NCBI GenBank assembly: GCA_905478775.1
Contig: CAJQKB010000001.1
Span: forward strand, 1 to 42,363
Length of the DNA: 42,363 bases
Reading direction: 5' to 3'
Source: an uncultured Opitutales bacterium
Lineage (GTDB): Bacteria; Verrucomicrobiota; Verrucomicrobiia; Opitutales; Seribacteraceae
Shown: positions 1 to 42,363 of the stretch, piece after piece
Position numbering within the stretch: position 1 is the first letter of the stretch
How the letters are laid out: each line of letters begins with the position of its first letter
Translations under genes and position numbers: made by a program
Notes under the pieces: model-generated
Seen by the model: the letters and a program-made list of their open reading frames with translations, nothing else
What the model was told of the DNA's origin: nothing
Database searches by the model: none

Positions 1-32
1 TCTGATAATTTTTTTCGGTCGGTGGGTAAATA

Positions 33-1922
33 ATGATTCTTTTTCAAAACTTAGTTGCTTCGCTTTTTCTTCTTCCATTACTTGGGTTTATAACCCCGGC
101 TTTATCTCAGGATCGGCCGAGTCGCCCAAATGTAGTTTTGCTTTTGGCGGATGATTTGGGATGGCAGGATGTTGGCTGTTATGACATTGATGTGAAGTCA
201 CCTATGGAAACTCCCCATATTGATGCTTTAGCAAAAAAAGGAGTGCTTTTTCGCCAGGGTTATTCGCCGGCTCCCACCTGTGCTCCCACCCGTTGTGCGA
301 TAATGAGTGGTCGACACCCTGCGGTTGCGCAAAAGACTCATGTAGTAGGAGGGAATCCTCCGACCCCCTACAACAAGACTGCTCACGCGGTCATGGATCC
401 ATGGATCAGCGGACGAATGAAGTTATCGGAGGTAACCATAGCGGAAGCTCTTCAGGGAAATGGATACGCAACTGGGCATACGGGTAAGTGGCACATGGCA
501 ATTGATCACAATGCATTTCCTCAACCTGAGGATCAGGGATTTGAATTTACACGCCATGACCTCGGTGAAAGTCGGGCAATGCGACCCAATCGCCTGGAGG
601 GTTTTGCCAGTCGGGCGAAGAATGATCGCTATCAGTTAGATCAGTTTGGATTTCCAAAAGACCAAACGACACTGGATGCGATTGAATTTATCGAAAAAAA
701 TAGAGATAAGCCTTTCTTTCTTTACTACGCAGCATGGCTCGTTCATACGCCAATCCATTCTCGTAGCAAGGCATTACTTAACAAGTATTGCGACAAGCTG
801 GGTGTGGATTTTCCAACCAATCCAAATGGTTGGGAATTGAAGGGACAGCAAAATCCTTACTATTGTGCGATGGTTGAAATGCTTGATCACTACTTTGGAA
901 TGGTAATTCAGTATCTTGAAGAAACTGATGATCCGCGCTGGCCGGGGCACAAGTTAATCGAGAACACCTATATCATACTGACTTCTGATAATGGAGGAAT
1001 GGAACGAGTACCGGGTGAAATCATTACCGATAACTATCCATTGGATAAGGGCAAGATCAATGCGAAAGAGGGTGGGGTAAGGGTTCCGTTTATCATTAGT
1101 GGTCCAAAGATTAAAGCTAATCAGGAAAGTAATGTGATGGTTAATGGCTTGGATTTTTATCCGACGATTCTGGCTTGGACGGGAACCAAAAGGCCAAAAG
1201 TGCAAAATGTAGATGGCTCCGATTTAAGGAATTTCTTGGAGACTGATCCTCAGTCTGCAAACTTAATAAAGGACAGTCATGGAGAAACTAGAGATTCAAT
1301 GGTCTGGCACTTTCCTCATGGAGTGGCTCAGCAATCTACTTTGCGAGAAAATGGTTGGAAGTTAATTTATAACTATATGCCCCAAAAGCCTAGGCTTGAA
1401 CTTTATCAATTGTATCGTGACTATCCTACTCCCTCCAAACGAATTGATATTGAAGAAGCGAGAAACTTAGCTGCGGAAATGCCTCATAAGGCCGAGCAGA
1501 TGAGAAAAAAGTTATTTTACAAGTTAGATGCAATGAATGCATCCTATCCCTATCAAAACCCATATTATAAAGGGATATCTGCCCATAAAGAAATGGTCTG
1601 TTCTCTGGTAGGAAATGGAAAAAGTGGAAACGAGGTATGGGCACAGTTTAAAGAACATGGATCGAGAGTGACTGGTGGACAAATTTGTTACACCTTGAAC
1701 GGAGGAATGAAGTCTGAGGAATGGTATGTGACACCAGCTCAAATAAAGGGAAATCGATTAATCGGTGCGCTTCCGATTGGCAGTACGCATTATGTCTTCA
1801 ATTTGGTGGATGAGCATAATTTCTTAGTTTCTTATCCCGAGATGCCCGATATGTTGGAGGCTGGCAAAAAGAAAGGCCAAGGACCTTATTCAAATGCGGC
1901 AATTAAAGTAGCCGGCAACTGA
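33..1922 (+). CDS. Secreted sulfatase (arylsulfatase-type, formylglycine-dependent)
   Basis: A 629-residue sulfatase that should hydrolyse sulfate esters, probably of sulfated polysaccharides, outside the cytoplasm. Residues 1-26 form a signal peptide ending near ALSQ. The metal-binding pair DD lies at 40-41 in the LLADDLGW segment. The sulfatase signature CAPTR at 83-87 puts the cysteine that must become formylglycine at Cys83. Further family features are HTGKWH near 148-153 and TSDNGG in the middle. The substrate cannot be read from the sequence. Sulfatases of this kind are abundant in marine Verrucomicrobiota and Planctomycetota. The ATG is at 33 with no clear Shine-Dalgarno, and only 32 bases of upstream sequence are visible, so any operon partner is outside the window. 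Confidence 0.93.
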   Translation: MILFQNLVASLFLLPLLGFITPALSQDRPSRPNVVLLLADDLGWQDVGCYDIDVKSPMETPHIDALAKKGVLFRQGYSPAPTCAPTRCAIMSGRHPAVAQKTHVVGGNPPTPYNKTAHAVMDPWISGRMKLSEVTIAEALQGNGYATGHTGKWHMAIDHNAFPQPEDQGFEFTRHDLGESRAMRPNRLEGFASRAKNDRYQLDQFGFPKDQTTLDAIEFIEKNRDKPFFLYYAAWLVHTPIHSRSKALLNKYCDKLGVDFPTNPNGWELKGQQNPYYCAMVEMLDHYFGMVIQYLEETDDPRWPGHKLIENTYIILTSDNGGMERVPGEIITDNYPLDKGKINAKEGGVRVPFIISGPKIKANQESNVMVNGLDFYPTILAWTGTKRPKVQNVDGSDLRNFLETDPQSANLIKDSHGETRDSMVWHFPHGVAQQSTLRENGWKLIYNYMPQKPRLELYQLYRDYPTPSKRIDIEEARNLAAEMPHKAEQMRKKLFYKLDAMNASYPYQNPYYKGISAHKEMVCSLVGNGKSGNEVWAQFKEHGSRVTGGQICYTLNGGMKSEEWYVTPAQIKGNRLIGALPIGSTHYVFNLVDEHNFLVSYPEMPDMLEAGKKKGQGPYSNAAIKVAGN

Positions 1923-2033
1923 ATTTTACTTAAATAATTCTTACAATTTAAGGTTTGTTGAATTGAAAAAAGGGATCTTAGTTAGATTGATTAGTAGGCT
2001 AACTGAGCAAATGCCTTTTTTTACCAAAGCGAA

Positions 2034-3017
2034 CTAACTCCAATCGAGCATTCGTTCGATGGGAACTCTTGCTTGATCAATAATTTTATCATCCATGATG
2101 ATTTCTGGACCGCCTGTTTCTAAGCAGTTTGCTAGTTTAGGAAGAGTATTCATTTTCATGAATCGACAATCATTACAGGCACAATTTCCAGTCGGTCCTG
2201 CAATGAATGATTTGTCAGGGAGTTCGCGGGTAAGACGGTGCATCATTCCCGTTTCAGTAAGGATTATAAATTTTTCGGAGGGATTACTTTTGCAGTAGTG
2301 GACCATTTTTTCGGTGCTACAAACTTCGTCGGATAAGTCTCGAACTGATTCCACACATTCAGGGTGTGCCACAACGGGGGCACCGGGGTGTTCGAGCCTG
2401 CAGCGTTCAATGGATTCTTTGGTAAAGAGAACATGTGCGTAACAACTCCCCGGCCAAAGTTTCATTTTTCGGTTGGTTTGCCCCATGACCCATTGACCCA
2501 GGTTTTGGTCTGGAACAAATAGAATCTCTCTGTTTTCCGGAACATTATTAACGATTTGAACCGCGTTTCCACTCGTACAAATGACATCGCTGAGTGCTTT
2601 TACGTCAGCTGAGCAATTAACATAGGCAACCACATAGGTGTCGGGGAATTTTTTTTTGTAATCCGCTAATTGTGGTGCCGGGCAGGAATCTGAAAGGGAG
2701 CACCCTGCGTCAATATCGGGAAGAAGAACCGTTTTTGTAGGATTCAAAATCTTGGCTGTTTCAGCCATGAAGTGAACGCCACAAAAAACAATAATTTCAG
2801 CCTCAGTTTCAGCTGCCTGTCTTGCCAGACCCAGGGAATCACCGACATAATCGGCAACTTGCTGAATGGGTTCTATTTGATAATTATGACATAGGATAAC
2901 TGCATTTTTTTCTTTTTTTAACCTTATTATTTCTTCCTGCTGGGCATTAAGAGTTTCTGCATCCGGTTGATGACGGAAGAGTTTTAGGTCAAATTTATTC
3001 TCCTCTAATTCATTCAT
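2034..3017 (-). CDS. nadA: Quinolinate synthase NadA
   Basis: Quinolinate synthase condenses iminoaspartate with dihydroxyacetone phosphate in de novo NAD synthesis, using a [4Fe-4S] cluster. The 327-residue protein has the family landmarks: ILCHNYQ near 41-47, DIDAGCSLSDSC near 101-112, and a C-terminal CACNDCRFMKMNT segment. By comparison with E. coli NadA, the cluster ligands should be Cys106, Cys192 and Cys284. The length fits the family. The ATG at 3017 lies two bases after the stop codon of the upstream Fur-family gene, so the two are probably cotranscribed. No nadB or nadC is visible in the window. Confidence 0.95.
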   Translation of the reverse strand: MNELEENKFDLKLFRHQPDAETLNAQQEEIIRLKKEKNAVILCHNYQIEPIQQVADYVGDSLGLARQAAETEAEIIVFCGVHFMAETAKILNPTKTVLLPDIDAGCSLSDSCPAPQLADYKKKFPDTYVVAYVNCSADVKALSDVICTSGNAVQIVNNVPENREILFVPDQNLGQWVMGQTNRKMKLWPGSCYAHVLFTKESIERCRLEHPGAPVVAHPECVESVRDLSDEVCSTEKMVHYCKSNPSEKFIILTETGMMHRLTRELPDKSFIAGPTGNCACNDCRFMKMNTLPKLANCLETGGPEIIMDDKIIDQARVPIERMLDWS

Positions 3018-3019
3018 GA

Positions 3020-3487
3020 TTAAGACTCTTTCTTACAGGTTCCATTTTTGCGGAAATCCGGACATTCTGCATGAACCTGAAGTCTCTGGTCCTTTACATC
3101 TAGACCCAATTTTTCTGAAACTGTTTTTCCGTACCATTCCAGGAAGGGGGCTTCAATATCGAAAATTTTATTGCAGTTTGAGCATACCACCTGTGCTTTA
3201 AATGTATCTGATCTTCCATTGAGGGCGTAAAATTTATTATCGGTTCCAATGTCAACTTTTCGGATAATTCCACTTTCAACGAGTAAGGGAAGGTTTCTGT
3301 ACACTGTCGCTCGGGATACAGTTTCATCTAAATTTTGCGCATCCTGTAACAGTTGGTCCGCAGTAAAGTGCCCGGATTGGCGAAACAATGCTTCCAGTAC
3401 TCCTTTTCGTTGCCCAGTTACCCGCAAGCCCTTGCTGGACAGGAAGTCGGAAAAACTTTCCCATGTTTCCTTGTCACAAAGTTTCAT
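3020..3487 (-). CDS. Fur-family metalloregulator
   Basis: A 155-residue regulator of the Fur/PerR/Zur/Nur superfamily. Residues 10-85 form the winged helix, with RVTGQRKGVLEAL and the recognition segment TVSRATVYRNLPLLVESG. A CSNC pair near residues 101-104 matches the first half of the structural zinc site; the C-terminal half is HAECPDFRKNGTC. The typical HHHDH metal-sensing motif of Fur is not evident, so the sensed metal or signal is unclear. It is the first gene of an operon with nadA, an iron-sulfur enzyme. An imperfect 7-1-7 AT-rich dyad (3487-3501, TTATTT..AAATAA type) overlaps its start and could be an autoregulatory site, but the match is poor. Confidence 0.88.
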   Translation of the reverse strand: MKLCDKETWESFSDFLSSKGLRVTGQRKGVLEALFRQSGHFTADQLLQDAQNLDETVSRATVYRNLPLLVESGIIRKVDIGTDNKFYALNGRSDTFKAQVVCSNCNKIFDIEAPFLEWYGKTVSEKLGLDVKDQRLQVHAECPDFRKNGTCKKES

Positions 3488-3646
3488 TATTTAAAAAATA
3501 ATTTTCATTAGGTTATTCCATTACTTAAACACCTTTATAAATCGGGTCAATTTTATTGAGACTAAATTGAGATAGGGTTCCCTTTAAAAGTCGGGTTGTA
3601 CTGTTCGGACTTGTTCTTTTTTCATATTCAAGTTAGGGAAAGCAGC

Positions 3647-4516
3647 ATGGCAGTAAAAGTAAATGAACATATTATTCCAGATTGGGCGATTGAAAGACAG
3701 GCGCAGTCTCTTTTCGAACAGGTTGAAAAGTCAATGCCGGGCAAACCGCGAGAAGTCATCCAATTAGCGGCATTGGACTTGGCGAAGGACCGAATGATTG
3801 ATCAGTCTCTAATGGGGCAGGAGAGCCAAACACGGGGATATGAAATTGATGCGGAGGAAGTGAGTTTGGGAATGAAGCAATGGATTAGTCAAAATGGGGG
3901 TAAGAAGGCATTTTCCAAGGGAAAGCACCCCGTAATCAAGACTCAGGAAGACCTGAAAAAGGAAATCATTAGCCAGTGTCAATTTAACAAGTTGCTCGAA
4001 GAGGAGACTACCTGTGAACCGGTTTCTGAGGAAGAGGCCCAGAAATACTACGAGGCAAGGCCTGATTTATTTGAGACTGAAGTGACGGTTACTGCGTCGC
4101 ACATTTTAAAAATGGCAAAGACAGAGGATGAATTTGAAGAAGCAGAGAAAAAGATAATAACACTAAGGAAAGAAATTATCGGAGGAAAAGACTTTAAAGA
4201 AGCAGTTCAGGCGGAGTCAGATGATGCACAAAATGATGGACACTTGGGAACCTTTGGAAAAGGACGAATGGTGGAACCATTTGAAAAAGCAGTATTTGCA
4301 TTAAAACCAGGCGATATCAGCGAGCCAATTAAAACTCAATTCGGCATTCATATCATACAATTACATGATCGTAAGGAAGCTCAATTGACCCCTTTCAGTG
4401 AGGTGAAAGAGAAAATAATTGAGTACCTCGGAGAAAGAAGGAAAGATACCAAGTTCGACAAATTCCTCGACCAACTTAAGGAAAAAGCCGAGATTATAGA
4501 AGTCGCAGGTTTCTAA
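3647..4516 (+). CDS. Parvulin-type peptidyl-prolyl isomerase, apparently cytoplasmic
   Basis: A 289-residue protein with a SurA/trigger-factor-like helical N-terminal part and a parvulin (rotamase) domain at about residues 140-260. Landmarks are TASHILKMA, GHLGTFGKGRMVEPFEKAVF and the closing FGIHIIQLHDRK. These are typical of PpiC/SurA/PrsA isomerases, which catalyse proline cis-trans isomerisation and act as chaperones. The start was placed at the ATG at 3647 (MAVKVNEH); the frame stays open upstream to a TTG at 3596 but has no better initiation site. No signal peptide or lipobox follows this start, which is unusual because SurA and PrsA are exported. It is divergent from the Fur-family gene and convergent with metF, 12 bases away. 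Confidence 0.85.
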   Translation: MAVKVNEHIIPDWAIERQAQSLFEQVEKSMPGKPREVIQLAALDLAKDRMIDQSLMGQESQTRGYEIDAEEVSLGMKQWISQNGGKKAFSKGKHPVIKTQEDLKKEIISQCQFNKLLEEETTCEPVSEEEAQKYYEARPDLFETEVTVTASHILKMAKTEDEFEEAEKKIITLRKEIIGGKDFKEAVQAESDDAQNDGHLGTFGKGRMVEPFEKAVFALKPGDISEPIKTQFGIHIIQLHDRKEAQLTPFSEVKEKIIEYLGERRKDTKFDKFLDQLKEKAEIIEVAGF

Positions 4517-4528
4517 CCTGCTGATTAA

Positions 4529-5407
4529 TTATGCTTTGATTCCTTCGAGGATTTCCACGCTCGCTGCCGATTGATTAAGTGCATAGAGATGGAAACCGGG
4601 GGCACCTCCGTCGAGAAGTTCCTGTACCTGTTCTTTTGCCCAATTGGAACCAACACCAGGCTGTTCTGCCTCGGGCGAGTCCTGCAATCTATCCCTGAGT
4701 GCGACTGGTAGGGTTGCCTCACACATTTTGCAAAATCTTTGCACCTGTCCCATTGATAAGACGGGCAGTAAGCCAGGAAGCACAGGGATATCGATTTGAT
4801 TGGCTTTACAATCTTTTACGAATTGAAAATAGACTTCATTATCAAAAAATAGTTGAGTCGTAATAAAGTCTGCACCGGCATCGACTTTTTCTTTCAGGCG
4901 ATACAAATCTTCTTTTTTGCTGGGAGATTCAGGATGTTTTTCAGGGTATCCCCCTACGCCAATTCCAAAGTGGGGGAAATATTTTCTTATCAGTGCGACC
5001 AGTTCTGTGGCGAAAGATAAACCTCCCTTGACAGGTTGAAACTGAGTTTCTCCCTGGGGAGGGTCGCCGCGCAAGGCCATAATATTACAGAATCCTTCCT
5101 CCGAGAAATCCTCAAGGATTTTGAGTAGTTCATCCTGAGTATGTCCGACACAGGTTAAATGGGGCATTACTTCAAACCCAAAATCATTTTTCAGGATTCG
5201 TGCATATTGCATTGTGGTCTCCCGGGTACTACCCCCGGCACCATAAGTGATCGAAACAAAATCTGGATTGTATGGTTTGAGTATACCGGCAGTTTTGAGA
5301 ATCCTTTCTCCCCCTGCATCATTTTTGGGAGGAAAAAATTCCAACGAGAAAATGGGTTTCTCACTTTTGAAGAATTCCGAAATTGAAGTTCCTTTTGTCA
5401 TTTTCAT
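4529..5407 (-). CDS. metF: Methylenetetrahydrofolate reductase
   Basis: FAD-dependent 5,10-methylenetetrahydrofolate reductase, which makes 5-methyl-THF for methionine synthesis. The 292-residue protein shows the family segments FSLEFFPPKN near 20-29, FVSITYGAGGSTRETT, HLTCVGHTQ, NIMALRGDPP, VGGYPEKHPES and FITTQLFFDN. The ATG at 5407 was chosen; a second in-frame ATG lies at 5401. No Shine-Dalgarno is present because the bases immediately upstream are a perfect 24-bp palindrome (5408-5431). A plausible promoter overlapping that palindrome would start transcription at or next to the ATG, implying a leaderless message. The preceding TPR gene stops 51 bases upstream, so read-through from the TonB operon is also possible. 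Confidence 0.95.
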   Translation of the reverse strand: MKMTKGTSISEFFKSEKPIFSLEFFPPKNDAGGERILKTAGILKPYNPDFVSITYGAGGSTRETTMQYARILKNDFGFEVMPHLTCVGHTQDELLKILEDFSEEGFCNIMALRGDPPQGETQFQPVKGGLSFATELVALIRKYFPHFGIGVGGYPEKHPESPSKKEDLYRLKEKVDAGADFITTQLFFDNEVYFQFVKDCKANQIDIPVLPGLLPVLSMGQVQRFCKMCEATLPVALRDRLQDSPEAEQPGVGSNWAKEQVQELLDGGAPGFHLYALNQSAASVEILEGIKA

Positions 5408-5431
5408 ATCAACATATCATGATATGTTGAT
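5408..5431 (-). promoter_or_regulatory. Perfect 24-bp palindrome at the metF start (candidate operator)
   Basis: The half-site ATCAACATATCA is followed with no spacer by its exact reverse complement. The palindrome ends one base before the metF ATG. A possible promoter runs through it on the minus strand: TTGCAA at 5440-5435, an 18-base spacer, then TATGTT at 5416-5411. A repressor dimer bound here would cover the -10 box and the start codon. AT-rich ATATC/GATAT dyads resemble operators of ArsR-family regulators, some of which control methionine-cycle genes (SahR-like). The regulator's identity is inference, and no ArsR gene is in the window. An RNA hairpin acting on translation is the alternative. 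Confidence 0.7.
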
Positions 5432-5458
5432 GCGTTGCAAGTCGGTTCTCTTTCGTTT

Positions 5459-6829
5459 TTATAGTCGAACCCGAGCGGTTAGTAGCAAGTTGCGAATGGA
5501 TTCGAGAAATCGGCTGATTCTGGGTTGAGGGTCAATATCTTCTGCACGTTCAAGAAGCCGAACTGCTTTTTCATAATTTCGGATTCCTACCATCATCCTC
5601 CCATGTTCGATCAATGCGGGCGCTTCGAACTCATCAATTTTACTGGCTCGTTCAAAGTGTAAACTTGCGAGCACATAATCCTTGTCCTGCCATGCATGTC
5701 GTCCAAGCATGATCAGAGCTTTTCCTTCCAGTGGGTGCATTTCCACTATTTTTCGAAGAATGGCAGTCGATTCTTTCGTTTGTCCCGTTGCTTGCAAGAC
5801 CTCTGCTTTCAGTAGTAACACTTTTCTTTCGTCTTCCGGAGTAAAATTAGAACCCAATAGTTGTTGAATTTTTTCGAGGTATTGAAAACAATCCTCATAG
5901 GAGGCTCTATTCATCAATATACTGGCCGCACGCACATATCTGTGAAGGGAAATTCTTTCCTTTTTTTCAATGGCAAGTTGATAGTTTTGAAGAGACAGTT
6001 CGTAGAGATTTAAATTATGATAAAGATCCCCTAAATTAAGGAGGTCCTGGGTTTTTAATTGTCCCATTCTTTTTAGGGTTTCCATCGCCACCGCAGCCTC
6101 TCTTTCCTTCCCCAATCCCTGGAGTGCGTGAACCCGAGCTCGATGGCAAATGACATCCTCCGGTTGCGTGGCCAGTAATTCATCCAGCAGGGCAAGCGCT
6201 TCCGGGAACCGGCTTGTTTCAATCAGGCAGTTCACTAAACCATTTTGGGCGTATTTACTATCCGGGGAAAGGAGTGTTCCCATCCGGTAGGCATTTTCTG
6301 CCGACATAAATCGTTGTCGCATGTAGTGGCAGTAGCCCAGTGCCACATAGGTAACTCCATCCCCTTCACCCAAACTAATCGATCGAGACAAGTTTTTTGC
6401 CGCACTTTCAAAATTGCCCAAGCTTAACCCTACAAATCCTAGATTTTTATAGGCTCTTAAAAAGGAGGGGAATTTCTTAATTGCAAGGTTGTAACTTTCT
6501 TCAGATCGAGTCAGTCGTCCGTTTTGGTAGTACATTGTTCCCAAAGCAAAATGTAATGCAGCACTCGATTTATCCTCCATTTTCTTTTCCAGATAAATAA
6601 TTGCATCCTCCAATTGGTTCTCCGCTTTCGCGACCACCTCCTGAAGGATTGATTGTTCACTCTTACTTATCTTGGGTTCTACCTCAGATCTAAATCCATA
6701 GTCCCCCATAAAACTGCGGACAAAACTGGGACTGTTCCAAAAGTCAGCAGTTAGTTCATGCGTGGGAGGCACGGCAATCAAGAAAGACAAACAAAGGATG
6801 CAACTACAGTAAAAAAATATCTTTTTCAT
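5459..6829 (-). CDS. Secreted TPR-repeat protein, last gene of a TonB2-type operon
   Basis: A 456-residue protein with an N-terminal signal peptide (about residues 1-20, hydrophobic core FFYCSCILCLSFLIAV) followed by tandem tetratricopeptide repeats over most of its length. Repeat hallmarks include AALHFALGTMYYQNGRL, AYKNLGFVGLSLGNFESA, LLNLGDLYHNLNLYELS and ALIMLGRHAWQDKDY. It should be a periplasmic scaffold. In Vibrio-type TonB2 clusters a TPR protein occupies the same terminal position. Its start overlaps the tonB stop by 4 bases (ATGA), which supports translational coupling. Its exact role in energising outer-membrane uptake is not known from the sequence. Confidence 0.85.
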   Translation of the reverse strand: MKKIFFYCSCILCLSFLIAVPPTHELTADFWNSPSFVRSFMGDYGFRSEVEPKISKSEQSILQEVVAKAENQLEDAIIYLEKKMEDKSSAALHFALGTMYYQNGRLTRSEESYNLAIKKFPSFLRAYKNLGFVGLSLGNFESAAKNLSRSISLGEGDGVTYVALGYCHYMRQRFMSAENAYRMGTLLSPDSKYAQNGLVNCLIETSRFPEALALLDELLATQPEDVICHRARVHALQGLGKEREAAVAMETLKRMGQLKTQDLLNLGDLYHNLNLYELSLQNYQLAIEKKERISLHRYVRAASILMNRASYEDCFQYLEKIQQLLGSNFTPEDERKVLLLKAEVLQATGQTKESTAILRKIVEMHPLEGKALIMLGRHAWQDKDYVLASLHFERASKIDEFEAPALIEHGRMMVGIRNYEKAVRLLERAEDIDPQPRISRFLESIRNLLLTARVRL

Positions 6830-7512
6830 TGATTAAGGAGACTATACCGAATGGGTAAATAAAACTGGACCTGTACCGCTTCACCATTTCTTTTCGGTGC
6901 TTCATAGGTGGAACCTTCCGCGGCTTTTATTGATGATTCATTGAAATCTGGATGGGTGGATGAAACCACTTCTAATACTTTCACTCTCCCTTTCTCATTA
7001 ATTTGCACCAATAACTTAACCTCACCCTCCAGTCCTCTTCTTTTCAAATGAGGAGGGTAGAAAAGGGAGCCTCTTTTAAGAACATTGGGGGTTCGGTCCA
7101 GTTCGTGTAATGCAAAGACCAATTCACCTTCCAACCCACTCGCCACTGGATTGTAGTCACGAAGTGAGAACGCCGCCTTAAAATCACCCGGGCCCACCTC
7201 CAAGTTGGGAGATAATGTTTCAATCTCTACTTTAAGAGGCGTGGATTGCAGGGGGCGTGGAGTGGATTGTTTTTCAATTAAATCCTCCACTTTTTTTTCC
7301 AATTTCGTTTTGGGTGGAGGAGGGGATTGAAAGGGAATGGATTCCACTTCGCGCACAATCCATTCTTCTGTTCTGACAAACTCTGATAAAGGAAGCAGAA
7401 AAAATAAACCAAACGATACCGCCAAAGAAAGCAGTAGGCTCTTCTTCGTGCTTCTTCCCTTTGATTCGGATTCAATTCCAGGGATCCAATCTATTGTTGA
7501 TACTTTTTTCAT
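6826..7512 (-). CDS. TonB family protein (TonB2-like)
   Basis: A 228-residue energy transducer linking an inner-membrane ExbB/ExbD motor to outer-membrane TonB-dependent receptors. It has a short cytoplasmic N-terminus, one membrane segment at about residues 26-42 (SLLLSLAVSFGLFFLLPL), a short proline-rich part (SPPPPKTK) and a C-terminal TonB domain at about 145-225. Landmarks of that domain are FYPPHLKRRGLEGEVKLLV, INEKGRVKVLEVVSS and the closing VQFYLPIRYSL. The periplasmic spacer is short compared with classical TonB but typical of the TonB2 type. It overlaps both neighbours by 4 bases. No TonB-dependent receptor gene lies in the window, so the transported substrate is unknown. Confidence 0.9.
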   Translation of the reverse strand: MKKVSTIDWIPGIESESKGRSTKKSLLLSLAVSFGLFFLLPLSEFVRTEEWIVREVESIPFQSPPPPKTKLEKKVEDLIEKQSTPRPLQSTPLKVEIETLSPNLEVGPGDFKAAFSLRDYNPVASGLEGELVFALHELDRTPNVLKRGSLFYPPHLKRRGLEGEVKLLVQINEKGRVKVLEVVSSTHPDFNESSIKAAEGSTYEAPKRNGEAVQVQFYLPIRYSLLNQ

Positions 7513-7910
7513 TGGGAAACCGCAGTTAATTTGACCGCTTTTGCACCCGCCAATAAAGCCTGGTCCATTACCTGTGTGGCGAGACCTGCTTTGGCACCGC
7601 CAGAAACTTGAATGATCACAGAAGGGGGTTCGTAGACAGAAGAATTTCGGACCTTAGGGGCAACCCCCTCCAATCCAATGGGGGTACCATCGAGTAAAAC
7701 TTGCCCTGACCCGGGTAAGGTAAAGGATAGGGGCTTTCTTTTGCTATCAGTTTGCGAACTCGAATCCTTGTAGGTGGAGGAAATACCGACTTCATTGACA
7801 AAGGAAGTGGCAACAATAAAAAAGATCAGAAGGATGAAGACCATATCGATCAGAGGAGATACATTAATTTCTGTTTCTTCCTTTTGAAAAATAGTTGGTT
7901 TTCTTTTCAT
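7509..7910 (-). CDS. ExbD/TolR family protein (second of two copies)
   Basis: A 133-residue ExbD/TolR proton-channel subunit. The N-terminal INVSPLIDMVFILLIFFIVATSF segment (about residues 15-37) is the single membrane helix and holds the conserved aspartate of the proton path, Asp22. The rest is a small periplasmic domain. It directly follows another exbD with a very similar membrane helix but quite different periplasmic sequence, so the two are paralogues and not a recent tandem copy. It overlaps the upstream exbD and the downstream tonB by 4 bases each. It probably works with ExbB and the TtpC-like protein to drive TonB. Confidence 0.92.
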   Translation of the reverse strand: MKRKPTIFQKEETEINVSPLIDMVFILLIFFIVATSFVNEVGISSTYKDSSSQTDSKRKPLSFTLPGSGQVLLDGTPIGLEGVAPKVRNSSVYEPPSVIIQVSGGAKAGLATQVMDQALLAGAKAVKLTAVSQ

Positions 7911-8311
7911 CTATTTTTTAAGGTGGCAAGAGAAACAGAAGGGGCCACTTTTTTGGCCGCGGAAACGATTTTTGCGAGGAGTGTCGCGTCTGCCCATTGA
8001 TCAACTTGAATCACAACTGGTTTCTCTTTTTCTTTAATCGCCTGCGTAATGAGGGGTGCCACTTCATTTAATTGCACAGATTTACCGGCATGAAAAATTT
8101 CATTTTTTTCAGAAAGGGCAAATAAGACGGAATTTTTTTGCAAAGAAGTTGATTTTTCAACTCTGGGCCTGCTTACATCCACTCCTGGCAGGGTGACAAA
8201 TGTGGCAGATACAATAAAAAAAATAAGCAAAATAAAAACGACATCAATTAATGGAGATACATTGATCGATTCATCCTCCTCGTCCAGGGTCGATCTCCTC
8301 CTTAATTTCAT
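7907..8311 (-). CDS. ExbD/TolR family protein (first of two copies)
   Basis: A 134-residue ExbD/TolR subunit with the membrane helix INVSPLIDVVFILLIFFIVSATF at about residues 16-38, including the conserved aspartate at about residue 23. The periplasmic part ends in a basic-tailed segment (LATLKNR). Systems described for TonB2 usually carry one exbD, so two consecutive copies suggest a heteromeric ExbD pair or separate roles. It starts inside the stop of the preceding exbB (4-base overlap). Confidence 0.92.
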   Translation of the reverse strand: MKLRRRSTLDEEDESINVSPLIDVVFILLIFFIVSATFVTLPGVDVSRPRVEKSTSLQKNSVLFALSEKNEIFHAGKSVQLNEVAPLITQAIKEKEKPVVIQVDQWADATLLAKIVSAAKKVAPSVSLATLKNR

Positions 8312-8913
8312 AAACTTGGGTTTAGGTTTTTGATCTGTCTCAGGGAAATGCTCTCCAGGCGATTAATACAATGCAACCAATCCTTTTTTTTTCGTTTCAG
8401 CAAATGTGAAAATGCAAGTGCCGGGATTGCAACCAATAATCCAGCCTGTGTTGTGACCAGTGCTTCAGAGATCCCACTTGCTACCAAGTCCATCTTGTAA
8501 CTATCCTGCATACTCAAGCCGTCGAAAGTGCGCAACATCCCTCCCACCGTTCCCAATAAGCCAATAAGAGGCGAGGCGGTTGCCAGAACGAGAAGGAAAC
8601 GAAGCCTGCGGGTAAGGTAGGAACCATCCATCAACCTCACCTGTTCGAATCTCTTTTTGGTTTCCCTGGAATCTTGATGATCGGATAAACAGTAGTGCAT
8701 GATCTGATTAATCCGGCCACCTCCCTTAAACGCACCCCATCTTTCCCGGGGGAAGGATTGTAAATCGCGTGGTACGATTGCCCGCAAACGGAACCATAAA
8801 TCAAAGGCAATAAAATAAGTGTAAAGGGAGAGAACTGCCAATGTAGGCATCAATATGCCGCCCTTTTCCCACACTAAGGTTGCCTGGTTCCAAAGATCAA
8901 GAATTTGAGTCAT
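8308..8913 (-). CDS. ExbB/TolQ/MotA family proton-channel protein
   Basis: A 201-residue three-helix ExbB/TolQ protein, the motor subunit that uses the proton gradient to energise TonB. The first membrane segment is near 17-37 (GGILMPTLAVLSLYTYFIAF). The conserved channel region follows at about 105-185, with LVLATASPLIGLLGTVGGML and GISEALVTTQAGLLVAIPALAF. The second of these holds the typical family ALVTTxxGLxxAIP signature. It overlaps the TtpC-like gene by 17 bases and the first exbD by 4. Its short size matches the ExbB2 type that works beside a larger TtpC protein. Confidence 0.92.
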   Translation of the reverse strand: MTQILDLWNQATLVWEKGGILMPTLAVLSLYTYFIAFDLWFRLRAIVPRDLQSFPRERWGAFKGGGRINQIMHYCLSDHQDSRETKKRFEQVRLMDGSYLTRRLRFLLVLATASPLIGLLGTVGGMLRTFDGLSMQDSYKMDLVASGISEALVTTQAGLLVAIPALAFSHLLKRKKKDWLHCINRLESISLRQIKNLNPSL

Positions 8914-10327
8914 CGCTCGAATCTTTCGAATTCTGTTCCAGGTTCTCCTGTTTTAACCTGACTAACCTGGCAGAGAAACCTTCCATCTTGGAGATGATTC
9001 CCTGCAGTCTGCGAGTTAATAATGCATGCGCGATCAATGATGGAATTGCGGTAACGAGTCCGAATTTGGTAGTGACAAGGGCTTCCGAAATTCCACGGGC
9101 AAGTTCGCTATTTTCTGGGTTTGCAAAATTGGTAATTTGCCTGAAGACATCAATCATTCCGGTGACCGTTCCCAGCAGTCCAAGAAGGGGAGCGGTCGCT
9201 GCGGTCACCGCAATAAGAGGCAGTGCTTTCTCAAGCTTCACTTGCATGTCAATAATAGCCTCGTAAAGAATCTCTTCCAAAATTTCTGGATTCTTACCCT
9301 GATAACCCTTTGATGTTTTTCTCAGTAATTCAAAAGGCCCACTATAATTACCATCTAGGGAGGCGACTTCTCTGGGCAATTTCACTTTGATTATCTGAAA
9401 GGCTTTCACCACTGCGATCAGTAAGGATAGCACCGCAAAAAATAATATCGGGTAAATCCAAATTCCTCCTTTTTGTAATTCTTCAAGCACTGAAAGTTCA
9501 CCTTTTTCCATCACGAGTGCTTTCCCCAAAGTAGGATCCATGGGAAGAATGACGACTTCCTGATTACCCGATTTCCTTTGAATTGCCTGATTAATTAAAT
9601 CGGAAGTCGACGAGGATGCCGGAATGAGTCTGGCCGGTTCACTGGTAAGAACGGATTGAGAGGAAAGGCTTAGGTTTTGTCTTTGAATTGATGAAAAACT
9701 TCTTTCGAGAAAACCTGCAGATCCATTTATTCCGGAAAAGAAAATGGTGGGTCCAATTGACCAGAATGTACCATCCTCCCTTGTTCCTTCGGGGGGCACA
9801 ATGGCATCTCCTGAAAAAGAAATTCCACCCGCCGAAAGATTAATCGCTTCGATAGAAAGTAAAGTTGCACGAAAACAGGCGTCAAATGATTCCTCCCGCG
9901 TTCCCTTTTTTTGGGATTCCAATAAAAGGGTGGAGAGTTGAGCGGACCATAAAACCTCTTCTGCCGCTGGGTTCCCGTGGTGCCAACTTGAGATGTAATC
10001 ATTTAACAGATTAATACTGTAATCTAAATCTGATTCACTCTCTTTTACTTCCCTTTCAAGTTGAATTAGGCTCGCCTCCCGATTATCGCGAAGACGGAGG
10101 TAATGTTGCAGTTCACCTCTTAGTTTTCTGGCCTTGCTTTCCAGTACAGAAACTTTTCGAGCCAAAGGAATTTTTTCCGTTTCAATTTGCTCCCGTAATT
10201 CTGCAAGTGAAGCAATTGCTTCTTTTAAATCCGCGGTCGCTTCAATCCGGACGGCATCCATTGACCGTGCTCCCATATTTGAAATGAAACATGCCGAAAG
10301 CAGAAAGGCTAAAATACGCATGTTCAC
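8897..10327 (-). CDS. TtpC-like ExbB/TolQ family protein with large periplasmic N-terminus
   Basis: A 476-residue protein with a signal peptide (about 1-20), a predicted periplasmic coiled coil (about 25-110, rich in Glu, Lys and Leu heptads), a mixed periplasmic region to about 280, and then an ExbB/MotA channel domain. The membrane segments are near 288-310 (WIYPILFFAVLSLLIAVV), 365-390 (LIAVTAATAPLLGLLGTVTG) and 410-435 (GISEALVTTKFGLVTAIP). This layout matches TtpC, the extra ExbB-like component needed by TonB2 in Vibrio. TtpC is thought to bridge motor and periplasm; its function here is inferred from architecture and gene order. Confidence 0.88.
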   Translation of the reverse strand: MNMRILAFLLSACFISNMGARSMDAVRIEATADLKEAIASLAELREQIETEKIPLARKVSVLESKARKLRGELQHYLRLRDNREASLIQLEREVKESESDLDYSINLLNDYISSWHHGNPAAEEVLWSAQLSTLLLESQKKGTREESFDACFRATLLSIEAINLSAGGISFSGDAIVPPEGTREDGTFWSIGPTIFFSGINGSAGFLERSFSSIQRQNLSLSSQSVLTSEPARLIPASSSTSDLINQAIQRKSGNQEVVILPMDPTLGKALVMEKGELSVLEELQKGGIWIYPILFFAVLSLLIAVVKAFQIIKVKLPREVASLDGNYSGPFELLRKTSKGYQGKNPEILEEILYEAIIDMQVKLEKALPLIAVTAATAPLLGLLGTVTGMIDVFRQITNFANPENSELARGISEALVTTKFGLVTAIPSLIAHALLTRRLQGIISKMEGFSARLVRLKQENLEQNSKDSSDDSNS

Positions 10328-11094
10328 TTGATCGAATGGGAGGGAGTTGAGATCGGGAGTTCGAGGAAGCGGGGAAGGGCACGATTTTCCATGATGGAGA
10401 CTCCATTGGCAATTTCTTTGGCCAATTCATCTTGTCGAGTCCAACTCCATCCGGCTTCGGAAGGCTTTCCCCAACCGGCTACATTTCCAGATTCGTTGAC
10501 AAAATAGGCGATTCCGAGTCCAAAATAAATTACCCGAAATTCCCGGGACTTACCGTCGTCCAAACTAAATTCCTGCCTTTCTAAATGGACTGCCCGATGA
10601 AAGAGGTGAATGCTTTGTAACAGTGCAACCAATGCTTCCAGCCTCTTACGCAAAGGAAGATTGTTATTTTGTGAACTGTCTATTTTTTCCTGAAATACAG
10701 ATAACCTGTCCCGTAGTGGAGAGGGCAAAATATTATTGGTCGCTTTGACTTCTTTTTCAATTTGTTGCATTCCTTGATAGAATTGAAGTGACGCATCTTT
10801 CGCCTTTTCCTTACGGTTCGTGAGTTCTGCTCTTTGTTGGGCTGCCCCCACATTTTCTTTTTCGAATTGAAGGAGTTTTCCTTCCAGTTCTTCAATTTCT
10901 TTACTCAATGCCCCTTCAATGTCGAGGAGCGCCGCTTTTTCTGACTTCCAAGTACTTTTCTCTTCGGAAAATATCTGTTTTGTCTTCACCCATTCCTCAA
11001 TAATCTGATGGGTCTCCTTGACTTGCCCACTGACAAGCGAGACTGCAATAGTTAGCAAAAAAAGAGAGAAGGGTATTTTGTAAGAAAGAAACAT
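10324..11094 (-). CDS. DUF3450-like periplasmic coiled-coil protein, first gene of the TonB2-type operon
   Basis: A 256-residue exported protein with a signal peptide at about 1-23 (FSLFLLTIAVSLVSG) and a long coiled coil at about 30-115. A compact C-terminal half carries FRVIYFGLGIAYFVNESGNVAGW. Architecture and position directly before a TtpC-like gene match the DUF3450 proteins that begin TonB2 clusters in marine gammaproteobacteria. The molecular role of that family is not established. It overlaps the next gene by 4 bases. A possible promoter with a -10 box inside an inverted repeat lies just upstream, leaving almost no leader and no Shine-Dalgarno. Confidence 0.75.
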   Translation of the reverse strand: MFLSYKIPFSLFLLTIAVSLVSGQVKETHQIIEEWVKTKQIFSEEKSTWKSEKAALLDIEGALSKEIEELEGKLLQFEKENVGAAQQRAELTNRKEKAKDASLQFYQGMQQIEKEVKATNNILPSPLRDRLSVFQEKIDSSQNNNLPLRKRLEALVALLQSIHLFHRAVHLERQEFSLDDGKSREFRVIYFGLGIAYFVNESGNVAGWGKPSEAGWSWTRQDELAKEIANGVSIMENRALPRFLELPISTPSHSIK

Positions 11095-11103
11095 CTTTAA
11101 TAT

Positions 11104-11140
11104 TCCAACCTTATAGAGTTGGAGAAAAAAATAAAGTCAT
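11104..11140 (-). promoter_or_regulatory. Putative promoter of the TonB2-type operon with an inverted repeat around the -10 box
   Basis: On the minus strand ATGACT (11140-11135) and TATAAG (11115-11110) are separated by 19 bases and resemble -35 and -10 boxes. The -10 box is flanked by perfect 6-base inverted arms, TCCAAC and GTTGGA (11123-11118 and 11109-11104). Transcription would begin within about ten bases of the first gene's ATG at 11094. The spacing is longer than ideal, so this is a candidate only. The arms could be an operator; no cognate regulator can be named. Confidence 0.35.
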
Positions 11141-11142
11141 TT

Positions 11143-11159
11143 TTGAGACTCGGTCTCAA
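11143..11159 (-). other. Short perfect hairpin between gatB and the TonB2-type operon
   Basis: TTGAGAC and GTCTCAA form a 7-bp stem around a three-base loop. It lies 26 bases beyond the gatB stop. On the minus strand the T-rich tract starts only about nine bases after the stem, so it is not a canonical intrinsic terminator. It may be a weak terminator of the gat operon or an operator for the next promoter. Confidence 0.35.
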
Positions 11160-11184
11160 TTAGTTGAATCCTTACAGTGACAAA

Positions 11185-12645
11185 CTAATTTGAAAGTAAA
11201 TTGCGCAGCATGGTATCCACGACCTTAGGGTTAGCCTGTCCACGAGTCTCTTTCATGACAAACCCCTTCAGGGCATTAATTGCCCCTTCTTTTCCATCCC
11301 TAAATTTCTGGGCAGCGTCGGGGTCATTTTCAATTGCCCGTGCACAAATTGATTCAATTTCTCCCTGGTCTGATTTTACTTCCAGACCTTTTTCTTGGAC
11401 TAATTCCGAGGCCGATTTCCCCGAGGAGAACATTTCTGGAAAAAGTTCCTTTGCCACATTATTGGAAATCACTCCCTGATCAATTAAGTCGACCAGTTCC
11501 GCTAAGTGTTGCGGGGTGACAGGAGATTCTTCGACTGGAATTGGATTTGTCTCGGAATTCGCGTTTGAAAGTTCGCGTAGTAAATCATTCACAACCCAAT
11601 TACCCACTTTTTTGGGATCTTTTGTGAGAGAAGCAACCAGTTCAAAATATTGGCAAAGAGAAAAATCCGGGCAAAGTGCAGATGTGATGGAATAAGGTAA
11701 ATTTAGCTCAGACATATACCGGCGTTGTTTATCAAATGGTTTTTCGGGTACCTGCTTTGCAATTCCGTCGATCCAAGCCTGATCAATTTTCACGGGCATT
11801 AAATCCGGGTCTGGGAAATAACGGTAGTCATGTGCCATTTCCTTGGAACGCATGGGAGTGGTGTAGCGTTGATCTGGATTCCACCTCCTCGTTTCCTGGA
11901 CTATTTCCTCCTTTTCTTCAATTGCTTTAATTTGGCGTTTTATTTCGTATTCAACTCCATTTTTAACGCCCGAAATTGTATTGAGGTTTTTGAGTTCCAC
12001 CTTCGTGCCCAGTGTCTTAGTTCCAACCGGTCGGACGCTTATATTGGCATCACACCTGAGTTGTCCTTTTTCCATATCACAGGAAGAAATCCCCGCATAA
12101 ATGAGTGAGTTTCTTAATGAGGTGAGAAATGAAAAAGTTTCCTCAGGGGAATACATATCCGGTTCACTCACAATTTCCAACAGTGGTGAACCCGCCCGGT
12201 TATAGTCAACCAGGCTGTCATTTTCGTAATGGGTCAGTTTTCCTACATCCTCCTCCAAATGAATTCGAGTCAGTTTGACCATACGGTGTTCACCCATTAC
12301 TGCCGGCGAATCTCCAGGCAGCTCGATTTCAACCTCTCCGCCCTCACAGATCGGTTGATCGAACTGAGTAATTTGGTAATTCTTGGGCATGTCCGGATAG
12401 AAATAATTTTTGCGATCCCATTTACAAACAGGGGCAATTTTACAACCCAGAAGAAGTCCGACCTTAATGGATTTGTCAATTGCCTCCCGGTTCATGACTG
12501 GGAGCGCTCCGGGTAAACCGAGTACGACCGCATCGGTAAGTGAGTTCGGCGGTTTGCCAAAACCACAGGGTACGCGGGTAAACATTTTAGATTTAGTATC
12601 TAATTGAACATGTACTTCAAGTCCTATGACAGCTTCAAATTTCAT
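11185..12645 (-). CDS. gatB: Aspartyl/glutamyl-tRNA amidotransferase subunit B
   Basis: GatB activates misacylated Asp-tRNA(Asn) or Glu-tRNA(Gln) by phosphorylation so that ammonia from GatA can amidate it. The 486-residue protein has the cradle-domain start FEAVIGLEVHVQL, the segments RKNYFYPDMPKNYQITQFD and DYNRAGSPLLEIVSEPD, and the tail YqeY-like domain ending in VDTMLRNLL. The ATG at 12645 was chosen because GGGGAG sits eight bases upstream; a TTG seven codons earlier lacks support. It is the last gene of the rpmI-to-gatB cluster, 17 bases after gatA. Confidence 0.96.
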   Translation of the reverse strand: MKFEAVIGLEVHVQLDTKSKMFTRVPCGFGKPPNSLTDAVVLGLPGALPVMNREAIDKSIKVGLLLGCKIAPVCKWDRKNYFYPDMPKNYQITQFDQPICEGGEVEIELPGDSPAVMGEHRMVKLTRIHLEEDVGKLTHYENDSLVDYNRAGSPLLEIVSEPDMYSPEETFSFLTSLRNSLIYAGISSCDMEKGQLRCDANISVRPVGTKTLGTKVELKNLNTISGVKNGVEYEIKRQIKAIEEKEEIVQETRRWNPDQRYTTPMRSKEMAHDYRYFPDPDLMPVKIDQAWIDGIAKQVPEKPFDKQRRYMSELNLPYSITSALCPDFSLCQYFELVASLTKDPKKVGNWVVNDLLRELSNANSETNPIPVEESPVTPQHLAELVDLIDQGVISNNVAKELFPEMFSSGKSASELVQEKGLEVKSDQGEIESICARAIENDPDAAQKFRDGKEGAINALKGFVMKETRGQANPKVVDTMLRNLLSN

Positions 12646-12662
12646 ATCGTTTCTCCCCGGTT

Positions 12663-14132
12663 TCAAATGTTTGGTGATTGGCAGCCAAATCGATGTTCGC
12701 GGTCGTAGGCATGAGCAATGGAAAGAAGACTGGACTCTTCAAAAGCTTGGCCAATCAATTGCATACCAATGGGAAGACCAGAATTGGTAAATCCGCATGG
12801 TACAGAAAGGGCAGGGAGCCCGGCAAGATTGGTAGAAATAGTAAAAATATCGCTCAGATACATTGAAATCGGGTCATTACTTTTCTCCCCAAATTTAAAT
12901 GCGGGAGTTGGTGCGGTCGGGGTCAATATTACATCCACCTCTTTAAACACCCGACTAAAGTCTTCTCGGATCAGGGTTCTTGTTTTTTGAGCCTTTAAGT
13001 AATACGCATCGTAATATCCGCTGCTTAATCCATAGGCACCCAGAATACAGCGCCTTTTTACTTCTTCGCCAAATCCCTCGCCGCGACTTTTAGCGTACAC
13101 ATTGATTGCATTTTCTGATTGCTCACTTCGTGAGGTGTATCGAATTCCATCGTAGCGAGCCAAGTTTGAGGATGCTTCCGCAGTGGCAATTACATAATAA
13201 ACGGGAACTGCTAAATCAGTGGTTGGTAATGAAATTTCGACAATCTTATGCCCCAAGCTTCGGTAAAATTCAATAGTTTGATCAATTGCTTTTCTGACCT
13301 CATCATCAATGCCTTCACCAAAAAATTCTTTAGGTAATCCCAGTGTGCAGGGAGTTAATGGATCGCGAAGTGCGGCGCTGTATTGGGGTACTTCGGTGGG
13401 GAAACTGGTGGAATCAAGCGGGTCATGCCCCGATATCGTCTCCAGTAAAAGGGCCGCATCTTCAACCGTTTGAGAAAATGGACCAATTTGATCGAGGGAA
13501 GAAGCAAAGGCAGCAAGGCCATAGCGGGACACCATCCCGTAGGTTGGCTTAACTCCCACCACTCCGCAAAGAGAAGCGGGTTGCCTAATTGAACCACCGG
13601 TATCTGACCCCAGGGTCAGAGGGGCTTCCCGAGCGGCTACTGCAGCAGAACTGCCCCCACTACTTCCCCCGGGCACTCGATTAAAATCCCATGGGTTTCG
13701 GGTGGGGCCATAGGCAGAGTTTTCGGTGGATGAACCCATGGCAAATTCATCTAAATTTAAACGGCCACCGATCACGGCACCTGCATCCTTTAGTTTTCTA
13801 ATTACGGTGGCATCGTAGGGAGAAATATAATTTTCAAGAATCTTACTCGCGGCCGTAAGCGGTTGACCTTGGACAGAAATAACATCCTTGATTGCCACTG
13901 GGATACCATCCAATGGACCTAATGTATTACCCTCTGCTCTTCTTTTATCGGATGCATTTGCCTGGGCCAGGAAGTCGTCATCATCGCGGTGAAGAAAGGC
14001 ATGAACCTGTGGGTCGACCCGATCAATTTGCTCGAGATATGCTTGTGCGACCTCCTGAGAGCTCAATTCTTTTTCAGAAAGTGAGTGGGACAGTTCGACT
14101 GCTGTTTTGCTGATAATAGTAGCGTTACTCAT
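12663..14132 (-). CDS. gatA: Aspartyl/glutamyl-tRNA amidotransferase subunit A
   Basis: GatA is the glutaminase of the GatCAB complex and frees ammonia from glutamine for GatB. The 489-residue protein carries the amidase signature. By comparison with Staphylococcus GatA, the Ser-cisSer-Lys triad is Lys82 (PVAIKDV), Ser157 (GGSSGGSS) and Ser181 (GSDTGGSIRQP). The ATG at 14132 is preceded by GGAGG at a good distance and lies four bases after gatC. An in-frame extension of 11 codons upstream overlaps gatC and is rejected. Confidence 0.96.
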   Translation of the reverse strand: MSNATIISKTAVELSHSLSEKELSSQEVAQAYLEQIDRVDPQVHAFLHRDDDDFLAQANASDKRRAEGNTLGPLDGIPVAIKDVISVQGQPLTAASKILENYISPYDATVIRKLKDAGAVIGGRLNLDEFAMGSSTENSAYGPTRNPWDFNRVPGGSSGGSSAAVAAREAPLTLGSDTGGSIRQPASLCGVVGVKPTYGMVSRYGLAAFASSLDQIGPFSQTVEDAALLLETISGHDPLDSTSFPTEVPQYSAALRDPLTPCTLGLPKEFFGEGIDDEVRKAIDQTIEFYRSLGHKIVEISLPTTDLAVPVYYVIATAEASSNLARYDGIRYTSRSEQSENAINVYAKSRGEGFGEEVKRRCILGAYGLSSGYYDAYYLKAQKTRTLIREDFSRVFKEVDVILTPTAPTPAFKFGEKSNDPISMYLSDIFTISTNLAGLPALSVPCGFTNSGLPIGMQLIGQAFEESSLLSIAHAYDREHRFGCQSPNI

Positions 14133-14136
14133 TACT

Positions 14137-14436
14137 TTAATCCTCCACCACTTTGGGAACCACAATTTGACTATTTCTTGATTGGGGAGCGTTTTGAATG
14201 GCTTGCTTTACTGAGAATGGTTCTTTGGCTTGATCTTCATCCCATACATTAAAACGAGGAAACGCATGCGCAGTAGGCTCTACTCCGTCCACATCCACCT
14301 CCTTGAGCTTTTCGAAATACTGTAACACATCTCCCAATTGATGCTGGAATTTTTCCCTTTCTTCCTTGGTGAGCTCGATACGAGCGAGATTGGAAACATA
14401 GTCGATGTCCATGGGGTTGGGGTCAGATTCACTCAT
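14137..14436 (-). CDS. gatC: Aspartyl/glutamyl-tRNA amidotransferase subunit C
   Basis: A 99-residue GatC, the small belt-like subunit that wraps and stabilises GatA and GatB. It has the typical start DIDYVSNLARIELTKEE, the KFQHQLGDVLQYFEKL helix and the VEPTAHAF segment. The ATG at 14436 is three bases beyond the pheT stop. Together with gatA and gatB the full GatCAB set is present and in order, indicating indirect synthesis of Gln-tRNA and/or Asn-tRNA in this organism. Confidence 0.94.
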   Translation of the reverse strand: MSESDPNPMDIDYVSNLARIELTKEEREKFQHQLGDVLQYFEKLKEVDVDGVEPTAHAFPRFNVWDEDQAKEPFSVKQAIQNAPQSRNSQIVVPKVVED

Positions 14437-14439
14437 AAA

Positions 14440-16872
14440 TTATGTCCTTAAAGAGTAGGGCGTATTAGTTTCAATTTTTTCGACAATTTTTTCAAATGCG
14501 GCATTAACCTCATTCTCACCCAAAGTCCGGTCCGGAGAACGGAATCGCATAGAACATGCGATACTTTTTTGATTTTCTGGCATTCCTTTTCCGGAGAAGA
14601 GATCGAAAATTGTGACAGGATCCACCTCAAACTTTCCCTTTGCGATATCGATGGCGATTAATTCAAGGGAAGAGCGGACTTGTTCAGCAGATTCGTTTTG
14701 GTCCACCACGAGTGCCAAGTCTTTAATCGCAGGCGGAAATGTGGAAAATGGTTGGAAGGTAGTATTCTTTCTTTTCTTAGAGAGAAGAATGGGATCGATT
14801 ATTATTTCAACCGCTAAAACTGGACCTCTAATTTCTTTTTCTTTCGATAATGGAAGAGAAATGATACCAGCAGAAATTTCAATTTTATTTTGATGAACAT
14901 TTCCTATCCGGGCCGCATGTTTATTTTGCCATGGAGAACTGTCTTCGATTGGACACCATTTTTTCTTGGGTAAAGAAATTCCAGTACCATGAAAAAGGCG
15001 ATGGATTATTCTTTTCAGATCAAAAAAATCAAGTTCTTCAGTTTCTTTCCATTCCCGTATTACTGAATGAGGAAACAGGGCAAAGCTGACGCTCAATAAT
15101 TCTACATTACCTCGTGGACCGGGTTGAAAAACTCTTCCCGTTTCAAAGACCTGAGACAGGGGATTGAGATTTTTTTGATTATTGGCCAATGAATCGAGCA
15201 GCCCCGGCAGAAGAGACGGACGAACATGGGTATGGTCCGCGGTGAGTGGGTTAAGAAGTCCGATCTTTTCATTCTCCAGTTGGGGGAACCAGTTCTTTAT
15301 TTCCTCGCCTGATCGCAAACTGTAATTACAAACCTCCTGGAAGCCCTGACCTGACAAATTTTCAATTGCTCGATCGAAAAAATCATAACTTGGATCATTC
15401 TCGCGGTGAATTGCTGGGATGGAAAGACTGCAATCAGTTAATTTTGATGTTCCGTAAATACGAATGAACTCCTCCACCAAATCAATCGGCCTGTCTACTT
15501 CCGAGCGAAATGAAGGAACTTCCACACTCCATGGATTTGTACCCTCAACCTGAAAGCCCAACCTTTCCCAAGATCGAACCAAAATGCCGGGATCAACCGA
15601 GAATCCACACTTTTCTTCCACAAAAGACTGATCGATCTGGATGACTCGAGAACCGCGGGGTGGTTCGCCTGCTATAACTACCTCAGGAATACACTCTCCA
15701 CCGGCAATTTCCAAAATTAAATCGATTGCCCTTCGAGCAGCAAATTCAATACCACTAGGATCCACATCTCTGGCAAACCGTTGAGAGCTATCCGAATGAA
15801 GCCCCAGTCGGCGGGCAGTGCTTCTTACATTTCCAGGTTCGAACCATGCAGATTCAAGGATAATATCCACGGTTGAATCGTCCACCTCGGCATCGATGCT
15901 TCCCATGACACCCGCGATTACCAATGCTTTTTGGGAATCCGCAATCACCATCATTTTCGAATCCAGTATTCGTTCCACGCCATCGAGGGTAGTCAACTTC
16001 TCACCCTCCTTTGCCTGTCTTACCACAATGGATTGCTGTGCCACTTTTTGGGCATCAAATGCATGGAGTGGTTGCCCCGTTTCCCACAGGACGAAATTAG
16101 TAATATCTACCACATTGTTGATTGCGCGTGCACCCACAGATTCGAGGCGTGTCTTCAGCCAGTCTGGGCTGGGGCCAATTTTTACTCCCCGAATTGCCCA
16201 CAGTGAATAAAAGGGACAATTTTGGGTTTCGACACTCAAACCTTGAATTAAATTCTGATCGGTGGGTTGATTGGTGGTAGGAGCGGAAATTTTTAATTCA
16301 GGAAGCTTTAGATTTTCTTCGTAATAGGCTGCCATTTCGCGGGCCACTCCAATATGACTTAAACAATCTCCCCGGTTTGCAGTGATTTCAAGTTCCAGGG
16401 TTACATCACTTTGAAAAAGTTCGCTCACTGGAGTACCTACTTTAGGATGGTCAGGAAGAATGAGTAGTCCTTCGTTATCCTGACCCAGTTCTAATTCGAC
16501 GGCACTGCACATCATACCCTCCGATGGCACTCCGCGAAGCTTTGATTTTTTAATTTTAAAACCGCCCGGTAATTTTGCACCCGGCAGAGCGACTGGCACC
16601 CGATCTCCGACCACAAAATTTGTGGCACCACAAACAATTTTCGCAGGTTCACCCTGCTCAGAAACTGTTACCATGCAGACACTCAATCGATCCGCTTCCG
16701 GATGTGGTTCTTTTGATAAAATTTCTCCCACCACCACATGTTCGAGTGAACTACTGGACTGATTTCCGCTTTCTTCGACCTCCAGTCCAAGCATGGGCAA
16801 AGAATCGACCAATTCGAGATGGGTAGCACTGCAGTCCACATACTGCCTTAACCAATCGATACTTACTTTCAT
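14440..16872 (-). CDS. pheT: Phenylalanyl-tRNA synthetase beta subunit
   Basis: An 810-residue bacterial-type PheT, partner of PheS in the alpha2-beta2 enzyme. The N-terminal OB-fold tRNA-binding domain (about 40-150) contains HPEADRLSVCMV. The B3/B4 editing region follows at about 210-390 (ARAINNVVDITNFVLWETGQPLHAFD). The B5 region and catalytic-like domain come next, and the C-terminal FDX-ACB anticodon-binding domain at about 710-805 includes FPPAIKDLALVVD. The length is normal. Its ATG overlaps the pheS stop in an ATGA, so translation is coupled. Confidence 0.96.
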   Translation of the reverse strand: MKVSIDWLRQYVDCSATHLELVDSLPMLGLEVEESGNQSSSSLEHVVVGEILSKEPHPEADRLSVCMVTVSEQGEPAKIVCGATNFVVGDRVPVALPGAKLPGGFKIKKSKLRGVPSEGMMCSAVELELGQDNEGLLILPDHPKVGTPVSELFQSDVTLELEITANRGDCLSHIGVAREMAAYYEENLKLPELKISAPTTNQPTDQNLIQGLSVETQNCPFYSLWAIRGVKIGPSPDWLKTRLESVGARAINNVVDITNFVLWETGQPLHAFDAQKVAQQSIVVRQAKEGEKLTTLDGVERILDSKMMVIADSQKALVIAGVMGSIDAEVDDSTVDIILESAWFEPGNVRSTARRLGLHSDSSQRFARDVDPSGIEFAARRAIDLILEIAGGECIPEVVIAGEPPRGSRVIQIDQSFVEEKCGFSVDPGILVRSWERLGFQVEGTNPWSVEVPSFRSEVDRPIDLVEEFIRIYGTSKLTDCSLSIPAIHRENDPSYDFFDRAIENLSGQGFQEVCNYSLRSGEEIKNWFPQLENEKIGLLNPLTADHTHVRPSLLPGLLDSLANNQKNLNPLSQVFETGRVFQPGPRGNVELLSVSFALFPHSVIREWKETEELDFFDLKRIIHRLFHGTGISLPKKKWCPIEDSSPWQNKHAARIGNVHQNKIEISAGIISLPLSKEKEIRGPVLAVEIIIDPILLSKKRKNTTFQPFSTFPPAIKDLALVVDQNESAEQVRSSLELIAIDIAKGKFEVDPVTIFDLFSGKGMPENQKSIACSMRFRSPDRTLGENEVNAAFEKIVEKIETNTPYSLRT

Positions 16873-17918
16873 GTGGGCTGGTTCAATTGAGTAAGGAAGC
16901 GAAAATCATTATTGTAAAAATGTCGAATATCATCAATTCCATGCAAAATCATGGCCACCCGTTCGATTCCGATTCCAAATGCAAAACCAGTCCATTCTTC
17001 TGGATCAAGTTCCACTAGTCCGAGAACTTTGGGGTCCACCATACCACAACCCATAATCTCGATCCATTGATCGCTTAGTTTTCCGATATTAGGAGCCCTT
17101 AAATCAACTTCAAAACTGGGCTCAGTAAAGGGAAAAAAACTGGGCCTTAAACGAGTTTCAACCTGGTCACCAAAAAGTTCCTTGAGGAAAAAATCTAACA
17201 CACCCTTGAGATCTTTGATCGTCACCTTTCGATCGACATAAAGTCCTTCGGTTTGGTGAAAATTTGCCGAATGGGTAGCATCCACTGTATCACGGCGGAA
17301 ACATCGACCTGGTGCAATAATACGGAGCGGAGGTTTTTCTCGTAATAAACTTCTTATTTGTACTGAAGAGGTATGGGTACGGAGAACATACGCTTCCTCT
17401 TTCTTCTGCTTGATGTTATTCCATTTTGCTTCTGGAGTGAAAAAAAGCGTATCCTGCTCGTCACGTGCGGGGTGATCTTCCGGTGTATTTAAGGCATCAA
17501 AGCAGAACCACTCGGTTTCTGCTTCAGTTGCTTCGGCAACAGTAAATCCAATCTTTCGAAAAATAGAAACCATCTTCCTTCGTGTATTGGTGAGCGGGTG
17601 AGTTCCGCCGGTAAAGTTCGCAGGTGGAGGCAATGTCGGATCAACCTCAGTCCCCAAGGCTTCCAAATCGGCCTTTTGTTCGATCGAGGTAAGAGAAGAC
17701 TTGAAAATTTCTTCAATCTCCTTCTTGGTACGATTCAATGCCTGACCGAAAGCAGGTCGATCTTCTTTCGGGATACCACCAATTCCCTTTGCGATCTGAG
17801 TAAGACTGCCATTCGGGCCAAGAATAGTGGCTTTTACATTGTCCCAATCGGCACGATTCGCAACAGAATCAAGATTCTTTGCTGCCTCCTCGACAATGGC
17901 TTGGAGATTTTTCTCCAC
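16869..17918 (-). CDS. pheS: Phenylalanyl-tRNA synthetase alpha subunit
   Basis: A 349-residue PheS, the catalytic subunit that charges tRNA(Phe). An N-terminal coiled coil (about 1-90) is followed by the class II core, with motif 2 around RCFRRDTVDATHSANFHQTE and motif 3 GFAFGIGIERVAMI near the end. The start is a GTG at 17918, 23 bases after the rplT stop, with no strong Shine-Dalgarno. No better start lies between rplT and this codon. Confidence 0.95.
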   Translation of the reverse strand: MEKNLQAIVEEAAKNLDSVANRADWDNVKATILGPNGSLTQIAKGIGGIPKEDRPAFGQALNRTKKEIEEIFKSSLTSIEQKADLEALGTEVDPTLPPPANFTGGTHPLTNTRRKMVSIFRKIGFTVAEATEAETEWFCFDALNTPEDHPARDEQDTLFFTPEAKWNNIKQKKEEAYVLRTHTSSVQIRSLLREKPPLRIIAPGRCFRRDTVDATHSANFHQTEGLYVDRKVTIKDLKGVLDFFLKELFGDQVETRLRPSFFPFTEPSFEVDLRAPNIGKLSDQWIEIMGCGMVDPKVLGLVELDPEEWTGFAFGIGIERVAMILHGIDDIRHFYNNDFRFLTQLNQPT

Positions 17919-17941
17919 GCCGAAATAAAACGGTCGGGCCC

Positions 17942-18301
17942 TTAGGCCGCGAGTGCGGTTTTTGCTTTTGCCACCAATTCCTTAAAGGATTCAGGCTCAT
18001 GAATGGCAAGTTCAGACATCACTTTACGATTAAGCTCAATATTGGCTTTGGCCAACCCATGAATGAATTCACCGTAACGAATACCTTCAGCCCGACAAGC
18101 TGCATTTATGCGAACAATCCACAACTGACGAAATTCTGTTTTTCTTTTGCGGCGGTGTGCATAAGCATACACTTCTCCGCGATCAACTGCATCTTTTGCG
18201 TAACGATAAAGACGAGATTTGTTCCCGAAATAACCCTTGGCTTTCTTAAGGACTTTTTTACGGCGTTTACGGGTAGCTGATACGTTGCGTGCTCGTGGCA
18301 T
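17942..18301 (-). CDS. rplT: Large ribosomal subunit protein bL20
   Basis: A 119-residue L20, an early assembly protein of the 50S subunit. The start MPRARNVSATRKRRKKVLK and the segments GYFGNKSRLYRYAKDAV and LWIVRINAACR are diagnostic. It follows rpmI by 25 bases in the same direction and precedes pheS by 23. In many bacteria the autoregulated unit is infC-rpmI-rplT. Here infC is not upstream, so the usual control site within infC-rpmI is at least partly absent. Confidence 0.98.
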   Translation of the reverse strand: MPRARNVSATRKRRKKVLKKAKGYFGNKSRLYRYAKDAVDRGEVYAYAHRRKRKTEFRQLWIVRINAACRAEGIRYGEFIHGLAKANIELNRKVMSELAIHEPESFKELVAKAKTALAA

Positions 18302-18326
18302 AACTTATGTTTCCTGAATTAAAAAA

Positions 18327-18515
18327 TTAATTACAAATTGCTTTGATCACTCGACGGGCCATTCCTTTGGCCAGAATTTGATCCTGTCTGCCAGCACGAA
18401 CCTGCTTAGTACTAAGCTTTCGGCGCAAATGCCTTTTACTAGGCTTGCGGAATTTTACTTTGCCAGTGCCAGTGATCTTAAATCTTTTGGCGATACCTTT
18501 GTGAGTTTTATTCAT
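18327..18515 (-). CDS. rpmI: Large ribosomal subunit protein bL35
   Basis: A 62-residue L35 with the characteristic NKTHKGIAKRFKITGTGKVK start and the KRHLRRKLSTKQVR centre. It is the first gene of the seven-gene translation cluster reading to gatB. The 64 bases upstream, to the stop of the small membrane-protein gene at 18580, must hold the promoter unless transcription enters from further upstream. A TTGATC/TAAGTT pair with a 17-base spacer is visible there but is weak. Confidence 0.96.
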   Translation of the reverse strand: MNKTHKGIAKRFKITGTGKVKFRKPSKRHLRRKLSTKQVRAGRQDQILAKGMARRVIKAICN

Positions 18516-18579
18516 GCTGTTCTTAAAAAAGTTATTAACTTAACGGATTCCATTCAATCGATCAAGCTCAATAAGGAAT

Positions 18580-18837
18580 TTAATCATAAATTAATAGGCC
18601 TTGGTAGCTCTCGATAGAAAACCAAACCGAAAACACGATTACAATAATCGCAATGAGTAATCGAAAAATCTTCCGATACAGCCAGTATGATTGGCGAGAA
18701 TTTGTAGTTTCCCCGCCAAAATCATGAAAATAATTGATCAAGTCGCGATCTTGAGACCGGTTGTCAATCTTCTTATAAGTTGTTCCGTAAGAAGATCTTC
18801 TCCGTAAATACCACCAATGAAAAAATTTATGCAACAT
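18580..18837 (-). CDS. Small single-pass membrane protein of unknown function
   Basis: An 85-residue frame with an ATG at 18837 that I do not recognise. The first half is basic and aromatic (HKFFHWWYLRRRSS, then a Tyr/Asp-rich stretch). Residues about 57-77 form a strong membrane helix (IFRLLIAIIVIVFSVWFSI) near the C-terminus. This is a tail-anchored or N-in topology. It fills the gap between surE and rpmI on the same strand, which favours a real gene. No conserved family is evident. Confidence 0.6.
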   Translation of the reverse strand: MLHKFFHWWYLRRRSSYGTTYKKIDNRSQDRDLINYFHDFGGETTNSRQSYWLYRKIFRLLIAIIVIVFSVWFSIESYQGLLIYD

Positions 18838-18867
18838 GAGTTAATTACGATTGAAAAGAAATAGTGG

Positions 18868-19674
18868 TTAGGGTTCAAGGTGTTTTCTACCTGCCAGGTC
18901 TGCAAAATCGAGACGGGAGACTGTCGGTTTTCCTTGTTCTAATACCCAAAGGTCAGACCCGATCTCGGGTTCATTTTGTTCCAACCATTCTGGGCGGTAC
19001 ACTAATTGATGGTAATTTTGATTTTCCACTTTTTGAAAAAGACTCCCTAGCCTTAGTGAACCTGCAAATGAAAGGATTGGTTCCTCTTTGCCATCGTAAT
19101 TGCTGGGGAAGTTTAAATTATGGACTGGTAATCCCTCCTGTGTGGGATGTTGGACCCATTCGTTCGCATATTGCGCCGTCATTTGAGCGGCGTGGGTAAG
19201 CGACTCGGCAATATCACCTTCGACCTTGCCCAAGTTTTCACGGATTTCCTCGAAATTTTCAACGGGTAGAGACATGCTGGATGCAAAAGAACGAACTCCC
19301 AGTAACGAGCCTTCCAATGCGGCTCCCACTGTTCCTGAAGATAATATCATGGGTAAGGTGATATTATAGCCTAAATTGATACCACTAATCACCAAATCAG
19401 GATCACGCGGAAACAGGTTGCCAATTGCAAAATTTACGCAATCTGCGGGCGTTCCATTCAATGCAAATGCCTGGCATGGAAATTGACCTTTTTTTTCAAC
19501 GGGACATAGTTTTTGATGTCTCGAAATGGCATGCCCTATCCAACTTTTCTCCTCCTCGGGTGCGCAGACAATAATATCAAAATTCTTGGATGCTTCTTCC
19601 ACCAGAACATGGAGGAAATAGGAATCTATACTATCGTCGTTCGTGATGAGTGCGAGTGGTTTGTCAGATTTCAT
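18868..19674 (-). CDS. surE: 5'/3'-nucleotidase SurE
   Basis: A 268-residue SurE-family metal-dependent nucleotidase acting on nucleoside monophosphates. It has the family start LALITNDDS, then EEEKSWIGHAIS, ALNGTPADCV and LVISGINLGYN, with the closing SSGTVGAALEG. Metal ligands by family comparison are the two aspartates of NDD, the serine of KSW and the asparagine of GINLG. The usual NDDG is NDDS here. The ATG at 19674 gives a normal N-terminus; the open frame upstream runs into pnp and has no homology. The start codon directly follows the T-tract of the pnp terminator, with no Shine-Dalgarno. Confidence 0.93.
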   Translation of the reverse strand: MKSDKPLALITNDDSIDSYFLHVLVEEASKNFDIIVCAPEEEKSWIGHAISRHQKLCPVEKKGQFPCQAFALNGTPADCVNFAIGNLFPRDPDLVISGINLGYNITLPMILSSGTVGAALEGSLLGVRSFASSMSLPVENFEEIRENLGKVEGDIAESLTHAAQMTAQYANEWVQHPTQEGLPVHNLNFPSNYDGKEEPILSFAGSLRLGSLFQKVENQNYHQLVYRPEWLEQNEPEIGSDLWVLEQGKPTVSRLDFADLAGRKHLEP

Positions 19675-19713
19675 AAAATAAAAGAGGGGAGGGTGTTTAA
19701 CACCACTCCCCTC
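19675..19713 (-). terminator. Intrinsic terminator of pnp, abutting the surE start
   Basis: On the minus strand GAGGGGAG pairs with CTCCCCTC (19713-19706 and 19691-19684), and inner GGTG/CACC arms extend the stem around a TTAAA-type loop. The stem is followed at once by TTTTATTTT (19683-19675). This is a textbook rho-independent terminator for the pnp transcript. The next base is the A of the surE ATG. Confidence 0.88.
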
Positions 19714-19744
19714 GATAGTAAGATTATAGTAAAAGAGCAGTCTG

Positions 19745-21940
19745 TTACGATGCGGTTGACTCAGTCTTTTCTTCGGATTTCTCTTCTTTTGAATCGCTGT
19801 CATTCGAAGGAGATTCATCTTTCGATTTCTCTTCTTCCAACGCTGCACGACGACTCAGTTTAACTCGGCCCTTATCATCAATCCCGATGCATTTAACGAT
19901 GATTTCGTCGCCCAACTTGCAAATATCTTCCGTTTTGTTGACTCGGAAGTCAGCAAGTTCTGAGATATGGCAGAGGCCTTCCTTTCCAGGAAGACATTCT
20001 ACAAATGCTCCAAAATCTTTTACGCCTCGAACAATTCCTCGGTAGGTTTTACCAGCTTCGATTTCACCCGTTACCAAGTCGATTTCCTGAAGAGCACGAT
20101 TCATGGCTTCGGAATCGCTTGCATAGACCCGAATCTTGCCGCTGTTGTCCTCGTCAATATCCAGGTTTGCACCGGTTACTTCGGTAATCCGACGAATATT
20201 TTTACCACCCGGTCCAATTAATGCACCGATTTTCTCAGGATCGATTTGAACGACTTCAATCCTTGGGGCATGATCGCGTAATTCTTTGCGGTGAGACGGA
20301 AGACATTCTTCCATAGAAGTAAGAATTTTTAAGCGAGCCTCGGTAACCTGTTTTACTGCTTCTTTGGCAATACTAAATGGTAAGCCTTGAATCTTAAGGT
20401 CGAGTTGAAATCCGGTTACACCGTCTCTCGTTCCACAAACCTTGAAGTCCATGTCGCCGAAGTGATCTTCCGCTCCAATAATATCAGTCAGAACAACATA
20501 TTTTTCTATATTTCCATCGTCATCCATTTGGGTAACCAGTCCGGTTGATATTCCGGCAACATGCTTGGAAATTGGAACGCCTGCATCCATAAGTGCTAGA
20601 GAACCACCGCATACACTGGCCATTGAGGTCGAACCATTGGATGCCATGATTTCTGACACAATTCGGATGGCATAGGGGAACTCATCCTCAGGAGGTAATA
20701 CTGGCAATACGGAACGTTCTGCTAATGCACCATGTCCCATTTCCCGGCGACTGGTAAATCCAAATCGTCCGGCTTCTCCGACTGAGAAAGGAGGGAAATT
20801 GTAGTGTAAAATGAATGATTTTGCGGTAGGTCCACCCGTTAAACCATCCAAGTCTTGTACATCTCTACTGGTTCCCAGTGTTGACATGACTAAGGACTGG
20901 GTCTCACCCCGTGTGAAAATAGCAGATCCGTGAACTCGGGGAAGAACGCCTGTTTCGCAGGAAATTTCCCGAAGGTCAGCTGCTTTTCTGCCATCCGCTC
21001 TTTTTCCACGGATTAAAATATTTTCACGATAGACTTCTTCCTGGATTGCTTCGAAGGCGATCTTTACATGGTCGGGATTAAAATCCTCCCCAAATTTTTC
21101 TTCGCAGGCAACTAATGCGTCTGCTTTAATCACATCAACTGCTTCCGCACGAGCCTGTTTAGAGTCTGCAAAAATTGCTTCATCCATACGGGATCCAGTT
21201 ATTTCTTTGCAAAGTGCAAGAACATCATCCGGTGCTTTAACAAGATCAAATACCTTCTTTTCTTTCCCACAAATCTTCGCTAATTCCCGTTGTGCGGTAA
21301 TGATTTCCTGAATTTGTTCATGAGCATATTCGAGTGCTTCCACAAATCGATCCTCGGGCATTTGATCTGCCGAACCTTCGATCATCATCATTTCTTTCTC
21401 GCTTCCGACATAAATGAGATCGAGAGATGAATCATACATCTGCTCGTTAGTGGGGTTGACAACGAATTCTCCATTAATTTCGCCTAAACGAACGCAACCA
21501 ATTGGACCATTCCATGGGATATCCGAAATCATTAATGCGGCCGATGCACCGTTGACCATCAATACATCAGCTTCATTCACCTGATCGGTGGATAATAAAT
21601 AACCGATTACCTGGACTTCATTAAGAAAACCCTTGGGGAATAACGGACGAAGAGGGCGATCGCAGAGACGCGAGGTTAGAATTTCTTTTTCACTGGGACG
21701 ACCTTCCCGTTTGAAGTATCCGCCTGGGAATTTCCCAGCAGCGGTAAATTTTTCTTTGTAATCCACGGTGAGGGGGAAGAAGTCCTGCCCTGTTCTCAGC
21801 GTTGACGCGGCAGTGGCAGAAACGAATACGCTCGTCTCCCCCAAAGAAATAGTGACGGCACCGCCAGCTAAACCGGCGAGTGTACCAGTGGATAATTGAA
21901 TGCCGAGTTTCTCAGCGGTTACATTGTGCTTTTGTTTCAT
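19745..21940 (-). CDS. pnp: Polyribonucleotide nucleotidyltransferase (PNPase)
   Basis: A 731-residue PNPase, the phosphorolytic 3'-5' exoribonuclease of the RNA degradosome. Two RNase PH domains are present (about 10-145 and 320-550, with [21 protein letters not shown] and [16 protein letters not shown]). A KH domain follows at about 560-620 ([15 protein letters not shown]), then an S1 domain at about 628-700 ([20 protein letters not shown]). The C-terminal tail is acidic, low-complexity Glu/Ser/Lys. The length is normal. Direct repeats lie 42-69 bases upstream of its ATG. Confidence 0.97.
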
Positions 21941-21981
21941 GATTTCGTACTTCGATATGTATTTTCTTTGTTCATCTTTTT

Positions 21982-22009
21982 TCCAATTGAACCAAATCGT
22001 CCAATTGAA
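21982..22009 (-). repeat. Two direct 10-base repeats upstream of pnp
   Basis: On the minus strand TTCAATTGGA occurs twice (22009-22000 and 21991-21982), separated by 8 bases, so the units repeat every 18 bases. They lie 42 to 69 bases upstream of the pnp ATG, between the rpsO terminator and pnp. They could be a tandem protein-binding site or part of the pnp leader. Confidence 0.5.
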
Positions 22010-22057
22010 ACTCCAACCAGTAGATCATTTGTTTCTACCTTTAAATTTGGTGTGGAG

Positions 22058-22088
22058 AAAAAACTTAGGGAGTATTACCCGCTAAGTT
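22058..22088 (-). terminator. Intrinsic terminator of rpsO
   Basis: On the minus strand AACTTA...GGG pairs with CCC...TAAGTT around a TAATACT loop, with a two-base bulge, and a run of T follows (complement of the A run 22058-22063). It begins 20 bases after the rpsO stop. It would separate rpsO from pnp at least partly, as in many rpsO-pnp arrangements. Confidence 0.8.
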
Positions 22089-22107
22089 TGATAGGAAAGG
22101 GGATGGG

Positions 22108-22374
22108 TTATCGACGCAATTCAAGCTTATCGATGATAGCTTGATAGCGCTTCAAGTCTGTCTTTTTTAAATAATCCAATATTTTTCTTCGACGGGCTGC
22201 CATCATGAGCAAACCTCGGCGAGAATGAAAATCCTTACGGTGTGTCTTAAGATGCTCCGTTAAATGAGCAATACGCGCTGAGAGAAGTGCAACTTGCACT
22301 TCACTTGAACCAGTATCCTTTTCGTGGGATCGGTTATCTTCAATTATACTTAATTTTTTTACTTGTTCAGACAT
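22108..22374 (-). CDS. rpsO: Small ribosomal subunit protein uS15
   Basis: An 88-residue S15, which binds 16S rRNA early in 30S assembly. Diagnostic segments are [49 protein letters not shown] and [13 protein letters not shown]. The ATG at 22374 (MSEQVKKL) gives the family length; the open extension upstream is not conserved. S15 often represses its own translation through leader RNA structures, and a candidate hairpin lies at 22490-22512. Confidence 0.97.
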
Positions 22375-22489
22375 TATATTTATTATTGTTCTCGATACGT
22401 GGAATTCACACATGCAAATTCGTACTTCAGGGTAAACCAAAGAACCGTTCCGCCTTTCCTTCTACAGATGTAAAAGTTAAGAAATCAAG

Positions 22490-22512
22490 GAGGTCATCCA
22501 ATGGAAGACCTC
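22490..22512. promoter_or_regulatory. Dyad-symmetric element between rpsO and the cyclotransferase gene
   Basis: GAGGTC and GACCTC are perfect 6-base arms. Inside them TCC and GGA continue the symmetry around AAT, with one A/A mismatch. It lies 95 bases before the forward gene at 22608 and 116 bases before rpsO in the other direction. No T-run follows on either strand, so it is not a terminator. It may be an operator or an rpsO leader hairpin. The rest of this 233-base divergent spacer shows nothing clear. Confidence 0.4.
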
Positions 22513-22607
22513 TAACGCTAGGAAAAATAATAGGTGATTTTGAATTTTATACAAGCCCGAAAGCTTCCCACTTGCTCCCCACTCTTGAAAAGTTAATGTT
22601 ACACTTT

Positions 22608-23060
22608 ATGAATTCGATCTATTTTGCCTATGGTTCTAACATGAATTTTGAGCAAATGCAGACCCGATGCCCGGGTTCTGTTTTTCTTATGCCTGCGACC
22701 TTAAAGCATTGGCGTTATTTTATCAATTCTAGTGGATATGCGGGAATAAAAAAAGAGGACAACTCGGAAACATTTGGCTGTCTGTGGCAATTAAATGAAA
22801 CTCATTGGCAGGCACTGGATCACTATGAGGGAGTTCGTGAAGGTTGTTACCGTCGGAGCCAGCTCAAGGTAATTACCGAGGAAAATAAAACCGGAGAGAC
22901 CGTTACTGCATATCTCTCGAATGATGAAAGTTATGGAGTGCCATCGAAGCCTTATCAAACTGAAGTACTCCAGGGAGCTCATCAGGTCGGTTTACCGGTT
23001 CACTACATTAGTAAGCTGGAGAGTTGGGCAACGGGATACTCTTTGGAGTCGGAGAAATAG
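22608..23060 (+). CDS. Gamma-glutamylcyclotransferase-like protein
   Basis: A 150-residue protein of the GGCT/AIG2-like fold. These enzymes cleave gamma-glutamyl amino acids or related compounds and release 5-oxoproline. Its N-terminus carries the family YFAYGSNM motif at about 4-11, which forms the gamma-glutamyl-binding loop. A DHYEGV segment near 73-78 holds the likely catalytic glutamate. The ATG at 22608 directly precedes the motif; another in-frame ATG lies at 22596. Its TAG stop overlaps the GTG start of the 5-oxoprolinase gene by one base, which strongly supports the assigned reaction. The exact substrate is not known. Confidence 0.85.
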   Translation: MNSIYFAYGSNMNFEQMQTRCPGSVFLMPATLKHWRYFINSSGYAGIKKEDNSETFGCLWQLNETHWQALDHYEGVREGCYRRSQLKVITEENKTGETVTAYLSNDESYGVPSKPYQTEVLQGAHQVGLPVHYISKLESWATGYSLESEK

Positions 23061-26000
23061 TGGAATCGAAAAATTCAACTGGTACTCTCGATGAATGGGA
23101 GTTCTACATCGATACGGGAGGTACTTTTACTGATTGTCTCGGCCGAGGATCGGATGGAAAAGAGATTCGGGTTAAAGTCCTCTCGCGAGGAAGTTTAACC
23201 GCGAAGGTGGAAAAGATCCTGTCTGACCAGGAAATCCTTTTGGCCCCGTGCGCCGATTGGCCCGATCAGTTCCCCTTGGGCTTTCGAGTTATTCTCACCG
23301 ACTCCGATCGAACCGAAGTCGTAGTGGAACAATGGAATAATCAAAATAAAATCATTCAATTCTCTGCTGGAATAGAAAAACAGTTTGAGGAAGGACAGAC
23401 GCTTCAATTATTTTCCGGACTAGAAGCCCCTCTTCTCGCGATGAGCTTAATTTTAGCACGGGAAAAAATTAAGCAAGCGGATTGCATGATTCGAATGCGA
23501 CTCGCTACAACCCGTTGCACCAATGCATTATTAGAGAATTCTGGGCAAAAACCAATCCTCGTTATTACCAAGGGTTTTTCTGATTTGCTCGAGATTGGTG
23601 ATCAAAGACGGATTGATTTGTTTGATATAATTCCCCAGAAAAGAAAATCATTTGCAGGACCGTGTGTTGAAGTTGTGGAACGGACCGATCGGGCGGGGCG
23701 GGTACTTACGATTCCTGATCTCAGCGCTCTCGAAAAGCAGTTCCAAAGCCTGAAAAATAAAGGCCATACAGTTGCAGTGGTTTCTTTCCTTCACTCTTAC
23801 CTCAATGAAGAGAATGAAAAAACTGTGATTCATGCACTTCAAAAAATAGGTTTTAAAACTGTAATTGGATCAGCCAAAATTTATCCATTTATTAACTGGT
23901 TACCTCGGTGTGAGGCTTCAGTATTGGAGGGCTACCTCAATCCTGTTCTCAAAGAGTACCTTTCCCATATCAGGGAGGGTCTTGGAGCAAATTCTCAATT
24001 ACTGATTATGAACAGTGCGGGTGGATTAATTGGCCGGGAGCAATATCGTGCAATTGACAGCTTGGTAAGCGGTCCGGCGGCAGGTGTGGTGGGAGCCAGT
24101 GCCGTGGCGAAACGAGCCGGGGTTACTCAAACTATTAATTTGGATATGGGGGGTACCAGTACGGATGTATCTCGATACTCCGATTGTCTTTCCTACCAGA
24201 CCAGCCTGGAGGTGGGGGAAGCAAAATTAGCCGGATTAGCTTTAAATATTGAAACCGTTGCAGCCGGAGGCGGTTCGATTTGTAGAGTTGAGGGTGGTCG
24301 CTTGAAGGTGGGGCCAGAAAGTGCCTCTGCATACCCAGGCCCTGCCTGTTATGGATTTGGTGGTCCCCTCTGTCTGACCGATGTGAATCTTCTGTTGGGA
24401 CGGCTGGATATAAAGACATTTGCGACTCCCATTGAGATCAATGCCGCACAAAAAAAGTTGGATGAATGGATTGATTCGTCCGGTCTGTCCAAGGGTGAAC
24501 TATTGTCGGGCTTTATTTCTATTGCAGATGATTCGATGGCCCGTGCGATTCGGAAAATTTCAGTTGAGCAAGGATATGATCCCGCCGATCATGCACTTCT
24601 TTGCTTCGGCGGGGCAGGCGGACAGCATGGCTGTGGCGTTGCTCAAAAACTGGGGATTACCAAAATTTTATCTCCCGCGGACTCTGGATTATTAAGTGCC
24701 TATGGCTTATCAATGTCCAATATCGAACGAGTGGTTGAAAGGACAATACATAGCGGTTTGGATGGTTCGGGATTGAACGCATTGGAAGAAGAAATAACCG
24801 AGGCAGGATTTGCGCAAATGGGAGAGTACCAGTCCAGTGCAAAGCTTGTTCGTAAAACCGCTTCGGTCCGGATGAAAGGCCAAGACTTTGGAGTAGAAGT
24901 AGATTACGAAAAAAGCTCCGAAATCAAAAGATTGTATGAGGTCAAATTTGATGAAATCTTTGGATATTTTCCCAATCAAGAAAGAATTCAAATTTATTCG
25001 CTTCGATTTCATTTTGCCAGTCCAGAACCAATAACAGAAGTCGAGAAATTTACCGATCCACAAAATACCAGACCGAAAGAACAATTCGGTAAGAACTTCA
25101 TTCTTGTTCGAGATCAATTACAACCGGGTGATTCTATTTATGGACCGGGTTTAGTGGTCGATGATTTTGGGTCGCTTTGGATTGAAGATGGATGGCAGGG
25201 CAGTGTGGGGAGTAAAGGAAGCCTAGTGCTTGAGTTTGATCAATCGAAGAGTGGTTCGGTAAAAAAACCTGTGATTAGGGAGGAGTTGTTTGCCAGTCGA
25301 TTTTATTGCCTGGTGGAAGAAATGGGGGCTCAATTAAAGCGCACTGCAATCTCGGTCAATGTACGGGAACGGCTTGATTTTTCTTGTGCTCTTCTGGACC
25401 GGAATGGCTATCTTGTTGCAAATGCTCCGCATATTCCAGTTCACCTCGGTGCGCTTGGGCTATGTGTTCGGGAAACAATCAAACTTTTCCCGGAACTGAA
25501 AAGTGGAGATATATTAATTACCAATCACCCACAGTACGGCGGCTCACACTTGCCGGATATTACCGTTATTGCACCAGTGTTTAGTCAAGATGGGGAGCTT
25601 CTTTGCTTTGTAGCGAATCGGGCTCATCATTCTGAAATTGGCGGAATTTCGCCCGGCTCGATGCCCGCAGGTTCAACAAACCTGGCAGAAGAAGGGACCG
25701 TTCTCTCTCCCACCCACCTTTTTAAAGCGGGTCAGTCGTGCATGGATAAAATAGCCGCTATTTTTAGTTCCGGAGAATTCCCCACTCGTCAACTGGGAGA
25801 AAATATAGCTGATTTGTCTGCTCAAGTTGCCTCCCTTCGCCAAGGAATAACGGAGCTAAAGCATCTGGAAAGCCTACACTCTGCCAATGTACTTCACAAT
25901 CAAATGAAAAAACTAACCCAAGCGTCAGCAGAAAGTTGCCAAAGTTTCTTTCGGGATTGGGGTACTGGTACACTTACTTCTGTGCAATATCTCGATGACG

Positions 26001-26818
26001 GAGATCAATTAAAACTTCAAATCTCACTTTCTGATGGTCAGGCAACTTTCGATTTCTCCGGTACTTGCACATCTCGTAAAGATAACCTCAATGCCACAGA
26101 AGCAATCACTCAAAGCGTGATTTGCTATTGTTTACGTCTATTGATCAATGAAGATCTCCCCTTAAACGAGGGACTTCTTGCCCCAGTCAAAATTATTATT
26201 CCAGAGGGGTCTATTTTATCTCCGATTTTTTCTCAAAGAATTCAAGACTGTCCAGGAGTAGCAGGAGGAAATGTGGAGATTAGTCAAAAGTTGGTGGATT
26301 TAATCATAAGTGCCTTCGACCGTGTTGCGTGTTCGCAAGGCACGATGAATAACATTACTTTTGGAAATGAAAGATTTAGCCATTATGAAACGATAGGCGG
26401 TGGTGCCGGAGCGATGATTGGTCAGGACGGAACCTCGGCAGTTCAGGTACATATGACAAATACAGCGATTACTGACCCCGAAACCTTAGAAGCCCGTTTT
26501 CCCGTCCGGCTATTGGGATTTAAGATAAGAAAAAATTCCGGAGGAAAAGGAAAATGGAATGGGGGAGATGGAATTGAACGGGAGTATATTTTTGAAGAAC
26601 AAACCAATCTAAGTCTTCTTACCCAAAATCGAAATACAGGTGCCGATGGAATTGCCGGGGGAGGGAGAGGTGAACCGGGCGAACAAATTGTGGTGAGAGA
26701 AAACGGAAAGACCGAGGTAATTTCTTCCATTCAATCATTACTCATGCATCCGGGCGACCGATTGATCCTTCGTACTCCAGGCGGTGGTGGGGCCGGGAAC
26801 TTAGAAGTTCAAACTTAA
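23060..26818 (+). CDS. 5-oxoprolinase, fused HyuA-HyuB type
   Basis: A 1252-residue ATP-dependent hydrolase that opens 5-oxoproline to glutamate. The N-terminal half is HyuA-like, with the acetate-kinase-type motif DTGGTFTDCLGRG near 18-30, VSGPAAGVVGA, NLDMGGTSTDVSR and CFGGAGGQHGCGVAQ. The C-terminal half, from about residue 740, is HyuB-like, with NHPQYGGSHLPDITVIAPV, NRAHHSEIGG, GTMNNITFGN and the closing LRTPGGGGAGN. Both halves in one chain match the eukaryotic OPLAH and some bacterial enzymes. The GTG at 23060 has GGAG five bases upstream and overlaps the cyclotransferase stop; a TTG 12 codons earlier is less likely. Another hydantoinase-type substrate is possible, but the neighbour argues for 5-oxoproline. 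Confidence 0.92.
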   Translation: MESKNSTGTLDEWEFYIDTGGTFTDCLGRGSDGKEIRVKVLSRGSLTAKVEKILSDQEILLAPCADWPDQFPLGFRVILTDSDRTEVVVEQWNNQNKIIQFSAGIEKQFEEGQTLQLFSGLEAPLLAMSLILAREKIKQADCMIRMRLATTRCTNALLENSGQKPILVITKGFSDLLEIGDQRRIDLFDIIPQKRKSFAGPCVEVVERTDRAGRVLTIPDLSALEKQFQSLKNKGHTVAVVSFLHSYLNEENEKTVIHALQKIGFKTVIGSAKIYPFINWLPRCEASVLEGYLNPVLKEYLSHIREGLGANSQLLIMNSAGGLIGREQYRAIDSLVSGPAAGVVGASAVAKRAGVTQTINLDMGGTSTDVSRYSDCLSYQTSLEVGEAKLAGLALNIETVAAGGGSICRVEGGRLKVGPESASAYPGPACYGFGGPLCLTDVNLLLGRLDIKTFATPIEINAAQKKLDEWIDSSGLSKGELLSGFISIADDSMARAIRKISVEQGYDPADHALLCFGGAGGQHGCGVAQKLGITKILSPADSGLLSAYGLSMSNIERVVERTIHSGLDGSGLNALEEEITEAGFAQMGEYQSSAKLVRKTASVRMKGQDFGVEVDYEKSSEIKRLYEVKFDEIFGYFPNQERIQIYSLRFHFASPEPITEVEKFTDPQNTRPKEQFGKNFILVRDQLQPGDSIYGPGLVVDDFGSLWIEDGWQGSVGSKGSLVLEFDQSKSGSVKKPVIREELFASRFYCLVEEMGAQLKRTAISVNVRERLDFSCALLDRNGYLVANAPHIPVHLGALGLCVRETIKLFPELKSGDILITNHPQYGGSHLPDITVIAPVFSQDGELLCFVANRAHHSEIGGISPGSMPAGSTNLAEEGTVLSPTHLFKAGQSCMDKIAAIFSSGEFPTRQLGENIADLSAQVASLRQGITELKHLESLHSANVLHNQMKKLTQASAESCQSFFRDWGTGTLTSVQYLDDGDQLKLQISLSDGQATFDFSGTCTSRKDNLNATEAITQSVICYCLRLLINEDLPLNEGLLAPVKIIIPEGSILSPIFSQRIQDCPGVAGGNVEISQKLVDLIISAFDRVACSQGTMNNITFGNERFSHYETIGGGAGAMIGQDGTSAVQVHMTNTAITDPETLEARFPVRLLGFKIRKNSGGKGKWNGGDGIEREYIFEEQTNLSLLTQNRNTGADGIAGGGRGEPGEQIVVRENGKTEVISSIQSLLMHPGDRLILRTPGGGGAGNLEVQT

Positions 26819-26824
26819 ATAGAC

Positions 26825-27916
26825 TCAGGCGACTCGTTTATGATTGAGCCATTCAGTAATTAGTCGAACTGCTTGGTCACTTCCATTTACAGGCAAGCTT
26901 ACCCTTTTGTTTTCGTTTATTTCTAAAAAACTCCCTACATCATCAATCCAATCGCCCCTTTGGAACATTTGATCACCAATTTCAAATCCTGAAATATTTT
27001 GATTAATAAAATTCCTCATTGGTTGTGATTCTCTGAAGTTCTCTCTAAAAACGGCAATGAATGGTTTTTGTGCAGCCCATACCTCTGCAACCGTTCCGTA
27101 TCCCACCTTTCCAACAACTCCGTCTGCTGACTGAATTAAATCGGGGAAATAATGAGCACTTTTGTGAGGAAGCAGACAGAAATTACTTCCTCTTTCATAC
27201 TCCGAGAATGCTCCGGTCAAAATATAAAATCGATTGTGATCTTCTTTAATTTTATTAATGAATGAATATTTTTGTGGAATCCCCCCCGTGGTAACAAGAA
27301 TAACCTGTTCTTCTTCCTTTATGCCCAGACTTTTTCTCATTACCGAACCGTCTTTTTTTGCGGGGCGGAAAATCGGGTTTATTGGCTGGGCATTCTGAGC
27401 AGGATTGCAAATAGGTGTTGTTTGTATGTGCAGATTAGCACTCTGAAAAATACCTTTCAGTTGTTCGATTGGTTTTTTGAAATTATTGTTCCTGGTTAGA
27501 TACTCTTCGTAAATCCAATCCCAGGTGAAATTTTCAAGAAGGCAGGAAGGAATCCCAAGCTTTTTTGATAAATGAAGGCCCAAAGGAGAAATATCACAGA
27601 ATATAAAATCAAACTCTCCCTTCTCCAATAATGTAATGATTCGTTTGTTGTTTTCGAATTGAAGGAATGAATTCAACTGATCAAGTGTGGAATTTAAATC
27701 GTGCTCAAACGGAGTTTTTTGAACCAGTCCCACATCAGTTTTGAGATGAATAGTCTGGAAGGGGATTGAACCGAGGTTTTCATGAAAAAACCAATCGGGC
27801 AAAGTGCTGAAAATAGAAATTTCTAAGCTGCTTGTCTTCGCTAGTTTACTGATCAGGGCGAGCGTGCGTGTGGCATGCCCAAATCCATGAGAAGTAATAA
27901 AGCACGCAATTTTCAA
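26825..27916 (-). CDS. MurG-like glycosyltransferase-fold protein
   Basis: A 363-residue protein with a GT-B fold layout. The N-terminal IACFITSHGFGHATRTLAL (HGFGHATR at 10-17) is typical of a family related to the N-terminal domain of plant L-arabinokinase and to MurG-like transferases. A C-terminal nucleotide-sugar region includes GVVGKVGYGTVAEVWAA and FREN. The glycosyl donor and acceptor are unknown. The start is a TTG at 27916, seven bases after the stop of the M23 peptidase gene. An in-frame TAA, which is that gene's stop, lies immediately upstream, so no ATG alternative exists. It ends six bases from oplA, convergently. Confidence 0.78.
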   Translation of the reverse strand: MKIACFITSHGFGHATRTLALISKLAKTSSLEISIFSTLPDWFFHENLGSIPFQTIHLKTDVGLVQKTPFEHDLNSTLDQLNSFLQFENNKRIITLLEKGEFDFIFCDISPLGLHLSKKLGIPSCLLENFTWDWIYEEYLTRNNNFKKPIEQLKGIFQSANLHIQTTPICNPAQNAQPINPIFRPAKKDGSVMRKSLGIKEEEQVILVTTGGIPQKYSFINKIKEDHNRFYILTGAFSEYERGSNFCLLPHKSAHYFPDLIQSADGVVGKVGYGTVAEVWAAQKPFIAVFRENFRESQPMRNFINQNISGFEIGDQMFQRGDWIDDVGSFLEINENKRVSLPVNGSDQAVRLITEWLNHKRVA

Positions 27917-27922
27917 TGATGC

Positions 27923-28924
27923 TTACAACCCGAATAGTAATTCGATATAGGTCTGAAGTTGAGATGTCGCAAAAAATTGACTCCCTTTTTGAACGGTGAG
28001 TTTACGACAAGGCTTTTTTTGCAAATCAGAATTAATTTCAATTATTTGGATTTGTTTTTCTGGAGCAGAAATATTTTTTTCTACTGGTTCGAATCGAATG
28101 GGAATTCCGTACGGTCCGAAAGAAACATCCCAACCATTTGAACCCGAAGAATTTTGGGAAGATGCGAGGGAGGGGTAGCGAGTAACAAAGTCTGGAGTTT
28201 TATTTGTTTTTACTCGAACCCTTACAGTAACGGGGAGCGATTCAAGGAATGCTTGTGGAGTAGCAAATGTTTTCTGTTTGTATTGTGAGTAAAAAAGCAT
28301 GGGGTCCAACCCCACCAGATTAAATCCGCTAAAATTCCCATGTCGGTTTTTCGATTGAAATTTCTTTCGATTGTACCAACCTTGGAATTGGTTGGTGAGC
28401 CGGAGGCCAATTTCAAAGTGTAGGTGTGATCTTTCCAAGGGAATTCGATAGCCAGAAGAAGAATTCCCCATTTTTCCAATAACTTGAGCAATTGAAACTT
28501 CGCTGCCAATTTTTAAATGCGGACTTATTGAGTCTAAGTGGGCGTACAAAGAATAGAGGGAAGGAGTTAACTTCGTATGCTCGAGCACGATGTATTTCCC
28601 GTAGGCACTATAGGATGCAGTCGAATTCAAATAACTTACCCTTCCGTCCATTGCCGCGAAAATTGAGTCTTCCGCTCTTCCTTTCTTGTCTCTTCTCACC
28701 GGGTATAAGTCGAGACCTTCGTGAAATTTGTATCCGTTATTTCTTACACACCCAAATGCCCCAGAGGTAACTGCTTTGTCAGGGCCTGTTTTTTGAAGAA
28801 AAGTAGAATATCCTAATCCTCTTGCAAATGCAGGGTTAGGAGTGGGCCAGGATAATTTGAATTGGGGTGGGCTTTCGGCAAAAACTTGAAGGGTAAAAGT
28901 AAGACATAAAAGAAATTTGTTCAT
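27923..28924 (-). CDS. Secreted M23 (LytM-type) metallopeptidase
   Basis: A 333-residue exported peptidase, probably a peptidoglycan endopeptidase. The signal peptide is about residues 1-16 (MNKFLLCLTFTLQVFA). The LytM zinc site looks intact: His68 and Asp72 in HEGLDLY, His129 in YAHLD, and His167/His169 in SHLHFEIG. About 110 residues after the catalytic domain have no recognised domain. The ATG at 28924 has AGGGAG upstream; the longer frame beginning near 29029 overlaps the previous gene and lacks a signal. It sits between a lipoprotein and a glycosyltransferase-like gene in one leftward operon. Confidence 0.88.
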   Translation of the reverse strand: MNKFLLCLTFTLQVFAESPPQFKLSWPTPNPAFARGLGYSTFLQKTGPDKAVTSGAFGCVRNNGYKFHEGLDLYPVRRDKKGRAEDSIFAAMDGRVSYLNSTASYSAYGKYIVLEHTKLTPSLYSLYAHLDSISPHLKIGSEVSIAQVIGKMGNSSSGYRIPLERSHLHFEIGLRLTNQFQGWYNRKKFQSKNRHGNFSGFNLVGLDPMLFYSQYKQKTFATPQAFLESLPVTVRVRVKTNKTPDFVTRYPSLASSQNSSGSNGWDVSFGPYGIPIRFEPVEKNISAPEKQIQIIEINSDLQKKPCRKLTVQKGSQFFATSQLQTYIELLFGL

Positions 28925-28943
28925 GTAAAACTCCCTTGCTTGA

Positions 28944-29462
28944 CTAGCCTTTATTTTCCCGAAATTCTGCTTTAATATGAACCAAAGAAATACTGAGTTC
29001 TTTGAAAAGCAACATGGCATTATTTTCATTTACAATCGAAGACAGTACAAAAGGAAGCACTCCATTTCCAATTCCCTGTTCAATTGGGTGAACTCCCACA
29101 ATCTGCCCGCCGATAACCAAGTGTAGTCTTCTCCCGATATTTCGAATAGTTTCTTGCTGGAGAGTAATTGCACTTCTTCGGTCCAAACTGAACCATAGAG
29201 CAAACCTTCTGTCTAAGGGGTCATCCGAAAGTATATTAGCAACCGAACCGATTTGCACGCTAGTGAAATCATACTCATCCAAAATGGGAATCGGAGCAGA
29301 GTTCTCCATGAAAACCCGGGGCCTCATGGTTATTTTTTTCGGGTCTGATTTAAATTTCCGGTTACATGATGGGAGCAAAAATGCACCTAGTAGAGAGAGG
29401 GCATGTCTACGATTTAAATGAGTTGGTACTAATTTAGATGTGCTCAATTTAAATGTAATCAA
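28944..29462 (-). CDS. Putative lipoprotein with a SecD P1-head-like domain
   Basis: A frame of up to 172 residues. The N-terminal NRRHALSLLGAFLLPSC looks like a signal ending in a lipobox with Cys33, and its RR pair hints at Tat export. The C-terminal part (about 90-165) contains WFSLDRRSAITLQQETIRN and IGRRLHLVIGGQIVGVHPI. These resemble the head subdomain of the SecD/SecF periplasmic P1 region. No membrane channel part follows, so this is not SecD itself. The start is uncertain: a TTG at 29462, or a TTG at 29447. It precedes the LytM gene by 19 bases. Confidence 0.55.
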   Translation of the reverse strand: MITFKLSTSKLVPTHLNRRHALSLLGAFLLPSCNRKFKSDPKKITMRPRVFMENSAPIPILDEYDFTSVQIGSVANILSDDPLDRRFALWFSLDRRSAITLQQETIRNIGRRLHLVIGGQIVGVHPIEQGIGNGVLPFVLSSIVNENNAMLLFKELSISLVHIKAEFRENKG

Positions 29463-29547
29463 ATGTTAATTGGGATAATTTTCTATTGTGGAATAAGAAT
29501 ACATGGTTTTGAGTAAACAAAGAAGCATTAAAAACATAAATCTTTAA

Positions 29548-30117
29548 ATGAAAATCGAGGAAAGCATACAAACTTCAAAATTCAACACCCCCAATGTGGC
29601 TGTATTCTTAATTGATGTACAGGAAAGCTTGCTCAATGGAATAAAAAATAAAGATCAATTAATAGATGCTTTAAATATTCTTATCCAGTCCACTAAAATA
29701 TTTAATTTACCTTTTATTATTACTGAACAAGTTCCTCAAAAACTGGGTATTACTTCTAGATCTTTACTACTTTCTAATGATATTAGAATTGCAAAAAGTA
29801 GCTTTTCAATTTTCGGCTGTGAAGAAATAAAAAAGTATATAAGTGAACAGAAAATTTCTCATTTAATTCTTTCCGGAATTGAAACACCAATCTGTATATA
29901 TCTGAGTGCGATTGACGCCCTTAAAGCAGGAGTTGAAGTAACTATTTTATCTGATTGTGTGGGGGCAAGAAGGCAGGATGATCAATCGACTGTACTAGGA
30001 AAGCTTCAGGACGCCGGCTGTCACATACTGCCATTAGAAAGCTTTGTTTATGGTTATATGCGAACTGCTGAACATCCAAACTTTCGAGAGGTCAGTAAAT
30101 TAATTCGCAACCGGTAA
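29548..30117 (+). CDS. Isochorismatase-family cysteine hydrolase
   Basis: A 189-residue protein of the isochorismatase-like superfamily, related to YcaC-type hydrolases. The catalytic triad is visible: Asp23 in FLIDVQ, Lys83 in IAKSSFS and Cys116 in GIETPICIYL. The segments VTILSDCVGAR and AGCHILPLESFVYGYM complete the family pattern. The substrate is unknown. The gene is visibly richer in A+T than its neighbours (ATA, TTA and AAA codons are common), which suggests relatively recent acquisition or different selection. It stands alone between divergent and downstream genes with its own short upstream spacer. Confidence 0.85.
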   Translation: MKIEESIQTSKFNTPNVAVFLIDVQESLLNGIKNKDQLIDALNILIQSTKIFNLPFIITEQVPQKLGITSRSLLLSNDIRIAKSSFSIFGCEEIKKYISEQKISHLILSGIETPICIYLSAIDALKAGVEVTILSDCVGARRQDDQSTVLGKLQDAGCHILPLESFVYGYMRTAEHPNFREVSKLIRNR

Positions 30118-30142
30118 GAGACTTCATTACTCTTTTTTTTTA
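30116..30142 (+). terminator. Weak intrinsic terminator after the isochorismatase-family gene
   Basis: AAGAG (30116-30120) pairs with CTCTT (30130-30134) around a nine-base loop and runs into a T tract to 30142. The stem begins within the stop codon of the hydrolase gene and is only 5 bp, so termination may be partial. It lies just before comM. Confidence 0.4.
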
Positions 30143-30149
30143 ATCAATT

Positions 30150-31688
30150 ATGCTAGCAATAACAGATTCTGCCACCCTTCAAGGAGTTGTCGCCGTACCC
30201 GTAACAGTAGAAGCGAATGGGGGGGAGAAGGGAGAACCCCGATGTGTTTTAGTTGGATTGCCTGATACTGCGGTTAAAGAATCTTTAGATCGGATTCTTT
30301 CCAGTCTTGCCAATTCAGGATATTCTCGACCGAGAACTCGGGTTACGATTAATTTGGCACCCGGTGATTTGAGGAAAGAGGGAGTTGCATTTGATCTTCC
30401 GATCGCTCTTTGCTTATTGGCATCGACGGGACAGTTACCAGAAAATTCTTTACAGGACTTTTTAATTGCAGGAGAGTTGGCACTTTCAGGTGAAACCCGT
30501 TCAATTAAGGGTGGTTTGTCGATGGCGATGCTAGCCCAAAAGCATGGCAAAAAAGGAGTTCTTCTTCCTGCTACCTCGGCGGCGGAGGCAAGTTTACTGG
30601 GTGGGATTGATGTTTTTTCAATCGGTTCCTTAGGAGAAGCGGTTGCATTCTTTAAAGGTGAACACCCCCGTATCCCTCTTGATTCTAAAAAGTATCAATT
30701 TGCAGATTCTCCAGATCATTACGAGGAGGTCGATTTTTCTGAGGTGAAAGGACAGGCCAATGTACGTCGAGCTGTAGAGGTGGCAGTAGCGGGCGGGCAT
30801 AATCTTCTCATGCTCGGGCCGCCGGGCTCTGGTAAGTCCATGATTGCAAAAAGAATACCATCCATTCTTCCCAAGCCCAGTATGGAGGAGTTTTTGGACA
30901 TTTTGAATATTCATTCGGCTGCGGGAAATTCAGTATTGAATGAAAAAAAGTTTTTTCGTCGACCAGTTCGTTCCCCTCATCACACCATTAGTGATGTGGG
31001 TTTACTAGGAGGGGGCACAATACCTGGCCCTGGGGAGATTTCTTTAGCCCATAATGGAGTTCTTTTTCTCGACGAACTGCCCGAGTTCAAAAGATCAGCC
31101 CTTGAGGTAATGAGGCAACCACTGGAAGACGGAGAAGTTACTATTTCAAGAAGTGCAGGCAAAATTACACTACCGAGTAGATTCATGCTTGTTGCTGCGA
31201 TGAATCCCTGTCCATGTGGATACTTGGGAGATATTACGAACGACTGTCGTTGTTCAATGCCTCAGATTCAACGCTACCGCTCCCGTGTCAGTGGGCCTTT
31301 GCTTGACCGGATTGATATTCATGTCGAGGCACCCGCGGTACGAGTTGACGATTTACAGGATGAACGGGTAGGGGAGTCCTCAGCCGATATTCGGAACAGA
31401 ATAAATTATTGTCGGAAAATCCAAGCAATAAGATACGAAAAACACCAGGTTTCAAGTAATGCAAACATGACCAATAAGATGCTTTCCAAGTACTGCCAAA
31501 TAGGAAAAAAAGAAGCATCAATATTAAAGCGTGCAATGAATGAACTCTCATTGTCTGCAAGAGCCTATGATAAGATTCTTAAGGTGTCCCGAACCATTGC
31601 CGATCTTGATAAATCTGAAAACATAGAAATGAATCACTTATTAGAAGCAATTCAATATCGAAGTTTAGATCGTTCTCTTATTCTTTAA
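30150..31688 (+). CDS. comM: YifB/ComM-family Mg-chelatase-like AAA+ ATPase
   Basis: A 512-residue ComM/YifB protein. ComM is a hexameric helicase that promotes branch migration when incoming DNA integrates during natural transformation. The N-terminal Lon-like domain (about 1-170) has [14 protein letters not shown] and [15 protein letters not shown]. The AAA+ module has Walker A GPPGSGKS near 227-234 and Walker [18 protein letters not shown]...DCRC cysteine set follows, and the C-terminal Mg_chelatase_C region ends near residue 510. The length is normal. No other competence genes are in the window. Confidence 0.94.
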
Positions 31689-31733
31689 AAATAACTTTAC
31701 ATATTTAATATATTGTTATTAAGATAATAAATT

Positions 31734-32135
31734 ATGAAAATTGACGATAACGCCAGCATTAAAGAATTGGAAGCCCTCAAGCGTAGAATAGAAAAGAAAA
31801 TTTCTACCAAACAGTCAGGGAAAGAAGATTATAGCAAATTTTACGATACGATCAAAAATGATCATGCTCGCCACAAGAGGGAAGATGGACGAAAGGTTTT
31901 TCGGGGAGTGGTAGATTATCTTGAATGCTATATAAACGGATTGCCGCCCATTGCAAAGGCAAGTTTTTATGAGAGGTTTGGAATTCAAGGAAAACGTACC
32001 AAGATCACTCCTGAAATTGTCCAACGAGTCAAAGAATTGTTAGGGCAAAGTCTGACACTGCAAGCGATTGCGGATGAGGTAGGTGTATCACCCGCAACCT
32101 GTCAGAAGATTAAAAAAGGGGATTATGATTCCTGA
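31734..32135 (+). CDS. Small protein with C-terminal helix-turn-helix
   Basis: A 133-residue protein of unknown function. The N-terminal part is charged and helical (residues about 6-40). The C-terminal 45 residues (TPEIVQRVKELLGQSLTLQ then AIADEVGVSPATCQKIK) read as a resolvase/Xre-like helix-turn-helix, so DNA binding is likely. The start ATG at 31734 has no clear Shine-Dalgarno. It is followed by a strong terminator, so it is probably transcribed alone or with comM, 45 bases upstream. Confidence 0.65.
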   Translation: MKIDDNASIKELEALKRRIEKKISTKQSGKEDYSKFYDTIKNDHARHKREDGRKVFRGVVDYLECYINGLPPIAKASFYERFGIQGKRTKITPEIVQRVKELLGQSLTLQAIADEVGVSPATCQKIKKGDYDS

Positions 32136-32156
32136 AAATTATTAATTTTATAATTA

Positions 32157-32186
32157 AACCACAGCTTTCGAGTTGTGGTTTTTTTT
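32157..32186 (+). terminator. Strong intrinsic terminator with a TTCG tetraloop
   Basis: AACCACAGCT and AGTTGTGGTT form a 10-bp stem (one G-T pair) closed by a TTCG loop, followed by an uninterrupted T run to 32186. It lies 22 bases after the helix-turn-helix gene's stop. It is the clearest terminator on the plus strand in the window. Confidence 0.9.
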
Positions 32187-32210
32187 GGTACCCAAATAAT
32201 TTTAATTTAA

Positions 32211-32459
32211 ATGGTTTTAAAGATTGATGGAGAGTATTTTCTTACCCGTGCAGAAGCAGTATCTTATGTGCTTCAGGGGTATCATGCCAAATGGTGCTTT
32301 GCACGATGGAGTCGAGATGAAGTTGCATTTTCCTTCGAAACGAAGGTGGGAATAAGAGATCGAATACTACTCCGTGCTTACAAATTAAAAAAAAGTAAGA
32401 CGGTGCGAATCAGGAAATATGAATTAGATGAGTACTTTACAAAAGAAGATAATCCTTAA
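32211..32459 (+). CDS. Hypothetical 82-residue basic protein
   Basis: A short frame with an ATG at 32211, coding a soluble, basic protein rich in aromatic residues (LQGYHAKWCFARWSRDEV in the middle, KKSKTVRIRKYELDEYFT near the end). I do not recognise a family; an excisionase-like small DNA-binding fold is possible but unsupported. It sits between a terminator and a convergent gene, with which it shares a TTAA at the stop codons. The codon pattern looks coding over the full length. Confidence 0.5.
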   Translation: MVLKIDGEYFLTRAEAVSYVLQGYHAKWCFARWSRDEVAFSFETKVGIRDRILLRAYKLKKSKTVRIRKYELDEYFTKEDNP

Positions 32460-33043
32460 AATTCTTCCTCGTCTGGAATATCTAACTTATGCATGGTGGT
32501 CTCTTCACCTTTTGAATCAACGGTAATGACTTTCATTATTTTGCAATCCTTCCCCTGCGCTTCAAATCGCTTGGGTTCACCATCTGGAGCAATAACCTGA
32601 AGTAATCCTGGTTTCTTTTCAATCTCTACACATTCCAAGAGATCTTTTCCATTGTAGCCTTCTTCATGGGATGTTGAATACAAACCATCGGGATGAACGA
32701 AACATACAATTCTGCCATAACGAATAGTTGCACCTCTTTTATGTCGAATCACATCTCCTTTCTCGAAAACCTTTTTAGAAAAAAGCTGCTTCCTTGGGGT
32801 GTAGTGTTTGAGCTTTGATCTTTTGGTTTTAAAAGTTTTCATTCCATCAGAACCCTTCACTAACGGAGTGAGTTCATCGGGATGAACTTCAACGCATTCC
32901 AGCGTTGGATCACCAGGATTATCCTGTAGGATCATCAACACTTCGCCACACCTTTTTTTTCCTTTTGAGGAAACGGTTTCGCGTACAAAGTCGCCTATCT
33001 CGATTTCTTTTTTCTTCTTTTTATTTTTCGATCCAATTGCCAT
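32456..33043 (-). CDS. Hypothetical protein with two SH3/KOW-like repeats
   Basis: A 195-residue, very basic protein with no signal peptide. It contains an internal duplication. The first unit has GDFVRE at 17-22 and LECVEV at 48-53; the second has GDVIRH at 96-101 and LECVEI at 136-141. Each unit begins with a GD-V/I-R strand followed by a CGEV or YGRI turn, reminiscent of small beta-barrel nucleic-acid-binding domains. The Lys-rich N-terminus and acidic C-terminus (DIPDEEEF) are also notable. An AAGGA precedes the ATG at 33043. It lies nine bases after the lipoprotein gene on the same strand. RNA or DNA binding is a guess. Confidence 0.65.
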   Translation of the reverse strand: MAIGSKNKKKKKEIEIGDFVRETVSSKGKKRCGEVLMILQDNPGDPTLECVEVHPDELTPLVKGSDGMKTFKTKRSKLKHYTPRKQLFSKKVFEKGDVIRHKRGATIRYGRIVCFVHPDGLYSTSHEEGYNGKDLLECVEIEKKPGLLQVIAPDGEPKRFEAQGKDCKIMKVITVDSKGEETTMHKLDIPDEEEF

Positions 33044-33052
33044 AATTATTCC

Positions 33053-33826
33053 TTATTTAATAGAGCCAGTTTGTGCGAGTCTTTTAGTTCGGCAATCCGA
33101 ACAGATACAAAATTTCCCATGTCCATAATCTCCCGGAGATGGCAGGTCTTCAAACAGAGGTGCGCTCGGTTTGGCCTTCGGGACTGACTTTGTTTTGGAG
33201 GGAGAAGAAGTTTTAGATAAGGCAGGATTAGTTTTATTTGCTTTTCTTTCAGCATAGGCAATTCTTTGCCTTTTTCTCATTTCGAATAAGTAAGCCACTC
33301 CATCTTTGAAATCAGTTGAATCAATCGCAATAGTACCTCGCATCGATCCATTCTTGGAGGGAGATACGGCAAGAAGACTCCCTTTATGGCCGATCGCAAA
33401 TACTTCTTTCCCTGCCGGTAGCATAGAGGATCCGATCGCTTGTCCACTAGAGGAGTAGGCGGTAAATTGGACATCTTTTTTAATCGTAACATTTGCGAGA
33501 GGGAATACTGACTTCGGGATTAAGTTCCAATTCTTAACCGCGGAGAGCAATTCTGGAGTAAACTTTGCTTTTTGTGGCGTGGAGGGTGCTTTCACTTTTG
33601 CCAAATCTTTTGGCTTCACTTTTTTCTCAACAGGTTTGGGCTTCTTTGCTTCTGGTAATTCTTTCTTACTCGGTTCTTCGGTCTTTTTCTGTGCTACGTT
33701 TTCGTTATTATTATTATCTTCTACTGTAGTATTGTTTTGGTCCTCAGTTTCGGTGCTTTGTTCCAACTGTTCACAGGATTGTAGGAAGAGAATGCATGAA
33801 GTAATAAGTGTTTTAAAAAATCGCAT
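33053..33826 (-). CDS. Lipoprotein with a C-terminal CxCxxC motif
   Basis: A 257-residue protein with a lipoprotein signal peptide: hydrophobic ITSCILFLQSC gives Cys18 as the lipidated residue. An Asn/Glu/Lys/Pro-rich linker covers about 20-90. A globular part follows at about 95-200, with VQFTAYSSSGQAIGSSMLPAGKEV and GTIAIDSTDF segments, perhaps an SH3-like fold. After a second basic linker, the C-terminus carries Cys240, Cys242 and Cys245 in FCICSDCRTKR. The cysteine cluster could bind a metal or form disulfides. No family is recognised. It is the first gene of a pair with the duplicated-domain protein. Confidence 0.7.
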   Translation of the reverse strand: MRFFKTLITSCILFLQSCEQLEQSTETEDQNNTTVEDNNNNENVAQKKTEEPSKKELPEAKKPKPVEKKVKPKDLAKVKAPSTPQKAKFTPELLSAVKNWNLIPKSVFPLANVTIKKDVQFTAYSSSGQAIGSSMLPAGKEVFAIGHKGSLLAVSPSKNGSMRGTIAIDSTDFKDGVAYLFEMRKRQRIAYAERKANKTNPALSKTSSPSKTKSVPKAKPSAPLFEDLPSPGDYGHGKFCICSDCRTKRLAQTGSIK

Positions 33827-33912
33827 AGTTAAGTTTGATTAAAAAGTAGTGATCTTGGCAAGGTTTTATGTCAGTAAGATAAGTAGTTAAATATAAATTA
33901 CAATATCCATCA

Positions 33913-34218
33913 ATGAACATACTCCAACCAAATACTAATCGCGTGAAATTTCTCTTTGCGATTAATTTTTCCTTATTTTCAGCTTTGGCGATTTGTCAGT
34001 TACTGGAAACCTCGATTTTTAATACATGGTTGTTTCTTCTTTGCATCATGGGAGCGAGTATCAACTTAATCGTCTGGTATTTCATGATGCAAGGTAAGTC
34101 CGAACCACATGCAACACAGGAGACCCCCGTTTCAGATGACGAAAAAAATAAACTGATGGACGATCTTGAAGAAGAGGCAAAAAGAAGAAAACAGCAGGAC
34201 CGGATTCAGCAGAATTAA
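33913..34218 (+). CDS. Small two-helix membrane protein
   Basis: A 101-residue protein with two predicted membrane helices at about 13-30 (LFAINFSLFSALAICQLL) and 37-58 (WLFLLCIMGASINLIVWYFM). A charged, helical cytoplasmic tail follows (DDEKNKLMDDLEEEAKRR). No family is recognised. It ends three bases before the ATG of the POT transporter gene, so it is probably cotranscribed with it and may be an accessory protein. Confidence 0.65.
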   Translation: MNILQPNTNRVKFLFAINFSLFSALAICQLLETSIFNTWLFLLCIMGASINLIVWYFMMQGKSEPHATQETPVSDDEKNKLMDDLEEEAKRRKQQDRIQQN

Positions 34219-34221
34219 TTG

Positions 34222-35673
34222 ATGAGCCCTTACCGAGTTACTCCCCAAAAAACATCCAAGCTTCCATCAGGAATTGGATTTATAATTGGAAACGAGGCAG
34301 CCGAAAGATTTTCTTTTTATGGAATGCGGAGTGTCCTGTTGGCTTACATGACAATTTATCTGGTTCAACCAAACGGAGAGTCTGCAATTTTTAAGGAAAA
34401 AGAAGCGGAAGCGTGGGTTCATTTATTTGTTGGATCTGCTTATTTTTTTCCCCTGATTGGTGGTATCTTAGCGGATGCATTCTGGGGGAAATATCGAACC
34501 ATTCTTTCACTTTCACTCTTTTATTGCCTGGGTCATGGTTGCCTCGCCATGATGGGAATTCTTGGGGATACACGAACTTTGTTATTTGCCGGGCTAGTTT
34601 TGATTGCAGTAGGGGCGGGTGGAATTAAACCCTGTGTTTCCGCTCATGTGGGCGATCAGTTTAATATACGAAATAATCATTTATTGACCCAGGTTTTTGG
34701 TTGGTTCTACTTTTCAATTAATATCGGTGCCTTTTTATCCGGTTTACTGACTCCCTTCCTTCTTGAGGCGACTCGAGAAGCCGGTTCACTGGGCGAAAGA
34801 ATTTATCCAATCGTGGAACCCTGGGTAGGGGAGAAATTAGTAAATGAGCCAATCTTTGGACCTCATTATGCTTTTGGTTTGCCAGGAATTTTGATGGCAA
34901 TTGCGACCTTTATTTTTTGGCTGGGCCGAAAGCAGTTCGCCCACATTCCACCGCGAGGAAAAATTTATTTTAAGGAAACTTTTTCTGGTGAGAATTTACG
35001 TGCAATACTTCGCCTTTGTTCTATTTTTGCATTTGTAGTTATTTTTTGGGCACTGTTTGACCAGATTGGAACACTGTGGCAAATACAGGCCCGAAGTTTG
35101 GACCGAGTATTACCAGATTGGATTCCCTTAATTGGTGGCAGCGAAATGCTTGCCGCACAAGTCTCAGCCATTTGGAATCCGTTATTTATATTACTATTGA
35201 TCCCAGTATTTTCGTATATCATTTATCCATTCTTTTCCCAATTCTTCGAGGTGACACCTCTTCGTAAAATTGGTTTTGGGTTATGGGTAATGGGTTTTGC
35301 TTTTACTCTTGTCGCGTTGTTACAGGAACGAATCGACCTGGGAGAAAGCCCTAATATGGGATGGCAAATATTGGCCTGCTTACTATTGACGGGATCGGAG
35401 GTGCTAGTTTCTATTACCTGTCTTGAATTTGCCTATACTCAAGCACCTAAGGAAATGAAATCTTTCGTAATGGCGATTTTTTTACTAACTGTATCGTTAG
35501 GGAATTATTTCACATCGGCAGTGAAATTTTTTATTATTAATGAGGACGGTTCATCCAAATTACCGGGTTCTTCCGAATTTTGGTTTTGGACCGTTTTGGT
35601 TTTTATTGCCGCATTAATTTTTATCAGAGTTTCTAAGAACTATGTTGTAAAAGAGTATTTGCAAGAGACTTGA
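34222..35673 (+). CDS. POT/PTR2-family proton-dependent oligopeptide transporter
   Basis: A 483-residue major-facilitator protein of the proton-dependent oligopeptide transporter family. The ExxER motif needed for proton coupling is present at Glu25, Glu28 and Arg29 (NEAAERFSFYGMR). It also has AYFFPLIGGILADAFWGKYRT and GAGGIKPCVSAHVGDQF. About 12-14 membrane helices are visible. It should import di- and tripeptides across the inner membrane. The ATG at 34222 was chosen; a TTG directly before it gives one more residue. It ends nine bases from dciA, convergently. Confidence 0.9.
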   Translation: MSPYRVTPQKTSKLPSGIGFIIGNEAAERFSFYGMRSVLLAYMTIYLVQPNGESAIFKEKEAEAWVHLFVGSAYFFPLIGGILADAFWGKYRTILSLSLFYCLGHGCLAMMGILGDTRTLLFAGLVLIAVGAGGIKPCVSAHVGDQFNIRNNHLLTQVFGWFYFSINIGAFLSGLLTPFLLEATREAGSLGERIYPIVEPWVGEKLVNEPIFGPHYAFGLPGILMAIATFIFWLGRKQFAHIPPRGKIYFKETFSGENLRAILRLCSIFAFVVIFWALFDQIGTLWQIQARSLDRVLPDWIPLIGGSEMLAAQVSAIWNPLFILLLIPVFSYIIYPFFSQFFEVTPLRKIGFGLWVMGFAFTLVALLQERIDLGESPNMGWQILACLLLTGSEVLVSITCLEFAYTQAPKEMKSFVMAIFLLTVSLGNYFTSAVKFFIINEDGSSKLPGSSEFWFWTVLVFIAALIFIRVSKNYVVKEYLQET

Positions 35674-35682
35674 TCAAAAAAC

Positions 35683-36078
35683 TTAGGTAAATTTTAAATC
35701 GGAAACCATGGTACAACCCTCCAGTTTTCTAATCTTGATCAACAGTTGTTTTTTAGAAAAAGAAAGTTCCTGTTTAACGGGTCCACCTGAAGTCTTGATA
35801 TAAAGAATACCGCTGGCACTGTTTAAACTTTCTGGTGCACACTTCATCGCTAATTTTCTTCCCACAATTTTGTACCAATTTTCAGATATTGATTGCTCGG
35901 GAGTTTTCTCTTCACCCAATCCCCAATTGGACCAGGTTTTTTCGACTAAATCTTTCATACTTAAAGGCTCGCGATGTTTCGATAGATCTTCGCCTAAAGG
36001 GAGTTCAAGAAATTCGGAAAGGAGCCTTCTTTCGTTAAAAGAGGTTAGTTTTTTGTAATTGGATTTTTGATAAGACAT
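35683..36078 (-). CDS. dciA: DciA/DUF721 family protein
   Basis: A 131-residue protein of the DUF721 family, whose studied members (DciA) help load the replicative helicase DnaB in bacteria lacking DnaC. The diagnostic core is ISENWYKIVGRKLAMKCAPESL, followed by the strand GILYIKTSGGPVKQELSF and KKQLLIKIRKL. The N-terminal 60 residues are less conserved. The ATG is at 36078. It lies alone on the minus strand between the POT gene and the divergent fabV. Confidence 0.85.
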   Translation of the reverse strand: MSYQKSNYKKLTSFNERRLLSEFLELPLGEDLSKHREPLSMKDLVEKTWSNWGLGEEKTPEQSISENWYKIVGRKLAMKCAPESLNSASGILYIKTSGGPVKQELSFSKKQLLIKIRKLEGCTMVSDLKFT

Positions 36079-36180
36079 GAATGAGGAAATATTGATCTTC
36101 TACTATCGATCAAACAATGGTATGTAAATACTCCCTTTTTAACATAGCATACTTTTCACAACACTTTTACATTTAATTGA

Positions 36181-37368
36181 ATGATTATAAAACCAAGAAT
36201 TAAAGGCTTTGTCTGTATTACCTCTCACCCCGTTGGTTGTTTGGAAAATATTCGCGAGCAAGCCACCTATGCCAAGACGCAACTCGTTACCGATGACAGG
36301 AAACCAAAGCGAGTCTTAGTGATTGGTTCTTCGACTGGGTATGGATTATCTTCCCGAATCTCCGCCGCTTTCTCATGTGGTGCGGATACTTTAGGAGTTT
36401 ATTTTGAGCGACCGGCTGCAGGCGAACGCACCGCGAGTGCTGGTCATTACAACTCTGAAGCTTTTTGTAAGTTAGCCCGTGAATCAGGTTTAAAGGCAGA
36501 AGATGTGAATGGAGATGCTTTCTCAAACGAAATTAAAGAAGAGGTAATCGCAAAAGCGAAGGAATTTGGCGGTACTTTTGACCTCGTTATTTACAGCCTT
36601 GCCTCGCCCCGTCGAACTGATCCGGTTGATGGTACAAACTACCGTGCCTGTTTAAAACCAATCGGTGCAATTTATAAGAATAAAACTTTAGACACCGATC
36701 GCAAGGAAGTGAAGGAAGTAACAATTGATCCCGCAAATGAAGATGAAATCTTTCAAACAGAAAAGGTCATGGGGGGAGAAGATTGGGAAGCCTGGACCGA
36801 TGCACTTCTCGATGCAGGTTTACTCTCTGCTGATTGTTTAAATATTGCTTACTCCTATATCGGGCCACAGGTGACTCAACCCATTTACAGAAATGGGACA
36901 ATTGGTCGTGCTAAATTACATCTTGAAAACACCGCGGCCCGGATTACCGAAAAGATGAAAAATGCGGGTTCAGGAAAAGCCTATGTATCAGTCAATAAGG
37001 CACTGGTAACGCAGGCAAGTTCAGCAATTCCGGTAGTTCCTCTCTATGTATCGATCCTATACAAGATAATGCAGGAATTAGGGACCCATGAGGGTTGCAT
37101 CGAGCAAACCTGCCGTCTTTTTAAGGATCGTCTCTACGGAGAGGGGCAAACCCAAGTGGACCAAGAAAACCGCATACGTTTAGATGATTGGGAAATGGAG
37201 CCATCTGTACAACAAAAGATCATTGATATCTGGCCAACTGTGAATACAGAAAACCTGTATGAAAAAACTAGTTTCGAATTATATCAAAAAGAATTTCATA
37301 AATTATTTGGCTTTGGTCGTGAGGATGTGGATTACGAATTAGATGTTGATCCATCGGCTCCCCTTTAA
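36181..37368 (+). CDS. fabV: Enoyl-[acyl-carrier-protein] reductase FabV
   Basis: A 395-residue NADH-dependent trans-2-enoyl-ACP (CoA) reductase of the FabV type, which performs the last reduction of fatty-acid elongation. The start MIIKPRIKGFVCITSHPVGC is diagnostic. The NAD-binding GSSTGYGLSSRISAAF is at 49-64. The catalytic Tyr-x8-Lys pair is Tyr236/Lys245 in YRNGTIGRAK. FabV enzymes are typically insensitive to triclosan. The gene overlaps the convergent methyltransferase gene by four bases on a shared TTAA. Confidence 0.95.
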   Translation: MIIKPRIKGFVCITSHPVGCLENIREQATYAKTQLVTDDRKPKRVLVIGSSTGYGLSSRISAAFSCGADTLGVYFERPAAGERTASAGHYNSEAFCKLARESGLKAEDVNGDAFSNEIKEEVIAKAKEFGGTFDLVIYSLASPRRTDPVDGTNYRACLKPIGAIYKNKTLDTDRKEVKEVTIDPANEDEIFQTEKVMGGEDWEAWTDALLDAGLLSADCLNIAYSYIGPQVTQPIYRNGTIGRAKLHLENTAARITEKMKNAGSGKAYVSVNKALVTQASSAIPVVPLYVSILYKIMQELGTHEGCIEQTCRLFKDRLYGEGQTQVDQENRIRLDDWEMEPSVQQKIIDIWPTVNTENLYEKTSFELYQKEFHKLFGFGREDVDYELDVDPSAPL

Positions 37369-37916
37369 GCTTTGCCAATAATAAAGAGCACGGGTGAGTC
37401 CGGTGCTTCACTACCGGGTGTTTTTTGGACCGGCCAATGTTCCTGTTTTATCAGTTTTTCGATTTCTTCGAATTCACACCTTCCTCCCTCGTGTCCACGA
37501 TAGGAGATCAGGGAAATTATTCCATTATCAGATAAGCAAAGATGCGCCTGTTTAAGGGCAGACAATGTGGTGTCTGGTTTCGTGATAATTTTTTTATCTC
37601 CCCCCGGTAAATATCCAAGGTTAAAGGTGACTGTCTTTATTTTACCCGCCAGTTCAATGGGCAAATTTTGTTTAATTTTACTATGACAGGATAGATAAAA
37701 AGTGACCCGGTTTTCGAGTTTGTTTTCTCCGAGAAAACGAGTGCTTTGCTCTATTGATTCTTTTTGGATATCGAATGCAAACACATGTCCGGATGTCCCG
37801 ACTTTTTGGGCAAGAAATTGAGTGTCGTATCCGTTGCCCAATGTGGCATCTATTGCTAAATCACCGCGCTGAAGAATTTTGTCTAGTTCCGCGTGTGCCT
37901 TTTCAGTTATTCTCAT
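37365..37916 (-). CDS. MnmM/YtqB-like SAM-dependent methyltransferase
   Basis: A 183-residue class I methyltransferase of the rRNA_methylase/YtqB group. The SAM-binding motif is AIDATLGNGYDTQFLA near 22-37, with FAFDIQ next. The family signature NLGYLPGGDKKIITKPDTTL sits in the middle, followed by ISLISYRGHEGG. Bacillus YtqB has been reported as MnmM, which methylates 5-aminomethyl-2-thiouridine in tRNA wobble positions. The upstream neighbour is an FAD-dependent oxidoreductase 10 bases away, which fits the preceding step of the same pathway. Assignment to MnmM rests on motif recall plus context. Confidence 0.82.
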   Translation of the reverse strand: MRITEKAHAELDKILQRGDLAIDATLGNGYDTQFLAQKVGTSGHVFAFDIQKESIEQSTRFLGENKLENRVTFYLSCHSKIKQNLPIELAGKIKTVTFNLGYLPGGDKKIITKPDTTLSALKQAHLCLSDNGIISLISYRGHEGGRCEFEEIEKLIKQEHWPVQKTPGSEAPDSPVLFIIGKA

Positions 37917-37926
37917 CGATTGTAAA

Positions 37927-38931
37927 TTATATAAAACGGTTTAAGTTCGCCTCGGATGGAAGTGATTTATTTTTCAAAAGAAAATCAGTCATTTTTTTTG
38001 CATAGTGTGGAATCGTTGAAGTTCCTCTTGATCCAAAGCCATTAAAAAGAAATAAATTTTTATGGACTGGGTGAACTCCAATAATAGGGTGCCTGTCTTT
38101 CGTGCCAGAGCGCACACCACTGGAGTGTTGGGGGAAATCGCTTTTTTTTAAATCTACAAAATTACATTTATCCAATATTTCTTGTTTCCCTCTTTCCGTT
38201 GGACCGGAGAGTAGGTTTTGGTGATCCCATGTGGACCCCATGTGGGCATAATCTGCGAAACCCGGCAGGTGCCAGGACCCATTACTGAGGGCCAGGTTAA
38301 TTCCAGATTGAACGGACAGCACTTCTCCCCGTGCCGGGGCAAAAGGAAGTCCTTTAAACCAAGGATTTTCAAGTACACGAAAGCCTTCACAGAAAATAAC
38401 TTTTTGTAAGTTTTCTTTCCTTTTAAATTCAAAAGAGGAATTTTTCAGTGCCTTGATTGCAATTAAATAATCTTTACTTGCTTTGAGAAAACGAGATACA
38501 TCGAGTTGCCATGCATTCTTTGTAATTCCTCCACCGAGCCGTGCTTGTATCCCCATCTTTTGATATTGATCAGAATTCAATTGTCCATTTTGAAATAGAA
38601 AGAAATCGGGATTCTTTTCCATTTCCTTCCAGGATTTTTTTTGTTTTTCTGAAATAAATAGCCGATGAAGCGGGATAGATCGGTAAAAATCACTTCCCCA
38701 GGACCGTTCGCATTGTCGAAAAAACAATTCATTTTCCATTAGGCAGTCCCTGATCATAAATGGCGGATTAAGCTTGGGACCGATTAATGGATTAACCAAT
38801 CCCACAGACACCGCACTTGCTGAATGTGGGAGCCCGGCATCAAGGACAAGCACTTTTTGCCCTCGTTCAATCAGTTGATGTGCCATGACGGAACCCGCCA
38901 ACCCATGACCAACAATAATAAAGTCAGTCAT
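37927..38931 (-). CDS. DAO-family FAD-dependent oxidoreductase, candidate MnmL-like
   Basis: A 334-residue flavoprotein of the D-amino-acid oxidase/glycine oxidase superfamily. The FAD dinucleotide-binding motif is IIVGHGLAGSVMA with glycines at 8, 10 and 13. The C-terminal HPIIGVHPVHKNLFLFNGFGSRG is the typical second FAD-contacting region. The SVGLVNPLIGPKL segment is also seen in related unassigned bacterial oxidases. Because the next gene encodes a YtqB/MnmM-like methyltransferase, it may remove the carboxymethyl group from cmnm5U in tRNA, as MnmC's oxidase domain or MnmL do. Oxidation of a free amino acid is the alternative. Confidence 0.78.
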   Translation of the reverse strand: MTDFIIVGHGLAGSVMAHQLIERGQKVLVLDAGLPHSASAVSVGLVNPLIGPKLNPPFMIRDCLMENELFFRQCERSWGSDFYRSIPLHRLFISEKQKKSWKEMEKNPDFFLFQNGQLNSDQYQKMGIQARLGGGITKNAWQLDVSRFLKASKDYLIAIKALKNSSFEFKRKENLQKVIFCEGFRVLENPWFKGLPFAPARGEVLSVQSGINLALSNGSWHLPGFADYAHMGSTWDHQNLLSGPTERGKQEILDKCNFVDLKKSDFPQHSSGVRSGTKDRHPIIGVHPVHKNLFLFNGFGSRGTSTIPHYAKKMTDFLLKNKSLPSEANLNRFI

Positions 38932-38979
38932 GAAATAAAAGGAATCAAACCATAAATCTCCTTGCGACCCAGTCGGGGA

Positions 38980-40629
38980 ATGACAAAATTAAAAATTATG
39001 TTCAATCGTTTGTTAATTGGATTCGGTCTATTACTTTTTATATTTCTAGTTTTTAAACTAGGTAAGTCTTTTACTAAAGACTCTAGTGAGTTTGTGCAAA
39101 CTCTCAACCCACAAGAATCAGTTGAACCTCCCGAGGAAATGGTTCCTTTTTCCAATCCAATAAAAGACCTTAATGTGAAAATATCTTTACCCTCCCAGAC
39201 TGAACGGGAGCTTGATTTGAGTATGTTAGTGGATTCACCAATTCTTGAAGACTTGACCCTTGGATTCGCAACCACCCAGTCCATGCAAACATTCTTGGCA
39301 CAGGCAGAAGCGAATGGATTTAGGGTGAGAGATCGTTCAGCAGAATTAAAAACCGTCCGATTACGAGTATTGGATCTGGATCAAGCATCCCGGTATTTTG
39401 ATAAAATGGAAAATGAGGAAGAACCCCATTATAACTATCGGGTTCGATCACCCGAATTACCGCGTGCCGAATTTCTTGAAGGGGAGAAAAGCTTTGGAGC
39501 CAATGCGGACGAATGGATTGGCGTACCCGAGGAACGAAATGACTGGGGACGCGGGGTCAAGGTGGCCATTCTCGATTCAGGGATCGATTTAAGTCACTCC
39601 AATCTGGATGGGGTTTCCATTGAGGAGATTGACATGCTGGGCGGAGGATCAAGTTCACGGGGGCATGGGACTGCGATTGCATCGATCATTTCTGGAAATG
39701 ATTCAGGTATTATGGGAATTGCACCCTCCGCTTCACTTCTTTCCATCCGGGTACTGGACGGGAAGGGGCAGGGAGACTCCTTTACCGTGGCCAAAGGAAT
39801 TGTGGAAGCGGCCAACCGGGGGGCTCAAGTGATCAATCTTAGTCTTGGGGGTACGGGGGAAAGCATAGTTCTTAAAAATGCGGTTGATTATGCTCGGGCA
39901 CAAGGTTCGTTGGTGGTGGCGGCAGTTGGGAATGAGGGAGTCAGCGGAGTCTCCTATCCGGCTAAATTTGATCATGTGATCGGAGTTACCTCAGTAGATG
40001 CAAATGGCAGGCAATCTTCGTTCGCTAATTATGGAGAAGGCGTTGATATTGCCGCCCCCGGAGTGGGTGTGTTTACGGCCTGGGAAGACGAGGCCCTCGT
40101 TTCATTCAGTGGCACATCCTCTGCCACCGCTTTTATAAGCGGAGCACTGGCATCGGAAATTTCCAGGAATCCAAATCTTTCGAGTGATCAGGTAGTCGAT
40201 TTGCTTTACAAATATTCCAATGAATCCGAAAAACCAGGCTTTGATGAGTTTACTGGGAATGGAATTTTAAATGTCGGCCGAATTGAAAATCGGAATGTGC
40301 CTAACCTGCATGACGGGGCAATTGTCGGGTATTATTTTGACCCCGAGGAAATGAAAGGGGGAACCACTCCTTTTTTGGTTTCCGTTCAAAATCAGGGAAC
40401 CGCTTGGCTTAACAATGTCAGTTTGGAGGTGGAATACCGAGGAGTGGTGAAAAATTATATTTTTAATAATTTAGATCCCGGGGAAACGAGAAGTGAAAAA
40501 TTATTTTTGGATGGAAGCGGGGAATCAGGCAAAGGGGTTAGGATTTCATCGCAGCTTCGGCTAAGCGGACAGACTGATATCTACCCGGAGAATAATTCCC
40601 GGGTCAGTACGATTTCTCTCCCCGACTGA
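38980..40629 (+). CDS. Membrane-anchored subtilisin-like serine protease with a CARDB-like C-terminus
   Basis: A 549-residue S8-family protease. An N-terminal hydrophobic helix at about 11-26 (LLIGFGLLLFIFLVF) is a signal anchor, followed by a propeptide-like region to about 190. The catalytic triad is Asp199 (AILDSGID), His229 (RGHGTAIA) and Ser380 (SGTSSATAF), with oxyanion Asn318 (AVGNEG). After the protease, about residues 440-549 look like a CARDB-type beta-sandwich (VSVQNQGTAWLNNVSLEVEY, then LDPGETRSEK). The ATG at 38980 was preferred; 38998 is also possible and neither has a well-spaced Shine-Dalgarno. It is divergent from the oxidoreductase gene. Substrates are unknown. Confidence 0.9.
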   Translation: MTKLKIMFNRLLIGFGLLLFIFLVFKLGKSFTKDSSEFVQTLNPQESVEPPEEMVPFSNPIKDLNVKISLPSQTERELDLSMLVDSPILEDLTLGFATTQSMQTFLAQAEANGFRVRDRSAELKTVRLRVLDLDQASRYFDKMENEEEPHYNYRVRSPELPRAEFLEGEKSFGANADEWIGVPEERNDWGRGVKVAILDSGIDLSHSNLDGVSIEEIDMLGGGSSSRGHGTAIASIISGNDSGIMGIAPSASLLSIRVLDGKGQGDSFTVAKGIVEAANRGAQVINLSLGGTGESIVLKNAVDYARAQGSLVVAAVGNEGVSGVSYPAKFDHVIGVTSVDANGRQSSFANYGEGVDIAAPGVGVFTAWEDEALVSFSGTSSATAFISGALASEISRNPNLSSDQVVDLLYKYSNESEKPGFDEFTGNGILNVGRIENRNVPNLHDGAIVGYYFDPEEMKGGTTPFLVSVQNQGTAWLNNVSLEVEYRGVVKNYIFNNLDPGETRSEKLFLDGSGESGKGVRISSQLRLSGQTDIYPENNSRVSTISLPD

Positions 40630-40690
40630 TAAATAAAAATCTCTTGGCTTAATTTTGAGAAGTTAGATTGAGCAAAATAACCAAAATTTT

Positions 40691-40720
40691 TTGGTGGAAT
40701 AAATTTTTTTATGTTATTCT
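40691..40720 (+). promoter_or_regulatory. Putative promoter of the PcfJ-like gene
   Basis: TTGGTG (40691-40696) and TATTCT (40715-40720) are separated by 18 bases in an AT-rich 124-base spacer. A purine run AAAAAGAGA lies about ten bases before the ATG at 40754 and could serve as a weak ribosome-binding site. The boxes match the consensus only moderately. Confidence 0.3.
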
Positions 40721-40753
40721 ATATTGTTGAGTCGTAAAAAGAGATATTTGTCC

Positions 40754-42363
40754 ATGTTTCGAGATTTGGGAACCTCAGTCCGTTTGGGCGATCAAAAAGC
40801 TGTTTTCAAAGATGCTGTTAAATGGGCACTCAAATATCTATGCAAAGACGATCGAATTGTATGGTATCTTTCAATCCTACAAAGACTTGCCCTGGTGGAA
40901 AACCGGGGGAATCCGAATTTTCATACCATAAAATGGAAGAAGAAAAGAAAGCGTAAGCTGGAAGGATGGACAGGAGCTCGTATCCGGGAAGATTTTAACT
41001 TGTTTACCCAGCAGGTGTGGGAGCATTTCTATGGTATTCAGGAAGTTTATTCCCATCCATCGATGAAAGATTATCCCTTTTATGATTTGATTGAGGGGAA
41101 ATCAATTCCCCGTTCGGCCAGACAAATTCTGGAAGATTTTCGAAAAATTGAAGTAAAATTATTGGATAATTCTAGACTTAGCAGGTTTTGCACGGATGGG
41201 CAATTGGTCTATTCCTGTCCCGATGGATGGGGATGGTACAAAATTATTGAGGGCAGATCCAAACAGGAGGCTATTGCGATGCATCATTGCGGAAATGAAG
41301 GGGGGAAGCAGGCAGATGTAATGTATTCCCTTAGGGAGCCCGTGCCCCATCCATCCGGTACCCGTTTAAAACCACACCTTACCTTTATTGTGAATAATGG
41401 AATGATTGGGGAGGCCAAGGGTTTTGCCAATGAGAAACCGGATAGTTTATTTCATGGATATATTGAAGAATTTCTCAAAATGAAGGACATTCGTGGAATT
41501 GTAGGCGGTGGCTACATGCCGGAAAATAATTTTCAATTCTTTGATCTTCCCAAACCGGAGCGAATGGGTGTGCTTGATGAAAAACCGGATTTTCGATTCG
41601 ATCCGGTTGGGGAGGGGGGCAATCCTATACTCAAAGTATCCGAAAATAAAAACTGGAGACATTTCGGTGTGGCGGATTGTGGGGAGCAGGTAATGGTCAC
41701 GGTGGGGGAGTTTGGACAGCAGGAACCCCAGTGGCTTGCTTTGCAGGAGGACTTGGAAATAAAGAACAGGGTACGTTCAAACAGCCTGGCCTGGTGTGCT
41801 TATCGGGATGGGAAAATCGGGCGTCTTTGTGTGGTGGATAAATGGCTCGATCCGGATACCATTTCCTCTCTGCTCGGGCATGACATGGTCGAGGTGATTG
41901 ACGAACCCTTGTTTACCCAGAAATCAACCTGGGATCAATTTCTTGACCTTGAACAATTGGAAAACTACGCCAGGGAAAAGCCGGGCTTTTTTCGAAAGAC
42001 TCCCCTGACTGAGGTATTTGATCGATTAGGCTGCAGTCATGGTTTTTTATCGGTCGCGAATGATCAGTTTGGTTTATCCATGAAACCGGTGGATGGAGGG
42101 ATTGAATTAATATCCTTCTCTTCCCTGCAATCCTTTGCCCGGCGAACGGGGATTGGCTCCCTGATCAGCCAAACAAAAAAATGGGCCGTCCGTTCAGTCG
42201 TTTCCTCAGCGGATGTATTTAGGTTAAAATGGTTAACCCTTCATTTTCGTGAATGTCCATTAAACCCGGTCTATTTAAAAATTTCATGGAATTATTTATT
42301 TCATTTATTTAACACCCTTGGGTTTACGGAAAAGATTACTCCAAAACAATTAATACAGGAAAT
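40754..42363 (+). CDS. Partial PcfJ-like protein, truncated by the window edge
   Basis: An open frame of 536 codons from the ATG at 40754 runs to the last base without a stop, so the C-terminus is missing. The first 130 residues are basic and helical. Residues 150-265 hold the most telling motifs: MHHCGN at 176-181, YSLREPVP at 191-198, PHLTFI at 207-212, KGFANEKP at 222-229 and GGGYMPENNF at 251-260. This order resembles the conserved core of PcfJ-like proteins found in phages, plasmids and integrated elements. Their biochemical function is not established. The region after residue 270 is unassigned. No phage or integrase gene is visible here; the context beyond the window would decide whether it lies in a mobile element. 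Confidence 0.7.
   Translation, partial: MFRDLGTSVRLGDQKAVFKDAVKWALKYLCKDDRIVWYLSILQRLALVENRGNPNFHTIKWKKKRKRKLEGWTGARIREDFNLFTQQVWEHFYGIQEVYSHPSMKDYPFYDLIEGKSIPRSARQILEDFRKIEVKLLDNSRLSRFCTDGQLVYSCPDGWGWYKIIEGRSKQEAIAMHHCGNEGGKQADVMYSLREPVPHPSGTRLKPHLTFIVNNGMIGEAKGFANEKPDSLFHGYIEEFLKMKDIRGIVGGGYMPENNFQFFDLPKPERMGVLDEKPDFRFDPVGEGGNPILKVSENKNWRHFGVADCGEQVMVTVGEFGQQEPQWLALQEDLEIKNRVRSNSLAWCAYRDGKIGRLCVVDKWLDPDTISSLLGHDMVEVIDEPLFTQKSTWDQFLDLEQLENYAREKPGFFRKTPLTEVFDRLGCSHGFLSVANDQFGLSMKPVDGGIELISFSSLQSFARRTGIGSLISQTKKWAVRSVVSSADVFRLKWLTLHFRECPLNPVYLKISWNYLFHLFNTLGFTEKITPKQLIQE

Follow-up and report, generated by a model that had tools for sequence, protein, structure and literature searches.

Which role does a long palindrome play that ends directly at a start codon of metF, and which protein, if any, reads it? 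The gene in question—5,10-methylenetetrahydrofolate reductase, matching PF02219 (E=1.2e-87) and scoring over the cut-off of TIGR00676—is located on the minus strand at positions 4529–5401 of the window, the 42,363-nucleotide stretch of DNA from an uncultured Opitutales bacterium that was analyzed here. A first-pass annotation had described a perfect 24-bp palindrome at 5408–5431, and the sequence bears this out: all 24 of the 24 positions of ATCAACATATCATGATATGTTGAT are paired. The window contains no other perfect palindrome of at least 16 bp, and by base composition only 0.003 perfect 24-bp palindromes are expected in it. Upstream of metF, a TPR-repeat protein gene (5459–6829, minus strand), which stands outside the system described here, ends 27 bp before the palindrome.

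The same annotation had left one base between the palindrome and the metF ATG and had regarded both as fused. Neither description fits: the palindrome touches the in-frame ATG at 5407 (minus strand) without any gap, and the likely true start codon lies 6 bp off. In an alignment of the genus, an ATG 5–7 bp past the palindrome is nearly universal in metF genes. In the palindrome-touching codon, on the other hand, GCG, GTG or ATA often takes the place of ATG; in two relatives (L065 and L081) an ATG at this place would read ATG AAA TGA. As the first ATG is unusable or replaced in relatives and the later one is nearly universal, position 5401, the second in-frame ATG, is the probable start of metF. 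The apparent fusion of palindrome and start codon is thus an effect of the letters ATGT belonging to the flank of the operator.

This flank is part of a longer pattern. An extended operator of two ACRYATCA units followed by their inverted copies spans 5404–5435 (again strandless); the 32-bp pattern ACRYATCAACRYATCATGATRYGTTGATRYGT, which allows for R/Y at four dinucleotides, matches here with one mismatch, where shuffled sequences yield an expectation of 0. The flanks are conserved within the genus, with the C at −2 kept in 57 of 57 sites. About its axis the metF operator shows the spacings ATC-N2-GAT and ATC-N18-GAT, and ATC-N10-GAT is present twice off-axis. A loose match, ATCAATTAATGGAGATACATTGAT at 8243–8266 of the window, was considered as a third operator and taken as chance, given its position within a coding ORF and its palindromy of 8/12.

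A scan of the source genome with up to three mismatches revealed a single further copy, ATCAAGATATCATGATGCGTTGAT, 5 bp before metH. The metK gene of this genome, for which a short query gave no match, was located by a family search; the contig ends within this gene, which accounts for the missing metK site in this assembly. Among 38 relatives, 30 carry a match to the motif, and a reversed control pattern gave 0 matches both in these 38 and in 237 genomes of the class. Almost all sites fetched from the relatives (63 of 66) precede metF, metH or metK, the three exceptions being two weak matches (G013:C7 and G031) and one phage contig. The 57 genus sites divide evenly into 19 before each of metF, metH and metK, and position, sequence and gene set are conserved across the 24 further genomes searched within the genus. 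The first-pass annotation had proposed an ArsR-family methionine or SAH-type operator and had named absence before metF in close relatives as the refuting outcome; the site is found there, and its conservation before metF, metH and metK in close as well as distant relatives supports the proposal. Wherever metK was examined within the genus, ahcY begins 42–55 bp past it, and judging by this spacing the metK site probably drives a metK–ahcY operon. Hence, the regulon would cover the SAM cycle.

Where these sites sit relative to promoters bears on how they might act. All 19 metK genes of the genus have TTGATT at roughly −35, and most of them also have a TGnAAT-like hexamer at −12; the start codon is at +1. 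This layout, TTGATT-N17-TGnAAT-N6-ATG, is that of a predicted leaderless-type promoter, just upstream of which the operator is positioned—the palindrome ends 7–9 bp before the TTGATT. Class-wide, metF, metH and metK sites lie 35–48 bp before the start, and a TTG near −35 and a −10-like hexamer are commoner there than in shuffles. Within the genus, the metF and metH palindromes lie 5–7 bp from the start codon and have a conserved TTG before them; therefore, the site would cover the −10 and the start, which is the position of a repressor. In the window, the candidate −35 of metF is TTGCAA (5435–5440, minus strand), whose TTG is conserved across the genus at 8–9 bp upstream of the metF palindrome and whose function is putative. 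A candidate −10 within the palindrome (TATGTT or ATATGT, 5411–5417, minus strand), proposed from the letters only, is 17–18 bp from TTGCAA; its match to the consensus is weak, and a promoter scan of the metF strand did not report it. The missing Shine–Dalgarno had been read as a sign of a leaderless metF. This argument falls away, since only 2 of 35 gene starts in the window have a Shine–Dalgarno core—the lineage seems to start translation largely without one. Across the remaining window genes, leaderless promoters are weakly supported. Leaderless or near-leaderless transcripts are nevertheless plausible, given the metK promoter of the genus.

Two proteins of the source genome score above the ArsR (PF01022) cut-off. 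One of these, of 125 amino acids, adjoins an arsC-like gene. The other is an ArsR–methyltransferase protein of 311 amino acids (G000:C38:7333–8265) with PF01022 at residues 14–59 and PF08241 at residues 152–247; among named entries it is most closely related to Opitutia/Opitutales genome bins of Verrucomicrobiota, the closest (JABGUO01, SI034_bin157) being 99% identical over the protein. Among 237 Verrucomicrobiae genomes, drawn evenly from the class, the motif is present in 98 and this regulator in 194. All 98 motif-bearing genomes carry the regulator, and none of the 43 regulator-less genomes carries the motif (hypergeometric 4e-12, with kinship ignored). A weight matrix detects weaker metH sites, well above shuffles, in 10 regulator-positive genomes that fail the strict pattern; it finds no metH site in any of five regulator-negative genomes (0/5), nor in a few regulator-positive ones. 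In three families the site lies between the divergent regulator and metK (G217 and G267 in one, G132 and G166 in the two others), and a site at the regulator's own gene is present in these four genomes and in G259. The regulator gene of the source genome was seen with neither a site nor a met neighbor, and 105 regulator loci of the order Opitutales yielded one weak chance match and no autoregulation site. The link between operator and regulator is hence drawn from sister families and co-occurrence. A predicted model of the regulator (mean pLDDT 84.6, pTM 0.56, with an uncertain linker) matches SAM-dependent methyltransferases in Foldseek, SAH-bound ones included; Rv2258c with SAH is the first match. 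Ligand binding by the methyltransferase-like domain is thereby supported; the structure does not fix the identity of the ligand and is only suggestive of SAH as effector.

Taken together, we consider it highly probable that a SahR-type regulator, i.e., an ArsR-family winged helix joined to a SAM/SAH-binding methyltransferase-like domain, uses the palindrome as its operator at metF. SahR is an S-adenosylhomocysteine-responsive ArsR-family regulator known from Alpha-, Delta- and some Gammaproteobacteria (PMC4239095). The comparison of genomes shows the operator, its regulon (metF, metH, and metK followed by ahcY) and a linked regulator; repression and SAH sensing are presumed. Dimers of the regulator would bind 8-bp-phased half-sites, covering the −10/start region at metF and metH and the stretch just upstream of the −35 at metK. 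At low SAH the regulator would block transcription, and at rising SAH it would leave; the steps of SAH hydrolysis, homocysteine remethylation and SAM synthesis might then be turned on together. That one protein represses at both promoter layouts is our best guess.

How do other explanations compare? A perfect 24-bp palindrome is expected by composition 0.2 times per 2.8 Mb, a figure in favor of chance; the conservation within the genus and the 98 class genomes with the motif have already refuted this idea, whose probability we regard as negligible. A hairpin in the transcript or a terminator of the upstream gene would also account for a palindrome, as a 10-bp stem can form in the strand. However, the fold z-score is only −1.9, a T run is missing, and no terminator-like site was found between the TPR-repeat gene and metF. 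In addition, the other sites are imperfect palindromes (7–9 of 12 pairs) with fixed ATC/GAT letters—as expected for protein–DNA contacts—so that we hold such an RNA structure for extremely improbable. The same target genes, and for MetJ the 8-bp repeats of its boxes, might instead point to another methionine regulator (MetJ or MetR) or to an RNA switch. A search of the 38 relatives found no MetJ, with the control genome positive, no Rfam riboswitch was found at eight operator loci, and the motif differs from the ATGAA-N5-TTCAT of MetR (PMC4239095), which renders this reading very unlikely.

Another explanation keeps operator and regulator and lets the regulator activate transcription, at least of metK. 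Activators, too, use places upstream of the −35, where the operators of metK and those across the class are located, and the metK palindrome of the genus keeps its short distance to TTGATT. Against this, the genus metF and metH sites overlap the region where repressors act, and SahR has been described as a predicted repressor (PMC8877191). Activation thus appears unlikely, and we retain the SahR-type repressor as the explanation of the metF operator.

Copies of the operator are also found in phages, at set positions in two unrelated marine groups. One lies at positions 15285–15308 of an 18,307-bp phage contig (L357; G005:C23) encoding a terminase, a major head protein and a C5 DNA methyltransferase; this contig has the same length as IMG/VR contig 2786546549_000007, with a 100% match for the proteins compared. 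An exact scan of IMG/VR detected the operator in 17 viral contigs (L358–L374), mostly with matching 4-bp flanks, where we estimate that well below one would be expected by chance. In one phage group, the operator is located a few hundred bases past a conserved gene and about 30–50 nt before a conserved GTAGAAATGAAT-like element. In a second approach, contigs were selected by phage proteins (terminase), blind to the motif. Eight of these, some of which are already among the contigs of the motif scan, carry the site with up to one mismatch, about 3.2–6.1 kb upstream of the terminase and close downstream of the same neighbor gene, where this neighbor was found. The long terminase-selected contigs without the site belong mostly to one clade with more distant neighbor genes, and the reversed control gave 0 in the terminase-selected contigs. 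A search with the neighbor gene added six covered contigs, four of which have the site.

A second, unrelated group is T7-like, with RNA polymerase, primase–helicase and DNA methyltransferase. Here, the operator lies 870–1040 bp after the terminase, between terminase and early genes, in 5 of 45 covered contigs (L366 at 3912–3935, L466, L472, L475 and L544). Related T7-like contigs (L483, L490, L503, L512, L513 and L534) bear a different repeated GACATCATGACGTCATGAC-type motif about 830–1075 bp after the terminase, which is perhaps the operator of another host's regulator. Matches of the GACATCATGAC type, with 5–6 mismatches, occur at the same phage position as the operator. We tentatively propose that marine phages of two unrelated groups, putatively infecting these Verrucomicrobiota, carry the SAM-cycle operator of their host before phage genes, and that phage expression is thereby tied to the SAM/SAH state of the cell through the host regulator or its titration; this is a real possibility that stops short of being probable. 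If true, the phages' own DNA methyltransferases would disturb the SAM/SAH state of the host.

The site itself is ordinary in principle, and the phage copies, which would suggest that viruses employ a metabolic switch of their host, are the surprising part of the finding. For a phylum with few described regulons, the analysis provides a specific, class-wide and testable one with an SAH-type regulator, the operator letters and the targets. We found no published Verrucomicrobiota regulon of the SahR kind, and 'SahR' matches for the phylum looked unrelated, judging by their titles. It is thus a known kind of site, a SahR-type operator, with a distinct layout and from a phylum for which we found no earlier description of one.

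Homologues of the regulator that align over both domains were found in Alphaproteobacteria and Leptospira by a search of plasmid records, with about 27–33% identity—a value that refers to homologues adjoining met genes and not to proven SahR proteins. Several lie directly before metF (in Sphingomonas, Novosphingobium and Rhizobium) or before ahcY–metH (in Leptospira), and some adjoin metF–metH. Palindromes related in sequence to the verrucomicrobial operator accompany the homologues at metF and at ahcY–metH: ATATAAAGATATCTTTATAT, ACATAAAGATATCTTTATGT and ATAAAGATATCTTTAT are found upstream of such genes or at their start. In Leptospira interrogans (L316:4921–4944), the perfect 24-bp palindrome GGATATCAAGATATCTTGATATCC marks the start of an ArsR–methyltransferase gene that is followed by ahcY and metH. 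The 16-bp half ATCAACATATCATGAT of the metF operator is identical to the core of the Leptospira site, ATCAAGATATCTTGAT, at 14 of 16 positions, and the metH half at 15 of 16. Judging by these letters, the verrucomicrobial operator resembles a pair of SahR-type boxes that share 8 bp, (ACRYATCA)x2 and then the inverse. The findings suggest that SahR-type control reaches Verrucomicrobiota and Spirochaetota.

The MetJ/met box system of Gammaproteobacteria likewise serves methionine genes through an operator of 8-bp-phased repeats, but protein family and operator sequence differ from those found here. SamR regulons of Xanthomonadales have a 24-bp palindrome and metH, metF and metK as targets, and the SamR motif resembles that of SahR (PMC4239095). 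This likeness is one of length and targets rather than of compared motif letters; SAM-cycle genes besides metK were not found in SamR regulons (PMC4239095), whereas here ahcY directly follows metK behind one site. The core SahR regulon comprises sahR, ahcY, metH, metF and metK (PMC4239095). It shares with the present system the ArsR-family regulator, the core targets metF, metH, metK and ahcY, the regulator's own gene among the targets—here in sister families—and homologues of the same domain layout adjoining metF–metH or ahcY–metH. The present system differs in its phylum, in the Opitutales regulator genes found without a site and, within the genus, in metF and metH sites so close to the start codon. 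Furthermore, SahR uses one 20-bp palindrome with ATC-N10-GAT about the axis, as opposed to 24–32 bp with ATC-N2-GAT and ATC-N18-GAT here. Because this axial 20-bp arrangement differs, the system is classed as SahR-type with a variant operator, and not as a SahR regulon as defined in Proteobacteria.
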